64,000 bases of DNA, taken from positions 1 through 64,000 of the forward strand of contig CANJIS010000006.1 of the NCBI GenBank assembly GCA_947474565.1, read 5' to 3'. Positions 1 through 64,000 of the stretch are shown in pieces. Each line of letters begins with the position of its first letter. Within the stretch, counting starts at the first letter, position 1. The notes beneath the pieces were generated by a model. That model did not search any database and was not told the DNA's origin. It saw nothing but the letters and a program-made list of their open reading frames with translations. The translations under genes and the position numbers were made by a program. Source of the stretch: Alphaproteobacteria bacterium (GTDB lineage: Bacteria > Pseudomonadota > Alphaproteobacteria > Micropepsales > Micropepsaceae).

Positions 1-128
1 CGGGCGACAACGTGTCTTGCGAAGTCGAGCTGATCGTCCCGATCGCGATGGAAGAGAAGCTGCGCTTCGCCATCCGTGAAGGCGGCCGCACCGTCGGCGC
101 CGGCGTCGTCGCGAAGATCATCAAGTAA
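1..128 (+). CDS. tuf: Elongation factor Tu, 3' end (partial)
   Basis: The first 128 bases encode the last 41 residues of EF-Tu, ending in TAA at 126-128; the 5' part lies outside the window. The visible tail carries the conserved domain III segment with [10 protein letters not shown], which is diagnostic of the family. EF-Tu delivers aminoacyl-tRNA to the ribosome as a GTP complex. It lies 28 bases before rpsJ, the usual alphaproteobacterial str-S10 junction. Confidence 0.97.
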
Positions 129-156
129 GCAAGCGGACCGGTTCGAAGGAATATCC

Positions 157-465
157 ATGCAAAATCAAAACATCCGCATCAGGCTGAAAGCCTTCGACCA
201 CCGGATTCTCGACAATTCGACGCGGGAGATCGTTAATACCGCGAAGCGCACCGGCGCACAGGTGAGGGGCCCGATTCCGCTTCCCACCGGCATCGAGCGC
301 TTCACGGTCAATCGCTCTGCCCACGTCGACAAGAAGAGCCGTGAGCAGTTCGAAATCCGGACGCATAAGCGTCTTCTCGACATTATCGACCCCACTCCCC
401 AAACCGTGGACGCGCTGATGAAGCTCGATCTGGCGGCGGGCGTGGACGTCGAGATCAAATTGTAA
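157..465 (+). CDS. rpsJ: 30S ribosomal protein S10
   Basis: 102 residues, the normal length for uS10, a 30S head protein that also acts as NusE in antitermination. I chose ATG 157 over the upstream in-frame ATG at 76 because GAAGGA stands 6 bases before 157, the family starts with a short [13 protein letters not shown]-type segment, and the earlier start would run into tuf. It is the first gene of the S10 cluster, with rplC 10 bases downstream. Confidence 0.97.
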
Positions 466-475
466 GGAGCGTAAG

Positions 476-1207
476 GTGCGCACAGGCGTCATCACGCAGA
501 AGGTCGGCATGACCCGTCTATTTCAGGCGGACGGTACTCATGTCCCGGTCACAGTTTTGAAATTGGACGGTTGCGCCGTGGTCGGCGTCCGTACCAAGGA
601 CAAAGACGGCTATACGGCTGTTCAGCTCGGTTCGGGCTTCGCCAAGGCGAAGAACACGAACAAGGCCGAGCGCGGCCAATTCGCCAAGGCTGAAATCGAG
701 CCCCGCAAGAAGGTGGCCGAATTCCGCATTGACGAAAAGAACATGCTCGAAGTGGGCGACGTGGTTCAGGCCGATCATTTTATCGTCGGTCAGAAAGTCG
801 ATGTTCAGGGCGTCACCAAGGGGCACGGTTTCACCGGCGCAATGAAGCGCTGGAATTTCCGCGGTCTGGAAGCGTCGCACGGCGTGTCGATCAGCCATCG
901 TTCGCTGGGCGGTACCGGTGGTCGTCAGGATCCGGGCAAGACCTTCAAGAACAAGAAAATGCACGGCCATGACGGCGTCGACAATGTGACCACCCAGAAT
1001 CTGGAAGTGGCCAAGGTCGATGTCGAACGCGGCCTGATCATGATCCGCGGTGCCGTTCCCGGCTCCAAGGGTGGCTGGGTGATGGTGCGCGATGCGGTGA
1101 AGAGGTCGCATAAGGACGTGGCCTTGCCCGGTTCGGTGAAGAAGCGTGCCGGCAATGCCGCGCCCGCCGCCGAACAGCCGGCTCCCGAACAGCAGGCTGA
1201 GGGCTAA
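476..1207 (+). CDS. rplC: 50S ribosomal protein L3
   Basis: 243 residues starting at GTG 476, with AAGGAG just upstream. L3 is an early assembly protein near the peptidyl transferase centre. The conserved loop with [13 protein letters not shown], containing the glutamine methylated in other bacteria, is present at about residues 142-155. The protein is longer than the usual ~210 residues because of a C-terminal Ala/Pro/Gln/Glu-rich tail of about 25 residues. It is 3 bases from rplD, so likely translationally coupled. Confidence 0.97.
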
Positions 1208-1210
1208 GCG

Positions 1211-1828
1211 ATGAAAACCAAGATCCTCAATCTCGACAACAAGGCTGCCGGTGACGTTGATCTCAACGACACCATCTTCGGCCTGGAGCCGCGCCAGGAC
1301 CTAATCCAGCGCGTCGTGGTGTGGCAGCTCGCCAAGCGCCGCTCGGGCCAGCACAAGGTGCTGACGCGCGCGGAAATTAATCGCACCAAGAAGAAGATGT
1401 ACAAGCAAAAGGGCACCGGCCAGGCCCGCCACGGCGCGCGTTCTGCACCGCTGTTCGTGGGCGGCGCCAAGGCGATGGGTCCGGTGTCGCACAGCCATGA
1501 GTTTGACCTGCCCAAGAAGGTCAAGGCTCTGGGCCTGAAGCACGCTTTGTCGTCCAAGGCCAAGAACGGCTCCATCGTCATTCTTGACGAAGCCAAGTCC
1601 AAGGACATCAAGACTGGCGCGCTGGCCAAGCAGTTCGGCAAGCTCAAGATCGGCAGCGCCCTGGTGGTGGATGGTGAGTTCGACAAGAACTTCCAGCTCT
1701 CCGCGCGCAACCTGTCTCATGTCGCGCTGATCACCGTCGCCGGCATCAACGTCTATGACATTATGAGAAGCGACAAGCTGGTTCTCACCGCTGCCGCCGT
1801 CAAAGCGATCGAGGCGCGTCTGGCATGA
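1211..1828 (+). CDS. rplD: 50S ribosomal protein L4
   Basis: 205 residues, normal length for uL4, whose extended loop lines the peptide exit tunnel. The GTGQARHG segment that belongs to this loop is present. In some bacteria L4 also represses its own operon; no leader can be judged here because the operon start is outside the window. Its stop overlaps the rplW start by four bases. Confidence 0.97.
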
Positions 1829-2109
1829 GCAAGTACGACATCATTCTGTCGCCGGTGATCACGGAAAAGGCCACGCGCCTGACCGAAGCGAACCAGGTTG
1901 TCTTCCGCGTCACCCTGGGCGCCACCAAGCCGGCCATCGCGGCTGCGATCGCTGACCTGTTCAAGGTCAAGGTCAAGGCAGTGAATACGATCACTGTTAA
2001 GGGCAAGCGCAAGCTGGCCCGCGGCAAACGCTATACGCGCAACGATTTCAAGAAAGCGATCGTGACCCTCGAAGAGGGCCACCAGATCGATATCACCACG
2101 GGTCTCTAA
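1825..2109 (+). CDS. rplW: 50S ribosomal protein L23
   Basis: 94 residues, normal for uL23, the docking site at the tunnel exit for trigger factor and SRP. The family N-terminus ([11 protein letters not shown]) is clear. It starts in an ATGA overlap with rplD, indicating coupled translation. Confidence 0.96.
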
Positions 2110-2112
2110 ACC

Positions 2113-2952
2113 ATGGCATTGAAACACTTCAAACCGTCTACTCCCGGCCAGCGTCAGCTGGTGCTGGTGGACAAGTCCGGCCTCCACAAGGGTGGTCCGG
2201 TCAAGTCGCTCACCGAGGGCAAGCATTCCAAGGGTGGCCGCAACAACACCGGCCGCATCGTGGTGCGCTATCAGGGTGGCGGTCACAAGCAGCGCTATCG
2301 TCTGATCGATTTCAAGCGCCGCAAGTTCAACCAGGAAGCAGTGGTCGAGCGTCTGGAATACGATCCCAACCGCACCAGCTTCATCGCCCTGCTCAAGTAC
2401 AAGGATGGCGAACTGGCTTATATCCTGGCGCCGCAGCGTCTGGCCGTTGGCGACGTTGTCGTCTCGGGCGAAAAGGTTGACGTCAAGGTGGGCAATGCCA
2501 TGCCGCTCGGCGCCATGCCGGTGGGCACCATCGTCCACAATATTGAAATGAAGCCGGGCAAGGGCGGCCAAGTGGCGCGTTCCGCCGGCACCTATGCCCA
2601 GTATCTGGGCCGCGACGGGGCCAACGCTCTGGTGCGTCTCAATTCGTCGGAAGTTCGCAAGATCCCGCTGACCTGCATGGCCACGGTGGGTGCGGTTTCC
2701 AATCCCGACCACATGAACGAAGTCATCGGCAAAGCCGGCCGCAATGTCTGGAAGGGCAAGCGCCCGCATGTCCGCGGTACCGCCATGAACCCGATCGACC
2801 ATCCCCATGGCGGCGGCGAAGGCCGCACCAAGGGCGGTCGTCATCCGGTCACGCCCTGGGGCAAGGGCACCAAGGGCAACAAGACCCGTACCAACAAGCG
2901 CACTACCAAGATGATCGTGCGCACCCGTAAAGGCAGGACGCAAAGCACATGA
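2113..2952 (+). CDS. rplB: 50S ribosomal protein L2
   Basis: 279 residues, full length for uL2, which joins the subunits and helps shape the peptidyl transferase centre. The conserved HPHGGGEG motif with the functionally important histidine is at about residues 226-233. It starts 3 bases after rplW and overlaps rpsS by four bases. Confidence 0.98.
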
Positions 2953-3239
2953 CCCGCTCGGTTTGGAAAGGCCCGTTCGTCGACGGCTATCTGCTCAAGA
3001 AAGCGGAAGCTGCGCGCAACTCTGGCCGCAAGGACGTTATCAAGACCTGGTCGCGCCGTTCGACCATCCTGCCGCAATTCGTCGGCGTTACCTTCGGCGT
3101 TTATAACGGTCACAAGCACATCCCTGTGGCGATCACCGAAGACATGGTCGGCCACAAGCTGGGCGAATTCTCGCCCACCCGCACCTTCCATGGCCACACC
3201 GCGCAAAGCGGCGGCGATAAGAAAGCGAAGAGGGCCTGA
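2949..3239 (+). CDS. rpsS: 30S ribosomal protein S19
   Basis: 96 residues, slightly above the usual 92 because of a short Lys/Ala-rich end. uS19 sits in the 30S head with S13. The signature [12 protein letters not shown] and the HKLGEF segment are present. The gene overlaps rplB (ATGA) and rplV (one base). Confidence 0.97.
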
Positions 3240-3733
3240 TGGGCAAGGAATCCCGCGCGCGCGTGCTCAAGGACCATCAGGCGATGGCGATTGGCCGCAA
3301 CATCCGCGTCTCCCCGCGCAAGCTTAATCTCGTGGCCCAGTCCATTCGCGGCAAGCGCGTGGACTATGCCATCAACCAGCTCAGCTTCTCGCCCAAGCGC
3401 ATCGCCAAGGACGTGAAGAAGATCCTGCAGTCCGCCATCGCCAACGCCGAAAACAACCATGACCTGGATGTCGACGATCTGATCGTCTCCCAGGCTCATG
3501 TCGGCAAGAACCTGGTGATGAAGCGTTTCCATGCGCGCGGCCGCGGCAACTCGGCCGGCGTCGAAAAATTCTTCAGCCAGATCACCATCGTGGTCGAAGA
3601 AAAGCGCGAAGAAAAAAAGTCTGATGCCAAGCCTGACGCTAAATCGGGCGCGAAGGCCGAGGGCAAGAAATCTCCGGGCAAGGCGCCCGCCAAGAAGGCG
3701 GCAGCCAAGAAGCCCGCGAAGGAGAAGAAGTAA
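3239..3733 (+). CDS. rplV: 50S ribosomal protein L22 with long basic C-terminal tail
   Basis: 164 residues against about 110-126 in most relatives. The uL22 core ends near residue 118 ([10 protein letters not shown]). The remaining ~45 residues are a low-complexity Lys/Ala/Pro tail (for example [15 protein letters not shown] at the end). L22 lines the exit tunnel and its surface is at the tunnel mouth. The start overlaps the rpsS stop (TGATG) and the stop overlaps the rpsC start. The tail has no frameshift sign and ends exactly at the coupled rpsC start, so it is real. Confidence 0.96.
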
Positions 3734-4458
3734 TGGGTCAGAAGGTCAATCCCATCGGCTTGCGTCTGGGCATCAACCGGACCTGGGACTCGCGCTGGTA
3801 CGCGGGCAAGAAGGAGTACGGCAAGCTCCTGCAGGAAGACATCAAGATCCGCGAGTATCTCAGCGACAAGCTGAAGGCCGCCGGCGTCTCCCGTATCGTG
3901 ATTGAGCGCCCGCACAAGAAGTGCCGCGTGACGATTCATTCCGCCCGTCCGGGCGTGGTGATCGGCAAGAAGGGCGCCGACATCGACAAGCTGAAGAGCG
4001 ATGTCCAGAGATACACCACCGACGAAGTTCATCTGAACATCGTCGAAATCCGCAAGCCGGAAGTTGACGCCAAGCTGGTGGCTGAAAACATCGCGCAGCA
4101 GCTGGAACGCCGCGTTGCGTTCCGCCGCGTGATGAAGCGTTCGGTGCAGACCGCCATGCGCCTGGGCGCGCTCGGCATCCGTATCACCTGCGGCGGCCGT
4201 CTTGGCGGCGCCGAAATCGCTCGCGTCGAATGGTATCGCGAAGGCCGCGTGCCGTTGCACACGCTGCGCGCCGACATTGATTTTGGCGTTGCGACCGCTT
4301 TCACCACCTATGGCACCTGCGGCGTCAAGGTTTGGATCTTCAAGGGCGAGATCATGGAACACGATCCCTTCGCCACCGAGAAGCGCCAGGCTGATGCCGA
4401 TGCCGGCAACCGTCCCGCGCGCGAGCGTGATCGCGACCGCGCCCCGGCCGCTGAGTAA
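3733..4458 (+). CDS. rpsC: 30S ribosomal protein S3
   Basis: 241 residues. uS3 lines the mRNA entry channel. The KH domain with the GKKGADI RNA-binding loop is at about residues 77-83, and the C-terminal S3 domain follows. The last ~25 residues are charged (Asp/Arg/Ala) and typical of alphaproteobacterial S3. It is coupled to rplV by a one-base overlap, with rplP 11 bases downstream. Confidence 0.97.
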
Positions 4459-4469
4459 CGAGAAGAACC

Positions 4470-4880
4470 ATGCTGTCACCCAAGCGCACAAAATTCCGCA
4501 AGCAGTTCAAGGGCCGTATTCACGGTCCTGCGAAAGGCGGCACCAGCCTGAACTTCGGCGCCTATGGCCTGAAGGCGCTGGAGCCGGAACGCCTCAATGC
4601 CCGTGAGATCGAAGCGGCTCGCCGCGCGATCACGCGCCAGATGAAGCGTGCCGGCCGCGTCTGGATCCGCATTTTCCCGGACGTGCCGGTGTCGAAGAAG
4701 CCGGCCGAAGTCCGCATGGGCTCGGGCAAGGGCGCGCCGGAATTCTGGGTGGCCAAGGTCAAGCCGGGCCGTATCCTGTTTGAGATCGACGGCGTGGACT
4801 TGGAAACCGCCAAGGAAGCGATGCGCCTGGGCGCCGCCAAGCTTTCGATCCACACCAAATTCGTGACGCGCGGGGTCTAA
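4470..4880 (+). CDS. rplP: 50S ribosomal protein L16
   Basis: 136 residues, normal for uL16, which binds near the A-site tRNA and is assembled late. The N-terminal segment [15 protein letters not shown] and the [12 protein letters not shown] motif are family hallmarks. It lies 5 bases before rpmC. Confidence 0.97.
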
Positions 4881-4885
4881 AGATC

Positions 4886-5158
4886 ATGGCGAAAAAAGCA
4901 GCAGCAAAAACCGCCAAGCCCAAGGCGAAGAAGGCCACTACGGCCAAGGCCGCATCGAAGGGCGATGACATTCGCGCCAAGAGCGCCGACGAACTGGCCG
5001 GTGACCTGGTGGGTCTGAAGAAAGAGCAGTTCAACCTGCGCTTCCAGCTCGCCAACGGTCAGGCCGAGAACACCGGCCGTATCCGCACGGTGCGCCGTAG
5101 CATCGCCCGGATTGAGACCGTGCTCACTGAACAACGCCGCAAATCGGCCAAGGGTTAA
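4886..5158 (+). CDS. rpmC: 50S ribosomal protein L29 with basic N-terminal extension
   Basis: 90 residues against the usual ~65. The uL29 core starts near residue 30 ([11 protein letters not shown]). The first ~25 residues are Lys/Ala-rich. No methionine or other good start lies at the core boundary, and the ATG at 4886 has the expected spacing from rplP, so the extension is part of the protein. uL29 sits at the tunnel exit next to L23. Confidence 0.93.
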
Positions 5159-5167
5159 GAGAGAAAA

Positions 5168-5407
5168 ATGCCCAAACGTATTCTGCAAGGCACCGTGGTC
5201 AGCGACAAGAACGCCAAGACCGTCGTCGTGAAGGTGGAGCGCCGCTTCACCCATCCGATGCTTGGCAAGACGGTTCGCCGTTCGAAAAAGTATCACGCCC
5301 ATGACGAAAAGGGCGAGTTCAAGACGGGCGAAGTCGTCCGCATTCAGGAATGCAAGCCGATTTCCAAGCTGAAAACTTGGGAAGTGCTTGAACGCGTCAC
5401 GAAGTAA
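5168..5407 (+). CDS. rpsQ: 30S ribosomal protein S17
   Basis: 79 residues, normal for uS17, an early 16S rRNA-binding protein. The family start ([13 protein letters not shown]) and the [14 protein letters not shown] motif are clear. GAGAGAAAA precedes the ATG. rplN follows after 24 bases. Confidence 0.96.
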
Positions 5408-5431
5408 CGGCGCGGATTTAGGAGCTTAGTC

Positions 5432-5800
5432 ATGATTCAGATGTCCACAGAACTCGACGTCGCCGACAATTCCGGCGCCAAGAGCGTGATGTGCATCAAG
5501 GTGCTGGGCGGTTCACACCGTCGTTACGCCGATGTCGGCGACATCATCGTGGTGTCCGTTAAAGAAGCCATTCCGCGCGGTCGCGTGAAGAAGGGCGAAG
5601 TGCTGAAGGCCGTGGTGGTGCGTACCGCCAAGGGCATCCGTCGTCCCGACGGCAGCCTGATCCGCTTCGACGGCAATGCCGCGGTGCTGGTCAATGCCCA
5701 GGGCGAGCCCATCGGCACCCGCATCTTCGGACCGGTCACTCGCGAATTGCGCGCCAAGAACCAGATGAAGATCATTTCGCTGGCGCCGGAGGTCCTGTAA
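5432..5800 (+). CDS. rplN: 50S ribosomal protein L14
   Basis: 122 residues, exactly the canonical length of uL14, which forms intersubunit bridge B8. The start ([17 protein letters not shown]) and the FGPVTRELR segment are diagnostic. Its last base is the first base of the rplX start codon. Confidence 0.98.
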
Positions 5801-6114
5801 TGAGCAAGATCCGCAAAGGCGACAAAGTCGTCGTCATCACCGGCAGCGACAAAGGCAAGAAGGGCGAAGTGATCAAGCTTTTCCCGAAGGAAGAGCGCGC
5901 CCTGGTCCGCGGCGTGAATGTGGTCAAGCGTCATCAGCGCCCGACCCAGAAGCAGCAGGGCGGCATCGTCAGCAAGGAAGCGACTATCCATCTTTCCAAT
6001 CTGGCGCATGTCGATCCCAAGTCGGGCGGCGCCAGCCGCGTTGGTTACAAGACGCTGGGCGACGGCAAGAAGGTCCGTTTCGCCAAGAAGTCCGGTGAGG
6101 TCATCGATGTCTGA
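5800..6114 (+). CDS. rplX: 50S ribosomal protein L24
   Basis: 104 residues, normal for uL24, an assembly initiator located beside the tunnel exit. The KOW motif ([17 protein letters not shown]) is at residues 6-22. The gene overlaps rplN by one base and rplE by eight. Confidence 0.97.
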
Positions 6115-6781
6115 GGCAGGTAGCAAGAATCCGCAGGAAGCCGCGAAAGCGGAAGCCAAGGCGGCCAAGAAGGAACGCCGTCAGGTCAATACCGGCACGC
6201 AGGTTGCGGTTGGTGAGCGCCAGTCCGAGAAGGGCTATGTTCCGCGCTTCAAGCAGCGTTACAACGAGAAGATCCGCGCCGATCTGATGAAGAAGTTCGG
6301 CTACACCAACGCCATGCAGGTCCCCAAGATCAACAAGGTGGTCCTGAATATCGGTGCGGGCGAGGCGGCTTCTGACTCCAAGAAAATTCAGCAGGCTGTC
6401 AACGACCTGACCGCCATCGCCGGCCAGAAGGCGGTGATGACTCGCGCCAAGAAGGCGATCGCGCAGTTCAAGATCCGAGAAAACCTGGCCATCGGCGCCA
6501 AGGTCACGCTGCGAGGCGACGTGATGTATGAATTCCTGGACCGCCTGATCACCATGGCGCTGCCGCGCGTGCGTGACTTCCGCGGCGTCAATCCCAAAAG
6601 CTTCGATGGCCGTGGCAACTACGCCATGGGCATGAAGGAGCATGTTGTGTTCCTGGAAATCGACTACGACAAGACCGAAACCGTTTGGGGCATGGATATT
6701 GTCGTCAACACCTCTGCGAAGACCGACGAGGAAGCCAAGGCGCTTCTTGAAGGCTTCCAGTTTCCCTTCACGACGAATTAA
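6107..6781 (+). CDS. rplE: 50S ribosomal protein L5 with N-terminal extension
   Basis: 224 residues; usual L5 is about 180-185. The uL5 core begins near residue 42 ([13 protein letters not shown]). The N-terminal ~40 residues are rich in Ala, Lys and Glu. I chose ATG 6107, which overlaps the rplX stop by eight bases, because it is the first methionine compatible with coupling; a longer frame runs back to 5918 but lies inside rplX. L5 binds 5S rRNA in the central protuberance. An internal start nearer the core cannot be fully excluded. Confidence 0.93.
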
Positions 6782-6792
6782 GGACGAGCGAA

Positions 6793-7098
6793 ATGGCGAA
6801 AACGAGCCAGATCAACCGGAATAAGAAGCGCGAAAAGCTGGTCGCGCAGTATGCCGTCAGGCGCGCGGAACTGAAGAAGATCGCGGAAGACATGAAGGTG
6901 TCGGCCGAAGATCGCTTCGCCGCCCGTCTCAAGCTGGCCAAGCTGCCGCGCAATTCTTCCAAGGTCCGCATCCATCATCGCTGCGAGCTGTCGGGCCGCC
7001 CGAAGGGCTATTACCGCAAGATCAAGATGTCGCGTATCGCGCTGCGCAGCTTGAGCAATTTCGGCCAGATCCCCGGCATGACCAAGGCGAGCTGGTAA
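6793..7098 (+). CDS. rpsN: 30S ribosomal protein S14 (zinc-free type)
   Basis: 101 residues, the long form of uS14 without the zinc-binding CxxC pairs of the short form. The end of the protein ([16 protein letters not shown] through GMTKASW) is characteristic. ACGAGCGAA precedes the ATG. It is followed after 9 bases by rpsH. Confidence 0.96.
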
Positions 7099-7107
7099 GG
7101 AGACACC

Positions 7108-7500
7108 ATGATTATTGATCCCATCGGCGATCTTCTTACCCGCCTGCGCAACGGTCAGTTGCGCCGTTCTTCATCTGTGCGTTCGCCCAACTCGCGTTTG
7201 CGCATCCGTCTTTTGGATGTGCTGCAGGCCGAAGGCTACATCCGCGGCTATGCCGAAGTTGAGATTAAGGGCCACAAGGAGCTGGAAATCGAACTCAAAT
7301 ATCATGAGGGCGAGCCGGTGATCCGCGAGCTGAAGCGTGTCTCCACGCCGGGCCGCCGGGTCTATACTTCGGTCAGCGATCTCAAGCCGCATCGTCAGGG
7401 ACTGGGCGTTTCCATTCTTTCCACGCCACAGGGTGTCATGACCGACACGTCTGCGCGCGAAAAGAATGTCGGCGGCGAAGTTCTCTGCCAGGTCTTTTAA
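7108..7500 (+). CDS. rpsH: 30S ribosomal protein S8
   Basis: 130 residues, normal for uS8, a primary 16S rRNA binder that in E. coli also represses the spc operon. The start ([14 protein letters not shown]) and the end ([10 protein letters not shown]-like, EVLCQVF) match the family. AAGGAG stands before the ATG. Confidence 0.96.
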
Positions 7501-7511
7501 GGAACCGGACA

Positions 7512-8045
7512 ATGTCACGTATCGGCAAGAAACCCGTCGCGCTTCCCAAGGGCGTTACCGCCTCGGTGGAAGGTCAGACCGTCAAGGTCAAGGGCCCCAA
7601 GGGCGAACTCAGCGTCAAGCTGGTCCCGCAAGTCTCCGCCAAGGTGGACGAACACGGCATCACCGTGACGCCCGACAAGGCGCAGGAACGCGCTGCCCAG
7701 ATGTGGGGCCTGTCCCGCACACTGGTGAACAATCTGGTGGTGGGCGTGACCAACGGCTTCACCCAGAAGCTGGAAATTCAGGGCGTCGGTTATCGCGCCG
7801 CCGTGCAGGGCAAGGTGCTGAACCTTCAGCTCGGCTTCAGCCACGACGTGCCCTACGCAATCCCGGAAGGCATTTCCATCGTGACGGAAAAGCCCACGAT
7901 GATCGCGATTTCCGGCATCGATAAGCAGTTGGTCGGCCAGGTGGCCGCCGAAATCCGCGGCTGGCGTCCGCCGGAGCCCTATAAGGGCAAGGGCGTGCGC
8001 TATGAAGGCGAATATGTGCGCCGCAAGGAAGGCAAGAAGAAGTAA
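7512..8045 (+). CDS. rplF: 50S ribosomal protein L6
   Basis: 177 residues, canonical for uL6, at the base of the L7/L12 stalk. Two L6 repeats are visible. The C-terminal signature [11 protein letters not shown] is at about residues 155-165. AAGGAA precedes the ATG. Only one base separates it from rplR. Confidence 0.97.
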
Positions 8046-8046
8046 G

Positions 8047-8391
8047 ATGAGAAACACTCATTTCAAAAAGCGCCAATCGCGCACCCGCCACCGTCTCGGC
8101 ACCCATGGCACGCGTCCGCGCCTGTCGGTGTTCCGTTCGGGCAAGCACATCTATGCCCAGGTGATCGACGATACCCAGGCTCTCACGGTTGCCTCGGCCT
8201 CGACCGCTGAAAAGGAAACCTCGGGCAAGGGCTACAATGTCGAAGCCGCCAGCCAGGTCGGCAAGAAGATCGCCGAACGCGCGCTCGCCAAGGGCGTCAA
8301 GCAGGTCATGTTCGATCGCGGCGGTTACATCTATCACGGGCGCGTCAAGGCGCTGGCGGAGGCCGCGCGTGCAAGCGGCCTCGAATTCTAA
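8047..8391 (+). CDS. rplR: 50S ribosomal protein L18
   Basis: 114 residues, slightly short but complete for uL18, which binds 5S rRNA with L5. I chose ATG 8047, one base after the rplF stop, giving an Arg/His-rich N-terminus as in the family; the longer frame back to 8002 is inside rplF. The end [20 protein letters not shown] is diagnostic. Confidence 0.96.
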
Positions 8392-8402
8392 GGAACAAAG
8401 CA

Positions 8403-8981
8403 ATGGCGCGTGAAGGACAAGGTCGGGACGACAAGCGCGGGCGCGGTGGCCGTGACCGCGAAGAACGCGATAACGAATTCATCGACAAGCTGGTGCACAT
8501 CAATCGTGTCGCCAAGGTCGTGAAGGGTGGCCGCCGTTTCGGTTTCGCCGCTCTTGTCGTGGTCGGCGATCAGAAGGGCCGCGTCGGTTTTGGTCATGGT
8601 AAGGCGCGCGAAGTGCCGGAAGCCATTCGCAAGGCCACCGAAGAAGCCAAGAAATCCCTGGTTCGCATTCCGCTGAAGGATGGCCGCACCCTGCATCACG
8701 AAACCCGTGGTCATCATGGTGCCGGCAAGGTTGTGGTGCGTCCGGCTCCGGCTGGTACCGGCATCATCGCCGGTGGCCCGATGCGCGCCGTGTTCGAAGC
8801 CCTGGGCGTTGGCGACGTCGTGTCCAAGTCGTTGGGCACCTCCAATCCCTACAACATGGTGCGCGCCACGTTCGACGCGCTGCAAAATCAACAGAGCCCC
8901 CGCATGGTCGCCAATCGCCGCGGCCGTTCGGTGGCGGAAATCTTGGCCAAGCGTGAAGGCTCGGCTGAAGCGACGGCATAA
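8403..8981 (+). CDS. rpsE: 30S ribosomal protein S5
   Basis: 192 residues, with the ~20-residue charged N-terminal extension common in Alphaproteobacteria ([14 protein letters not shown]). uS5 lines the mRNA entry and affects fidelity. The dsRBD-like segment ([20 protein letters not shown]) and [13 protein letters not shown] are present. AAGGAA precedes the ATG. Confidence 0.97.
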
Positions 8982-8993
8982 GGAAGAAAAGTC

Positions 8994-9215
8994 ATGGCCG
9001 AGAAAAAAGCACCCGCCAAAAAGGCAAGCGGCAAGACCGTGACGGTGCGCCAGATCAAGAGCGCAAACCGCAGGCCGGAGATTCAGGCCGCGACGTTGCG
9101 CGGGCTGGGCCTGGGCAAGATTCGCCGTGAGCGCACCCTGGAAGATACCCCGTCGGTGCGCGGCATGATAAATTCCATCCGGCACCTCGTCGAGGTCGTC
9201 GAGGAAAAGAAGTAA
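8994..9215 (+). CDS. rpmD: 50S ribosomal protein L30
   Basis: 73 residues, about 12 more than usual because of a Lys/Ala N-terminal stretch before the core ([12 protein letters not shown]). The remainder ([20 protein letters not shown]) is a clear uL30. GGAAGAAAA precedes the ATG. Confidence 0.95.
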
Positions 9216-9259
9216 GTCACACCTCGTCCTGACCGGATGAGGCAATGGGAATAGAAGCC

Positions 9260-9817
9260 ATGAAGCTCAACGAAATCCGCAACAATTCCGGCGCGCACAA
9301 GCACAAGCACAAGGTGGGCCGCGGCTCGTCTTCGGGCCTGGGCAAAACCTCCGGTCGCGGCGTCAAAGGCGCCAAGGCCCGTACTGGCACCAAAGTGTAC
9401 GGCTTTGAAGGCGGTCAGATGCCGCTGCACATGCGTATGCCCAAGCGCGGCTTCAACAATATTTTCGGCAACGACTTCTCGGAAGTGAACCTGAATCGCA
9501 TCCAGAAGGCGATCGACGACAAGCGCCTGAAAGCCGGCGAAAAGATCACGGAAGACGTGCTGCGCAAGGCTGGTCTGGCCCATAAGAGCCGTGACGGCGT
9601 GCGTCTGCTCGGCAAGGGCTCCATCACCGCCAAGATCGATATTGAAGTGGCTGGCGTCTCGGCTGGCGCCAAGGCTGCGGTCGAAAAGGCCGGCGGCAGC
9701 GTCACCACCACCTTCGTCAAGAAGGTCTATCTCAACAAGAAGGGCGAGCCGGGCAAGCGCCAGAAGCGCCGTTCGGACGCCGAGGCCAAGCGGATTTCCC
9801 GCAACGGTCACGCCTAG
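9260..9817 (+). CDS. rplO: 50S ribosomal protein L15
   Basis: 185 residues. I chose ATG 9260 because the protein then begins MKLNEIRNN, the family start; an in-frame ATG at 9245 adds only five atypical residues. The Gly/Arg-rich N-terminal RNA-binding segment ([15 protein letters not shown]) and the [18 protein letters not shown] motif are present. The stop codon is part of the palindromic repeat that follows. Confidence 0.96.
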
Positions 9818-9912
9818 AGCATGATCGCGTTTCCCTGAAACGCGACATGCTCTAGTCTATTGTTTGGTCGCGCAATTTTTCCGAAAACCGCTTCTCACTT
9901 TTCGGATTGCGC
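9814..9912 (+). repeat. Paired palindromic intergenic repeat between rplO and secY
   Basis: Two adjacent hairpins. First: CTAGAGCATG at 9814-9823 pairs perfectly with CATGCTCTAG at 9846-9855, and the inner arms TCGCGTTT (9825-9832) and AAACGCGA (9838-9845) extend the stem. Second: GCGCAAT (9870-9876) pairs with ATTGCGC (9906-9912), with inner CCGAAAA (9881-9887) and TTTTCGG (9899-9905). The AGAGCATG / CCGAAAA-type sequences resemble dispersed palindromic repeats known in rhizobia and related Alphaproteobacteria (recalled, not searched). The first arm includes the rplO stop codon. There is no T-run, so it is not a standard terminator. Confidence 0.8.
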
Positions 9913-10012
9913 TCCAGGCTCGGGGAATTCGTCCCGGGGCGGCTCGCAAGCAGCGAGCCGGACACTATATAAGACCCGGGCCGGGCCTTTGCCGGCCGGG
10001 GTGGAGTGACGA

Positions 10013-11344
10013 ATGGCATCTGCAGCCGAACAACTGGCCGCCAACTTCAGCTTCGGTAATCTGGGCAAGTCCCACGAGCTGCGCAGCCGCATCTTCTTTA
10101 CGCTGGGCGCGCTGATCGTTGCCCGTCTGGGCACCTACGTTCCCATGCCCGGCATTGATCCGGCGGCCGTTGCGCAGCAGTTGCAGCAGCAGGGCGGCGG
10201 TCTGCTGGATGTTTTCAATACCCTGGCGGGCGGTGCGGTCGAACGCATGGCGATCTTCGCCCTCGGCATCATGCCGTACATCTCGGCCTCCATCATCATT
10301 CAGCTGATGACCACCGTTTTCCCGGAGCTGGAAGCGCTCAAGAAGGAAGGCGAGGCGGGCCGCAAGGTTCTCAATCAATACACGCGCTACGGCACCGTCG
10401 GCCTGGCGCTGATCCAGGCCTACGGCATCGCCATCGGGCTGGAGCATTGGGGCAACGCGGTCATCAATCCCGGCTTCTTCTTCCGGATCACCGCCATGAT
10501 CACGTTGACGGGCGGCACCGTGCTTTTGATGTGGATCGGTGAACAGATTACCAGCCGCGGCGTCGGCAATGGTATCTCGCTCATTATCTTCGCCGGCATC
10601 GTGGCGCGCTTTCCGGCTTTGGCGGCCCAGGGTTTGGAATCGGCGCGCACCGGCGCCATCAACCCGCTTCTGCTGATCGCATTTGCCGTGATTTCGGTCC
10701 TGCTGGTGATGTTCATCGTCTTCATGGAACGCGCCCAGCGAAGGCTGTTCGTCACCTATCCCAAGCGCCAGGTGGGCAACAAAGTTTATGGCGGGGAAAG
10801 CTCGCATCTGCCGATCAAGCTGAACGTGTCGGGTGTTATTCCGCCGATCTTCGCCAGCTCGATCCTGCTCTTGCCCACCACCATCGCCAGCTTCAATGCG
10901 CAGAATCTGCCGGGCTGGCTGCAGACGGTGGTGACGTATCTCAGCCGCGGCCAACCGCTGTACCTGGTCCTGTATGCCCTGCTGATTTTCTTCTTCACCT
11001 TCTTCTATACGTCCATCGTTTTCCCGCCGGAAGAAACTGCGGAGAACCTGAAGAAGTATGGCGGCGTGTTTCCCGGCATCCGTCCCGGCAAGAAGAGCGC
11101 GCAATTCATTGACTACACCGTGACCCGCGTCACCGTGATCGGCGCATGCTACCTGGGCTTTGTCTGCTTGCTGCCGGAATTCATGTTCTACAAATACAAT
11201 CTCAGCTTCTCGCTGGGCGGCACCTCGATCCTGATCGTGGTCAGCGTGACCATGGATACGGTGGCGCAGATCCAGAGCCATCTGATTGCCCAGCAGTACG
11301 AAGGGCTGATCAAGAAATCGAAGCTCAAGGGAGCGCGCCGGTGA
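10013..11344 (+). CDS. secY: Preprotein translocase subunit SecY
   Basis: 443 residues with ten hydrophobic segments; the pore-forming subunit of the SecYEG channel in the inner membrane. The first TM region ([21 protein letters not shown]) and the cytoplasmic loop with [13 protein letters not shown] are diagnostic. GTGGAGTG precedes the ATG. A 195-base gap with a repeat separates it from rplO. It overlaps adk by four bases. Confidence 0.98.
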
Positions 11345-11910
11345 ATCTGGTTCTGTTCGGACCGCCCGGAGCCGGCAAGGGCACCCAGGCCAAGCTTCTG
11401 ACGGAAAAGCGCGGCCTGCCGCAGCTCTCCACCGGCGACATGCTGCGCGCTGCCATCGAGGCGGGCACGCCCGTCGGGTTGGCCGCAAAGGCGATCATGG
11501 ACAAGGGTGATCTGGTGTCCGATGCTGTGGTGATTGCGATCATCGCCGACCGTTATGACCAGCCTGACTGCCAGAACGGCGCTATCTTCGACGGCTTTCC
11601 CCGCACTGTTGCCCAAGCCGAAGCGCTGGACAAAATGCTGGCCGCCCGTGGCCGCCAGATCGACCATGTGCTGGAACTCAAGGTGGATGACGCCGCCTTG
11701 CTGGCCCGGGTGGAAAGCCGCATCGCGAGCGGGGGCCCGGTTCGGGCCGACGACAACCCGGAAACCCTCAAGAATCGGCTGGCGGTCTATTACAAGAACA
11801 CTGCCCCGCTGCTGGGCTTTTATGGCGCCCAGGGCAAGCTTCGGACGGTAAGCGGGATGGACCCCATCCCCGATGTCACCAAGGCTATAGACGCCGCACT
11901 GGGCGCCTAA
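11341..11910 (+). CDS. adk: Adenylate kinase (short form)
   Basis: 189 residues. It converts ATP plus AMP to two ADP. The P-loop GPPGAGKGT is at residues 7-15, and the DGFPRT motif is at about 83-88. The LID is of the short type without zinc cysteines, common in Alphaproteobacteria. The GTG start at 11341 overlaps the secY stop (GTGA); the longer frame back to 11146 lies inside secY. The secY-adk-rpsM order is typical. Confidence 0.97.
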
Positions 11911-12211
11911 ACCCTCGAAAATCCCAGGCCTACCGCCCTCCCGGAGCAGGAGCGAGACGGCCGCGCCGGCCCTTGGCCAGCTTGGCGTCGCTACCGGCTG
12001 GACGCCCTAAGCGGCACTGCGACAATAAATCCCGGGGAGCTGTTGACGGTAGGGGGTCCGTTCCTATACTCCCCGCCCTCGCGACGGTTTTTCCTGTCAT
12101 TTCCGGGTTTTTGGGGCGTTTGGATCAAACCCCCGGACGGCCCGTTTTGACAAAAACCGCGCGTAGCATTTTTGAACCCTATCAACGGCTTGAAAGCCGG
12201 GAGAGAAATTC
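11911..12211 (+). promoter_or_regulatory. adk-rpsM intergenic region with promoter for the alpha operon
   Basis: 301 bases without a gene. TTGACG at 12043-12048 and TATACT at 12065-12070 with a 16-base spacer form a good sigma70-type promoter. It would start transcription near 12077 and leave a leader of about 135 bases before rpsM. A perfect TTGACA at 12147-12152 lies further down but has only a poor -10 (TTTTGA at 12170). I see no convincing terminator after adk, so read-through from secY-adk is also possible. Confidence 0.65.
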
Positions 12212-12589
12212 GTGGCACGTATCGCCGGCGTCAATATCCCGACCCAGAAGCGAGTCGAAATCGGCCTGAGTTATATCCATGGCATCGGTCCGCACACCGC
12301 CCGCAAGATCATCGCGCAGCTTGGCATCGCGCCGGAACGCCGCGTGAGCGATCTCACCGAATCCGAAATCATTCAGATCCGCGAAGTCATCGACCGCGAT
12401 TTCCTCGTTGAAGGCGATTTGCGCCGCGACGTGGCGATGAACATCAAGCGCTTGATGGATCTGGGCTGCTATCGCGGCCTGCGTCATCGTAAGAGCCTGC
12501 CGGTTCGCGGCCAGCGCACGCACACCAACGCCCGCACCCGCAAAGGCCCTGCCAAAGCGATCGCCGGCAAGAAGAAAGTTACCAAGTAA
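12212..12589 (+). CDS. rpsM: 30S ribosomal protein S13
   Basis: 125 residues starting at GTG 12212, after GGGAGAGAAA. uS13 contacts the P-site tRNA and the 50S subunit. The helix-two-turn-helix region ([10 protein letters not shown]) and the C-terminal [15 protein letters not shown] motif are clear. It starts the alpha operon and abuts rpsK without a gap. Confidence 0.97.
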
Positions 12590-12997
12590 ATGGCCGAAGC
12601 TAAATCTGCCGGCAAATCTGCCGGTCGCGCCCGCAAGAAAGAAAAGAAAAACATCGTTGTCGGCGTGGCGCATGTCGCCGCCACCTTCAACAACACCATC
12701 GTCACCATCACCGATGCCCAGGGCAATGCGATCAGCTGGTCGTCTGCTGGCATGATGGGCTTCAAGGGTTCGCGCAAATCCACGCCGTATGCGGCGCAGA
12801 TGGCGGCCGAAGATGCAGCCAAGAAGGCGATCGAACACGGCATGCGTACGCTGGAAGTCGAAGTCTCCGGTCCCGGCTCGGGCCGTGAGTCCGCGCTGCG
12901 CGCGTTGCAGGCGGTCGGCCTGGTGGTCACCTCCATCCGCGACGTCACGCCGATTCCGCACAATGGCTGCCGCCCGCCAAAGCGTCGCCGCGTCTAA
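12590..12997 (+). CDS. rpsK: 30S ribosomal protein S11
   Basis: 135 residues, a few more than usual due to an Ala/Lys N-terminal stretch. uS11 is a platform protein near the mRNA exit. The family motifs [17 protein letters not shown] and the end [13 protein letters not shown] are present. Its ATG directly follows the rpsM stop. Confidence 0.97.
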
Positions 12998-13072
12998 TTC
13001 TATTCGGACTTAGAACTAACCCGTCGAACGTATGGGCATGGTCCGACATGCCCGGGACACGATGAGGAAAAA

Positions 13073-14089
13073 ATGTTTCAGAAAAACTGGCAAGAACTGA
13101 AGAAACCCAACAAGCTTCACACCGAAGCGGGCCACGACTCCGCCCGGTTGGCTACGCTTATCGCCGAACCGCTGGAACGCGGCTTTGGTCTGACGCTGGG
13201 CAATTCGCTGCGCCGCGTTCTGTTGTCTTCGCTTCAAGGCGCCGCCGTCACCTCGATGCAGATCGAGGGCGTGCTGCACGAATTCTCGTCCATTCAGGGC
13301 GTGCGCGAAGACGTCACCGACATCGTGCTGAACGTGAAGCAGATCGCGCTGCGCATGCATGCCGAAGGTTCGAAGCGCGTCAGCTTGCGCAAGCAGGGCC
13401 CGGGCGAAGTGAAGGCCGGCGACATTCAGGGTTCTTCCGACATCGAAATCCTCAATCCCGAACTGGTGCTCTGCACCCTGGACGAGAAGGTGGATTTCCG
13501 CATGGAGCTCACCATCGCCACCGGCAAGGGCTATGTTCCCGCCGACCGCAACCGTCCGGAAGATGCGCCCATCGGCCTGATCCCGGTGGACTCGCTGTTC
13601 AGCCCGGTGAAGAAGGTTTCCTACAAGGTCGAGAACACCCGTGAGGGCCAGAACCTCGACTATGACAAGCTGACACTCACCGTTGAAACCAATGGCGCGG
13701 TTACGCCGGACAATGCCGTGGCCTATGCCGCGCGCATCCTGCAGGACCAGCTCCAGGTCTTCATCAATTTCGAAGAGCCGCGCGAGCGCGTCACCGAAGA
13801 AGCCAAGCCCGATCTGGCCTTCAATCCGGTGCTGCTCAAGAAGGTGGACGAGCTGGAGCTTTCGGTGCGCTCCGCCAACTGCCTCAAGAACGACAACATC
13901 GTTTACATCGGCGACCTGATCCAGAAGACGGAAGCGGAAATGCTCCGTACGCCGAATTTTGGCCGCAAGTCGTTGAACGAGATCAAGGCGGTTCTGGCCG
14001 AAATGGGCCTGCACCTCGGCATGGAAGTGCCGGGTTGGCCGCCTGAGAATATCGAAGATCTCGCCAAGCGTTACGAAGACCAATACTGA
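13073..14089 (+). CDS. rpoA: RNA polymerase alpha subunit
   Basis: 338 residues, normal. The N-terminal domain ([17 protein letters not shown] at about residues 40-56) forms the dimer that seeds RNA polymerase assembly. The C-terminal domain from about residue 250 ([10 protein letters not shown]) binds promoter UP elements and activators. GAGGAAAAA precedes the ATG. It lies 75 bases after rpsK and 20 before rplQ. Confidence 0.98.
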
Positions 14090-14109
14090 TTTAAAGAAAG
14101 TACCTCCCA

Positions 14110-14532
14110 ATGCGTCACGGTAATCAAGGCCGCAAGCTCAACCGCACTGCTTCACACCGCAAGGCGCTGTGGGGCAACATGACGGCTGCGCTGATCAAGC
14201 ACGAGCAGATCAAGACCACGCTGCCCAAGGCGAAGGATCTTCGCCCGGTGATCGAAAAGCTGGTGACGCTGTCGCGTCGCGGCACCAAAGATCTGCACGC
14301 CCGCCGCCAGGCGCTGGCCCAGATCAAGGATGCCGATCAGGTGACCAAGCTGTTTGACGTGATCGGTCCCCGCTACAAGGGCCGTCCCGGCGGCTATACC
14401 CGTGTTCTGAAGGCGGGCTTCCGTTTTGGCGACAATGCGCCGATGGCGATTATCGAGTTCGTGGACCGCGATGTGGACGCCAAGGGCAAGGATTCCGGCC
14501 CGGTGGAAATCGCGGAAAACAGCGAAGCCTAA
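14110..14532 (+). CDS. rplQ: 50S ribosomal protein L17
   Basis: 140 residues. The bL17 family start ([19 protein letters not shown]) is complete. The acidic end of about 20 residues is a common alphaproteobacterial feature. It is the last gene of the ribosomal cluster and is followed by a strong terminator. Confidence 0.97.
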
Positions 14533-14558
14533 ATACCGCCCATTTCCGGCGCGAAATT

Positions 14559-14588
14559 AAGGGCGGCTGAAAGGCCGCCCTTTTCTTT
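14559..14588 (+). terminator. Rho-independent terminator of the ribosomal cluster
   Basis: GGGCGGC (14561-14567) and GCCGCCC (14574-14580) form a 7-bp GC stem with a 6-base loop, followed by TTTTCTTTT. It begins 26 bases after the rplQ stop. Confidence 0.9.
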
Positions 14589-14606
14589 TGGCGATAGGAG
14601 CCTGGA

Positions 14607-16124
14607 GTGTTCCCGATGACGTGGCGCAGAAAGACAGCATCCATCGCAGCAGGCGCAGCAATTCTGGCGGCTGGTCTGGCGCTGGCCGTTCCTGCCCTGA
14701 CACAGCCGCGTGCCGCCGCGCCCACGCGTCTGGTGCCGCCTCAGCAGCAGCCACCGGCAAAGGCGCAAGCTGCTCCGCTGGCGCCGCCCGCCGCGCCGCC
14801 CAGTTCCATGCAACAGGTTCAGTTGACCTTCGCCCCCGTGGTCAAGCGGGTCGTGCCGGCAGTGGTCAACGTCTATGCCAAGACGGTGACCCAGGTGCAG
14901 GTCAATCCGCTCTACAACGATCCGTTCTTCCAGCAATTTTTCGGCGCTTCGCCAGAGATGCGCCAGCGCGTGCAGCAGAGCCTGGGCTCGGGCGTGATCG
15001 TGCGCGCGGATGGCCTGATCGTCACCAACAATCATGTGGTACAGGGCGGTAATGAGATCACCATCGCTTTGTCCGACAAGCGTGAATTCAAGGCCAAGGT
15101 GCTGCAGGCCGATCCGCGCACCGATCTGGCGGTACTGAAAATCGACACCAAGGGTGAGCAATTGCCGGTGGTGCCGTTCGTGGACAGCGACCGCATCCAG
15201 GTGGGCGATCTGGTGATGGCGATTGGCGATCCGTTCGGCGTCGGCCAGACCGTCACCATGGGCATTGTTTCGGCGCTGGCCCGCACGCAAGGCTCGGCCA
15301 ATGATTATCAGTTCTTCATTCAGACCGACGCGGCGATCAATCCGGGCAATTCCGGCGGCGCGTTGGTGACAAGCGATGGCCGGCTGGCCGGCATCAGCAC
15401 CGCCATCTATTCGCGCAGCGGCGGCAGCGTCGGCATCGGCTTCGCTATTCCCGCCAATCTGGTCCGCCGCGTGGTGGAAAGCGTGGAAGGCGGAAAGAAT
15501 CCGGTTGCGGGCGGTCTTCAGTTGGCTTGGGTCGGCGCCAATGGCCAGGCGGTGACCAGCGCCATCGCCTCCAGCCTTGGCCTGTCCAGGCCGGGCGGGG
15601 TGCTGATCAAGGATGTTTATCCGTCCGGCCCGTTGGCCAATGCCGGGGTCAAGAGCGGCGAAGTGATCGCCCAGGTCAACGGCGATACTGTGGACGATAT
15701 GCAATCGCTCAATTACCGCATCGCCACCCATCGTGCGGGCGAGGTGGTAAAACTGCGCGTGGCGGCGGGTAAAGCGGTGCGTGACGTGAATGTTACCCTG
15801 GCGCTGCCGCCGGAAAATCCGCCTCGCGAAGTCCAAACCCTTTTCGGACGCAATCCACTGGGTGGCGCGAAAGTGGAAAATCTTTCACCCGCTGCGGCCG
15901 GAGAGCTGCAGATGGATCTGATGGCCAAGGGCGTTGTGATCATATCCGTGAATCAGAATTCCTATGCCGGCGCGCAAGGCTTTCAGCCCGGCGATATCGT
16001 GCGCAACGTGAACGGTGTCACTATCAATCGCGTTGGTGATCTTGCGCGGCCTCTGGCTGCGGCGCACTGGGATATGGTGATTGAGCGTGGTGGGCAGAGA
16101 GTTTCCCTTTCTGTCGATGGCTAG
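14607..16124 (+). CDS. Periplasmic serine protease, DegP/HtrA family
   Basis: 505 residues. A signal or anchor segment (residues ~10-30) is followed by an Ala/Pro-rich linker. The trypsin-like domain has the complete triad: His143 (TNNHVV), Asp173 (RTDLAVL) and Ser249 (NPGNSGG). Two PDZ domains follow, around residues 320-390 and 425-490. The enzyme degrades or refolds damaged envelope proteins. GTG 14607 is used because TAGGAG lies 6 bases before it; ATG 14616 is an alternative. A Do-type protease after rplQ is common in relatives. Which paralogue (DegP or DegQ) cannot be told. Confidence 0.93.
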   Translation: MFPMTWRRKTASIAAGAAILAAGLALAVPALTQPRAAAPTRLVPPQQQPPAKAQAAPLAPPAAPPSSMQQVQLTFAPVVKRVVPAVVNVYAKTVTQVQVNPLYNDPFFQQFFGASPEMRQRVQQSLGSGVIVRADGLIVTNNHVVQGGNEITIALSDKREFKAKVLQADPRTDLAVLKIDTKGEQLPVVPFVDSDRIQVGDLVMAIGDPFGVGQTVTMGIVSALARTQGSANDYQFFIQTDAAINPGNSGGALVTSDGRLAGISTAIYSRSGGSVGIGFAIPANLVRRVVESVEGGKNPVAGGLQLAWVGANGQAVTSAIASSLGLSRPGGVLIKDVYPSGPLANAGVKSGEVIAQVNGDTVDDMQSLNYRIATHRAGEVVKLRVAAGKAVRDVNVTLALPPENPPREVQTLFGRNPLGGAKVENLSPAAAGELQMDLMAKGVVIISVNQNSYAGAQGFQPGDIVRNVNGVTINRVGDLARPLAAAHWDMVIERGGQRVSLSVDG

Positions 16125-16324
16125 TTCCCGCCGTTTTTGATTCGCTTGTTAACTTCTGCTCACTTTCCGTAGGCGGATAAACGTTCCGTTGCCGGCGGAA
16201 ATTCCTGACTTGTTGCAAATTGTTGCAGCGCATCACTTTTTTTTGCCTCTGCGCGACACCATAAACGCATTGCTGCGTTAGCCCTTCATCTGGGTGGCAT
16301 CGCAAAAAAAGAGGCATGCGCAGT

Positions 16325-16888
16325 ATGAAAAAATATCTTGCGGCTTTTACACTGATGTTGCTGAGCGCCAGCGCGGCGCAGGCCGACATGTTCGACAATC
16401 CCACCGTTTCGGTGCTGGGCGGCTTGACGTCGCATCCCAATCTCACCCTGGGCACAACGCAGCCTTCGGTGAGCGACAGCTACAATGCGGGCGCGCGCAT
16501 CAGCGTTGATTCGCCGGTTCCCGGCTTCACCATGGATGCCGACTATTTCTACAACCGCGGCGGCTATGCCAGCGGCGGCAGCCTGAATTCGCAAAGCGTG
16601 ATGGGCGACCCGATGTATCATACGCCCCCGACCTTCCCGGTGCGGTTGTATGGCGGTGCGGGTATCGGTCTGGTCAACAGCAGCCTGGGTGGCGCGCTGA
16701 AGGGCAGCTCTACGGTTCTGGGCTGGCAGAGCATTGGCGGTCTGGAATTCCCCCTGGACAACGGCACCGGCACCACTCTGTTCGCCGAATACCGCTACCA
16801 GAACGCCCATAACGCCAATGCCGGCACCATCCGGGGCGTTGGCAACACCAGCAACAACCTCTCAGTCGGTATCAAAATCCCGCTCTAA
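16325..16888 (+). CDS. Small outer-membrane beta-barrel protein
   Basis: 187 residues from ATG 16325. A signal peptide (MKKYLAAFTLMLLSASAAQA) is followed by alternating, Gly- and aromatic-rich segments (GLTSHPNL, DADYFYNRGGY, FAEYRYQN) and a last strand ending in hydrophobic residues (VGIKIPL), as in 8-stranded barrels. I chose 16325 over ATG 16316 because GAGG at 16311 is only one base from the latter. Its 200-base upstream region contains repeated TTGTTGCA-like words but no promoter I can defend. Function unknown; no ligand can be assigned. Confidence 0.7.
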   Translation: MKKYLAAFTLMLLSASAAQADMFDNPTVSVLGGLTSHPNLTLGTTQPSVSDSYNAGARISVDSPVPGFTMDADYFYNRGGYASGGSLNSQSVMGDPMYHTPPTFPVRLYGGAGIGLVNSSLGGALKGSSTVLGWQSIGGLEFPLDNGTGTTLFAEYRYQNAHNANAGTIRGVGNTSNNLSVGIKIPL

Positions 16889-16907
16889 AAGATTGAGTTA
16901 AAATTAG

Positions 16908-16940
16908 AAACGCCCCGGTTCATCCCGGGGCGTTTCCTTT
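16908..16940 (+). terminator. Terminator after the barrel protein gene
   Basis: CGCCCCGG (16911-16918) pairs with CCGGGGCG (16925-16932), followed by TTTCCTTTT. It lies 23 bases after the stop and 21 before rarA. Confidence 0.88.
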
Positions 16941-16952
16941 TATACTCGGCGC

Positions 16953-18266
16953 ATGAGTGATCTGTTTGAGTCCGGCGGGCTTTCTGAAGGCGCACCGCGT
17001 CCGCTTGCCGACCGTCTCAGGCCCCAGTCTTTGGCCGAGGTGATGGGTCAGGATCATTTGCTCAATCCGGAAGGCCCGCTGGGCCGCATGGTGGCAGGGG
17101 GGCGGCCACACTCCATTATTCTGTGGGGACCGCCCGGCACCGGCAAGACCACCATCGCCCGCTTGCTGTCCAGCGCCTTCGATCTTCACTTCGAGCAATT
17201 GTCGGCGGTGTTCAGCGGCGTCGCCGATCTGAAAAAGACGTTCGAGGCGGCGCGTGTCCGGCGCAAGATGGGGCAGGGCACGCTCCTGTTCATTGACGAG
17301 ATTCATCGTTTCAACCGCAGCCAGCAGGATTCCTTCCTGCCGGTAATGGAAGACGGCACCGTGGTGCTGGTCGGCGCCACCACGGAAAATCCTTCCTTTG
17401 AGTTGAATGGCGCCTTGCTGTCGCGGGGCCAGGTTCTGGTGCTGCGGCGGCTGGATGATGCCGCGCTGGAAAAACTGCTTCAGCGCGCCGAAGCCCATTA
17501 TGGCGAGAAACTTAAACTGACCGATGAGGCGCGGGCCTCGCTTCGCGCCATGGCCGATGGCGATGGCCGCTATCTGCTCAACCTGACCGAGGAAGTGGCG
17601 AGCTTGAAGATTGCCAAGCCGCTCGACTCTGCCGGTCTGATGGCGGCGGTGCAGCGGCGCATGCCGATGTACGACAAGTCGCGCGAAGAGCATTACAACA
17701 TCATCTCGGCGCTGCATAAATCCATTCGCGGCTCCGATCCCGATGCAGCGCTGTATTGGCTGGCGCGGATGTTGGCGGGTGGCGAGCAGCCGCTTTACAT
17801 CGCCCGCCGCCTGGTGCGGGCCGCGATAGAAGATATCGGCCTGGCCGATCCGGAAGCGGTGCATCAGGCGCTGGCGGCCAAGGACGTGGTAGATTTCCTC
17901 GGCAGCCCGGAAGGGGAGATCGCTTTAGCGCAATGCGCGCTCTATCTCGCCAGCGCCCCAAAATCCAACGCGGTCTATGTGGCGCTCGGCGCAGCCAAGC
18001 GGGCGGCGGCGGAGCATGGTTCGCTCATGCCCCCGGCGCATATCCTCAATGCGCCGACCAAATTGATGAAGAACCTGGGGTACGGCTCGGGTTATCAATA
18101 TGACCACGACGCCGAGGACGGCTTTTCTGGCCAGAATTACTTTCCGGACGCCATGGCGCGGCAGCGTTTTTACGAGCCCAAGGAAACCGGGTTTGAGCGC
18201 GAGATTGCCAAGCGGCTGGAATACTGGTCCAAGCTGCGGGCGAAGCGCGAAGGAAACGAGACATGA
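16953..18266 (+). CDS. rarA: Replication-associated recombination protein A (AAA+ ATPase)
   Basis: 437 residues. RarA/MgsA acts at stalled replication forks. The Walker A motif GPPGTGKTT is at about residues 52-60 and Walker B (LLFIDEIHRF) at about 112. The C-terminal tetramerisation region ends with the family's NYFPDAM segment. It shares a four-base overlap with crcB, so the two genes are probably cotranscribed. Confidence 0.95.
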   Translation: MSDLFESGGLSEGAPRPLADRLRPQSLAEVMGQDHLLNPEGPLGRMVAGGRPHSIILWGPPGTGKTTIARLLSSAFDLHFEQLSAVFSGVADLKKTFEAARVRRKMGQGTLLFIDEIHRFNRSQQDSFLPVMEDGTVVLVGATTENPSFELNGALLSRGQVLVLRRLDDAALEKLLQRAEAHYGEKLKLTDEARASLRAMADGDGRYLLNLTEEVASLKIAKPLDSAGLMAAVQRRMPMYDKSREEHYNIISALHKSIRGSDPDAALYWLARMLAGGEQPLYIARRLVRAAIEDIGLADPEAVHQALAAKDVVDFLGSPEGEIALAQCALYLASAPKSNAVYVALGAAKRAAAEHGSLMPPAHILNAPTKLMKNLGYGSGYQYDHDAEDGFSGQNYFPDAMARQRFYEPKETGFEREIAKRLEYWSKLRAKREGNET

Positions 18267-18649
18267 AGGGCACCATCCTGGCGATGGTCGGATTGGGCGG
18301 CGCCATTGGGTCCGTCGTTCGCTATGTGCTGGCGGGCTGGTTTCAGCCTGCGTCCTGGACCGGATTTCCCTATGGCATCTTCATCGTCAATGTCACCGGC
18401 GGCCTGCTCATGGGCATTTTCACGGAAGCGATGGCGCTGAAATTCCAGGTCTCGCCGGAAATGCGCGCTTTCCTCACCACCGGCATTCTGGGTGGGTACA
18501 CGACTTTTTCCACCTTCTCGTTGGAAGCCGGCATGTTGATCCAGCGTCAGGCTTACGGCCAAGCCGCCGCCTATGTCACCGGCTCGGCGCTGATTTCCAT
18601 CATCGCTCTTTTCATCGGCTTCTGGCTGGTTCGAGCGGTCTATGCCTGA
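18263..18649 (+). CDS. crcB: Fluoride exporter CrcB (Fluc family)
   Basis: 128 residues with four hydrophobic segments, normal for the small dimeric fluoride channel. The signatures FIVNVTGGLLMG and GGYTTFSTFS are present at about residues 41-52 and 75-84. The gene overlaps both rarA and rluC. I saw no fluoride riboswitch directly upstream, and the overlap leaves no room for one. Confidence 0.95.
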   Translation: MKGTILAMVGLGGAIGSVVRYVLAGWFQPASWTGFPYGIFIVNVTGGLLMGIFTEAMALKFQVSPEMRAFLTTGILGGYTTFSTFSLEAGMLIQRQAYGQAAAYVTGSALISIIALFIGFWLVRAVYA

Positions 18650-19667
18650 ACAAAGAGAAGTTGCACCGGACGATGACGGCATCCGGTTGGACCGCTGGTT
18701 CAAGCGGCATTTCCCCACAATCACGCATGCCCGCCTTGAGAAACTGCTGCGCAAGGGCGAAGTGCGGGTGGACGGCAAGCGCGCCAAATCCGCAGACCGG
18801 CTGGCCACCGGGCAGACGATGCGTCTGCCGCCGCAAGTGATCCATGACAAGGCCGAACCGAGACCGAAAGTGGCGGCGGTCCAGACATCGCGCAAGCTTG
18901 AGGATTTTATCCTCTATATGGACAAGCATCTTTTTGTTCTGAACAAGCCCTCCGGCCTGGCGACACAAGGCGGCTCCGGCTTGAAGGAGCATGTTGATGG
19001 CATGCTCGATCAGATCACGTATGAAAAGACCACGCGGCCCAAGCTGGTGCACCGGCTGGACAAGGATACCTCCGGCGTGTTGCTGATCGCGCGCACGGCG
19101 CAGGCGGCGTCTGGCCTGTCTGTTGAACTGGCGCGCCGTGATGCTTCCAAAATCTATTGGGCGCTGGTCAAGGGCGTGCCGGAGCAGAAGCGCGGTGTCA
19201 TCCGGGGTGCGCTGGCCAAGGAAGGCGTGCGTGGCAAAGACGAGCGCATGGAAATCAGTGAAAGCGAAGATGCCAAATTCGCGCTGACCGAATATTCCGT
19301 GATGGGGCAGGCGGGAAATGATTATGCCTGGGTCGCGGCCAAGCCCATCACTGGCCGTACCCATCAGATCCGCGTTCACCTCGCCAGCCTGGGCACGCCG
19401 ATTATCGGCGATTTCAAATATGGCGGTACGGAATCGAGGGGCAAGGGCTCCATACCCGACAAGCTGCATCTGCATGCCCGGTCGATTGATCTGGCGCGCC
19501 CCGATGGCGGACGCTTGCAGGTGACGGCGCCGCTGTCGCCGCACATGGTCAAAAGCTGGCAGATTCTGGGCTTCGATCCGGATGACAAGCGCGATCCGTT
19601 TCCGCCGCTGAAAAAGCGTGCGCCTTCCAGCAGTTATGCCGCAGGACGCAAAAGAAGGCGCACATGA
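18642..19667 (+). CDS. rluC: RluA-family 23S rRNA pseudouridine synthase (RluC-like)
   Basis: 341 residues. An N-terminal S4 RNA-binding domain (residues ~15-70) is followed by the catalytic domain with HRLDKDTSG (about residues 131-139), containing the catalytic aspartate. TGRTHQIRVHLASLG is a second family motif. RluC modifies three uridines of 23S rRNA in E. coli. The tail is Arg/Lys-rich. It overlaps crcB by eight bases and atp12 by four. RluC versus RluD is not certain. Confidence 0.88.
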   Translation: MPEQREVAPDDDGIRLDRWFKRHFPTITHARLEKLLRKGEVRVDGKRAKSADRLATGQTMRLPPQVIHDKAEPRPKVAAVQTSRKLEDFILYMDKHLFVLNKPSGLATQGGSGLKEHVDGMLDQITYEKTTRPKLVHRLDKDTSGVLLIARTAQAASGLSVELARRDASKIYWALVKGVPEQKRGVIRGALAKEGVRGKDERMEISESEDAKFALTEYSVMGQAGNDYAWVAAKPITGRTHQIRVHLASLGTPIIGDFKYGGTESRGKGSIPDKLHLHARSIDLARPDGGRLQVTAPLSPHMVKSWQILGFDPDDKRDPFPPLKKRAPSSSYAAGRKRRRT

Positions 19668-20359
19668 AGCGCTTCTATAAAGAGGCCGCTGTTGCGGCAG
19701 GCGAGGACGGTTATCGCGTGCTTCTGGATGGGCGGCCGGTGCGCACGCCCGGCGGCAACCTTTTGTCGCTTCCCAGTGCCGCTTTGGCGACAAGCATCGC
19801 AGAAGAATGGCGCGTTCAAGGCGATGAAGTCGTGCCGGCCTCCATGCCCATGCTGCGGCTGGCGAACACCACCATCGACGGCATCGGCAAGACCCGCGAA
19901 GCGGTGATCGATGCCATTCTTCGTTTTGGTGAACATGACCTGATTTGCTACCGCGCCGAGCAGCCGCCGGAATTGGCCAAGCTGCAGGATGAAGCCTGGA
20001 CGCCGTTGCTGGCGTGGGCGGCGCAAAGTCATGGCTCCAAGTTGACGGTCGGGGCCGGGGTTACTCATCTCGCCCAGCCGGTGGAAGCGCTGGCGGGGCT
20101 GCGCCGGGCGGTGGCGGAAATGGATGATTACGCCCTGGCGGCGCTGCATGTGATGGCCTCCATCACCGGTTCGCTGGTGCTGGGTTTGGCTTTGGCGGAA
20201 GGCCGGATCGATTCTGGCCAGGCTTTCAAACTGTCCCGCATCGATGAGGATTATCAGGCCGGAAAATGGGGCTCTGATGCCGAGGCCGAGGTGCGGGCCA
20301 AGGGTCTGGCGCGGGAGTTGGGCACCGCAGCGGCCTTTCTTGCTGCATCGGGGGATTGA
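19664..20359 (+). CDS. ATP12-type F1-ATPase assembly chaperone
   Basis: 231 residues. The family is found in Alphaproteobacteria and mitochondria, where ATP12 holds the F1 alpha subunit during assembly. The N-terminal segment RFYKEA, the LLDGRPVRTPGG motif (residues ~21-32) and the HDLICYRAE region (about residue 92) are characteristic. It begins in the rluC stop (ATGA). A HAD hydrolase gene that often sits between these two in relatives is absent. Confidence 0.9.
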   Translation: MKRFYKEAAVAAGEDGYRVLLDGRPVRTPGGNLLSLPSAALATSIAEEWRVQGDEVVPASMPMLRLANTTIDGIGKTREAVIDAILRFGEHDLICYRAEQPPELAKLQDEAWTPLLAWAAQSHGSKLTVGAGVTHLAQPVEALAGLRRAVAEMDDYALAALHVMASITGSLVLGLALAEGRIDSGQAFKLSRIDEDYQAGKWGSDAEAEVRAKGLARELGTAAAFLAASGD

Positions 20360-20450
20360 CCTCAGCTAAGGCCGCTTACAGTGTTCGGGAGCGCGGCCAG
20401 CAAAGTGTGCAGCGGTTTTGCGTTCGGCCGCGCGACCATTAAAAGAGCCC

Positions 20451-21977
<1,527 letters not shown>

Positions 21978-21983
21978 CGGGAA

Positions 21984-22898
21984 TTATTTGTCGTTGTATT
22001 GCGCTTCCAGCAGCGTCCGCCATTCCGGAATGCGCTCATACTGATGCACGATGGGATATTCCTTGGAGCCGTCCGAGGTGAAGACTTTGTGCTCCGCGCC
22101 CACCTGTTTCAGGATCGGTGACGGCTCCATCAGGAACGGCTTGTGCGCGGCCATCTTGGCAGGATCGGCGGTGGTGCCCAGCTGCGCCGCCCAGCCGGCC
22201 TCGGACGGCAATTTCAGAATCCGGGAATTGAAAACATCCTGGTTGATGAGGAAATTGAACACCGACTGGTCCACGATTTGGATCCTGCGGCCATGGGCCA
22301 TTTCAAAGATGGTTTGACCAAGTTCCTGGATGGCCTGACGGGTGCCGCCCAGCACGCCGACATTGTACATCTCGCAGTCTTTGTATTTTTCATAGACCGG
22401 GGGCGTGAAGGTTTCCATCAGGTTGCGATTGCCCCAGGGCTCGTCCCGATAGCGCATGCTTTCGGAGGAAGCGATAAAGCCGAAATTGGGGTGAGTCGCC
22501 GCAAAGGCGCGCAAGGCTACGAACGGGTCCTTTTGGAAAACCACGTCCCGCACATCGGTGGTGATGACATATTCGGGCTTCTGGTTTTCGGGCAGCCCTT
22601 CCAGCAGCGTGAAGAGATAATAAAATCGCAGGACATGAACGGGAATGTTGACGTGCTCGGCGACAAGATCGCCCTTGGCATCAATGGTGCCGAAATGCAT
22701 GACCTTCCAGCCGCGTTCCGCCAGCTTCTCGACCGTTGCCCGTGTGGTGCCCATGACAATCATCACTTTGCGCCCGGCAAAGCCGGTGCGGTCCAGCGAG
22801 TTCACGATGAATTTGATCTGGTCCCAGTCATAGCCGGTGAAGCATCCGACATACATGTCGGAATGATCGATGCTGTTGGGATCGGAAATCTGGTTCAT
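21984..22898 (-). CDS. Putative GT-A-fold glycosyltransferase-like protein
   Basis: 304 residues, no signal peptide. The segment YVITTDVRDVVFQKDPF near residue 110 has the DxD-like pair expected for metal and nucleotide-sugar binding. YNVGVLGG (about 193) and the VDQSVFNFLI stretch (about 222) resemble the acceptor and catalytic parts of cytosolic GT-A transferases. Family assignment is inference; donor and acceptor are unknown. It lies only 6 bases from the 3' end of the convergent pccB and 33 bases downstream of the FUSC gene, so it is likely transcribed with the latter. Confidence 0.6.
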   Translation of the reverse strand: MNQISDPNSIDHSDMYVGCFTGYDWDQIKFIVNSLDRTGFAGRKVMIVMGTTRATVEKLAERGWKVMHFGTIDAKGDLVAEHVNIPVHVLRFYYLFTLLEGLPENQKPEYVITTDVRDVVFQKDPFVALRAFAATHPNFGFIASSESMRYRDEPWGNRNLMETFTPPVYEKYKDCEMYNVGVLGGTRQAIQELGQTIFEMAHGRRIQIVDQSVFNFLINQDVFNSRILKLPSEAGWAAQLGTTADPAKMAAHKPFLMEPSPILKQVGAEHKVFTSDGSKEYPIVHQYERIPEWRTLLEAQYNDK

Positions 22899-22931
22899 CA
22901 GGCGCTCTTATAAATCATTCCAGCGGGTAAA

Positions 22932-25013
22932 TCATTCCAGCCGGGCCGCCAGCCGCGCGACCTTTTGCGCACCCTGTTCGATATGGGCCAGCCGCCGCGC
23001 CAGAATTCCCATCGCCGCGGATGGTTCTGTACCCGGGGACGGGGTAACGGCTTTAGGTTGGTGTGACAAGAGCGCCAGGACATGGTTGCGCGTGGCCTCG
23101 ATCCTGTCCGCCGCGGTGGCATCCAGTTCGGGGCCGCGCAATTTCATCAGGATGGGCATCGAGGCCAGGCCGGAAAAGAACAGGTAATTGGCGCTGAGCA
23201 ATTCACTGAGCGAGGCCAGCGCCCGGCGGTGGGTATCGGGTTCGTCCACCAGCCTGCGGATGGCGCCGGAAAGCTGCGCCACCGCATCCATCGCCTTTTT
23301 GCGCGCCAGGCGATAGGCCTGCTCGGGGCAGAACAGTCTCAGCGCGGCATCGGCAAAGCCGGAATCGGCGGCCAGAAGCCGACGCACAATGCGGGGCAGG
23401 TCGTCACGCTCCCAGGTCGGCAGGAAATAGCCAAAGGCCCAGCTCAACGCCGCGCCGATCAATGTGTCGATGATGCGTTCGTAGAAAACCGGATGATCGC
23501 CAAAGGAAAAATGCAGCAGCAGCAGCGACGACACGGATGCGGCGATGGCGGTGATGCGGTAGCGCACGGCGACATAGGCATGGCTTACCCCCACCGCCAC
23601 GATGATCGTGGCCAGCAACAAGGGGTCGGGAAGGGCGGAGATCAGCGCCACGGCAAGGGCGCTGCCGATCAGGGTGCCGGTGACGCGATCCCAGCGGCGC
23701 TGGCTGGTAACGCTGTAGTTGGCCCGCATGATCAAGGCGATGGTGAGCAATACCCAATTGGCGTGACCAAAGCGGGGAAAGGCCACGGTGAGGCTTAAGC
23801 CCACCGTCATCGCCGTCGCCAGCCTGATGGCAAAGCGCATCGCAGGTGCGTTGAGATCGAATTGCCGCCGCAGAATTTCCAGACCGTTGGGTGCGGGCAC
23901 GCGGAAAGCATCCAGATCCAGTTCCGATGCCAAAGATGAGGGCGGCGTATCGCGGTCCAGCGCCGCCGCCAGCGCCCTGATGTGGAAATCGGCTTCTCTG
24001 AGTTTGGCGGCGGTGACGGCGAACGCGTGGTCTGTGGCCGCATCTTCCGGCGCGTTCTCGTTTGCCTCGGCCACCGCCGCGATCAGGGCATTATCTTCTT
24101 CATCATGGCCGCGTGCGCTGACGCGCGCGTGGCGGTTGCGCAGCGCAAGTGTCAGGTCATCCACCTGCTCGGCGATGTGCCGGATCAGGGCGTTGATCCG
24201 CCATTTGATCTCACGCCGCCCCGAGCGGCGCAGCAATTCGAAATCGGCATCGCAGGCCAGCATGGTTTCAAAAGCATCCAGCAGCGCGATCAAAGTGTCG
24301 ATGCGTTTGAGATGAACAGGATGAAACCGGCGGGCATATACCGCATCGCGCGCCGCCTGCAGCCGGTCGACCAATCCGGCATAGGTATCGATCATCGCCT
24401 TGAAGGGCGCGCTGCCTTCGGCATCCGGGCTGTAAAGCGCTGCCTTGGCGCGCAGATAGGCGGAGAAGCTGCGCATCGCTTCCGCCAGCAGCAGCCGCCG
24501 CACCCGGTCGTCGAAAGCCCAGGCGAACAGTCCGGCGTAAAGCGTGAAGAGAAGAGCGCCCAATGATGTCAGGCCCAGATGCAAAGCGGCGTCGGCGGGC
24601 GTGTCGAAATGCTGGCCCATGGCGAAGACGAAGGCCAGCACCGCCGTCATCGACAGGCTGAGCGCGCGCTTGCCGTAAGCCGAGATCAATCCGGTGAACA
24701 GGCCGGTGAAGATTGTGGCGGCGACAAAGGCCCAGGGGTTGAACATCGCAAAGGCGGGCAGCGCGGTGAACAGAACGGTCAGCGCAAAAGAGAAGCCCAG
24801 CACCCAGGGTTTCTGGATCAGGGGATCGGGCTGGTCCGATATCGAGGCCGCCACCGCCCCCATTGCCGCCGCCACCGCTGCGGTAAAGCCAAAGGCCCAG
24901 CCCACGGCCAACCCGGTCAGCCCCACGCCCAGGGCGACCGAAACGCCATTTTCGAGATGGACGCGGAAGACCGCCAGAGCCACTTGGCGAGGGGTTGCAC
25001 GGATATTCGCCAT
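22932..25013 (-). CDS. FUSC-family inner-membrane transporter
   Basis: 693 residues with two groups of membrane segments (about residues 20-170 and 395-530) separated by a long soluble region rich in charged helices, and a soluble C-terminal part. This duplicated arrangement is that of the FUSC/AaeB/YccS family, linked to export of aromatic acids and other compounds; the substrate here is not predictable. The second half contains the typical RRWDRVTGTLIGSALA segment. It stands divergent from pccA (73-base gap). Confidence 0.82.
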   Translation of the reverse strand: MANIRATPRQVALAVFRVHLENGVSVALGVGLTGLAVGWAFGFTAAVAAAMGAVAASISDQPDPLIQKPWVLGFSFALTVLFTALPAFAMFNPWAFVAATIFTGLFTGLISAYGKRALSLSMTAVLAFVFAMGQHFDTPADAALHLGLTSLGALLFTLYAGLFAWAFDDRVRRLLLAEAMRSFSAYLRAKAALYSPDAEGSAPFKAMIDTYAGLVDRLQAARDAVYARRFHPVHLKRIDTLIALLDAFETMLACDADFELLRRSGRREIKWRINALIRHIAEQVDDLTLALRNRHARVSARGHDEEDNALIAAVAEANENAPEDAATDHAFAVTAAKLREADFHIRALAAALDRDTPPSSLASELDLDAFRVPAPNGLEILRRQFDLNAPAMRFAIRLATAMTVGLSLTVAFPRFGHANWVLLTIALIMRANYSVTSQRRWDRVTGTLIGSALAVALISALPDPLLLATIIVAVGVSHAYVAVRYRITAIAASVSSLLLLHFSFGDHPVFYERIIDTLIGAALSWAFGYFLPTWERDDLPRIVRRLLAADSGFADAALRLFCPEQAYRLARKKAMDAVAQLSGAIRRLVDEPDTHRRALASLSELLSANYLFFSGLASMPILMKLRGPELDATAADRIEATRNHVLALLSHQPKAVTPSPGTEPSAAMGILARRLAHIEQGAQKVARLAARLE

Positions 25014-25086
25014 GTCTTCGGGTACAGCGGTTTACGCTTGCGCTGCAACCCCTTAGGTTTGCGCCCAACAAAGTCCGGGGAAGTGC

Positions 25087-27084
25087 TTGTTTCGCAAGAT
25101 ATTGATTGCCAATCGCGGCGAAATCGCAGCCCGCGTCATCAAGACCGCCCGCCGTATGGGAATCGCCACCGTGGCGGTTTACTCGGACGCGGACCGGCAT
25201 GCCCTGCATGTCCGCATGGCGGATGAGGCGGTAGCCATCGGGCCCGCGCCCGCTGCCCAGTCCTATCTGGTAGCGGAAAAAATCATCGAAGCCTGCCGCC
25301 AGACCGGCGCCGATGCGGTGCATCCCGGGTATGGCTTTTTGTCCGAGCGCGAAGCCTTCGCCGAAGCGCTGGCCAAGGCGGGGATTACGTTTATCGGTCC
25401 CAATCTCAAAGCCATTGCCGCCATGGGCGACAAGATCGAATCCAAAAAGCTGGCCAAGGCGGCGGGTGTTTCCACCGTGCCGGGCTTTGTGGGCGAAATC
25501 AGCGACGAGGCGCACGCCAAGAAAATTGCCGCCGAGATCGGCTTTCCGGTGATGGTGAAAGCCTCGGCCGGTGGCGGCGGCAAAGGGCTGCGCATCGTTC
25601 AACGCGAATCCGAACTGGCGCAGGCGATCCTGTCATCTCGCAACGAGGCGTTGGCCAGCTTCGGCGATGCCCGCCTGCTGGTGGAAAAATTTGTCAGTGA
25701 GCCGCGCCATATCGAAATCCAGTTGATCGGCGACAAGCACGGCAATGCCATTCATCTGGGCGAGCGGGAATGTTCCATCCAGCGCCGCCACCAGAAAGTC
25801 ATCGAAGAAGCGCCGTCGCCATTTCTGGATGAAAAGACCCGTGAAGCGATGGGCGCGCAGGCCGTGGCTCTGGCCAAGACGGTCGGCTATGACAGCGCCG
25901 GCACGGTCGAGTTCATCGTCGATGGACAGAAGAATTTCTATTTTCTGGAAATGAATACGCGCCTTCAGGTCGAGCATCCGGTGACGGAATTGATCACCGG
26001 GCTGGATCTGGTCGAATTGATGATCCGTTCCGCCGCCGGCGAAAAGCTGCCGCTGACCCAAAAAGATGTAAAGCGCAACGGCTGGGCTATCGAGGCGCGG
26101 GTTTACGCGGAAGATCCGTATCGCGGATTTTTGCCTTCAACGGGACGGCTGTCACGCTATCGCCCGCCGCCTGAAGGCGTTGATGGCGGCATCACGGTCC
26201 GCAACGATACCGGCGTGTTCGAGGGCGGCGAAATTTCGGTCTATTACGATCCCATGATTGCGAAGCTTTCCACCCACGCCGCCACAAGGCTGGAAGCGAT
26301 TGACGCCATGGCGTGGGCGCTTGATCGCTTCGAACTGTCCGGCATCGCTCACAATCTGCAGTTTCTCACAGCGATTATGCACAATGCGCGCTTTCGGGAA
26401 GGGCGACTGACCACCGGCTTTATCGCCGAGGAATATCCTGACGGGTTCCGCGGTGCGCCTTTGACGGGCGAAGATACGCGCAGCTTTATCGCCGCCGCCG
26501 TGGCGGCGAAGCTTCTGCGGACCCAGCGGGCCGGGCGCATCACCGGCGCCTTTAATGGCGGGCATCATCCCGCAGACAACTTCACCGTCACCTTGAATGG
26601 CAAGAACCATGCGGTGACCGATGCCCATCTGGAAGTCGGCAGTCTCTATCTGGTGATCGACGATGCCGTGCTGGAAGGCGTGGTGGATTGGTTCCCGGGC
26701 CGGACAGCGCTGAGACTGACGGTCCAGGGCGAAGACAGGCTGTTCCAGATTACGCGCGAAGAGGGCGGCTATTGTCTGGCGCAAGGTGGCAGGGAGCGGC
26801 TTGTAACGGTACGTGCGCCTGTTATCGCCCGTCTTGCCGACATGATGCCTGCCAAGCCGCCGCCGGACACCTCGCGCAAGCTGGTCTGCCCGATGCCCGG
26901 CCTGGTGGTGGCGCTGCCCGTTACAGAAGGCCAACAGGTCAAGATGGGCGAGGTTTTGGCTGTTATCGAAGCCATGAAAATGGAGAACGTCCTTGTCGCC
27001 GAACGGGACGTTACTATCTCTAAGCTGCACGCCCAGAAGGGCGGCAGCCTGGCGCGGGACGACATCATTATGGAATTCACATGA
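25087..27084 (+). CDS. pccA: Acetyl/propionyl-CoA carboxylase alpha subunit (biotin carboxylase plus carrier)
   Basis: 665 residues starting at TTG 25087, after GGGGAAG; no ATG is available at the family start (MFRKILIANRGEIA). Domains: biotin carboxylase N-domain, ATP-grasp with the Gly-rich KASAGGGGKG loop (about residues 158-167), biotin carboxylase C-domain, and a C-terminal biotinyl domain with EAMKMEN (lysine near residue 633). It charges biotin with CO2 and passes it to PccB. It overlaps acyP by four bases. Assignment to propionyl-CoA follows from the nearby pccB. Confidence 0.9.
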   Translation: MFRKILIANRGEIAARVIKTARRMGIATVAVYSDADRHALHVRMADEAVAIGPAPAAQSYLVAEKIIEACRQTGADAVHPGYGFLSEREAFAEALAKAGITFIGPNLKAIAAMGDKIESKKLAKAAGVSTVPGFVGEISDEAHAKKIAAEIGFPVMVKASAGGGGKGLRIVQRESELAQAILSSRNEALASFGDARLLVEKFVSEPRHIEIQLIGDKHGNAIHLGERECSIQRRHQKVIEEAPSPFLDEKTREAMGAQAVALAKTVGYDSAGTVEFIVDGQKNFYFLEMNTRLQVEHPVTELITGLDLVELMIRSAAGEKLPLTQKDVKRNGWAIEARVYAEDPYRGFLPSTGRLSRYRPPPEGVDGGITVRNDTGVFEGGEISVYYDPMIAKLSTHAATRLEAIDAMAWALDRFELSGIAHNLQFLTAIMHNARFREGRLTTGFIAEEYPDGFRGAPLTGEDTRSFIAAAVAAKLLRTQRAGRITGAFNGGHHPADNFTVTLNGKNHAVTDAHLEVGSLYLVIDDAVLEGVVDWFPGRTALRLTVQGEDRLFQITREEGGYCLAQGGRERLVTVRAPVIARLADMMPAKPPPDTSRKLVCPMPGLVVALPVTEGQQVKMGEVLAVIEAMKMENVLVAERDVTISKLHAQKGGSLARDDIIMEFT

Positions 27085-27371
27085 GCACAGATGACATTAC
27101 ATCCTTGAAGGTCCGGGTCGAAGGAGCCGTGCAGGGCGTTGGTTTCCGCGATTTCCTGGCCATGGCGGCGGAGGCCGACAAGCTGGATGGCTGGGTGCGC
27201 AACCGTGCCGATGGTTCGGTGGAGGCGCTGGTCTCGGGCCCCACCAAGGCGGTGGAGAATTTTGTCAGCGCCGCCACCCACGGGCCGCGTGGCGCCCGCG
27301 TCACGTCCGTTGATCTGCTCAATAGCGAACCGCCGGCCGAGAAGGGATTCCTGCGCAAGGCGACGCTGTAG
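27081..27371 (+). CDS. acyP: Acylphosphatase
   Basis: 96 residues, the usual small alpha/beta enzyme that hydrolyses acyl phosphates. The catalytic arginine is in GVGFRDF (about residue 25) and the catalytic asparagine in GWVRNRADG (about residue 43). It overlaps pccA by four bases and the next gene by one, forming a three-gene unit. Confidence 0.94.
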   Translation: MSTDDITSLKVRVEGAVQGVGFRDFLAMAAEADKLDGWVRNRADGSVEALVSGPTKAVENFVSAATHGPRGARVTSVDLLNSEPPAEKGFLRKATL

Positions 27372-28297
27372 TGGAAAAGCGCAAGCTGGGCCGCTCCGGT
27401 ATCGAAGTGGCGCCGCTCTGCCTGGGCGGCAACGTCTTCGGCTGGACGGTGGACGAGAAAACCGGCTTCTCTTTGCTCGACGCTTTTTTGGATGCCGGTT
27501 TCGGTTTCATCGACACCGCCGATGTTTATTCGGTCTGGGTGCCGGGCCATGAGGGTGGCGAAAGCGAAACCATGATCGGCAACTGGCTTGTGGCGCGGGG
27601 CAATCGCGACCGGCTGGTGATCGGCACCAAAGTGGCGATGTGGCCGAAAATGCCGGGCTTGAAAGCCGCCAACATTATCGCGGACTGCGAAGGCTCGCTG
27701 AAGCGGCTGAAGACCAGTTATATCGATCTGTATCAGGCGCATCGCGACGATATCGACGCGCCGATGGACGAAACGCTGGAAGCCTTCGGCAAGTTGATAA
27801 AGGCGGGCAAGGTGCGCGCCATCGGCGCTTCCAGTTTTCCCGCCGATCGGCTGGCGATGGCGGAAAAGATTTCCGAAGAGGGTGGGTTGCCGCGCTACGA
27901 CACGTTGCAGCCCTGCTACAATCTGGTGGAGCGCGATTTCGAGCGCGCCTTGCAGCCGCTCTGTGTCGAACAGGACATCAGCGTCATTCCCTATTATGCG
28001 CTGGCGGCGGGTTTTCTCAGCGGCAAGTATCGCAGCCGTGCCGATACCGAAGGCAAAGCGCGCGGCGGCCGGGTGATGCAATATCTCACGGATGAGAATT
28101 TTGTCCTGCTGGATAAGATGGAAACTGTTGCCAACGCGCATGGCGCGACACTAGCCGAAGTCGCCATCGCCTGGCTGCGCGACCGGCCTTCCGTAGCGGC
28201 GCCCATCGCCAGCGCCACCAGCCTAGAGCAAATGAAGTCCTTGATCCGCGGTGCCAGTTTGAAATTGTCAGCGGAAGAAACGGCGCTGCTTTCCTAG
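27371..28297 (+). CDS. Aldo/keto reductase
   Basis: 308 residues, (beta/alpha)8 NAD(P)H-dependent reductase. It starts at GTG 27371, which overlaps the acyP stop (TAGTG). The family start ([23 protein letters not shown]) is intact. The catalytic Asp and Tyr are in DTADVYS (about residues 54-60), the Lys in GTKVAMW (about 85) and the His in YQAHRDD (about 122). Substrate unknown. The last four bases overlap the convergent lipB end. Confidence 0.9.
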
Positions 28298-28932
28298 CCA
28301 AACACTTTGGCGAAGCCGCGCTTCAGCGCCTCATCGACATCGGCCATCGAAGCTTTCACGCCCAGGTCGGCCAGGCTGGTGACGCCATGTGCGGTGACGC
28401 CGCATGGCACGATGCCGGTGAAATGGGAGAGGTCCGGATTCACGTTCACCGCCACGCCATGGAATGTCACCCAATGGCGGATGCGCACGCCGATGGCGGC
28501 GATCTTATCTTCTCTAAGTTCACGCGCAACCCAAATGCCGACGCGGTCGGCGCGGCGTTCACCCTTCACGCCCAGAAGCGCCAGCGCTTCGATCAGCCAT
28601 TGCTCCAGATCATGAACATAGGCGCGCACATCGGGATTGCGATGCTTCAGGTTCAGCATGACATAGCCAATCCGCTGGCCCGGCCCGTGATAAGTGAACT
28701 GGCCGCCGCGCCCGGTGCGATAGACCGGAAATCGCGCATCGATCAAATCACTGTCCTTGGCGCTGGTGCCGGCGGTGTAGATCGGCGGATGTTCCAGCAG
28801 CCAGACCTGTTCGTTCGCCGTGCCGGAGGCGATGGCGTCGGCGCGGGCCTCCATGGCGGCCAGGGCCTCAGGGTACGGCGTGAGGCTGGGCGAGGCTTTC
28901 CATTCCAGGCGGGTTTTCAGGGAGGCGTCCAA
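28294..28932 (-). CDS. lipB: Octanoyl-[acyl carrier protein]:protein octanoyltransferase
   Basis: 212 residues. LipB moves octanoate from ACP to lipoyl domains, the first step of lipoate synthesis. The catalytic lysine is in [10 protein letters not shown] (about residue 140) and the catalytic cysteine in [15 protein letters not shown] (about residue 176). [12 protein letters not shown] near residue 74 is the substrate motif. lipA is not in the window. Confidence 0.96.
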
Positions 28933-28996
28933 ATTAAGCTTTCCGAAACCATAAGCGGGCAGGCTGGCCCTTCAAGGCAATGTAAGGACGAGCGGC

Positions 28997-29233
28997 ATGG
29001 CTTCCAACCTGGATAATGTGAAGGTCGAGATTTCGGTCGTACTGGGCCGCTCGGTCATCCCCATGCACCAGTTGCTGCGTATGGGCCGTGGCGCGGTCAT
29101 TGAGCTGGATACCCACCAGGACGACCCGGTGACCATCCTGGCCAACGACAAGCCTGTGGCCAGAGGCGAAATCCAGATCCAGGGAGACAAGATCGCGGTT
29201 TCCGTTGTGGACCTGCTGTCTACACACGAATAA
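28997..29233 (+). CDS. Stand-alone FliN/SpoA-domain protein
   Basis: 78 residues forming one complete SpoA (C-ring) domain, with VKVEISVVLGRSVIPMHQLL and the conserved ANDKPVARGEIQI core (about residues 50-62). In flagellated bacteria FliN forms the base of the switch complex with FliM and FliG; related proteins serve type III secretion. No other flagellar or secretion gene lies in the window. The length suits a minimal FliN lacking the N-terminal CheY-binding extension. GGACGAGC precedes the ATG. Confidence 0.8.
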   Translation: MASNLDNVKVEISVVLGRSVIPMHQLLRMGRGAVIELDTHQDDPVTILANDKPVARGEIQIQGDKIAVSVVDLLSTHE

Positions 29234-29234
29234 A

Positions 29235-29262
29235 CACGCTAATTAGCGTGGAATTTTATATT
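29235..29262 (+). promoter_or_regulatory. Palindromic operator-like site and -10 box before the sulfur genes
   Basis: CACGCTAATTAGCGTG at 29235-29250 is a perfect 16-bp palindrome starting one base after the FliN-like stop. A TATATT box follows at 29257-29262, with no -35 consensus at the right distance, where the palindrome lies instead. A regulator binding there as activator or repressor of the two sulfur genes is an inference. A second hairpin (CCTCTGA at 29301, TCAGAGG at 29317) sits in the leader just before the start codon. Confidence 0.5.
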
Positions 29263-29328
29263 CTCCACCGCATTCTTGCATTTTAGCCCCCCCGGGAATA
29301 CCTCTGACAGACCTGATCAGAGGCTGGA

Positions 29329-29832
29329 ATGCTCCCGCTTGTTTTCACTCCCCATGGCGTAAAGACCGGTCTGGCCGGGCAAGGCGAAGCCTTGGCCCGC
29401 CGTGCGGCCTTATTGGCCGAGGCCGGGGTGGAAGCGCGGCTTCTTTCGTATGACGCCTCAGACGCGGTCCTGGAGCCCCTGCAACTACTTTTCGTCGCCG
29501 GCCTGCCGGACGGCGAGTCTCAGGCGCTGGCCCGCCGGGCGCGGGCGCTTGGCGTCCTGGTGAATGTCGAAGACGTGCCGGCGCTGTGTGATTTCCACGT
29601 TCCCGCCCTGGTGCGCCGGGGCGAGCTGCTGCTGACCGCCTCCACCGGCGGTTCTGTGCCTGGCCTGTCGCGCCGTCTGCGCGAATGGCTGGCGGATAAT
29701 TTCGGGCCCGAATGGACCCATCGTTTGAGAGAATTGTCGGCCGAGCGGGCCAAGCTTCGTTCTGCGGGCTTCAGCCCCACCGAAGTTTCGGAGAAAGTCC
29801 GCGACCTGATCGAAGAAAAGGGCTGGTTGTGA
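29329..29832 (+). CDS. Siroheme synthase N-domain-like protein (precorrin-2 dehydrogenase family)
   Basis: 167 residues. It matches the N-terminal Met8/CysG region: a Rossmann start, LLFVAGLPDGESQALARRA, then NVEDVPALCDFHVPALVRRG and the STGGSVPGLSRRLREWL segment (about residues 104-120). The usual GxGxxG nucleotide motif is altered to AGQGEALA (about residues 17-24) and the methyltransferase half of CysG is absent. The enzyme would oxidise precorrin-2 and insert iron to make siroheme for sulfite reductase. It overlaps cysH by four bases. Activity is not certain given the changed motif. Confidence 0.75.
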   Translation: MLPLVFTPHGVKTGLAGQGEALARRAALLAEAGVEARLLSYDASDAVLEPLQLLFVAGLPDGESQALARRARALGVLVNVEDVPALCDFHVPALVRRGELLLTASTGGSVPGLSRRLREWLADNFGPEWTHRLRELSAERAKLRSAGFSPTEVSEKVRDLIEEKGWL

Positions 29833-30611
29833 GTAACGTCACCGTCATTGATGCCAAGCGGGGCCTCAGCCCCCGCGCTTTCGACCGCAGCGGCAGCGGC
29901 GCCAATGATCCTGTGATCAAGGCGCGGCTGACCATGCTGCTCGACAAGGCGGCGGGCAGGGGCGCGGACGGCATTCTGGAACTGGCGCTGAAAGAAGAAT
30001 TCGCCGGCAAGACCGCGGTGGTTTCGTCCTTCGGGGCGGAGTCCGCCGTGCTGTTGCACATGGTGGCGCAGATCGACCCATCCACGCCGATCCTGTTCCT
30101 CAACACCGGCAAGCTGTTCGGCGAGACGCTGCGTTACAAGGACCGGCTGCAGGACGAACTCGGCCTGGCCGATGTCCGCAGCCTGGCGCCGACGCGCGAA
30201 GCGCGCGATACGCTCGATCCCGATGGCGCGCTCTGGTCGAAGAGCACCGACGCCTGCTGCAATTTCCGCAAAGTCGTGCCCCTGGCCCGGGCGCTAGCGC
30301 CGTTTGAAGCCCAGATCACCGGCCGCAAGCGCTTCCAGACGCGCGAGCGCTCGACGATGCAGCCGGTGGAGTATTTCGACGGACGCTTCCGCTTCAATCC
30401 GCTGTGGCAGTGGAGCTTGCAGGAACTGGAAGCCTACAACGAGGCGCATAAACTGCCGCATCACCCCTTGGTGGATGACGGCTATCCGTCCATTGGCTGC
30501 ATGCCCTGCACCCGCCGTGTTCAGGCGGGCGAGGATTACCGCGCCGGCCGCTGGGCCGACAGTGAGAAGGATGAATGCGGCATCCATCTCACCGATGGCG
30601 GCGGCATCTAA
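29829..30611 (+). CDS. cysH: Assimilatory adenylyl-sulfate (APS) reductase, CysH family
   Basis: 260 residues from GTG 29829, coupled to the preceding stop (GTGA); the frame open to 29712 lies in the previous gene. It reduces APS to sulfite with thioredoxin. The PAPS-reductase fold motif SSFGAES (about residues 56-62) is present. Two cysteine pairs, in DACCNFRK (about 139-146) and GCMPCTRR (about 222-229), bind a 4Fe-4S cluster and mark the APS rather than PAPS type. The C-terminal ECGIHL has the catalytic cysteine. No sulfite reductase gene is beside it. Confidence 0.93.
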   Translation: MSNVTVIDAKRGLSPRAFDRSGSGANDPVIKARLTMLLDKAAGRGADGILELALKEEFAGKTAVVSSFGAESAVLLHMVAQIDPSTPILFLNTGKLFGETLRYKDRLQDELGLADVRSLAPTREARDTLDPDGALWSKSTDACCNFRKVVPLARALAPFEAQITGRKRFQTRERSTMQPVEYFDGRFRFNPLWQWSLQELEAYNEAHKLPHHPLVDDGYPSIGCMPCTRRVQAGEDYRAGRWADSEKDECGIHLTDGGGI

Positions 30612-30633
30612 ATTTTCCAGAGAGTTGCAAAAG

Positions 30634-30672
30634 AAAACGGCGGGCCATCTTGCGATGACCCGCCGTTCTTTT
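30634..30672. terminator. Bidirectional terminator between cysH and the first PQQ dehydrogenase gene
   Basis: AACGGCGGG (30636-30644) pairs with CCCGCCGTT (30659-30667), with flanking A and T runs on both sides (AAGAAAA before, CTTTT after). It can end transcription of cysH (+) and of the convergent PQQ gene (-). A sibling with changed but still paired bases lies at 33059. Confidence 0.85.
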
Positions 30673-30698
30673 AGGCGCCCGTCTTGTGGGCGTAAGCT

Positions 30699-32840
30699 TT
30701 AGTTGCCCTGCGGCAGAGCGTAGGCGAGATAGTCGCCCGAGTAGTTGCCGCCGGAGACGGCGACCACAACAAATTCCCTGCCTTCGATGGCATAGGTCAT
30801 CGGCGAGCCAGACTGCGGCGCGGGCATGAACACCGCACCGACTTCCGCACCCGTCTTCTGATCGCGGCCGCGCAGATAAGCGCCACGCGGATGACCGGGC
30901 TGGGTGACATAGCCACCGTCGCCCTGGAAGATCAGCGTCTTGTTCATGGCCACGCCAACCTGTGCACCCATACCGGTCGGCGGAATGGTCAGGCCCTTGA
31001 GGAGCGGATTGTCCTTGATCTCATCAGGCGTGGGGCCATTCGGCACCTGCCAGAGATGATCGCCGGTGTTGAGGTTGATGGCGGTGACAGTGCCGTAAGG
31101 CGGCTTGCCCAGCGGCAGACCGTCCACGTTACGCGGCGGGGGCGGACCAACCGCAACCTGCGGATGGGCAGCGAGAGCCGCGGCCAGCTTCTGATCTTCG
31201 GCGCTGACCTTCGGCGCGTCCGACGCGGAGCCGTAGCCCGGGCCGCCATTGATGCGGAACACCTGGCCACCGACGCCACCGGCATATTTGAGGTTGGTGA
31301 GACCTTCCGGCGTCGGCACAACGCCGGTAGCCGAAACGCTCTGCGACGCGGGCAGGAACACAACCTGGGTGGTCGGGTTGAAACCGCCGCCCGGCCAGTT
31401 GGTGCCGCCGCCGGCGCTGCCGTTGTTGATCGAACCCGAGGGGAATTCACCCTTCATGTTCGACAAGGCGGGCGGGTTATACATGCTGCCCATCTTGTAA
31501 TACTTCTTGATGATGTCCTTCGCCCGGGCGTTGATTTCCGGGGTGAAGTCGACGATGTCGTTCATCGTCACTTCGGTGCGCACATACGGCGCCGGCTTGG
31601 TGGGGAAGGGCTGCGTCTTGGAGGTCTTTTCAGTCGGCACATTGGACTGATCGACAGCCTTCTCGACGATCGGCCACACCGGCTTACCGGTGAGGCGGTC
31701 GAAGGTGTAGAGCCAGCCCTGCTTGGACGGCATCGCCACGGCTTCAATCGCCTTGCCATCGACATTGATGTCAACCAGCAGCGCCGGCGAGGACAAGTCA
31801 TAGTCCCAGATCGGATGGTGGGTGACCTGGAAGTACCACTTCAGCTTGCCGGTTTCGGAGTCCACTGCGACCAGCGAGTCGCCGTAGAGGTTGTTGCCCG
31901 GGCGGCCGCCGCCAAAATAGTCGGAGGTGGGGTCTTCCATCGGCAGGAAGGCGGTCTTGTTCTTTTCGTCGACCGTGATGCCGGTCCAGGTGCCGGTGTT
32001 GCCGTTATAGTCGGCAGAACCCTTCTCCCAGGTGTCGTAACCGAACTCACCCTTTTGCGGGATGTTGTGGAAGGTCCAGATCAGCTTGCCGGTCTTCACG
32101 TCGAAGGCGCGCGACAGACCCTTGGTGTTGTTCTGCTCCAGGGGCTGCATGCCTTCCTTGAAGGCGGAGCCGACAAAGATGGTGTTGCCGGCGACGGTCG
32201 GCACGGTGTGCAGGCCGATTTCACCGGTGATCAGGTCGATCTGCTTGTATTCGCCGGCCTTGCCCGGGACGCCGATATAGGCGCCGATCTTCAGATCCAC
32301 CACGCCATGCTCGCCGAAGCTTTCGATCGGCTGGCCGGTCTTGGCGTTCAGTTCCACCATGCGATAGCCGGTGGTGACATAGATGATGCGGTCATCGCCA
32401 TTGCCGTCGGTCCAGTAGGCGACGCCACGGCCGGAAAGCTGACGCGGGCTGATCGCAGCGCGCAGGCCTTCGTTCATGGAGTAGACCCACTTCAGTTCGC
32501 CGCTCTTGGCATCCAGCGCCACAACCGCGCGGCGCGAACCGCCAGTGGTGTAGATGGTGCCGTTGATTTCGATCGGGGTGCCTTCCAGCTTGTATTCCGG
32601 ATGGGCGCCCAGGGCGTCGGTCTTGAAGTGCCAGGCCAGTTCCAGCTTGTTGAAGTTCTGGGCATTGATCTGGTCTTGCGGCGAATAACGCGAGCCGCTG
32701 GTGTCGGCGAAATACATCGGCCAGTCGCCCTTGGCGGTGGAGGGCGTGTAGCCCTGCGCGTTGGCGACGCCGGCGATCACGAATGGCGCGAGCGCGATGG
32801 CGGCAACAGATGATAGGCGCAGACTCTTGCGGTTAGACAT
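30699..32840 (-). CDS. Secreted PQQ-dependent dehydrogenase, glucose/quinate-type propeller (copy 1)
   Basis: 713 residues from the ATG at 32840, which follows AAAGGGA; the frame also opens at a GTG 21 bases upstream. A signal peptide (~27 residues, ending GVANA) is followed by a beta-propeller with repeated GTPIEIN, YTTGG and LNAKTGQP-type blades. HHPIWDYD (about 340-347) and PSKQGWLYTFDR (about 370) correspond to the Asp and Lys that contact PQQ in membrane glucose dehydrogenases. Unlike those, it has no N-terminal membrane anchor. There is no cytochrome c domain. Substrate unknown. Its paralogue lies just upstream. Confidence 0.85.
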   Translation of the reverse strand: MSNRKSLRLSSVAAIALAPFVIAGVANAQGYTPSTAKGDWPMYFADTSGSRYSPQDQINAQNFNKLELAWHFKTDALGAHPEYKLEGTPIEINGTIYTTGGSRRAVVALDAKSGELKWVYSMNEGLRAAISPRQLSGRGVAYWTDGNGDDRIIYVTTGYRMVELNAKTGQPIESFGEHGVVDLKIGAYIGVPGKAGEYKQIDLITGEIGLHTVPTVAGNTIFVGSAFKEGMQPLEQNNTKGLSRAFDVKTGKLIWTFHNIPQKGEFGYDTWEKGSADYNGNTGTWTGITVDEKNKTAFLPMEDPTSDYFGGGRPGNNLYGDSLVAVDSETGKLKWYFQVTHHPIWDYDLSSPALLVDINVDGKAIEAVAMPSKQGWLYTFDRLTGKPVWPIVEKAVDQSNVPTEKTSKTQPFPTKPAPYVRTEVTMNDIVDFTPEINARAKDIIKKYYKMGSMYNPPALSNMKGEFPSGSINNGSAGGGTNWPGGGFNPTTQVVFLPASQSVSATGVVPTPEGLTNLKYAGGVGGQVFRINGGPGYGSASDAPKVSAEDQKLAAALAAHPQVAVGPPPPRNVDGLPLGKPPYGTVTAINLNTGDHLWQVPNGPTPDEIKDNPLLKGLTIPPTGMGAQVGVAMNKTLIFQGDGGYVTQPGHPRGAYLRGRDQKTGAEVGAVFMPAPQSGSPMTYAIEGREFVVVAVSGGNYSGDYLAYALPQGN

Positions 32841-33058
32841 TGGACGTTTCCCTTTCGACACGGAGATCTGAGCGTGTAAGCCACGCCCATTAATTTTATT
32901 CTATACAGTTTTCACACCAAAGGATGATGACTGGCAATACGCCTGGACCCTCTGGAAGCGAGATTCCGGGGATGAAAATGCAATAAATACAACGGGAAAA
33001 CTTCCCGGACGGCCAAAACTGGAACCGGCGGGCAATTCAACGCTGTTGCAGCAAAAAG

Positions 33059-33097
33059 AAAATAGCGGGCCATCGCAAGATGACCCGCTATTCTTTT
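33059..33097. terminator. Terminator downstream of PQQ dehydrogenase copy 2
   Basis: AATAGCGGG (33061-33069) pairs with CCCGCTATT (33084-33092), flanked by A and T runs. It is the counterpart of the hairpin at 30634: two stem pairs differ in a compensating way (GC to AT) and the loop end is TTGCG in one and CGCAA in the other. Confidence 0.85.
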
Positions 33098-33113
33098 AGG
33101 CACCCGTTGGGGC

Positions 33114-35261
33114 TTACTGGTTCTGCGGCAGAGCGTAGGCGAGATAGTCGCCCGAATAGTTGCCGCCCGAGACGGCAACGATCACGAACTCCCTGCCATC
33201 GGTGGTGTAGGTCATGGGCGAGCCGGACTGCGGCGCCGCCATGAAGATCTTGCCCACTTCCGCACCCGTCTTCTGGTCATAGCCACGCAGATAAGCGCCG
33301 CGCGGATGACCAGGCTGGGTCGAGTAGAGACCATCGCCCTGGAAGACCAGGGTCTTGTTCATGGCGATGCCCATCTGGGACTGCTGGCCGGTCTTGGGGA
33401 TGTTCAAACCCTTCAGAGCCGGATTGTCCTTGATCTCATCCGGTGTGTCGCCATTGACGACCTGCCAGACATGATCACCCGTGTTGAGGTTGATGGCGGT
33501 GAGCAAGCCGTAGGGCGGCTTGACCAGCGGCAGGCCACGGACGTTACGCGGCGGGGGCGGGCCAACCGCAGCTTGCGGATGGGCGGCAAGCGCCGCGGCC
33601 AGCTTCTGATCGTCGGCGCTGATCTTGGGCGCGTCCGAAGCAGAACCGAAGCCCGGGCCGCCATTGATGCGGAATACCTGGCCGCCGATGCCTTCGACAT
33701 ACTTCATGTCGGAAAGGCCTTCCGGCAGCGGAACCAGGCCCATCATCGAGACGCCGGCATTCGCCGCGGGGGCGAAGACGACGCTGGTGGTGGGATTGAA
33801 GCCGGCGCCGGGCCAGTTGGTGCCGCCGCCAAGCGTGCCGATATCCATCGTGGCCGACGGGAATCCGCCGGTCGGATTGGAGACCACCGCAGGGCCAAAC
33901 ATCGGCGACATTTTCCAATGCGCCTTCACGATGTCCTGCGCTTCCTTCTTCATTTCCGGCGTGAAGTCGATCAGGTCGGCGTCCGTGATTTCCTGACGCG
34001 CATAAGCTGCCGGCTTGGTCGGGAAGGGCTGTGTCTTGGCGGTCTTTTCGCCAGGCACATTGGTTTGCGGCACGGCCTTCTCATTGATCGGCCACACCGG
34101 CTTACCGGTGATGCGGTCGAAGGTGTAGAGGAAGGCCTGCTTGGACGGAACCGCGACAGCCTTGATCGGTTTGCCATCAACAGTGATGTCGACCAGCAGC
34201 GGCGGCGAGGACGAGTCATAGTCCCAGATCGGGTGATGAACGAGCTGGTAGTACCAGCGCATTTTGCCGGTATTAAAATCCAGCGCGACGATGCTGTCAC
34301 CGAACAAATTGTTGCCCGGACGGCCGCCGCCAAACGCGTCGTTGGTGGGATCTTCGATCGGGACATAGACCATGCCGGATTCTTTATCGGCGGTCATCGA
34401 GGCCCAGGTGCCGGTGTTGCCGTTATAGTCGGCAGAACCCTTTTCCCAGGTGTCGTAACCGAACTCACCCTTCTGCGGGATGTTGTGGAAGGTCCAGTTC
34501 AGCTTGCCGGTCTTGGCGTCATAGGAACGCGTGATGCCCTTGGTGTTGTTCTGCTCCAGGGGCTGCGAACCTTCCTTGAAGGCCGAACCGATGAACACCG
34601 AGTCACCGACAACAGTGGCGGTGGAGTGCAGGCCGATTTCACCGGTGGTGAGATCGATCTGCTTATAGGTGGCGGGCTGGCCCATCACGCCGGTGTAGGC
34701 ACCGACCTTCAGATCCACCATGCCGTGATCGCCGAAGCTGTCGATCGGCTGGCCGGTCTTGGCGTTCAGTGACACCAGGCGATAGCCGGTGGTGATGTAG
34801 AGAATGCGGTCATCGCCATTGCCGTCAGTCCAGTAGGACACGCCACGGCCGGAAAGCTGGCGCGGGCCGACAGCGGCGCGCAGGCCTTCATTCATGGAAT
34901 AGACCCACTTCAGTTCACCGGTCTTGGCGTCCAGCGCCACAACCGCTCGGCGCGAACCGGCGGTGGTGTAAACCACGCCGTTCACTTCGATCGGAGTGCC
35001 TTCCAGCTTGAATTCCGGATGGGCGCCGAGCGAGTCGGTCTTGAAGTGCCAGGCGAGCTCCAGCTTGTTGAAGTTCTGGCCGGTGATCTGATCGGAACCT
35101 GCCGAATAGCGCGAACCCGACGGGTCGGCGAAATACATCGGCCAGTCGCCCTTGGTGGTGGACGGCGTATAGCCTTGCGCGTTGACGGCGGCGGCAAGCA
35201 TGAACGGCGCGAGCGCGACGGCCGCGACCGATGACAAGCGCAACATGGTGCGATGAGACAT
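33114..35261 (-). CDS. Secreted PQQ-dependent dehydrogenase, glucose/quinate-type propeller (copy 2)
   Basis: 715 residues, collinear with copy 1 over the whole length and clearly a tandem duplicate. Signal peptide of about 28 residues ending AAVNA. PQQ-site motifs are kept: HHPIWDYD at 342-349 and PSKQAFLYTFDR at 372-383. The start has the same AAAGGGAAACGTT leader as copy 1. Differences are concentrated in surface stretches such as the region around residues 425-480. The predicted location is periplasmic. A substrate split between the copies is possible but not shown. Electron acceptor and PQQ synthesis genes are outside the window. Confidence 0.85.
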   Translation of the reverse strand: MSHRTMLRLSSVAAVALAPFMLAAAVNAQGYTPSTTKGDWPMYFADPSGSRYSAGSDQITGQNFNKLELAWHFKTDSLGAHPEFKLEGTPIEVNGVVYTTAGSRRAVVALDAKTGELKWVYSMNEGLRAAVGPRQLSGRGVSYWTDGNGDDRILYITTGYRLVSLNAKTGQPIDSFGDHGMVDLKVGAYTGVMGQPATYKQIDLTTGEIGLHSTATVVGDSVFIGSAFKEGSQPLEQNNTKGITRSYDAKTGKLNWTFHNIPQKGEFGYDTWEKGSADYNGNTGTWASMTADKESGMVYVPIEDPTNDAFGGGRPGNNLFGDSIVALDFNTGKMRWYYQLVHHPIWDYDSSSPPLLVDITVDGKPIKAVAVPSKQAFLYTFDRITGKPVWPINEKAVPQTNVPGEKTAKTQPFPTKPAAYARQEITDADLIDFTPEMKKEAQDIVKAHWKMSPMFGPAVVSNPTGGFPSATMDIGTLGGGTNWPGAGFNPTTSVVFAPAANAGVSMMGLVPLPEGLSDMKYVEGIGGQVFRINGGPGFGSASDAPKISADDQKLAAALAAHPQAAVGPPPPRNVRGLPLVKPPYGLLTAINLNTGDHVWQVVNGDTPDEIKDNPALKGLNIPKTGQQSQMGIAMNKTLVFQGDGLYSTQPGHPRGAYLRGYDQKTGAEVGKIFMAAPQSGSPMTYTTDGREFVIVAVSGGNYSGDYLAYALPQNQ

Positions 35262-35676
35262 TGAACGTTTCCCTTTCCCGACACAGAGGTGACAGGCGAG
35301 AAGCCCCGCGCCTTTATCCCTCCATATATTGTGGGCTCAGCTTTACACACGCTCGGTAGGAGTCGCAATACGCTGCCAGCCGCCGGAGGGCCAGAAATGG
35401 TCAGTTTTCTTGTCAAAACCGAGGGGGAAAAATGCCCGATGCGGATCATTTCCGTGGCATGCAAAATTGTACAAAAACATGAGAACAAAGGCGCTTGTTC
35501 GCGTCCGTTCAACCGCGGACTCAGCAATGCCGCGTTCGGCCCTGTTGATGTTGCCCATATCCTAGGCAGGGCCGCTGCCTTCCCGGCCGGGCGCCGAAGG
35601 GATAAAAACCTGTCGTTGGAATCTGAAACTCCGGGGAAACGGAGAGCGGTTCCGTTTTCATCAGGGAGAGAGAGAA
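35262..35676. promoter_or_regulatory. Divergent intergenic region between PQQ dehydrogenase copy 2 and the cupin gene
   Basis: 415 bases without a convincing gene; only short open frames without ribosome sites are seen. It must hold the promoters of both divergent genes. A TTGACA reads on the minus strand at 35411-35416 but has no -10 at normal distance. An ACAATATAT stretch near 35325-35335 (minus strand) is a possible -10. AGGGAGAGAGAG precedes the cupin ATG. No clear operator was found. Confidence 0.4.
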
Positions 35677-36342
35677 ATGAATAAAATCGTTCTGGGCACA
35701 ACCGTGCTCTGCCTTGCTGCTACCGGTGTCCTGGCCCAGGCCATGGCCCCCAAGCCCACCGCATCCACCTTCATCAGCAACGCCACCATCGAGAGCATCC
35801 TGAAGGACTCGATGGGTGATCACACTATCAAGACCATGGAGATGGGTCAGGGCTATCAGATGGCCGTCGCCGTTGTGAATCGCGGGCCCTCCAATGCCCC
35901 GGCCGCCGCACCGACCGCAGCACAGCAGGCCAATGCCGCCGCTGCCGCCAAGCAGCCGGCCTGCGGTGTCGCCACAGCGCCCGCCGGCGCCAAGCTGGGC
36001 CCCAAGGGCATGATCCAGCATGACGCGACCCCCGAGACCTACATCGTGACCAAGGGCTCGGGCACGCTGGTGACGGGTGGCCAGGTGCTGGCCGGCCGCC
36101 GTTCGGATCCCGAAGGCATTGTGACCAAGATTTTGAATGGTCCGTCCTGCAGTGGCCAGGCCGTGGGCAATTTCACTTCCCAGAAAATGGTGGTGGGTGA
36201 CGTGATGGTGATCCCGGCGGGCGTGCCGCATGGCTGGACCGATATTCCGGCTTCCGGCGTGACGTATCTGAGCATTCGTCCGGACCCGAAATATGTCCTG
36301 CCGCGCAACTTCACGTATCAGCTGGGCAAGAAATATCCCTAA
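35677..36342 (+). CDS. Secreted cupin-domain protein
   Basis: 221 residues with a signal peptide (about residues 1-21, ending VLAQA). The cupin parts are HDATPETYIVTKGSGTLVTGG (about residues 110-130) and GDVMVIPAGVPHGWTDI (about 178-194), each with histidine/glutamate ligands of a metal site. An Ala/Pro-rich insert (about residues 70-95) interrupts the N-terminal part. Two cysteines in the mature part (CGVA and SCSG) could form a disulfide. Divergent from the PQQ genes, so a shared periplasmic role is plausible. Reaction unknown. Confidence 0.75.
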   Translation: MNKIVLGTTVLCLAATGVLAQAMAPKPTASTFISNATIESILKDSMGDHTIKTMEMGQGYQMAVAVVNRGPSNAPAAAPTAAQQANAAAAAKQPACGVATAPAGAKLGPKGMIQHDATPETYIVTKGSGTLVTGGQVLAGRRSDPEGIVTKILNGPSCSGQAVGNFTSQKMVVGDVMVIPAGVPHGWTDIPASGVTYLSIRPDPKYVLPRNFTYQLGKKYP

Positions 36343-36362
36343 GAAAATTCGAGCTTGAAGAT

Positions 36363-36391
36363 CAGGCGCCGGAAACGGCGCCTGGTTTTTT
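36363..36391 (+). terminator. Terminator after the cupin gene
   Basis: CAGGCGCC (36363-36370) pairs with GGCGCCTG (36377-36384), followed by GTTTTTTA. Confidence 0.88.
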
Positions 36392-36474
36392 ACGTCCTGA
36401 GTTTTCTGCAGTTCTAAAGGTGATTGAAACGAAGCGATTTGGTAACCGCATCATGATTGGGAAGGCATTGTCGC

Positions 36475-37233
36475 ATGACCAATTTTGGATTCGTTGTTCC
36501 CTATAGAGATAGAGCAGCTCACCTCGAACTCTTCATGCCCCATATGCTGGCGTATTTTCAGCAGCCTTTGAACAACTGGGCTGACCGCGTCGTCTTGAAA
36601 ATAATCGAGCAAGAGCCGGGGCTGGAATTCAACCGCGGCGCATTGAAAAATATCGGGTTTGTCTTGTCCCGTCAGGCCACCTCGGCCACCTGTTTTCATG
36701 ACGTGGATTTTCTGCCCGTCCATGTGAATTATCGCACTCCTGCGGGTTGGGCCCCTCTGGTCCAAGGCGGGTTTGAACAGGCTTACGCCGGAGGGCTTAT
36801 TGTTCCCCATGCGAAGGATTTCTACGGCGGCGCGGTTATTTTCCAGAATTCCTGCTTTGAAAATATCAACGGCTACAGCAACACATATTGGGGCTATGGT
36901 TTTGAGGATGCCGATCTTGCCTTGCGCACCGGCATCGGTGACGTGCCGTATGAACACCGAAGCGGCGAGTTCAAGCTCTTGCTGCATGAGCATCACGGCT
37001 TTGCCGTTTCGACCTCCGGGGATGTTGCGCGCGTGCCGAGCTTTTTGAGGAACGAGGCGCTGTTTGACCAGCGCTTCCCCAGCGGCTCCACGAATGCGCA
37101 GCGCCGCTCAAGCTCCTGTTATTCCACCGATGGACTTTCGTCCCTCAAGTTCGAAATTCTGAACCGCCGAAGACTTGTCGACGTGCCCGATAAATTCGAC
37201 ATAGAGATTGTGACCGTTTCAATTTCTCCATAA
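36475..37233 (+). CDS. Beta-1,4-galactosyltransferase-like glycosyltransferase (GT7-like)
   Basis: 252 residues from ATG 36475, preceded by GGGAAGG. It shows, in order, the layout of animal beta4GalT catalytic domains: GFVVPYRDRAAHL (residues ~4-16), FNRGALKNIGF (~50-60), the metal DVD in CFHDVDFLP (~72-80), FYGGAVIF (~117-124) and GYSNTYWGYGFEDADL (~133-148). It lacks a membrane anchor, so it would be cytosolic. It would transfer a sugar from a UDP donor; acceptor unknown. Base composition is visibly lower in GC than the neighbours (about half in the first 180 bases), and it sits beside a tRNA gene, suggesting acquisition by transfer. Confidence 0.75.
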   Translation: MTNFGFVVPYRDRAAHLELFMPHMLAYFQQPLNNWADRVVLKIIEQEPGLEFNRGALKNIGFVLSRQATSATCFHDVDFLPVHVNYRTPAGWAPLVQGGFEQAYAGGLIVPHAKDFYGGAVIFQNSCFENINGYSNTYWGYGFEDADLALRTGIGDVPYEHRSGEFKLLLHEHHGFAVSTSGDVARVPSFLRNEALFDQRFPSGSTNAQRRSSSCYSTDGLSSLKFEILNRRRLVDVPDKFDIEIVTVSISP

Positions 37234-37260
37234 GGGGCGCGGCCTGCCTGTCCTGCCATG

Positions 37261-37291
37261 AAAAAAGCGCCCGCTTGGGCGGGCGCTTTTT
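37261..37291. terminator. Bidirectional terminator between the galactosyltransferase-like gene and tRNA-Leu
   Basis: AGCGCCCGC (37266-37274) and GCGGGCGCT (37279-37287) form a 9-bp stem with loop TTGG, flanked by A6 on the left and T5 on the right, so it works in both directions. Confidence 0.92.
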
Positions 37292-37294
37292 GAA

Positions 37295-37378
37295 TGGTGC
37301 GGTCGAGAAGACTCGAACTTCCACGGGTTGCCCCGCTACCACCTCAAGGTAGTGCGTCTACCGTTCCGCCACGACCGC
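37295..37378 (-). tRNA. tRNA-Leu (anticodon GAG)
   Basis: The minus strand folds as a class II tRNA. The acceptor stem is GCGGTCG / CGACCGC with discriminator A and an encoded CCA (37295-37297). The anticodon stem is CTACC / GGTAG around the loop TTGAGGT, giving anticodon GAG. A long variable arm (CGGG..CCCG) and a T arm with TTCGAGT follow. It decodes CUC and CUU. Confidence 0.96.
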
Positions 37379-37464
37379 ACAGTCAGGAAAAAGCTGGTAG
37401 GGGCGGGGGTTTAGCAATCCAAAGCCCTCAAGACAAGCGGCCCTGCGCCTGTTAAGAAAAACCC

Positions 37465-37893
37465 ATGCTCCATCTCATCAAACTCTGTGTTGGCGTGGAT
37501 TCCCTTGAGGTATTGGCCCGTTGGCAGAAACAGCGGCTGGCCGAAAAGAAGAAGAAAGGCCAGAAGCCGGAACTGGTCCATGTCACCCGCCAGACGCCCA
37601 AGCGGGCCGAGGAGCTGCTGGATGGCGGTTCGCTCTATTGGGTGATCAAGGGCCAGATCGCGGCGCGTCAGAAGCTGATCGCGCTGCGGCCGCTGACGCG
37701 CGAAGGGGTGCCGCATTGCGGGCTGGTGTATGACAAAAAGCTGGTGCCGGTGGCGCGCCGGCCGCGCGCCGCGTTCCAGGGCTGGCGTTATCTGGATGCC
37801 AAGGAAGCGCCTGCTGATATCGCCGATATCAAAGGCGCCAAGGGATTGCCGGCGGCGCTGCAGCAAGAGCTTGCCGCCTTGGGGCTTCTCTAG
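37465..37893 (+). CDS. DUF1489 family protein
   Basis: 142 residues, the typical length of this alphaproteobacterial family of unknown function. The start LHLIKLCVGVDSLEVL, the middle SLYWVIKGQIAARQ and PHCGLVYDKKLV are characteristic. Lysine-rich stretch at residues ~26-35. No signal peptide. It converges on panC with a four-base overlap. Confidence 0.85.
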   Translation: MLHLIKLCVGVDSLEVLARWQKQRLAEKKKKGQKPELVHVTRQTPKRAEELLDGGSLYWVIKGQIAARQKLIALRPLTREGVPHCGLVYDKKLVPVARRPRAAFQGWRYLDAKEAPADIADIKGAKGLPAALQQELAALGLL

Positions 37894-38729
37894 ACAGCCA
37901 TGTTGTCGATGAGGCGCGTTTTGCCGATGCGCGCCGCCGCCAGAAGGCGCGCGGGCGCGCCGGTCTGCGTGACGGGCGTAAAATCCGCAGCATCGCGCAA
38001 CGCCAGATAATCCACGCTGTCGAAACCGGCTGCTTTCAAGGCGGTGGTACCCAGCGTCTGGGCTTCGGCAATGCTGGCGCCCCGTTCCAGCAGGGCGATC
38101 ACATCCTTCATCACCCGATTGAGCTTGCCCGCGATCTGGCGCTCAGCGGGCGTCAGATACGCGTTGCGCGACGACATCGCCAAGCCATCGGCTTCGCGGG
38201 CGATGGCGACGGGAAGTATTTCAACCGGCAGCGCCAGATCCAGCGCCAGCCGCTTCACCACCAGCAATTGCTGATAATCCTTTTCGCCGAACGCAGCCCA
38301 GTCGGGCATGGCGGCGATCAGAAGTTTGGCGACAACCGTGGCGACGCCGTCGAAGAAATGCGGGCGGAAATCTGTTTCCAGTCCGGCCGCCGGTCCCTTC
38401 ATAAGCAAGGTGGTGGCAAAGCCGTCGGGATACATTTCCTTTGCGGTGGGCGCGAAGATCATCGAAGCGCCCACCGATGTCAGCCTGGCGCGGTCGGCTT
38501 CCAGATCGCGGGGATAGGAATTGAAATCCTCATGCGGCGCGAATTGGGTAGGATTGACGAAGATGCTGACCGCGACATGCGGTGTTTTCTTTTTGCAGGC
38601 TTCGACCAGAGAGAGGTGCCCGTCATGCAGCGCACCCATGGTGGGCACCAGCGCAACGCCATCTTTGCGCCAGGGCATAAGCATGTGGCGCAGCTCGGCC
38701 ACCGTGGTGACAACAGGAGGGTATGTCAT
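37890..38729 (-). CDS. panC: Pantothenate synthetase
   Basis: 279 residues. It joins pantoate and beta-alanine using ATP, the last step of pantothenate synthesis. The MGALHDGHLSL motif (residues ~31-41) with the HxGH signature, SIFVNPTQF (~55-63) and the KDYQQLLVVKR segment (~150) are intact. panB is not adjacent. It is 9 bases downstream of the carboxypeptidase gene and probably cotranscribed. Confidence 0.96.
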   Translation of the reverse strand: MTYPPVVTTVAELRHMLMPWRKDGVALVPTMGALHDGHLSLVEACKKKTPHVAVSIFVNPTQFAPHEDFNSYPRDLEADRARLTSVGASMIFAPTAKEMYPDGFATTLLMKGPAAGLETDFRPHFFDGVATVVAKLLIAAMPDWAAFGEKDYQQLLVVKRLALDLALPVEILPVAIAREADGLAMSSRNAYLTPAERQIAGKLNRVMKDVIALLERGASIAEAQTLGTTALKAAGFDSVDYLALRDAADFTPVTQTGAPARLLAAARIGKTRLIDNMAV

Positions 38730-38738
38730 TGGACCGCT

Positions 38739-40394
38739 TTAACGCGTGACGACGGCCAGACAGCTTTGATGGCGCTGTTCCAGCTGGGTGCAGACATTGC
38801 GCGCTTCGGCTTCGGCATAAGGACCGAAGCGTGCGCGATACAGCGTTTTGCCGCGCGACGTGATCGGCGCGACGATGGGGTCCGCTTCTCCGATAATATC
38901 CTTGGCCTTGGCGACAAAGTCTTTCAGCTGCGCCTGGGCCAGCGTCTGGTTGCCGAATGCGCCGATCTGGACGATCCACTGACCGGGCATGGCGGCAGTT
39001 TCAGCCACGCCGGCCCTGAGGCTCGGCGCAATGCTTGCCACCTGTTGCGGTTTTGCGGGCGCAACGGCCGGCGGAGCAACAGCAGCCGGCTTCGCCACCA
39101 CAGCCGGTTTGGCGACAACGGGTGGGGTGGGCGGCTTTGAGGTCACGATCTGCGACTTGCCCATCATCAGGCTGGCAACTATCGCCGGTTTGGCCGGCGC
39201 GGGTTTGGCAACAGCGGGCGCCGCAGGCTTTGGCGTCTCCGCGTGAATGACGGTGAAGTTTTCATCCGGCGCGCGATGGGCTTCAGCAGCGTCTTCGTCG
39301 GCATTGGCGGCAACCGCCGTCGCGGGCAGGGCGGAAAGTTGCTGCGCCGGCTGCTGCGGCGCCGTCAAGGCAGCCATCTGGCTGACCGAATAGCCGCCAG
39401 CCGGCGGCGCCAGCCTGAAACCGGCCACCGCGGGCGGCGGCGTTGCCGACGCGACGGCCTGCCACGGCACGGTGGCACGCGCCACCAGTGTGGGGTTGGC
39501 GGCGATGTCGGCGAATTCCACATCCATCAGATGCATCATTTCCAGATCGCGGCGTACGGCGGTGCGTCCGCCCATCACAACGCCGATCAGGTGCACGCCA
39601 TTGCGCACCACCGAGGAAGCCAGGTTGAACCCGCTGGCGCCGACATAACCGGTCTTGATGCCATCGGCCCCGGCATACTTGCCGATCAGGTTGTCGTGGG
39701 TGGGATAGTAGACGCCTTTGTAGGTGAAACCGGTGGTGCCGAAATAGGGGAAGTATTGCGGAAAGTCGTAGGCCAGGCGGCGCGCCAGAACGGCCAGGTC
39801 GGTGGCCGTGGTGATCTGCAGCGGATCGGGCAGGCCCGATGCGTTGTGATAATTGGTTTCCTTCATGCCCAGGGCGCGGGCTTTTTCATTCATCATTTCG
39901 GCGAAATGAATTTCGGTGCCGCCCAGGGCTTCTGCGATCACCACCGCCACGTCATTGGCAGAGCGGATCACGATGGCGCGGATCGCGGTATCGACATCGA
40001 TGGTCTGGCCGCGGCGGAGCGAAAGCTTGGTCGGCTTCTGCACTTGGGCATGAAGCGAGACCGGCATCTGGGTTTGCATGGTTACTTTGCCCTGTTTGAG
40101 GGCATCGAACAGCAGATAGAGGGTCATCATCTTGGTTAGCGAGGCGGGATGACGTTCCAGCGTCGCATTGCGGGCGAACAGAACCTTGCCGGTGGCCCCG
40201 TCAACGATCAGGGCGGCGTCCTTGGTGGGATCGGTGGCCCCGACGGGTATGCGGCTGATGCGGGACTTGGCGGGTACGGCCGCCCGTTTTTTGACCGCTG
40301 CCGAGGCCGGCGATGCCAAAAGCCCGGCCAGAACCAGCGCCAGGACCAGGGTCTTGGCGAAAAGCTGGCTCAATAGTCGAAGGCGAGGCTCCAA
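38739..40394 (-). CDS. D-alanyl-D-alanine carboxypeptidase with C-terminal SPOR domain
   Basis: 551 residues; an S11 penicillin-binding protein that trims peptidoglycan stem peptides in the periplasm. A signal sequence (~residues 10-33) precedes the domain with SxxK (SLTK, about residue 84), SAN (RSAND, about 143) and KTG (DGIKTGY, about 247). A long Ala/Pro/Lys linker leads to a SPOR domain in the last ~75 residues (WIVQIGAFGNQ onward), which binds denuded glycan at division sites. The start is a TTG at 40394; no ATG precedes the signal sequence, so it is uncertain. Confidence 0.9.
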   Translation of the reverse strand: MEPRLRLLSQLFAKTLVLALVLAGLLASPASAAVKKRAAVPAKSRISRIPVGATDPTKDAALIVDGATGKVLFARNATLERHPASLTKMMTLYLLFDALKQGKVTMQTQMPVSLHAQVQKPTKLSLRRGQTIDVDTAIRAIVIRSANDVAVVIAEALGGTEIHFAEMMNEKARALGMKETNYHNASGLPDPLQITTATDLAVLARRLAYDFPQYFPYFGTTGFTYKGVYYPTHDNLIGKYAGADGIKTGYVGASGFNLASSVVRNGVHLIGVVMGGRTAVRRDLEMMHLMDVEFADIAANPTLVARATVPWQAVASATPPPAVAGFRLAPPAGGYSVSQMAALTAPQQPAQQLSALPATAVAANADEDAAEAHRAPDENFTVIHAETPKPAAPAVAKPAPAKPAIVASLMMGKSQIVTSKPPTPPVVAKPAVVAKPAAVAPPAVAPAKPQQVASIAPSLRAGVAETAAMPGQWIVQIGAFGNQTLAQAQLKDFVAKAKDIIGEADPIVAPITSRGKTLYRARFGPYAEAEARNVCTQLEQRHQSCLAVVTR

Positions 40395-40534
40395 CCTAGC
40401 GTCCCCAGTGATTCCAAAGTCCAGATAGCCAAAAGACCAAATTGCGCCTCTGGGCGCAAGCAGAACGACGAATCCCCATGCATTTTCCAGCGTTTAGGTG
40501 AGGGGGCAGCAGGGCAATTGTTCCCGCAAATTAT

Positions 40535-40607
40535 TTTGCTGCGTCGCAACAAATTGCCTTGACGAGCCAACTGGCCATAGGCATATAACTCATGTTGCAG
40601 TGCAACA
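40535..40607 (+). promoter_or_regulatory. Promoter of the phasin gene with two PhaR-like palindromes
   Basis: TTTGCTGCGTCGCAACAAA (40535-40553, one mismatch between arms) and TGTTGCAGTGCAACA (40593-40607, perfect 7+1+7) flank a TTGACG (-35, 40559-40564) and an AT-rich -10 (CATATA at 40582-40587 or TATAAC at 40584-40589). The TGC/GCA-rich palindromes resemble the operator of PhaR, the repressor that releases phasin genes when polyhydroxyalkanoate is made. PhaR itself is not in the window. Confidence 0.6.
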
Positions 40608-40666
40608 GGCAGCGGATCGAGCACCCCCCGGGCCGTCAACAGATTTGATCAGGGAAAGGGTACAAT

Positions 40667-41119
40667 ATGAGCAAGGCAAAAACGGCCGCCGAAAAGACCT
40701 CCGCGTCGGCTGAACAGACATTCTTCAACGGCGCCGAGACCATCAAGGCCGGCTTCGAGAAGGCCATCAAAAATTACGACACCGCTCTGGGCTACGGCAA
40801 AGACACGGTGGAAGCTTACATGAAGTCCGCCACGGTCGCGGGCAAGAGCGTCGAGACCATCAACAGCGAGATTTATTCCTACTCCAAGGACGCGATCGAG
40901 GAATCGGTTGCTGCCGGTAAGGCGATCCTGGGCGCCAAGTCTGTCCATGAAGCTTTCGCGCTTCAGACCGACTACGCCAAGAGCGCTTTTGAAGCTTATG
41001 TCAGCCAGCTGACCAAGGTTTCCGCGCTGTTCACCGCCGCCTCCAAGGACAGCTTTGCGCCGCTTCAAGGCCGCGCCGAAGCCTGGGCGGAAGTGGTTCA
41101 GTCGGCGCGCGCCGTCTAA
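40667..41119 (+). CDS. phaP: Phasin family protein (polyhydroxyalkanoate granule-associated)
   Basis: 150 residues, all-alpha and rich in Ala, Lys and Glu, with the phasin segments FEKAIKNYD, GYGKDTVEAYMKSA and the later AFALQTDYAKSAFEAYVSQLTKVS. Phasins coat polyhydroxyalkanoate granules in the cytoplasm. AGGGAAAGGG precedes the ATG. It is a single-gene unit with its own promoter and terminator. Synthase genes are elsewhere. Confidence 0.88.
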   Translation: MSKAKTAAEKTSASAEQTFFNGAETIKAGFEKAIKNYDTALGYGKDTVEAYMKSATVAGKSVETINSEIYSYSKDAIEESVAAGKAILGAKSVHEAFALQTDYAKSAFEAYVSQLTKVSALFTAASKDSFAPLQGRAEAWAEVVQSARAV

Positions 41120-41143
41120 ATCGTTTCGTCGAAAAGTTAAGAC

Positions 41144-41178
41144 AAGGCCCGGAACGCTGTTCCGGGCCTTTTTCTTTT
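41144..41178 (+). terminator. Terminator after the phasin gene
   Basis: AAGGCCCGGAA (41144-41154) pairs with TTCCGGGCCTT (41160-41170), followed by TTTCTTTTC. Confidence 0.92.
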
Positions 41179-41257
41179 CATGTCCTGTCACTATTTGTCT
41201 CATTCTGCGCTTTAGCAGGGCGCAAATCATGGTCTAGACTGCTCCCGGATACATTCC

Positions 41258-41596
41258 ATGAGAGACAATAGCGACAACAATGACGGCAAGGGCAAGGACG
41301 GTACCGGCAGCGGTATCGTCACGAAGACACGCCCCAAGGTCAAAAAGCCGTCACTCTACAAGGTGCTGCTCCTCAACGACGACTACACGCCGATGGAGTT
41401 CGTTGTCCATATCCTGGAAAAATTCTTCGCCAAGAGCCGGGAAGATGCCGTCGAAGTGATGCTGCATGTCCACCGCCATGGCGTGGGGGTGTGCGGGTTG
41501 TTCACCTATGAGGTGGCGGAAACAAAAGTGGCGCAGGTCATTGAATTCGCCCGCCGTCATCAACATCCTCTACAGTGTACGATGGAAAAGGAGTAG
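41258..41596 (+). CDS. clpS: ATP-dependent Clp protease adaptor ClpS
   Basis: 112 residues. ClpS brings N-degron substrates to ClpAP. The flexible acidic N-terminus is followed by the core [20 protein letters not shown] (about residues 36-55), with the Asn-Asp pair of the N-end pocket, and HRHGVGVCG near residue 72. It stands directly before clpA, the usual pairing. Confidence 0.97.
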
Positions 41597-41598
41597 CG

Positions 41599-43920
41599 AT
41601 GCCATCACTCTCGCGCAGTTTGGAAACGGCCCTGCATCACGCCATCAAACTTGCCAGCGACCGGCATCATGAATACGCAACCCTGGAACATCTGCTGCTG
41701 GCGTTGATGGATGACGCCGATGCCGGCCAGGTGATGAAAGCCTGCAATGTGGACACCGAGGCGCTGCGCCGCGCGGTCCAGAAATATGTCGATGAGGAAC
41801 TGGTCACGCTGGTGATCGAGGATGGCGAGGAAGCCAAGTCTACCACCGGATTCCAGCGCGTGGTGCAGCGCGCCGTGCTGCATGTCCAGAATTCCGGCCG
41901 CGATGAAGTCACCGGCGCCAATGTGCTGGTGGCGCTGTTCACCGAGCGCGAAAGCCACGCCGTCTATTTCCTGCATGAGCAGAACATGAACCGGCTGGAT
42001 GCGGTGAGCTATATCAGCCACGGCATCGCCAAGCGTCCGGGCATGAGCCAGCCCAAGCCGGCGCGCGGCACGGACGATGAGGAAGAAGGCGAGAAACCGA
42101 ACAAGCAGGGTACCGAAGCTCTGGAGGCTTATTGCGTCAACCTGAATGAGAAGGCCAAGTCCGGCCGGGTGGACCCGCTGATCGGCCGTCACGCCGAAGT
42201 GGAACGCACCATCCAGATTCTCTGCCGCCGCCAGAAGAACAACCCGTTGTTCGTGGGCGATCCCGGCGTGGGCAAGACCGCCATCGCCGAAGGCCTGGCG
42301 CGCAAGATCATCAACAATGAAGTGCCGGAAGTTCTGCGCGGCAGCATCATCTATTCACTCGATATGGGTTCGCTGATCGCGGGCACCCGCTATCGCGGCG
42401 ATTTCGAAGAACGGTTGAAGACCGTTGTGAAAGAACTGGAAGGCGTCAAAGGCGCCATCCTGTTCATCGACGAGATTCACACCGTGATTGGCGCGGGCGC
42501 GACATCGGGCGGGGCGATGGATGCCTCCAACCTGCTGAAGCCGGCGCTGGCGGCGGGCATCCTGCGTTGCATCGGTTCGACCACCTACAAGGAATACCGT
42601 CAGTATTTTGAGAAGGACCGCGCCCTGGTGCGCCGTTTCCAGAAGATCGATGTCGCCGAGCCCACCATTGCGGATTCGGTCAAGATCCTGATGGGCATCA
42701 AGTCCTATTTCGAGGATTACCACAAAGTGCGCTACACCGCCGACGCGGTGAAGGCGGCGGTGGATCTGTCGGCCAAATACATCAATGACCGCAAGCTGCC
42801 CGACAAGGCGATCGATGTGATCGACGAAGTGGGTGCCTCGCAGATGCTGCTGCCCGAGAGCAAGCGGCGCAAGGTGATCGGCGTCAAGGAAGTGGAAGAC
42901 GTCATTGCCAAGATGGCGCGCATCCCGTCCAAATCCGTGTCCAAGAACGACACCGAAGCGCTGCGCAACCTGGAAGGCGATCTTCGCCAAGTCGTCTATG
43001 GCCAGGACAATGCCATTCACGCCCTTTCAACGGCGATCAAGCTGGCGCGTGCCGGTTTGCGCCAGCCGGAAAAGCCGATTGGCTCTTATCTGTTCTCTGG
43101 TCCCACCGGCGTCGGCAAGACCGAAGTCGCCAAGCAACTCGCCAAGATCATGGGCGTGGAATTCCTGCGCTTCGACATGTCGGAATATATGGAACGCCAT
43201 ACCGTCAGCCGCCTGATCGGCGCCCCCCCGGGCTATGTCGGCTTCGACCAGGGCGGCCTTCTGACCGACGGCGTCGATCAGCATCCCCATTGCGTGCTGT
43301 TGCTGGACGAAATCGAAAAGGCCCATGGCGACCTGTTCAACATTCTTTTGCAGGTGATGGATCACGGCAAGCTCACCGACCATAACGGCAAGAAGATCGA
43401 CTTCCGCAACGTGGTTCTGATCATGACCACCAATGCGGGCGCGTCGGACGCCGCCAAGGAAGCCATCGGCTTCGGCCGCGGCAAGCGGGAAGGCGAGGAC
43501 GAGGAAGCGATCAAAAAGCTGTTCACGCCCGAATTCCGCAATCGCCTGGATGCGGTCATCACCTTTGCGCCGCTCAGTCGCGGCACCATCGACAAGGTGG
43601 TGGAGAAGTTCGTGCTGGAACTGGAAGATCAGCTTGCCGACCGCGACGTTACCTTTGAACTGACGCCCGAAGCCACGCGCTGGCTGGGTGAGAAGGGCTA
43701 TGACGACGCCTTCGGCGCCAGGCCTCTGGAGCGAGTGATACAGGATCACATTAAAAAGCCGCTGGCGGATGAAATTCTGTTCGGCAAGCTGAAGGATGGC
43801 GGCACAGTGCGTGTGCTGCTGGACCGCGAGGCCGACAAGCTGGCGTTCGAGTTCATTCCCGCTGCGGAGGCCAAGCCGCGCGCGCCGATGAAGTCGTCCA
43901 AGAAGAAGCCGGTTGTCTAG
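41599..43920 (+). CDS. clpA: ATP-dependent Clp protease ATP-binding subunit ClpA
   Basis: 773 residues from ATG 41599, preceded by AAAAGGAG. It unfolds proteins for ClpP. N-domain (residues 1-145), AAA1 with GDPGVGKT (about 218-225), and AAA2 with GPTGVGKT (about 503-510). No middle coiled-coil is present, distinguishing it from ClpB. The frame opens upstream at 41575 but inside clpS. Confidence 0.97.
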
Positions 43921-44210
43921 ATAGTTTCTTCGTAATGCTCGACTGCGGGTGGGCTGGCGAAGAACGGTCCCAGATGCTTGCGCCATTCGGCGAAGGCGTC
44001 GGATTCGCGGAAGCCTTTCATATGGTCTTCCACCGTGTCCCACCACACCAGCAGCAGCCAGCTGTCCGGATTCTCCACGCCTTGCCGCAACTCGATCTTG
44101 TGAAAGCCTTTTGAGCCGGCGATGTGCGGCTTGGCCAAGGCATAGGCGGCGGTAAAGTCCGCTTTGCTGGTGCCGGGCTTGATGGCGAAGATGGCGCGTT
44201 CGACGATCAT
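43917..44210 (-). CDS. Antibiotic biosynthesis monooxygenase (ABM) domain protein
   Basis: 97 residues, a dimeric ferredoxin-like fold. The ERAIFAIKPG start, WLLLVWWDTVEDHMKGF middle and the aromatic-rich end fit the ABM family, which includes quinone monooxygenases and proteins of unknown role. It overlaps the HIT gene by four bases and the convergent clpA end by four bases. Confidence 0.78.
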   Translation of the reverse strand: MIVERAIFAIKPGTSKADFTAAYALAKPHIAGSKGFHKIELRQGVENPDSWLLLVWWDTVEDHMKGFRESDAFAEWRKHLGPFFASPPAVEHYEETI

Positions 44211-44623
44211 AGAGCGTTCCTTATTCTTGCGGCGATGGGTTCAAGCGTCCTGGGATCCACCATGTCGCGGGCATGCAGCGCCATGTCAACACCACCATGC
44301 CGGGGGATGACGTGGAAATGAATGTGAAACACGCTTTGACCAGCAGCTGAACCATTGAGCTGCGCCAGCATGACGCCGGGCGCGTTCAGACCCATCTGCA
44401 CCGCCTTGGCCACTTTCTGGGTGGTGGCGATCAGGGCGGCGGCGCCTTCCGCCGACAGATCGAACAGGTTTTCCGCAGCCTCTTTCGGGATGACCAGCAC
44501 ATGTCCTTCTGCCTGGGGCATCACATCCATGAAGGCCAGAGTCTGGGCGTCTTCATAGACTTTCACCGAGGGAATTTCGCCCCGCAGGATTTTGGCGAAG
44601 ACGTTGTTGTGGTCGTAAGACAT
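44207..44623 (-). CDS. HIT family nucleotide hydrolase/transferase
   Basis: 138 residues. The histidine triad HIHFHVIPR is at about residues 97-105; VFAKILRGEIPS at the start is typical of the HinT/HIT branch, which hydrolyses adenosine phosphoramidates. I use ATG 44623 (GGGGCA upstream); longer frames to 44758 pass through the repeat element and are not credible. Confidence 0.92.
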   Translation of the reverse strand: MSYDHNNVFAKILRGEIPSVKVYEDAQTLAFMDVMPQAEGHVLVIPKEAAENLFDLSAEGAAALIATTQKVAKAVQMGLNAPGVMLAQLNGSAAGQSVFHIHFHVIPRHGGVDMALHARDMVDPRTLEPIAARIRNAL

Positions 44624-44643
44624 CTGGTTGCCCCAAACTGAAA

Positions 44644-44757
44644 TTGTCATGGCCCGGGAATCCGGGCCATCCAGGTGACCCAAACGCGGTGCGGGACATT
44701 CGCGGATGGACTGGTACTGCGTCAACTGGATGGCCCGCACTCCGGCGGGCCATGACA
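44644..44757. repeat. Inverted pair of REP-like units (copy A)
   Basis: The left unit 44645-44674 reads TGTCATGGCCCGG, GAAT, CCGGGCCATCCAG; the right unit 44726-44757 is its reverse complement in layout (CTGGATGGCCCGC to GGGCCATGACA). A 51-base unrelated spacer separates them. Each unit folds as a hairpin and the element has TGTCATGGCC ends in inverted orientation. The right end touches the stop codon of the next minus-strand gene. A second element is at 57841. Confidence 0.88.
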
Positions 44758-45906
44758 TCAGAGCTTCTTGAACGGACCCTGGGCGGTCAGTTCATCGATG
44801 TTTTCCCGGATCGCGTCGCGTTCGCGGGCGAGATAATTGTCCACCGCGCCGGCCAGCCCGGGATGGACGATGTAATGGGCGCTGTAGGTTTCTTCCGGCA
44901 TATAGCCGCGCAACAGCTTGTGCGTTCCCTGGGCGCCTGCTTCGACTTTGTTCAAGCCGCGCGCGATGGCGAAATCAATCGCCTGATAATAGCAGGTTTC
45001 GAAATGCAGGAAGGGCAGGCTCTCAACTGTGCCCCAGTTGCGGCCATAGAGCGTGCCGTTGCCGAACAGATTGAGCGCGCCGGCGATATACAATCCGTCT
45101 TTTTTCGCCATCACCAGCAATATCTGATCGGCCAGTGTGGCCCCGATGCGGCTGAAGAAATCGCGGGTGAGGTACGGGTCGCCCCATTTGCGGCTGCTGG
45201 TATCTGTATAAAAATCGAAAAACCGGTCCCAATGGGCTTCGGTGAGCGTGCTGCCGGTAAGATGTTCGAATTCCACACCCGCCTCGCGCACGGCAGCGCG
45301 TTCCTTGCGGAGATTTTTGCGTTTGGCGGACGACAGGCGCGACAGAAAATCCTCAAAGTCGCGATAGCCGTCATTCTTCCAATGAAACTGCCGGTCGGTG
45401 CGCAGCAGATAATCGGCGTTCCCTGCGGCTTGCCATTCCACCTCAGTGAGAAAAGTGATGTGCAATGATGAGGCTTGCGTCTGCCGCGTCACTGCTTTGG
45501 CGGTTTCCAGCAGTAGCGGGAAGTGTTCGGCGCTTCCCAGTAACCGTGGTCCGGTCACCGGGGTGAAGGGCACCGCGCATTGCAGCTTGGGATAATAATC
45601 GCCGCCCGCCCGCTCCAAGGCATCAGCCCAGGCGTGATCGAAAACATATTCGCCCTGGCTGTGGTTTTTGAGATAAAGCGGCATCAGCGCCTTGATCGCG
45701 CCCGCGCTTTCCAACGCCAGATGACAAGGCTGCCAGCCGGACGCGGGTGCGGCCGATCCGGATTGCTCCAGCGCCGCAAAAAATTCATACGTCGTGAAAG
45801 GATGCGGATCACGCGCGCCGTCCGGATTGGCCAAGGCGTTCCAGGCATCGGCCCCGATGGCGGCGGCGCTGGTCACCAGGCGTGCCGTAGGTGTGGCGTC
45901 AGTCAA
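44758..45906 (-). CDS. FemAB-like GNAT acyltransferase (DUF482 type)
   Basis: 382 residues. The family (often named peptidogalycan biosynthesis protein or GNAT N-acetyltransferase) is common in Alphaproteobacteria; function is unproven. Visible markers are HPFTTYEFFAALEQS (about residue 35), the KRKNLRKERAAV basic stretch (about 197), and GRNWGTVESLPFLHFETCYYQ (about 289-309). The start is TTG 45906, 11 bases after ridA; no better start is in frame nearby. Confidence 0.8.
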   Translation of the reverse strand: MTDATPTARLVTSAAAIGADAWNALANPDGARDPHPFTTYEFFAALEQSGSAAPASGWQPCHLALESAGAIKALMPLYLKNHSQGEYVFDHAWADALERAGGDYYPKLQCAVPFTPVTGPRLLGSAEHFPLLLETAKAVTRQTQASSLHITFLTEVEWQAAGNADYLLRTDRQFHWKNDGYRDFEDFLSRLSSAKRKNLRKERAAVREAGVEFEHLTGSTLTEAHWDRFFDFYTDTSSRKWGDPYLTRDFFSRIGATLADQILLVMAKKDGLYIAGALNLFGNGTLYGRNWGTVESLPFLHFETCYYQAIDFAIARGLNKVEAGAQGTHKLLRGYMPEETYSAHYIVHPGLAGAVDNYLARERDAIRENIDELTAQGPFKKL

Positions 45907-45917
45907 TCCGGGCCCGC

Positions 45918-46382
45918 TTACTCAATCTCAAAAAGACCTTCGACTTCCACCGCCACGCCGCGCGGCAGGGACGGCGCGCCCACGGCGGCGCGGGCATGCT
46001 TGCCGGCTTCGCCCATAAGCTGAACGATGAAATCCGATGCGCCATTGGCGATTTCAGGATGCTGGGTGAAATCGGGCGTGGCGTTGACGAATACGCCCAG
46101 CCGCAGGCATCGCCGGGCGCGGTCCAGATCGCCATTGCAGGCGGCTTTCAACTGCGCGATCAGGTTGAGGGCGCAAAGCTGGGCTGCCGCCTTGCCGTCT
46201 TCGAGGGAAATGGTGTCGCCCAGCTTGCCGACATAGACCGGGCCCTTCGGCCCGGCGGGAATCTGACCGGAAATCGTCACCAGCTTGCCGCTGATCGTAA
46301 AGGGAACATAGCTGGCGACCGGCTTGGGCGGTTCGGGGAGGAGCATTCCCATTTCGCGCAGGCGCTGTTCAATCTTTGACAT
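45918..46382 (-). CDS. RidA/YjgF family protein
   Basis: 154 residues, the longer RidA branch with an N-terminal IEQRLREMGM helix. Family members deaminate reactive enamines/imines. SGQIP (about 38-42) and the C-terminal VGAPSLPRGVAVEVEGLFEI segment fit. The catalytic arginine of true RidA (usually in a CRVVD-like context) is not clearly seen, so the activity may differ. It is upstream of, and likely cotranscribed with, the FemAB-like gene. Confidence 0.85.
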   Translation of the reverse strand: MSKIEQRLREMGMLLPEPPKPVASYVPFTISGKLVTISGQIPAGPKGPVYVGKLGDTISLEDGKAAAQLCALNLIAQLKAACNGDLDRARRCLRLGVFVNATPDFTQHPEIANGASDFIVQLMGEAGKHARAAVGAPSLPRGVAVEVEGLFEIE

Positions 46383-46444
46383 GATGTGAATCTGGGGGGA
46401 TGAGGGCTGGAGTTGCGGCCTTCATAAGACCCCAGAGGCACCGA

Positions 46445-47704
46445 TCAGCGCAAGCCGCGACCCTTATTTACGGATGCGCCGCCGAATTTCGAGCGGATTT
46501 TGTCCATCGCCCGCTCGGCTGCAGCGCGTTTGTCGTTCTGCGGGTCGATCAGGCTCTGGGGATCGGCCCCGGTGGCGGGGGCCAGGCCCGAAAGCCCCAC
46601 GCCCAGCAGGCGGAAGCGGGTGCCGTCTGCCTCCCGCTTCAAGGCCATCAGCGCCGTGCGGAAAATGCGATCCGCCAATTGGGTGGGGGCATCCAGCGAG
46701 GTGCTGCGGGTCCGAAGGTGAAAATCGGAAGTCTTGAGCTTCAGCACGATAGTGCGTCCCGCCATGTCATAAGATTTGGCACGTGCGGAGACACGCTCAG
46801 CCTGACGCCAGAGAATCTTTTCCAGCTCGGCCAGGCGCGACAAGTCTTTGTCGAACGTGGTTTCCGAGGAGATGGTCTTCATTTCGCCACCCGGATCGAC
46901 GCGGCGGCTGTCTTCGCCCTGGGCGACGCGCGCCAGCCATAATCCAGTGGCGCCATAGCGGGTCGCCAACTCGCGTGTATCGGCTTGGGCCAGAGCGCCG
47001 ATGGTGGCATAGCCATCGCGTTCCAGCTTGGCGGCAAGCACCTTGCCTGCGCCGCGAATGATCCCCACCGGCTTGTCGCGCAGGAAGGATTTGGCTTCGC
47101 CCTTGCCCAGAACGGCAAAGCCGCGCGGCTTGTCCAGCTCGGACGCGAGCTTGGCGAGGAACTTGTTGTAGGACAGGCCAATCGAAACGCTGATGCCGAT
47201 TTCCTTTTCGATGCGGGCCGACAGCGCCGCCATGGTGCGCGCCGGGGAACGGCCCTGCATTTTCTCGGTGCCGGAAAGATCCAGATAGGCTTCGTCCAGC
47301 GACAAGGGCTCCACCAGCGGCGTCAGCTCTTGGCAGAAGCCGCGTATCTCTTTGGCGACAGCGGCGTAATGGCTGTGGCGCGGCTTGACGATCACGGCCT
47401 TCGGACACAGCTTTTTTGCCTGGAACATGGGCATGGCGGAGCGCACGCCATATTTGCGGGCGATATAGCAACAGGTGGAAACCACGCCGCGCGTTTCTCC
47501 GCCCACGATCAGCGGCTTGTCTTTCAGGCTTGGATCGTCCCGCTTTTCGATGGCGGCATAGAAGGCGTCGCAATCCATATGGGCGATGGAAAGCTGATTG
47601 AGTTCCGGATGGGTGAGGATGCGGGTGCCGCCACAGTTGGAGCAGGACTCACCAGCTACCGCATCTACAAGGCAATCGCGGCAGAAGGCGGGCCAGTCTT
47701 TCAT
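46445..47704 (-). CDS. dinB: DNA polymerase IV (Y family) with N-terminal zinc-ribbon-like segment
   Basis: 419 residues. The catalytic motifs AHMDCDAFYAAIE (about residues 41-53) and SLDEAYLDL (about 139-147) hold the metal-binding acidic residues. Helix-hairpin-helix and little-finger regions follow. The first ~25 residues have two cysteine pairs (CRDC and CSNC), an addition seen in many alphaproteobacterial DinB proteins. It starts in an overlap with the ROK gene stop. It copies damaged DNA with low fidelity. Confidence 0.93.
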   Translation of the reverse strand: MKDWPAFCRDCLVDAVAGESCSNCGGTRILTHPELNQLSIAHMDCDAFYAAIEKRDDPSLKDKPLIVGGETRGVVSTCCYIARKYGVRSAMPMFQAKKLCPKAVIVKPRHSHYAAVAKEIRGFCQELTPLVEPLSLDEAYLDLSGTEKMQGRSPARTMAALSARIEKEIGISVSIGLSYNKFLAKLASELDKPRGFAVLGKGEAKSFLRDKPVGIIRGAGKVLAAKLERDGYATIGALAQADTRELATRYGATGLWLARVAQGEDSRRVDPGGEMKTISSETTFDKDLSRLAELEKILWRQAERVSARAKSYDMAGRTIVLKLKTSDFHLRTRSTSLDAPTQLADRIFRTALMALKREADGTRFRLLGVGLSGLAPATGADPQSLIDPQNDKRAAAERAMDKIRSKFGGASVNKGRGLR

Positions 47705-48591
47705 TTGGGAGCCAACCAGGCTGCACCACGAACCCCGCTCGAGTCGCCATGTTTGTTCGGCACGATCCGCGTCGGTGCTTCGGCGCTGAAGGAATGGCGC
47801 TCCACCAGCGGCGGCAAGTCACGATAAAGACTTTGGATATTCGAAAGACCGCCGCCCAGCACAATCACATCGGGATCAAGGATATTGACCACGGTGGCGA
47901 GCGCGCGGGCGAAGCGATCGGTCCAGCGTGCCATCGCGGCCTTGGCGGCTGGATGGTCTGAGGCAGAGATTGCATCGGCGGTCAGTTCGCTGCCGCCATG
48001 GCGTTTGAAGTCTTCGGACAAGGCCGGCCCGCTGCACCAGCTTTCGATGCAGCCGCGCTTGCCGCAATAACACAGCGGCGCTTCATGCCATTCTTCGACC
48101 GTCATGCCGGGCAGGGGATTGTGGCCCCATTCGCCCGCCAGCCTGTGGCCGCCTTCCAGAACGCGGCCATGTACCGCCACGCCGCCGCCGACGCCGGTGC
48201 CGGCGATGACGCCGAACACCACCTCGGCGCCTTGGCCCGCGCCATCGGTTGCTTCTGAAAGCACGAAACAGTTGGCGTCATTGATCAGCGCCATCTCGCG
48301 CCCCGTCGCGGCCGCCAGATCGGCGGCGAGTGGTTTGCCATTCAGCCAGGTGGAATTGGCATTTTTTATCAGACCGGTTTTGGGGCTGATGCAACCGGGA
48401 ATGGCGACGCCGATGCCGCGCTGGGGTCCCAGGCGGTTCTCCGCCGCCGCCGCCAGTTCTGCCACCAGCTTCACCGTGGCGTCATAATCATGGCGCGGCG
48501 TCGGGCGCCGCTCGCGGAATATTTCCGCGCCGGAAGCGTCCAGCGCCACCGCCTCGATCTTGGTGCCGCCCATGTCGATCCCGACAGACAT
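47701..48591 (-). CDS. ROK-family sugar kinase (fructokinase/N-acetylglucosamine kinase type)
   Basis: 296 residues. The ATP phosphate loop [10 protein letters not shown] is at residues 4-13, the catalytic Asp in NDANCF (about 103-108), and the ROK zinc motif spans [10 protein letters not shown] (about 153) through [15 protein letters not shown] (about 173-187). Sugar specificity is not settled. It overlaps dinB by four bases and the DUF3572 gene by one. Confidence 0.88.
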
Positions 48592-48869
48592 TAGAAGCTA
48601 TCCGGCTGGAGCGTGTGGCGGGCGCGGTGGAGGCTGGCGGCATCGCTGCCACTGGCTTCGCAAAAAGCCAGCAGAAAGGGCTCATGGGCCAAAAGGAAAT
48701 CGAAAATCGCGATGGTCAGTTCGGGGCTGCCAGCGGCATCGCGCAACTCCGCGCCCGATACCCCGCTCGCCGCCAGGAACTTGTCCAGGGCGTCCGGCTC
48801 GGCGGCAAGCCAGCCCAGGGCTTCAAGACCCAGTATTTCTGCCCTTTCCGGGCTCATTGCGTGGGGCAT
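48591..48869 (-). CDS. DUF3572 family protein
   Basis: 92 residues from ATG 48869. A small helical protein with the [20 protein letters not shown] segment (about residues 16-35) typical of this alphaproteobacterial family. Function unknown. It heads the ROK-dinB unit and is divergent from divK. A TTG two codons upstream is an alternative start. Confidence 0.8.
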
Positions 48870-48968
48870 CGTCAAGACGGCGTTAAGACCTTCTCCTTAA
48901 TACTGTGCATCCAGGGACGTGTGCCATCCCAAAAGTTTTCGGCATGCCCTGGCCCGGGAGTTGAAGTC

Positions 48969-49343
48969 ATGGACGCCAAGACCAAAACAGTCCTGATCGT
49001 GGAGGACAATGAGCTCAATATGAAGCTCTTCCACGACCTGTTGGATGCCCATGGCTATAACATCCTCCAGACCAAGGACGGCATGGAAGCGCTGGATATC
49101 GCGCGCGAGCATCACCCCGACCTGATCCTGATGGACATCCAGCTTCCTGAAGTGTCCGGCCTGGAAGTGACCAAATGGCTGAAAGAGGATGACAGCCTCA
49201 AATCCATTCCCGTGGTCGCCGTCACCGCTTTCGCGATGAAGGGCGACGAAGACGTTATCCGCCAGGGCGGTTGCGAGGCCTATATCTCCAAACCGATTTC
49301 CGTGACGGGCTTCCTGGAAACCGTTCGCCGCTTCATCGGATAA
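48969..49343 (+). CDS. divK: Single-domain response regulator DivK
   Basis: 124 residues, only a receiver domain. The acidic pocket is in IVEDNE, the phosphorylated Asp in LILMDIQLP (about residue 53) and the lysine in YISKPIS (about 105). In Caulobacter, DivK is switched by PleC and DivJ and controls polarity and CtrA. ATG 48969 is preceded by GGGAGTTGAAG. pleD follows after 3 bases, the conserved order. Confidence 0.94.
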
Positions 49344-49346
49344 CAC

Positions 49347-50717
49347 ATGACGGCCCGCGTTCTTGTCGTCGACGACATTCTCTCCAACGTCAAGCTGCTC
49401 GAAGCAAAGCTGACGGCTGAGTATTTCGACGTCGTCACCGCATTCAACGGTCTGGAATGTCTGGCCCGGATTTCCGAGACCGCGCCCGATATCGTGCTGC
49501 TGGACGTGATGATGCCGGGCATGGACGGGTTCGAAGTCTGCCGCCGCATCAAAGCCAATCCCAAGACCGCCCATGTTCCCGTGGTGATGGTGACCGCGCT
49601 GGACCAGCCGTCCGACCGCGTTGCCGGCCTGGAAGCGGGCGCGGATGATTTCCTCACCAAGCCGGTGGATGACGCCGCCCTGTTTGCGCGGGTGCGTTCG
49701 CTGGTGCGGTTGAAGATGATGACCGACGAACTTCGGATGCGCGAGAATACCGGCCAGGGCATGGGCCTGATCGATCCCGCCGAAGCCATGACCGACAACA
49801 ATCAGTCCGGCCGTATTCTGGTGATTGAAGACCGCGCCGAATCCGCTGCCTGGTTCAGCGCCGCGCTGCAGCCGATGCATGGCGTATCCAGCGTGGACAC
49901 GTTCGAAGAAGCCATGGTGCGGGTGAAGGGCGGCGATCCCGATCTTGTGGTGGTCAGCCTGGGCATGCGCAGCTTCGACGGCTTGCGCCTTTGCTCGCAG
50001 CTTCGCTCTCTGCCGGAAGGCCGCAATGTACCCATTCTCGTTGTGGTGTCCGACGGCGACCGCCGCAAGCTGACACAGGCGCTGGAAATGGGCGTCAACG
50101 ACTATCTCACCCGCCCGGTGGACAAGAATGAACTGGTGGCGCGCGTGCGCACCCAGCTGCGCAAGAAACGCTATGCCGACCGGCTGCGCCACAATGTGCA
50201 GCTGTCGCTGGAAATGGCGATCACCGATCAGCTCACCGGCTTGCATAACCGCCGCTATATGAGCCGCCATCTCGACAACCTGGTCGAGACCGCCAAGAAG
50301 ACCGGCAAGCCCATCGCCTTTGTGATCATGGACATCGATTACTTCAAGGCGGTCAACGACACTTACGGCCATGATATCGGCGACGAAGTGCTGAAGGAAT
50401 TCGCCGGCCGCATTGCCGCCAATGTGCGCGGCATCGATCTGGCTTGCCGCTATGGCGGTGAGGAATTCGTGGTGGTGATGCCCGATACCGACATCAATTT
50501 CGCCATGCAGGTGTCGGAACGTCTGCGCAAGAGCATCGAGACCACGCCGTTCCCGATCAGCCGCGATCCCAAGACGCTCAACCTCACCATTTCCATCGGC
50601 ATTGCCGGTTCGGAAGGCGAGAGCGACAGTGCTGGCGCCTTGCTGCACCGTGCGGACCAAGCTTTGTATCGGGCCAAGAGAACGGGCCGCAACAAGGTCG
50701 TGGCGGACGCGGCCTAA
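49347..50717 (+). CDS. pleD: Diguanylate cyclase response regulator PleD
   Basis: 456 residues in the order REC1, REC2, GGDEF. REC1 has the phospho-acceptor Asp in LLDVMMPGMDGF (about residue 53). REC2 (about 155-270) lacks it, with VVVSLGM at that place, as expected of the dimer adaptor domain. The GGDEF active site is CRYGGEEF (about residues 367-374), and RGID five residues before it is the inhibitory I-site. It makes cyclic di-GMP at the pole. The last four bases overlap the convergent next gene. Confidence 0.96.
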   Translation: MTARVLVVDDILSNVKLLEAKLTAEYFDVVTAFNGLECLARISETAPDIVLLDVMMPGMDGFEVCRRIKANPKTAHVPVVMVTALDQPSDRVAGLEAGADDFLTKPVDDAALFARVRSLVRLKMMTDELRMRENTGQGMGLIDPAEAMTDNNQSGRILVIEDRAESAAWFSAALQPMHGVSSVDTFEEAMVRVKGGDPDLVVVSLGMRSFDGLRLCSQLRSLPEGRNVPILVVVSDGDRRKLTQALEMGVNDYLTRPVDKNELVARVRTQLRKKRYADRLRHNVQLSLEMAITDQLTGLHNRRYMSRHLDNLVETAKKTGKPIAFVIMDIDYFKAVNDTYGHDIGDEVLKEFAGRIAANVRGIDLACRYGGEEFVVVMPDTDINFAMQVSERLRKSIETTPFPISRDPKTLNLTISIGIAGSEGESDSAGALLHRADQALYRAKRTGRNKVVADAA

Positions 50718-51376
50718 GCCTCGGGCTGTGCCTCGTCAGGCTGCTGCTCCAGCATATCCAGCGCTTTATCAATCACCATCGCCAATACTTCCGGCTCGCG
50801 TGCGCCCGTGACCGCAACGCGGTTGCCGAAAATCATCGCCGGCACGCCGGTGACGCCCATCTCCCGCGCCAGCTTGTCTTCGCGCTCGACCAATTGGGCG
50901 TCGGTATCGCTTTCCAGCATGCCGGCCACTTCGGCGCCGTCCATGCCGCACAGATCGGCGATATCGGCCAGCACGCGGATGTCGCCGATATCATCGCCAT
51001 TTTCGAAATAAGCGATGAACAGTTTTTCCACCACTTCGTCCTGAACGCCCTGGGCTTCGGCCCAGTGGATCAGGCGATGGGCGTTTATGGTGTTGGGCCG
51101 CTTATGGATTGCCTCCCAGGCGAACTCGATGCCTTCCTTGACGCCTTCCATCGAGATCGCCTCATGGGCCTCCTTCAGCATGGCGTCGGCCCCGAAGCGC
51201 GCGGTCATATAGGCGGCACGATCCACGCCTTCGCGCGGCACGGTGGGATCAAGCTGATAGGGGCGGTAGCGCACTTCAAAGATGATGTTGGGCCGAAGCG
51301 CCATGGCGCGGGCCAGGCGGCGCTTGCCGATAAAACACCAGGGACAGACCGGGTCGGAAATAAAATCGATTTGCAT
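50714..51376 (-). CDS. DsbA-family oxidoreductase, FrnE-like
   Basis: 220 residues, cytosolic (no signal peptide). The thioredoxin-fold CxxC is CPWC at about residues 11-14. The helical insert with NTINAHRLIHWAEAQG (about 95-110) and the GVTGVPAMIFG cis-proline segment (about 174-184) match FrnE/polyketide-type thiol oxidoreductases. It likely acts in thiol redox or oxidative stress; the substrate is unknown. Confidence 0.88.
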   Translation of the reverse strand: MQIDFISDPVCPWCFIGKRRLARAMALRPNIIFEVRYRPYQLDPTVPREGVDRAAYMTARFGADAMLKEAHEAISMEGVKEGIEFAWEAIHKRPNTINAHRLIHWAEAQGVQDEVVEKLFIAYFENGDDIGDIRVLADIADLCGMDGAEVAGMLESDTDAQLVEREDKLAREMGVTGVPAMIFGNRVAVTGAREPEVLAMVIDKALDMLEQQPDEAQPEA

Positions 51377-51383
51377 GGATAAA

Positions 51384-51761
51384 CTACTTGAGGATCTCGG
51401 TGGTTATTTCGTTGGAGCCGGATATCACGCGGACGGCCACCACGCCCCGCCGCCAGCGCAAGGTGGTGGCGGCATGGATGGGAAGCAAGCCCTCGATGAC
51501 CGCGCGGCCGGACGTAGGCGGCAAGGCGACAAATTCCACCACAATGGTGTTGGCATCGCCTTTCGCCGGGCGCAGGCGGCCCTGGCGCCAGCCGCCGCTG
51601 CCCACCGCACCTCGCGCCTGGATCAGCACATTGCCGCTGTCCATGGTGGCGATCACGCTGTCGATATGGGTGATCAATTCCGGCGGCGGCGCAGGTGTGG
51701 CCGCTCCGGCCGGAAGGGCCAGAGTCGCGATCATCGCCAGCAAAAGACAAAGTGAGCGCAT
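51384..51761 (-). CDS. Secreted protein of unknown function
   Basis: 125 residues with a signal peptide (cleavage near LPAGAA, residue ~21). The mature part has alternating polar and hydrophobic residues suggesting beta strands (NVLIQARGAVG, TIVVEFVALPP, VVAVRVISGS) and no cysteines. I do not recognise the family. It lies 7 bases upstream of the FrnE-like gene and may be cotranscribed. Confidence 0.65.
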   Translation of the reverse strand: MRSLCLLLAMIATLALPAGAATPAPPPELITHIDSVIATMDSGNVLIQARGAVGSGGWRQGRLRPAKGDANTIVVEFVALPPTSGRAVIEGLLPIHAATTLRWRRGVVAVRVISGSNEITTEILK

Positions 51762-51861
51762 ATGGCCCTTCGGAATCTCGCCGCGACTATAGCCAGAAAT
51801 GCGGCGATATTCAGATATCGAGATTCACCCGGTGTGGTGGACCGGGAAAAAGGCTTATCCA

Positions 51862-51888
51862 GCGTTGCTAGCGGCAGCGTAGCAACGC
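51862..51888. other. Hairpin between the secreted protein gene and xth
   Basis: GCGTTGCTA (51862-51870) pairs perfectly with TAGCAACGC (51880-51888) around a 9-base loop. On the minus strand it follows the xth stop by 14 bases and is followed after about 12 bases by a short T-run, so it may be a weak terminator for erpA-xth. Confidence 0.5.
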
Positions 51889-51901
51889 CGCAGGCTGCCC
51901 G

Positions 51902-52684
51902 TTAAATATCCAGTTCGCACCACACCGGGACATGGTCGGAAGGCTTCTCGGCGGCGCCGCGCACGTCACGGTCGATTTCGCAGGCCCGCAGCAGGTCCGC
52001 AGCCTGGGGTGAAAGCAGGATGTGGTCGATGCGGATGCCGTTGTCGCGCTCCCAGGAGCCGAAATAATCCCAGAAGGTATAATTCCCGGCTTCCGGATGC
52101 AGGGCGCGGAAAGCCTCGGTGTAACCCAGATTTTCCAGCCGCCGCAGCGCCGCCTTGGACTCGGGCTGAAACAAGGCGTCCTTCAGCCATGCCTTGGGAT
52201 TATACGCGTCCTTGTCTTCGGGGATGATGTTGTAGTCGCCCATCAGGACAACCGGCTCTTCATTGGCGAGCAGGCGCTTGGCGTGACGGTGCAGACGTTC
52301 CAGCCAGGCCAGCTTGTAATCGAATTTGGGGCCGGGGAAGGGGTTGCCGTTGGGGGCATAGATCGAAGCCACCCGCACCACGCTTTTGTCGCCCGTCACC
52401 ACTGCTTCGAGATATCGGGATTGAATATCGTCTTCGCCGCCGGGCAGGCGCGGGGTGACGTCTTCCAGCGGGCGCTTCGACAGGATGGCAACGCCGTTAT
52501 AGGTCTTTTGTCCGTGTACGGCGCAATTATAGCCTAGGCCTTCAAAGACCTCGCGCGGGAAATTCTCGTCCACGCATTTGATTTCCTGCAGGCACAGCAC
52601 ATCGGGCTGCGCGTCCTTGATCCATGCCTGCGCCGGCTCCAGCCGCGCCTTGATGGAGTTGACGTTCCAGGTGGCAATTTTCAT
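51902..52684 (-). CDS. xth: Exodeoxyribonuclease III
   Basis: 260 residues, AP endonuclease and 3' exonuclease of base excision repair. The family motifs are all present: ATWNVNSIKAR (3-13), LQEIKC (metal Glu, about 33), GDYNIIPEDKD (about 148-158), IDHILLS (about 219) and the final SDHVPVWCEL with the catalytic His. One-base overlap with erpA. Confidence 0.95.
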   Translation of the reverse strand: MKIATWNVNSIKARLEPAQAWIKDAQPDVLCLQEIKCVDENFPREVFEGLGYNCAVHGQKTYNGVAILSKRPLEDVTPRLPGGEDDIQSRYLEAVVTGDKSVVRVASIYAPNGNPFPGPKFDYKLAWLERLHRHAKRLLANEEPVVLMGDYNIIPEDKDAYNPKAWLKDALFQPESKAALRRLENLGYTEAFRALHPEAGNYTFWDYFGSWERDNGIRIDHILLSPQAADLLRACEIDRDVRGAAEKPSDHVPVWCELDI

Positions 52685-53016
52685 TAGACGGAAAAGCTGG
52701 TGCCGCAGCCGCAGGAGGCAGTCGCGTTGGGATTGTTGACCTTGAAGGCCTGGCCCATCAGGTCGTCGCTGAAATCGATTTCCGATCCCGCCAGGAAATC
52801 CAGCGACACCGGATCGATCAGGATTTTGGCCCCGGCTTCTTCCAGCATCAGATCGTCATCCGCCTGCGTCTCATCCAGGGCGAAATTGTAGGAATAGCCG
52901 GAACAGCCGCCCCCGGTCACCGCCAGCCGCAGCATGGTGGGATGCGCCTCAGCCGCCAAAATGGCGGAAATCCGCTTGGCGGCACGGGCGGAGATCGTTA
53001 CGGGCAAAGCGGTCAT
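52684..53016 (-). CDS. erpA: Iron-sulfur cluster insertion protein, A-type (ErpA-like)
   Basis: 110 residues. It carries the three conserved cysteines: GGGCSGYSY (about residue 38) and the C-terminal CGCGTSF (about residues 102 and 104). It passes Fe-S clusters to apo-enzymes. ErpA rather than IscA is suggested by the sequence around these cysteines, without certainty. Divergent from dgt. Confidence 0.9.
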   Translation of the reverse strand: MTALPVTISARAAKRISAILAAEAHPTMLRLAVTGGGCSGYSYNFALDETQADDDLMLEEAGAKILIDPVSLDFLAGSEIDFSDDLMGQAFKVNNPNATASCGCGTSFSV

Positions 53017-53083
53017 GGATGCTCTAGGCAGGGATGGCGACGCACCTTATGTAGTCCCGACCATGGCGTCCGCAAAGGGCTCA

Positions 53084-54280
53084 ATGCCCGCAAATTTGCC
53101 TGTTGGCCGGCTTCTGGGGCCGGTGGTTCCCGGGCCTATGCCTTTGGCCCCATTTGCGACATGGGTAACGGGCAGCCGGGGCCGCTTTTACCCGGAAGAA
53201 GAAAGCGCCACCCGCACCTGTTACAGCCGCGACCGGGACCGCATTATCCATTCCACCGCCTTCCGCCGCCTGAAACACAAGACCCAGGTGTTTGTAGAGC
53301 ATGAGGGCGATTATTACCGCACCCGTCTCACCCATTCGCTGGAAGTGGCGCAGCTGGCGCGCAGCCTGGCGCGCAGTTTGAAAGCGGATGAAGACCTGGC
53401 CGAGACGATTGCCCTGTCGCATGACCTGGGTCACACGCCGTTCGGCCATGCCGGTGAAGACGCGCTGGCAGCAGTTACGGCTGATATCGGCGGCTTCGAT
53501 CACAACGCCCATGCGCTTCGGCTGGTGACCAAACTTGAGCATCGCTACGCCGATTTCGACGGTCTCAATCTCACCTGGGAAACGCTGGAGGGCCTGGTCA
53601 AGCATAACGGCCCGATTGCGCCGCCTGCGCCGGGGCCGATTGCGGGCTTTGACGCGCGGTGGACGCTTGAACTGTCGCGATGGCCGGGGATCGAAGCCCA
53701 AATTGCCGCGCTCGCCGACGATATCGCCTACGTCAATCACGACATTGACGATGGTCTTCGGGCCAAGCTTTTTTCCGTCGGCGATATTCAGAATGCCCCG
53801 TTGGCGGGGCCGCATGCCAAGGCGGTGTCGGCCCGTTATGGCGAATTGGAACTTTCCCGCTTCATCGGCGAGATGATCCGTACTCTGATGAGTGCATTGC
53901 TGGATGATCTTCGCGCCGAGACCGGGGCGCGGCTGGACAAAGCCAGGCCGGGTTCGGCCGAGGCGGTGCGCGCGCTGCCCTATGCCCTGGTGGCGCTATC
54001 GGGGCCGATGCAGGCAGAACTCAAGGCGCTGAAGAAATTTCTCTTCACCCATATGTATCAGCACCCACGGGTGATCGCTTCCATGACCCGGGCCCAGGCG
54101 GTGATCACCGACCTGTTCGAGGCTTTTGTTGCCGATCCCACGCTGCTGCCGCCCGATTGGGCCAGGTTATGCGGGCAGGGCGGCGCAGGCGGGGTGGTGC
54201 GCGATTACATTGCCGGGATGACCGACACCTATGCGCTGGCGGAATATGCCCGCGTCTTCCGGAACGAAATCCAGCTCTGA
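53084..54280 (+). CDS. dgt: Deoxyguanosinetriphosphate triphosphohydrolase-like protein
   Basis: 398 residues from ATG 53084. The HD-domain dNTPase motifs are HSTAFRRLKHKTQVF, RLTHSLEVAQLAR and SHDLGHTPFGHAGED, which supply the metal-binding His and Asp. It hydrolyses dNTPs to nucleosides and triphosphate. Start choice: 53084 has AAAGGG 4 bases upstream. ATG 53138 would give a tighter family-like start, and frames to 52934 run into the divergent erpA. Confidence 0.9.
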   Translation: MPANLPVGRLLGPVVPGPMPLAPFATWVTGSRGRFYPEEESATRTCYSRDRDRIIHSTAFRRLKHKTQVFVEHEGDYYRTRLTHSLEVAQLARSLARSLKADEDLAETIALSHDLGHTPFGHAGEDALAAVTADIGGFDHNAHALRLVTKLEHRYADFDGLNLTWETLEGLVKHNGPIAPPAPGPIAGFDARWTLELSRWPGIEAQIAALADDIAYVNHDIDDGLRAKLFSVGDIQNAPLAGPHAKAVSARYGELELSRFIGEMIRTLMSALLDDLRAETGARLDKARPGSAEAVRALPYALVALSGPMQAELKALKKFLFTHMYQHPRVIASMTRAQAVITDLFEAFVADPTLLPPDWARLCGQGGAGGVVRDYIAGMTDTYALAEYARVFRNEIQL

Positions 54281-54293
54281 ATTTAGAAACGAT

Positions 54294-54336
54294 GATTCGC
54301 GGGCTCAGGGGTGCTAGAATCCGGCTCACGAGATTC
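54294..54336 (+). promoter_or_regulatory. Cluster of three GANTC (CcrM) sites at the promoter of the FtsN-like gene
   Basis: GATTC at 54294-54298, GAATC at 54317-54321 and GATTC at 54332-54336 lie within 43 bases. The middle site overlaps TAGAAT (54315-54320), a good -10 box. GANTC is the CcrM methylation site of Alphaproteobacteria, and clusters in promoters mark cell-cycle-timed genes such as ftsN and ftsZ in Caulobacter. Confidence 0.6.
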
Positions 54337-54350
54337 GGGAACTTGATCTG

Positions 54351-55307
54351 ATGGCCCATTTTGAGCGCGGCGTTTACGAGCCCAACGACGACATGCGCGT
54401 CTTTGACGGCGCGAAAGATGACGAAGACGTCGAAGGCTCGCGCCTGCCGCTTCTGATCGTGCTGGCGCTGCTGGTGCTGGCGATGTTCGGTGGTGTTGTC
54501 TGGCTTGCCTACACCCAGGGCGTGGCGCGGGGCCGGACGGAAACGCCGGTGCTGACCGCCGAAAATGGTCCGGCGCGCGTTGCCCCCCAAAATGCGGGCG
54601 GCGTGGCCGAGCCGTATAAGGGCTTCAAGATTTACGAACAGCCGGCGCCGGCGGATGACGATGTGGACACGGCTGTGACGCCGGCGGCCAAACCCGCGCC
54701 CGTTGCAGCCACGCCCGCACCGCCCCCCGCCGCCAAGCCCGCGCCGGTCGCTTCCACACCTGCGCCGCCACTTGCTGCACCCAAGCCCGTTGTTACCGCG
54801 CCTGTCGTTGCTCCGAAAACGGCTATGACCGCAGCAGCGCCGAAAATCGCCGCCGCAACACCAGCACCGCCGGTGGCCAAGCCCGCAGCAGCGCCTGTGA
54901 AGCAAGCCACGGTTGTTGCCAAGGCGGCTTTGCCGGCGCCTGCGCCCGCAAAGCCTGCTTCGGTTCCGGTGGGCCCTGCCAGTGCTGCGCCGCGTTCGCT
55001 GGCGCTGAACAATCAGCCTGCCGCAACGCCTGCTCCGGTGGCGGCGCCTGTGGCGGCAAGCGGTACGTCTGTGCTGCAGATCGGCGCTTATAAGAGTCAG
55101 GCCGAAGCGGATTCGGCCTGGGCTGCTTACAAGGGCAAGCACGCCGCGCTGCTGTCGAGCGCCAGCAGCAATGTCCAGCAAGCCGATCTGGGCGACAAAG
55201 GCACCTGGTACCGGCTGCGCATTGTCGGCTTTCCCAGCAAGGACGTTGCGGCGGCCATGTGCGAACGGTTGAAGGCGGACGGGGGCAGCTGCTTCCTCGG
55301 CAAGTAA
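54351..55307 (+). CDS. SPOR-domain membrane protein, FtsN-like
   Basis: 318 residues. A short cytoplasmic segment (1-34) is followed by one membrane helix (LPLLIVLALLVLAMFGGVVW, about 35-54), a long Ala/Pro/Lys disordered periplasmic linker, and a C-terminal SPOR domain (VLQIGAYKSQAEADSAW to the end). This is the FtsN architecture: an activator of septal wall synthesis. The following nagZ-scpA-scpB order is as around Caulobacter ftsN (recalled), though argS is absent here. It overlaps nagZ by one base. Confidence 0.82.
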   Translation: MAHFERGVYEPNDDMRVFDGAKDDEDVEGSRLPLLIVLALLVLAMFGGVVWLAYTQGVARGRTETPVLTAENGPARVAPQNAGGVAEPYKGFKIYEQPAPADDDVDTAVTPAAKPAPVAATPAPPPAAKPAPVASTPAPPLAAPKPVVTAPVVAPKTAMTAAAPKIAAATPAPPVAKPAAAPVKQATVVAKAALPAPAPAKPASVPVGPASAAPRSLALNNQPAATPAPVAAPVAASGTSVLQIGAYKSQAEADSAWAAYKGKHAALLSSASSNVQQADLGDKGTWYRLRIVGFPSKDVAAAMCERLKADGGSCFLGK

Positions 55308-56323
55308 TGAGAAGCCGCGCGATCTATGGCTGTGCCGGGCTGGTTCTTTCAGCCGAGGAGCGTGACTTTTTCCGCGACGTGAAGCCTTGGGGCTTCATTC
55401 TGTTCGCGCGCAATGTTGCGTCTCCGGATCAGATAAAAAAGCTGGTGGCGCAGTTGCGCGATACCGTGGCCGACGCCAAAGCGCCCATCCTGATTGATCA
55501 GGAAGGGGGCAGGGTGGCGCGGTTGAAGCCGCCCCAATGGCTCGCCCGCCCGCCCGCCGCCCCGTTCGGTGCACTCCATGCCGAAAATCCGCAACGGGCC
55601 CGGGAAGCGGTCTATCTCAATGCCCGGCTGATCGCCCATGACCTGACGCAGCTGGGGATCAATGTGGACTGCCTGCCGGTGCTGGATGTGCCGGTCCCCG
55701 GCTCCCATGACATTATCGGCGACCGCGCCTTTGCCGCCGACCCCACCACCGTGATCGCCCTGGGCCGGGCCCAGATCGAAGGGCTGCTGGAAGGGGGCGT
55801 TTTGCCCGTCATGAAACATATCCCCGGCCATGGCCGCGCAGGAGCGGACAGCCATCTGGCGCTGCCCCGGGTTGGCGCCAGCCTTTCGGAGCTTTCGGCC
55901 AGCGATTTTGTCACTTTTCGCAGCCTGAATACCTGCCCGATCGCGATGACCGCCCACGTTGTTTATGATTCGATTGATCCACAGCGGCCTGCCACCACCA
56001 GCCCGAAAGTCATTCGGGATGTGATACGCGGTGAGATAGGATTTGAGGGATTACTGATGTCCGACGACCTGTCCATGCAGGCGCTGGACGGACCCCTGTC
56101 GCTCAGGGCGAAGGCGGCGCTGTTCGCGGGTTGCGACCTGGTGCTCCACTGCAATGGCGACATGGGCGAGATGAAAGACGTGGCGGCCGAAGTGAAGGAG
56201 TTGGAAGGGTTGAGCCTGAAACGCAGTGAACAGGCGCTGGCGCATCTGAGCGTGCCGGACGAGGGCTTTGATCCCCAGGCCGCGCAAACGCGGCTGGCCG
56301 GGTTGATGGGAGCCGGGGCATGA
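55307..56323 (+). CDS. nagZ: Beta-N-acetylhexosaminidase
   Basis: 338 residues from ATG 55307, which overlaps the previous TAA by one base; the frame back to 55259 is inside the SPOR gene. GH3 enzyme that removes GlcNAc from cytosolic muropeptides during wall recycling. LIDQEGGRVARL (about 62-73), the mobile KHIPGHGRAGADSH loop (about 170-183) and the catalytic Asp in MSDDLSM (about 250) are present. Confidence 0.96.
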   Translation: MRSRAIYGCAGLVLSAEERDFFRDVKPWGFILFARNVASPDQIKKLVAQLRDTVADAKAPILIDQEGGRVARLKPPQWLARPPAAPFGALHAENPQRAREAVYLNARLIAHDLTQLGINVDCLPVLDVPVPGSHDIIGDRAFAADPTTVIALGRAQIEGLLEGGVLPVMKHIPGHGRAGADSHLALPRVGASLSELSASDFVTFRSLNTCPIAMTAHVVYDSIDPQRPATTSPKVIRDVIRGEIGFEGLLMSDDLSMQALDGPLSLRAKAALFAGCDLVLHCNGDMGEMKDVAAEVKELEGLSLKRSEQALAHLSVPDEGFDPQAAQTRLAGLMGAGA

Positions 56324-57126
56324 ATAGCGCCGCCGAAAGTTTCGACGATTTTGAAGTGAACACCCTTGCCGCCCCGGAAGAGGCGCTGATGGTGCGGGTG
56401 GACGGCTTTGAAGGTCCGTTGGATCTTCTGCTGACCCTGGCGCGCAATCAGAAAGTCGATATCGCCAAGATTTCGATCCTCAAGCTTGCCGACCAGTATC
56501 TGGAATTCATCGAAGCGGCCAAGCGCATCAATCTGGAGCTGGCTGCCGACTATCTGGTGATGGCGGCCTGGCTGGCCTACCTGAAATCACGCCTGGTTCT
56601 GCCGCAGGAAAAGATTCCGGAAGGCGAACCCAGCGCTGATGAGATGGCGGCGCGGCTGCGCTGGCGTTTGCAGCGGCTGGACGCCATGCGCAAATCTGCG
56701 GCCCGGCTGATGGGCCGTGACCGGATGGACCGCGACGTGTTCGGGCGTGGCGATCCGGAGCCGGTCAATGTCGTCAAGCTGCGCACCTACAAGGACACGC
56801 TGTACGACCTGCTGACTGCCTATGCCACCGACCGGGTGCGCAAACTGGGCGGCACGGCCTACAAGCCGGTCATCGCCCCAGTGCTCCAGATCGAGGAAGC
56901 CCGGGAGCGCCTGGAGCGGATGCTGGGCAAGATATCGGACTGGAGCGGGCTGACCCGGCTTCTGCCTCTAGATTGGCAGGGCGGGGCCCGGCGGCGGTCG
57001 GCGATGGCTTCGACCCTGCTGGCCTGCCTGGAGATGGCCCGGGACGGCAAGGTTGAGCTGCAGCAGATGGCGCCGTTCGACGAGGTATATGTCCGGGACC
57101 GCCCAGCCGGGGAGCGTATAGAATGA
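56320..57126 (+). CDS. scpA: Segregation and condensation protein A
   Basis: 268 residues, the kleisin of the SMC-ScpAB complex. The N-terminal segment GFEGPLDLLLTLARNQKVDI (about residues 27-46) binds the SMC neck, and the C-terminal winged helix (about 200-268, LLACLEMARDGKVELQQ) binds the cap. Overlaps nagZ and scpB by four bases each. Confidence 0.95.
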   Translation: MNSAAESFDDFEVNTLAAPEEALMVRVDGFEGPLDLLLTLARNQKVDIAKISILKLADQYLEFIEAAKRINLELAADYLVMAAWLAYLKSRLVLPQEKIPEGEPSADEMAARLRWRLQRLDAMRKSAARLMGRDRMDRDVFGRGDPEPVNVVKLRTYKDTLYDLLTAYATDRVRKLGGTAYKPVIAPVLQIEEARERLERMLGKISDWSGLTRLLPLDWQGGARRRSAMASTLLACLEMARDGKVELQQMAPFDEVYVRDRPAGERIE

Positions 57127-57833
57127 GCAGTGTGGCCAAAATGATTGCCGAGATTGAAGACCAGATGGAAGCCGAAGCCCCCGCAAGCAACGTCAATGCC
57201 GAGCATCTGCGGATGGTCGAGGCGCTTCTGTTTGCCGCCAGCGAACCGCTGGATGAGAAGTCGCTGACAACATCGCTGCCGGAAGGCGCGGATGTGCCTG
57301 CGCTGCTGGCGGCGCTTCAAGCGTTGTATGAGAAGCGTGGCGTAACCCTCTGTTGCGTCGCGGGAAAATATCAATTCCGTACCGCCAGTGATTTTGCCTT
57401 CCTGCTGCGCAAGGAAAAGCCGGAACAGAAGCGTCTGTCCCGGGCCGCCATCGAGACCTTGGCCATTATCGCCTATCACCAGCCCGTCACCCGGGCCGAG
57501 ATCGAAGAAATCCGTGGCGTCGCCATGTCCAAGGGGACGGTGGACACGCTGATGGAAGTGGGCTGGGTCAAGATCCGTGGCCGCAAGCGCACCCCGGGCC
57601 GCCCGGTCACCTATGGCACCACCGACGCCTTCCTGGTCCAGTTCGGGCTGGAAAGCGTCAACCACCTGCCGGGCACCGATGAACTCAAGGCGGCCGGATT
57701 CCTGGAAGCCATTCCGCCCGCCGGGTTCGATGTTCCGAACCCCTCCGACGCCCTGGCGCCGGATGAGGACCCCTATACCGGGGAAGAGCCGCAGGATTTG
57801 CTGACGGGAAGTGTGAACCTGGACGAGGCGTAA
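57123..57833 (+). CDS. scpB: Segregation and condensation protein B
   Basis: 236 residues with two winged-helix domains. MVEALLFAASEPL (about residues 30-42), RAAIETLAIIAYHQPVTRAEIE (about 110-131) and RGRKRTPGRPVTYGTT (about 155-170) are family hallmarks. It completes the SMC-ScpAB complex for chromosome compaction. smc is not in the window. The acidic tail is longer than the core. Confidence 0.96.
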   Translation: MSSVAKMIAEIEDQMEAEAPASNVNAEHLRMVEALLFAASEPLDEKSLTTSLPEGADVPALLAALQALYEKRGVTLCCVAGKYQFRTASDFAFLLRKEKPEQKRLSRAAIETLAIIAYHQPVTRAEIEEIRGVAMSKGTVDTLMEVGWVKIRGRKRTPGRPVTYGTTDAFLVQFGLESVNHLPGTDELKAAGFLEAIPPAGFDVPNPSDALAPDEDPYTGEEPQDLLTGSVNLDEA

Positions 57834-57840
57834 GCTCTCA

Positions 57841-57942
57841 TTGTCATGGCCTGCGAATGCAGGCCATCCAGGTGACCGAGTTTCCGTGGCTTGCAAGATG
57901 CTTGTTTCAACTGGATGGCCCGCACTCCGGCGGGCCATGACA
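57841..57942. repeat. Inverted pair of REP-like units (copy B)
   Basis: Left unit 57842-57871 (TGTCATGGCCTGC, GAAT, GCAGGCCATCCAG) and right unit 57911-57942, identical in sequence to the right unit of the element at 44644. A 39-base spacer unrelated to that of copy A lies between. The left stem differs from copy A by paired changes (GG/CC to the TGC/GCA type), so the hairpin is conserved. The right end lies one base from the stop codon of the next minus-strand gene. Confidence 0.88.
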
Positions 57943-57943
57943 G

Positions 57944-58462
57944 TTAGGGTTGTCGCGCCAGTTCGGCCATTTTCTCGATGCCGGCCTCAAACCGCGTCTT
58001 GCGGCGGGCGATGTCCGCTGCCTTTGCCTCTGGCGTCATGGCCGAGGTGTCGTAGAGCAGGTCATAGACGATCTTGGAATGGGTGGCGTCCACCACCTCG
58101 ACCGACAGATTGCCGTGGTAATAGATCGGCGAGAGCGGCTGGGAGTAGGCGTAGGAGAGCGGGCTCTTGGCCACCATCAATTCATCGGTGGTGCCGTTGA
58201 GCCGGCGGTTGGTGCCGATCTCACCCGTGCCCGTCGTCAAAACACATTTGCTGCCGAGCCAGGTTTCGATCTGACAATAGCCGCCCACCTTGGCCCACAC
58301 GGTTGTGGCCGGGCGGTCCACGGTCTTTTCCATATGAATGGTGGTGAAGTCCGGCTTCTGGTTGACGAAGCCCGTCATGGGCGCGGGAGCAGGAGCGGCG
58401 TTTTGAGCATAAGCAGGAAGCGCCGCCAGCATGAGCGCGGTGCTGACAAGCATCTTTCTCAT
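57944..58462 (-). CDS. Secreted SRPBCC-fold protein
   Basis: 172 residues with a signal peptide (MRKMLVSTALMLAALPAYAQ). The mature part fits the START/SRPBCC ligand-binding fold: VDRPATTVWAKVGGYCQIETWL near the start, beta strands in the middle and a long C-terminal amphipathic helix. Two cysteines (about 62 and 72) could pair. Ligand unknown. Overlaps rnd by four bases. Confidence 0.72.
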   Translation of the reverse strand: MRKMLVSTALMLAALPAYAQNAAPAPAPMTGFVNQKPDFTTIHMEKTVDRPATTVWAKVGGYCQIETWLGSKCVLTTGTGEIGTNRRLNGTTDELMVAKSPLSYAYSQPLSPIYYHGNLSVEVVDATHSKIVYDLLYDTSAMTPEAKAADIARRKTRFEAGIEKMAELARQP

Positions 58463-59640
58463 GCGTCATCCCCTTCCAGTTCGACGACGACAGCATCGCC
58501 ATTTTCCAGGGCAATGGCCAGATCGCCTTTGCGCAGCAGCTTGGCGTCATTGCCGAAGACTTCGGCGCGCCAGCCACGCAGAGCGGCAACGCCTTCGTCA
58601 TCTTCCACCGCCAGCTTTTCAATATCGTCGGCATTGGCGATCAGGCGCGGCGCAACTCCGGCGGCTTCGGCCCGCAGCCGGAGCAGGGTTTTGAGCAGGT
58701 CAATCGCGGCGGGCGATGGCTCACGGCGGCGGCGCTGCGGCGGAGCGACGGAGCCTTCCGGGGCGGGTGCATCGGCTGCTGCCGCCAGCGCTTCCATCAA
58801 TCCCTTGCCCAATTTGGAGTTGGCGAAACCCTTGGGCACGGCGCGAATGCGTTCCAGCGCTTCGCCGGTCTCTGGCGGATGGGCGGCGATTTCGGTGATG
58901 GCTTCGTCTTTCAACACCCGTCCGCGGGGAATGTCGCGGGCTTGCGCTTCGCGTTCGCGCCAGGCGGCAATGCCCGCCAGCACGGCCAGGAAGCGCTTGC
59001 TGGAGGAGCGCGGCTTTAGCCGTTTCCAGGCCAGTTCGGGATCAAGCTTGTAGAGCGCCGGGTCCTGTAGCGCCGAAACTTCTTCGGCCACCCAGGATTC
59101 GCGGCCGGTCTTTTCCAGCTTGGCTTTCATCCATTCATAGATCACCCGCAGATGGGTGACGTCGGCCAGGGCATATTCCAGCTGGCGTTTGGAAAGCGGG
59201 CGGTGGCTCCAATCGGTGAAGCGCGCCGATTTGTCGATCTCGACATGGGCGATGCGTCGCGACAGGGTTTCATATGACGCCGCATCACCGAAGCCGCAGA
59301 CCATGGCGGCGATCTGGCTGTCGAACAAAGGGTGGGGCAGGACGCCGCCCTGCAGATAGAAGATTTCGATATCCTGCCGCGCCGCATGCAGCACTTTGAC
59401 GATATCGGGACGCTTCATCAGTTCGTAGAAGGGCGCCAGATCAATCCCGGGCGCCAAGGGATCAATGATCGCTTCGACACTCGGGTGGCCGGGTGTTTCG
59501 GGAGAGGCGACCTGGATCAGGCAGAGTTTGGGATAATAGGTCTGGTCGCGCAGGAATTCGGTATCCAGCGCCAGATAAGGTGCGCCGGAAAGTTCTGCGA
59601 TCAGGGCGGCCAGCCCTTCATTTGAGTCCACTATCCGCAC
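58459..59640 (-). CDS. rnd: Ribonuclease D
   Basis: 393 residues, a 3' exonuclease for tRNA maturation. The DEDD residues are in LALDTEFLRDQTYYP (about 24-38), HAARQDIEIF (about 86-95) and YALADVTHLRVIY (about 155-167). HRDC domains follow from about residue 215. The start has no strong site nearby, but it agrees with the family start. Confidence 0.94.
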   Translation of the reverse strand: MRIVDSNEGLAALIAELSGAPYLALDTEFLRDQTYYPKLCLIQVASPETPGHPSVEAIIDPLAPGIDLAPFYELMKRPDIVKVLHAARQDIEIFYLQGGVLPHPLFDSQIAAMVCGFGDAASYETLSRRIAHVEIDKSARFTDWSHRPLSKRQLEYALADVTHLRVIYEWMKAKLEKTGRESWVAEEVSALQDPALYKLDPELAWKRLKPRSSSKRFLAVLAGIAAWREREAQARDIPRGRVLKDEAITEIAAHPPETGEALERIRAVPKGFANSKLGKGLMEALAAAADAPAPEGSVAPPQRRRREPSPAAIDLLKTLLRLRAEAAGVAPRLIANADDIEKLAVEDDEGVAALRGWRAEVFGNDAKLLRKGDLAIALENGDAVVVELEGDDA

Positions 59641-59679
59641 GGGGCAGTGATAGCGGATTCGGTCCGGCTGGTGGTGCTT

Positions 59680-61353
59680 TTATTGCCCCATGAGGCCGAC
59701 GACCCGGCCTTCAATTCCCGCCGCGTCGAAATAACGCGTAGGGCCCACGCTCTGACCCTCCAGCACGGTACGCAACCCGCTATTGGGGTCGGGTTCCGAC
59801 ATCACCCGGTGTTTTTCTGCCTGGACCGGTTTGCCGCCGGTCAGCGCTTCGCTCGCTACCCGGCCGACCAGCTTGCCCCGGGCGGGAAGCTCAAAGCCCA
59901 TCACCTGCGCCAAAGTGGGGGCGATGTCGGCATTGGAAACCGGCGCGGGATCGGCAAAGCCTTTTTTGAAATCCGGCCCCATGGCGGCCATGAAGTTTCG
60001 CGTTTCCGCCCGGCTGAAGCCGCCATGATTGCCCTGGCCGGTGCTGAGCGGGGTATCGCTGATGGCGATCGTGCATTGCAGAATTTCGCGGCAATCTCCG
60101 GCGCCACTTTTATAGGTGACGTAAATCGCCGGTTGCGGTGTGCGGGCGCTGCCGATCAGGTTCAGCATGCTCATCAAAAGCGCGCCGCGCATCCGCCCAA
60201 GAGAGTCATTGACGAAAACCGCGCTGACGTAATCCTGCTCCATCAGGAAGGATGTGATCTCTTCGGCGCGCTCCTTGGCGTTAGGACCGGGCAGATAGAT
60301 CAAGTCGGAGTTTGCGTTCGGTCCCACGATCACTTCCGGGTGATCGGCATCGACGCCCAGCATGCCGGGCTTGGGCATCGGCAATTTCAAAGCTTGCGAC
60401 AAGTCGGAGAGCAGAAAGCCGTTGGGCAATTCGCGGGTGCCAGACTTGTGGGTGGTGGTGACAAAGCCATGATCGGCGGTGACGAAGATATCGGTGGTCT
60501 TGTCCAGACCAAGGCTTTTCAATCGGGCCATCAAAGCGCCCAGCACGGCATCGGCATTGCGAATGCCGGCTTGGGCTGTCGGATTGTTGACGCCGGGCGT
60601 TTCTCTGCCAAGGCTGTCTTTGCTGTTGTGCTGCGCGTAATCCGGATCGCGCGACCAGAACAGCAGAATGAATGGTTTGCCGCTTTGCTTGAAATGCGGC
60701 AGCACAATCTCGTTCGCGGCGCGCGACTGCCATTCTTCCTGGGCAACAGCGGGTATTGTTGCGGCGGGCGGCAACGCGGCAAGTCCCACGCTTTTCATGC
60801 CGGCTTCGAACCAGGCGGGCAGGGCCAACCCGCGAGCGCTGCCGGTGGCGTCATCCAGGATCAAAGTCTGATCCGGCGTGGCAGTGGGATCCTGGATGCG
60901 GGCAGGGCCTTCCTTGCCGATGATGGCGGTTTGCCAGCCATGGGTGCGGGCGGCTTCGATCAAAGTGGTTTCGCCCAGATAGTTGCCGCCGAACTTCTGG
61001 TTCATTTCCGCGATCACAGCATTGCTTTCCAGAAAGCCCAGGGTGCCGCCGGTGCTGTCCATGAACTGGCCGGTATAGATGCTGTTGCCGAAATCGCCGG
61101 TGTCGCCGATGTAATGGCCGGTGGCGATGGCCGACGCATTCACCGTGGTAACGGTGGGATAAAGCGAGTGGCTGTTGGTGAAGTCCACGCCCTGGCTTTT
61201 CAGGCGCGCCATGTTGGGCGTGTCGCTTGGGTTCACGCTGCCATAGCGCAAGCCATCGGCCACGAAGATGATGATGTTGTGGGGCCGATTCTGGGCGGCG
61301 GCGGGAAGGGACAGCAGACCCAGAAGCAGGGCGGCAAGAGACAGGGATTTCAT
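59680..61353 (-). CDS. Secreted alkaline-phosphatase-superfamily hydrolase
   Basis: 557 residues from ATG 61353; longer frames to 61626 cross the divergent aspS start. Signal peptide MKSLSLAALLLGLLSLPAAAQ. Metal site: VADGLRYG (about residue 30) and the nucleophile Thr in YPTVTTVNASAIATGH (about 65-80); FVTADHGF and the later NHGG supply the remaining Asp/His ligands. It probably hydrolyses phosphodiesters or phosphate monoesters in the periplasm. Exact substrate unknown. Separated from aspS by a 126-base divergent region. Confidence 0.85.
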   Translation of the reverse strand: MKSLSLAALLLGLLSLPAAAQNRPHNIIIFVADGLRYGSVNPSDTPNMARLKSQGVDFTNSHSLYPTVTTVNASAIATGHYIGDTGDFGNSIYTGQFMDSTGGTLGFLESNAVIAEMNQKFGGNYLGETTLIEAARTHGWQTAIIGKEGPARIQDPTATPDQTLILDDATGSARGLALPAWFEAGMKSVGLAALPPAATIPAVAQEEWQSRAANEIVLPHFKQSGKPFILLFWSRDPDYAQHNSKDSLGRETPGVNNPTAQAGIRNADAVLGALMARLKSLGLDKTTDIFVTADHGFVTTTHKSGTRELPNGFLLSDLSQALKLPMPKPGMLGVDADHPEVIVGPNANSDLIYLPGPNAKERAEEITSFLMEQDYVSAVFVNDSLGRMRGALLMSMLNLIGSARTPQPAIYVTYKSGAGDCREILQCTIAISDTPLSTGQGNHGGFSRAETRNFMAAMGPDFKKGFADPAPVSNADIAPTLAQVMGFELPARGKLVGRVASEALTGGKPVQAEKHRVMSEPDPNSGLRTVLEGQSVGPTRYFDAAGIEGRVVGLMGQ

Positions 61354-61479
61354 GCGCAATTCCGTCGGGAAAGGCCAAAATAGCGGGCCTTTATGACAGC
61401 CGAAATGGGACGAAACTACCCGCCTTGACCGGGTTCGGATAAACCGCCAAAACCCAGCCTTTCCTTGATGGTTTTGCCC

Positions 61480-63279
61480 ATGCACGCCTATCGCACCCAT
61501 ACCTGCGGCCAGCTTCGCGCGAGCGATGTGGGCAAGACTGTGCGCCTGTCCGGCTGGGTCAACCGCCGTAGAGATCATGGCGGGCTGATCTTCATCGACC
61601 TGCGGGACCATTACGGTCTCACCCAATGCGTGATTGAGCCGGATGGCAAGGGTTTTGCGCTGGTGGACACCGCCCGTTCGGAATGGGTTCTGACCCTGAC
61701 CGGCAAAGTGGTGGCGCGCACCGCTGAAACGGTGAACAAGGATCTGAGCACCGGCGAGGTCGAGCTGCGCATCGAAGATGTCAGCATCCAGGGCAAGGCG
61801 GAAGAATTGCCGCTGCCGGTGTTCGGCGACATGGATTACCCGGAAGAGACGCGGCTGAAATACCGCTTTCTGGATTTACGCCGCGAGCGGCTGCACCAGA
61901 ACATCATGCTGCGCGCCAATATCGTGACCTCGCTGCGCCGGCGCATGAACGAACAGGGCTTTACCGAATTCCAGACCCCGATCCTGACGGCGTCTTCGCC
62001 GGAAGGCGCGCGCGACTTCCTGGTGCCGTCGCGCCGGTATCCGGGCGAGTTCTATGCGTTGCCGCAGGCGCCGCAGCAATTCAAGCAGTTGATCATGGTG
62101 GCGGGGTTCGATCGCTACTTCCAGATTGCGCCGTGTTTCCGCGACGAAGATGGCCGCGCCGACCGTTCGCCGGGCGAGTTCTACCAGCTCGATCTGGAAA
62201 TGAGCTTTGTCACCCAGGACGATGTTTTCGCCGCCGTCGAGCCGGTGCTGGCGGGCGTATTCGAGGAATTCGCCAAGGGCAAGACCGTCACCAAGCCGCC
62301 TTTCGTGCGCATTCCCTATGCCGAAGCGATGCTGAAATACGGCACCGACAAGCCGGACCTGCGGAACCCGATAGAGATCGTTGATGTCAGCGATGTCTTT
62401 GGCCGCGCCGAAGTGGAATTCAAAGCCTTCAAGAACAAGACCGTGCGCGCCATTCCCGCGCCCGGCGCCGCCAGCCAGCCGCGCAGCTTCTTCGACAAGC
62501 TGAATGAATGGGCCAGGGGCGAGGGCGCGCCGGGGCTGGGTTACATCCAGTTCGAGCAGGAAGGCGCTTCGGTTGTGGGCAAGGGCCCCATCGCCAAATT
62601 CATTCCGGAAGCGGCGCTGGCCGATATCGCCAAGCTCGCGGGCGTGAAGGCGGGCGATGCCCTGTTCTTTGCCGCCGACAAGCCGGACCGGGCCGCCACG
62701 CTGGCGGGCCTGGCCCGTACCCGCATCGGCCGGGAGCTGAATCTAATCCCGCAGGACATTTATAAGTTCTGCTGGATCGTGGATTTCCCCATGTACGAGT
62801 GGAGCGAAGACGAGAAGAAGATCGACTTCTCCCACAATCCTTTCTCCATGCCGCAATATGACCGCGAGAAGTTCATGGCGCTCGACAAGGGCGACAAGGA
62901 CACCATCCTGGGCCTCAAGGCCTATCAGTACGATATTGTCTGCAACGGCTATGAATTGTCTTCGGGCGCCATCCGCAACCACGATCCCGATGTGATGCTG
63001 AAGGCCTTCGAGATCGCCGGTTACCCGCATGAGGAAACCGAAGCGCGTTTCGGCGGCATGCTGAACGCATTCCGTCACGGCGCGCCGCCCCATGGCGGCA
63101 CCGCGCCGGGGATCGACCGCATTGTCATGCTGCTGGCGGGCGAAGAAAATCTGCGCGAAGTCACCATGTTCCCGATGACCCAGTCGGCGCAGGATCTGCT
63201 GATGAACGCGCCCAGCCCGGCCAACGCCAAGCAGCTCAAAGAATTGCATTTGAAGGTCGTTTACCCTGAGAAGGGATGA
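61480..63279 (+). CDS. aspS: Aspartyl-tRNA synthetase (bacterial type)
   Basis: 599 residues. I chose ATG 61480 ([12 protein letters not shown]), the family start; an ATG 12 bases upstream is possible. OB-fold anticodon domain first, then class II motif 1, motif 2 (FRDED at about residue 217), the GAD insertion domain and motif 3 ([13 protein letters not shown] near 540). Alphaproteobacterial enzymes are often non-discriminating, also charging tRNA-Asn when gatCAB is present; this cannot be decided here. Confidence 0.97.
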
Positions 63280-63298
63280 GTGCCTTCAGGCAGACAAT

Positions 63299-63330
63299 AA
63301 AAAAGGCGGCCGAGTTGGCCGCCTTTTTTA
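63299..63330. terminator. Bidirectional terminator between aspS and the atp F0 genes
   Basis: GGCGGCC (63305-63311) pairs with GGCCGCC (63317-63323), flanked by AAAAAA on the left and TTTTTT on the right. It serves both converging genes. Confidence 0.92.
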
Positions 63331-63348
63331 TTGGGATGCTGCATGGCG

Positions 63349-63840
63349 TCAGTTCAGCTTGCCGCCCAGATCCTTGATGCTGCTTTCGATCAGCTGGGCA
63401 GCGCGCTTGTCGTCCATGCGGGCGGCGATCAGCTTTTCGGCAGCGCCGGCAGCGGCATTGGCGGCCAACACGCGGATTTCATTCAGGGCGGCAGCTTCGG
63501 CCTGGGCGATCCGGTCCTGCGCGCCTTGCGCGCGGCGTTCGATCTGGGCCTTCAAGCTGGCGCGGCTTTCCGCGGCGAAGCGTTCGGCGTCGGCGCGGGC
63601 ATCGTTGATGATGCTCTGGGCTTCGGCTTCCGCGCCGGCAGCGCGCTTCTGGTAATCGGCCATCAGGGCCACGGCTTCGTCCCGCAGGCGCTTGGCTTCG
63701 GCCAGTTCGGCGGAGATCACGGCGGCGCGGGCATCCAGCATCTTGCCGACCATGCCGGGGACGCCTTTGGACACCAGGATAACGATCACCAGGACAAAGC
63801 CGACGGCAACCCACAGTTCCGGTTCGTGCAGCAATTCCAT
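63349..63840 (-). CDS. atpF: ATP synthase F0 subunit b
   Basis: 163 residues. One N-terminal membrane helix (LWVAVGFVLVIVILVSKG, about 8-25) and a long Ala/Glu/Arg coiled coil form the peripheral stalk. GAAGGAG precedes the ATG inside the end of the upstream gene. It is the last gene of the F0 operon, ending at a terminator. Confidence 0.95.
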   Translation of the reverse strand: MELLHEPELWVAVGFVLVIVILVSKGVPGMVGKMLDARAAVISAELAEAKRLRDEAVALMADYQKRAAGAEAEAQSIINDARADAERFAAESRASLKAQIERRAQGAQDRIAQAEAAALNEIRVLAANAAAGAAEKLIAARMDDKRAAQLIESSIKDLGGKLN

Positions 63841-63841
63841 C

Positions 63842-64000
63842 TTAGGACTCCTTCACCGCAGCGGCGGCTTCGGCGTTCGAGACAGTATCGCCGGTCAGCC
63901 GCGCCACGATGGCGATGGCGGCTTCTTGCGCCGCCGCAGCCACGGCGCCGCGCGCCGCAACCTGGGTGGCGTCAATGCGGGCCTGAGCGGCGCTCATCGC
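63842..64000 (-). CDS. ATP synthase F0 subunit b', 3' end (partial)
   Basis: The last 52 residues of the gene before atpF, stop at 63842-63844, one base from the atpF start. It is an Ala-rich helix (ARIDATQVAARGAVAAAAQE), continuous with the b-type coiled coil. Alphaproteobacteria carry b' and b as separate genes in this order, so this is b' (atpG/atpF2 naming varies). Its start lies outside the window. Confidence 0.88.
   Translation of the reverse strand, partial: AMSAAQARIDATQVAARGAVAAAAQEAAIAIVARLTGDTVSNAEAAAAVKES

Follow-up and report, generated by a model that had tools for sequence, protein, structure and literature searches.

How do two secreted PQQ-type dehydrogenases, encoded in tandem beside a divergently transcribed cupin gene, obtain their cofactor, to which partner do they pass their electrons and what might the cupin contribute? 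The question is raised by a locus in a 64,000-nt stretch of alphaproteobacterial DNA (the window), in which the following features were located:

30628..30673, minus strand: terminator-like hairpin after dehydrogenase A, a near-copy of the hairpin after B (from folding)
30699..32840, minus strand: secreted PQQ-type dehydrogenase A, 713 aa, PF01011 match, W-D-Y-D and P-S-K motifs kept
33059..33094, minus strand: terminator-like hairpin after dehydrogenase B, 16 pairs and a T-rich tail (from the terminator search and from folding)
33114..35261, minus strand: secreted PQQ-type dehydrogenase B, 715 aa, sharing 75% identity with A, PF01011 match, AlphaFold2 model
35262..35676, no strand: 415-base intergenic region separating the gene of dehydrogenase B from the divergently oriented cupin gene
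35677..36342, plus strand: secreted, cupin-like protein of 221 aa, its place as a neighbour conserved in the closest clade

All three open reading frames are intact at the places assigned to them by an earlier sequence-only reading, and the shared region between the divergent genes has the length that it had given. The signal peptides ascribed to the dehydrogenases were likewise recognized; judged by eye, the three gene products carry Sec-type signals ending in ...VANA-Q, ...AVNA-Q and ...VLA-Q. For dehydrogenase A the best start is the ATG at 32840, the frame being extendable to a GTG at 32861, and this ATG and the start of B have the common leader GGGAAACGT(T/C)CA. Because a terminator-like hairpin of its own lies 3′ of each gene, A and B probably do not form one operon. 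The hairpin after A is absent from the list of the terminator search and came from the fold of 30620–30698 (−40.2 kcal/mol). Near the three genes, 0 matches to a sigma-70-type promoter consensus were found (1.5 expected).

Dehydrogenases A and B match the PF01011 profile with 511.1 and 518 bits, respectively (cut-off 26.7), but reach only 324.1 and 320.7 bits against TIGR03074, the profile of membrane-bound glucose/quinate/shikimate dehydrogenases such as E. coli Gcd, whose cut-off is 832.65. The TIGR03074 matches begin at position 147–148 of 783, after the N-terminal part of the profile; the membrane anchor is absent and a signal peptide alone is present, in agreement with the proposed anchor-free secreted propeller enzymes. 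In the tree both proteins fall into a clade apart from the membrane glucose/quinate enzymes. Their description as enzymes of the glucose/quinate type thus holds as a distant kinship and not as membership of the canonical family. The fold was modelled for B with AlphaFold2 (pLDDT 84), and comparison with 9m2c (Z 32.9, rmsd 2.4 over 492 residues) revealed the eight-bladed quinoprotein fold; solved PQQ alcohol dehydrogenases score between Z 29 and 33 and other propellers at most 27.6, families absent from the listing not being taken as excluded. In E. coli gcd the cofactor and catalytic residues are Trp404, Asp466 and Lys493 (letters confirmed on the MG1655 gene); both A and B keep them, together with Asp468 and Arg266; the earlier assignment of the PQQ Asp and Lys is therefore borne out by alignment. 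Among the aligned relatives, Trp404 and Lys493 are each found in 67/67, Asp466 in 61/67 and the Asp two residues further in 65/67. A and B carry a Gln at the place of His262 and no Cys anywhere, so that their substrate side appears unlike that of characterized enzymes and the adjacent-Cys disulphide of PQQ alcohol dehydrogenases is lacking. With the latter enzymes (types I/II, XoxF, PedH), which have cytochrome c as partner, they share the fold and the periplasmic location, but the identity in structural alignments amounts to 21–28% and a fused haem domain is missing. With this fold and with the cofactor residues in place, A and B would bind PQQ and a metal.

The 2.18-Mb genome carrying the locus contains 10 quinoprotein genes, and 17 of 60 genomes of the genus have at least 20 matches to this quinoprotein. 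A and B are best explained as recent paralogues belonging to a clade of soluble quinoproteins of glucose-dehydrogenase-like kind that has expanded, and dN/dS among six paralogues of this genome ranges from 0.26 to 0.35. In-frame TAG codons in two of its paralogues were rejected, the frames being open over 710 and 714 aa. One subclade, in which the copies C33 and C16 of this genome fall, has Asn in place of the catalytic Asp, a feature conserved in two species; G009, a sister species, has its cupin next to a dehydrogenase copy devoid of the catalytic Asp. Compared by description, the "putative GDH group 1b/2" known from marine metagenomes is similarly GDH-like, TM-less and equipped with a D-x-D motif, but it is described in PMC11996626 as present in few copies per genome, whereas many are found here. 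The SAR202 enzyme expansions were discarded as a parallel, since the main text of that paper makes no mention of PQQ, pyrroloquinoline or quinoprotein.

The sequence-only reading had noted the lack of PQQ genes in the window, and this lack extends further, as neither PqqC nor PqqE was found by profile search in the whole searched genome. PqqE-like matches (best 59 bits, cut-off 381) were dismissed as other radical SAM proteins because the same search gives matches in 14/14 control genomes, none of them over the cut-off. Across the genus, PqqC exceeds its cut-off in 3/60 and PqqE in 4/60 genomes, and 21 of the 60, 15 of these at least 90% complete, combine 8 to 32 quinoprotein matches with no PqqC or PqqE over cut-off. 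Quinoprotein richness and PQQ synthesis are not significantly exclusive within the genus (0/21 vs 4/39, p = 0.29), and G073, which has a relative 68% identical, possesses both PqqC and PqqE. The genus seems, from its gene content, mostly unable to make the cofactor its enzymes need. In a sample of the class, 52 genomes have a TIGR03074 match at E 1e-20 or better, and 25 of these likewise show no PqqC over cut-off, raising in the same way the question of where the PQQ of their quinoproteins originates; PQQ acquisition in Alphaproteobacteria thereby becomes a direct and testable question. A recent survey located PqqU in just a single alphaproteobacterium, and its authors suggested that Alphaproteobacteria depend mainly on PQQ of their own making (PMC12124388). 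The PqqU signature given there (Tyr/Phe/Trp99, Arg304, Arg365) was not found in E. coli-type form, at the sensitivity searched, in the two weak matches of the genome; both have no aromatic residue at 99 and no Arg at 365, and Arg304 is aligned in one match, in one alignment only. TonB receptors lie divergently beside dehydrogenases in three relatives with loci of Kordiimonadaceae type (L058:3442–5514, L059:3490–5559 and L060:572–2629). A scenario in which the lineage lives on scavenged PQQ imported by an unrecognized uptake system, with TonB receptors as candidates, and the Asp-to-Asn subclade performs another, non-dehydrogenase chemistry appears unlikely. A literature search by phrase returned no paper on quinoproteins lacking PQQ synthesis.

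The electron path had been left open for want of a cytochrome c domain, a membrane anchor or PQQ genes. Homologues of the partner cytochrome c are absent from the window and from its contig. A good candidate for the path is nevertheless provided by a small c-type cytochrome, whose gene is found within 1.5 kb of the dehydrogenase in 12/25 clade relatives (11 of the 12 on the same strand); six homologues are encoded in the present genome, all elsewhere than the locus, among them a small cytochrome c at C16:37166–37528. In a distant relative (L076), cytochrome and dehydrogenase are combined in one open reading frame. On this gene association, a small soluble cytochrome c, supplied in trans here, is a strong candidate for the electron acceptor.

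The cupin, previously described as a secreted two-motif protein, has the secretion signal and motif 2, but motif 1 retains one of its two His according to the general definition of the cupin motifs, and the Cupin_2 profile (PF07883) yields 22.4 bits, below its cut-off of 27.2; a match in NCBIfam was not obtained. In an alignment of seq­uences from seven family members His115, Glu120 and His185 are invariant. The best solved relative (E 0.34) is not significant, and the AlphaFold2 model computed from the 7 sequences (pLDDT 42) is unreliable. The cupin gene adjoins the dehydrogenase in 6 of the 25 clade relatives examined for cytochromes, in addition to the locus itself. Within the 60 genus genomes, the present one included, a close cupin occurs in 6/9 with a close dehydrogenase vs 2/51 of the others (p = 4e-5, an optimistic value because the genomes are few and related and the class limits were set after the matches were seen). 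Cupins of the same family are also found away from dehydrogenases, and literature searches found no paper pairing a cupin with a quinoprotein in an operon or TonB-dependent context.

Our preferred explanation, to which we assign a probability of about 60%, regards A and B as PQQ-scavenging periplasmic oxidases which feed a soluble cytochrome c and are served by a clade-specific cupin. After export, the apo-enzymes would be loaded in the periplasm with a metal and with PQQ, the latter coming from outside the cell by a route other than a recognizable E. coli-type PqqU, e.g. diffusion through porins or an unrecognized receptor. A sugar, polyol or alcohol might be oxidized, the electrons passing to the small cytochrome, and the cupin would probably act as a metal-dependent accessory enzyme on the substrate or its oxidized product. 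Points against this explanation are the unusual substrate side of A and B, the lack of a cytochrome gene near the present locus, the cupin's lack of a significant solved relative, the Asp-less copy beside the cupin of G009 and the cupins located apart from dehydrogenases. The earlier reading is supported as regards a periplasmic oxidation locus, the kept PQQ residues and the conserved neighbourhood with the cupin, and dehydrogenase, small cytochrome c and cupin provide a concrete partner set for finding the substrate of an uncharacterized quinoprotein clade.

Alternatively, A and B might be "empty" quinoproteins, i.e. propellers that an organism devoid of PQQ retains for binding or sensing, or for use with a different cofactor. 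The 21 quinoprotein-rich genomes without PqqC/PqqE, the incomplete PqqU signature and the conserved Asn at the catalytic base would fit this idea, and the NCBIfam model TIGR04528 ("acido-empty-quinoprotein group A") bears a name describing a similar situation, in which a genome encodes a quinoprotein but no PQQ synthesis is found. A and B, however, score 203.2 and 208.2 bits against this model (cut-off 650), keep 4/4 checked cofactor and catalytic residues and belong to a clade often located beside cytochromes c, which is consistent with redox work; PQQ synthesis in G073 also argues against emptiness, which we consider quite improbable. Even more doubtful appears a chance vicinity of a recently amplified dehydrogenase gene and an unrelated cupin. 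It would account for G067 and G075, whose cupin is on a contig other than that of the listed close dehydrogenases, and for the paralogues C26, C5, C33 and C16 of the present genome, which have no cupin within 1.5 kb. Against it, the adjacency recurs in four gene orders, in the present genome, G009, L056 and the group of G014 and L052–L054, the latter being sisters at a similar genomic place and hence counted as one shared event; among the more distant relatives examined it is absent (0/10 at 700–900 bits and 0/17 at 500–700 bits). The conserved neighbourhood predicted for the cupin thus exists in the closest relatives.

A further possibility, which we regard as less likely than not, is that the enzymes are lanthanide-dependent and that their expansion reflects diversity of metals rather than of substrates. 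The D-x-D motif, taken as a lanthanide signature in PMC11996626, is present as WDYD in A and B, and its authors extend it to the E. coli-type glucose dehydrogenase as a facultatively lanthanide-dependent enzyme. Which metal is bound cannot be read from the motif, because the E. coli enzyme, for which Ca, Mg, Zn and Sr complexes are listed there (PMC11996626), has it too (WDMD). Lanthanide dependence would be compatible with PQQ-scavenging periplasmic oxidases.

The locus comprises three intact open reading frames and two hairpins:

30699-32840, minus strand, dehydrogenase A, intact ORF of 713 aa
33114-35261, minus strand, dehydrogenase B, intact ORF of 715 aa
35677-36342, plus strand, cupin gene, intact ORF of 221 aa
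33094-33059, minus strand, terminator-like hairpin 3' of B, 16 pairs, from the terminator scan
30620-30698, minus strand, stretch with a terminator-like hairpin 3' of A, fold of -40.2 kcal/mol, absent from the scan list

Sec signal peptides are recognizable by eye at the N-termini of A, B and the cupin. The sequence-only reading of two complete secreted dehydrogenases and a secreted cupin, divergent across a 415-base spacer, is thereby upheld. A and B are 75.3% identical (dS 0.51, dN/dS 0.34). As each is followed by its own hairpin, the two being nearly identical to each other, A and B are probably transcribed separately; the number of sites in the scan (9 versus a shuffle mean of 5.9) is by itself unremarkable. 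Directly 3' of the cupin gene, a Glyco_transf_7 (galactosyltransferase-type) protein is encoded at 36457-37233 on the plus strand (43-46 bits versus cut-offs of 27 and 23).

The PQQ family PF01011 covers almost the entire protein in A (511 bits) and B (518 bits). An AlphaFold2 model of B based on 26 sequences (mean pLDDT 84, pTM 0.87) matched best the PQQ alcohol dehydrogenases, XoxF and PedH with Z-scores of 29-33, compared with at most 27.6 for the remaining propellers (designed eight-bladed proteins, BamB). Alignment with the E. coli membrane glucose dehydrogenase Gcd revealed that Trp404, Asp466, Asp468, Lys493 and Arg266 are retained in A and B, whereas His262 is exchanged to Gln and Asp354-Asn355 to Glu-Gly (Gcd numbering, residue letters confirmed on the E. 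coli gene). The predicted retention of the PQQ Asp and Lys is thus confirmed by Asp466 and Lys493 in both enzymes. Trp404 and Lys493 are invariant in the set of aligned relatives (67/67 each), with Asp468 and Asp466 present in 65 and 61, respectively. Neither A nor B contains any Cys. The assignment to the glucose/quinate type could not be maintained, as A and B reach only 324 and 321 bits against a membrane-family cut-off of 832.65, with the match beginning only at profile position 147-148, and are separate from E. coli Gcd in a tree of 62 proteins. There, A and B belong to a well supported clade and Gcd clusters with four other genus proteins (support 100/100), the deep joins being uncertain given the program's warning that long branches meet.

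A and B are members of an expanded family. The own genome (2.18 Mb, 39 contigs, 99.84% complete) contains 13 places matching B, which after merging split places by ORF are read as 10 genes: six with at least 69% identity to B (B included), one with 48% and three more distant ones. A, B and the copies on contigs C26 and C5 form a single clade that, within the sampled sequences, contains proteins of this genome only. Of 60 genus genomes, the own one among them and all taken from a larger group, 49 contain a match to B, 21 at least 8 matches and 17 at least 20, these being counts of matches, not genes, with up to 18 candidates scored per genome. Expansion of quinoproteins is already known, since a marine survey (PMC11996626) describes up to 70 putative lanthanide quinoproteins per genome in Acidobacteria and Pseudomonadales, as well as glucose-dehydrogenase-like groups without membrane parts at few per genome. 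For a soluble, glucose-dehydrogenase-like expansion without PQQ synthesis and with the cytochrome and cupin described below, no earlier description came up in the searches of open-licence papers.

PQQ synthesis was judged by the two proteins PqqC and PqqE. Profile searches found neither in the own genome. Within the genus, PqqC (TIGR02111) exceeds its cut-off in 3/60 genomes and PqqE (TIGR02109) in 4/60, namely the same three and G005, where PqqC is matched in part (159 bits); a PqqC-like match in G060 (49 bits) lies far below the cut-off. Neither protein exceeds its cut-off in any of the 21 genomes with at least 8 quinoprotein matches, 15 of which are at least 90% complete, so that the remaining six absences are weaker. 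Mutual exclusion of quinoprotein richness and PQQ synthesis within the genus is not significant (p = 0.29). For the class, 190 genomes were sampled and the three of the own genus left out; 52 have a TIGR03074 match at E 1e-20 or better. Of these, 27 carry PqqC over the cut-off and 25 do not, so that in this class a quinoprotein is often present where PqqC is not. The genus value (0/21) is lower than that of the class (27/52), the p of 8e-6 being indicative only because inclusion rules differ and the genomes are related. According to Haft (PMC3023750), large enzyme families needing an unusual redox factor appear together with its biosynthesis; the own genus deviates from this pattern.

A search with the E. 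coli PQQ importer PqqU retrieved two TonB receptors of the own genome, both weakly (E 1e-9 and 4e-7). Aligned to E. coli PqqU, neither has the full Tyr99/Arg304/Arg365 signature of Munder et al. (PMC12124388): position 99 is non-aromatic and 365 non-Arg in each, and 304 is Arg in one receptor by pairwise alignment and a gap in the three-way alignment. The same paper, which records PqqU from a single alphaproteobacterium, infers that members of the class mostly synthesise their own PQQ, and it offers diffusion as entry route for some other bacteria; PQQ may enter by diffusion here. TonB receptors lie divergently before the dehydrogenases of three relatives, including two Kordiimonadaceae MAGs (L058:3442-5514, L059:3490-5559 and L060:572-2629, all minus strand; identified by Pfam in L058, by similarity in the others). 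The residues of E. coli PqqU are missing from these receptors, whose cargo could be PQQ, a metal carrier or the substrate.

The candidate electron acceptor is a small, secreted c-type cytochrome of ca. 146 aa, matching Cytochrome_CBB3 and Cytochrom_C in L051 and more weakly in L056 and L058. It lies within 1.5 kb of 12/25 clade relatives (at least 700 bits), on the same strand in 11 of the 12, one cytochrome (L058) being common to two rows and a contig or stretch end lying within 700 bases in 4/25. This set is without the window's two genes, ORFs below 550 aa and duplicate or overlapping loci (L001-L009, L023, L092, L096, L098, L108). With none nearby in 13/25, adjacency is frequent, not universal; at 500-700 bits it drops to 2/17. 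In the distant relative L076, cytochrome and dehydrogenase form a single ORF, and the neighbourhood scan flagged L067 as possibly alike. Six homologues are encoded in the own genome, all outside the window's contig; the best of them (44%) is next to the C16 paralogue and lies on the other strand. The small cytochrome c is taken as the likely acceptor for A and B, supplied in trans.

His115, Glu120 and His185 of the cupin are invariant in seven sequences; its sole match to solved structures is insignificant (E 0.34). The proposed association with the dehydrogenases recurs elsewhere. The cupin gene is divergent in the window, downstream of the dehydrogenase in the sister species G009, upstream in G014 and the closely related L052-L054, counted as one event since they are sisters in the tree at a similar genomic place, and downstream with the cytochrome in between in L056. 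In the short stretch L068, a two-piece cupin precedes a partial dehydrogenase. A cupin lies within 1.5 kb in 6/25 clade relatives, all among the 15 closest, but in 0/10 of the others and 0/17 of the 500-700-bit band. A close cupin occurs in 6/9 genus genomes with a close dehydrogenase versus 2/51 others (p = 4e-5, with limits for "close" chosen after the matches were seen). Against the link, the cupin is on a different contig in G067 and G075, own-genome cupin paralogues sit away from any dehydrogenase, and four of the own dehydrogenase genes lack a neighbouring cupin. The L056 trio (681-4191, plus strand; dehydrogenase 64% identical, cytochrome, cupin) lies on a contig binned as Terriglobia (Acidobacteriota), which suggests either inter-phylum transfer or a mis-binned contig.

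Genes for an aldo/keto reductase, a lipoyl ligase and a PAPS reductase lie before A and recur in this order before a dehydrogenase of G009 (L057), preceded in both by a biotin carboxylase (Pfam in the window, by eye in L057); the L057 dehydrogenase is 73% identical and on the opposite strand relative to the window arrangement. The cupin-dehydrogenase pair of G014 and L052 is instead close to a semialdehyde-dehydrogenase-family gene, and the module thus occurs at different genomic places. Molybdenum hydroxylase-type proteins in the regions of the C16 and C5 paralogues exceed the Pfam cut-offs for MoCoBD; no NCBIfam model exceeds its own. On C16, MoeA, a MoCoBD oxidoreductase, a 2Fe-2S protein and a cytochrome c (L081:12203-19292) lie ca. 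6-13 kb from the quinoprotein and possibly constitute an alcohol-to-acid oxidation island. The C16 copy is also flanked by an NHL/SMP-30-like protein, a dienelactone-hydrolase-family protein lies between both G009 copies on L055, and directly 3' of the dehydrogenase in two relatives (L026:3535-5019, L028:3584-5053, plus strand) the small cytochrome c is fused to an NHL-like propeller (by eye). These neighbours suggest further processing of the oxidised product (aldehyde or lactone), without naming it.

In the own C33 and C16 copies and both G009 copies on L055, the catalytic Asp is exchanged to Asn:

L079:2975-5119, minus strand, Asn-type quinoprotein
L081:3919-6156, plus strand, Asn-type quinoprotein
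L055:830-2974, plus strand, Asn-type quinoprotein
L055:5833-8157, plus strand, Asn-type quinoprotein

These copies group in one clade (100/99), made up of two orthologous pairs and kept across two species, with a dN/dS of 0.30 between the C33 and C16 copies. Either these proteins have little or no enzymatic activity and fill another role, or a different residue serves as base. The catalytic Asp is also replaced in two further rows, by Asn in a distant acidobacterial protein (L064) and by Gly in L059:8199-10286.
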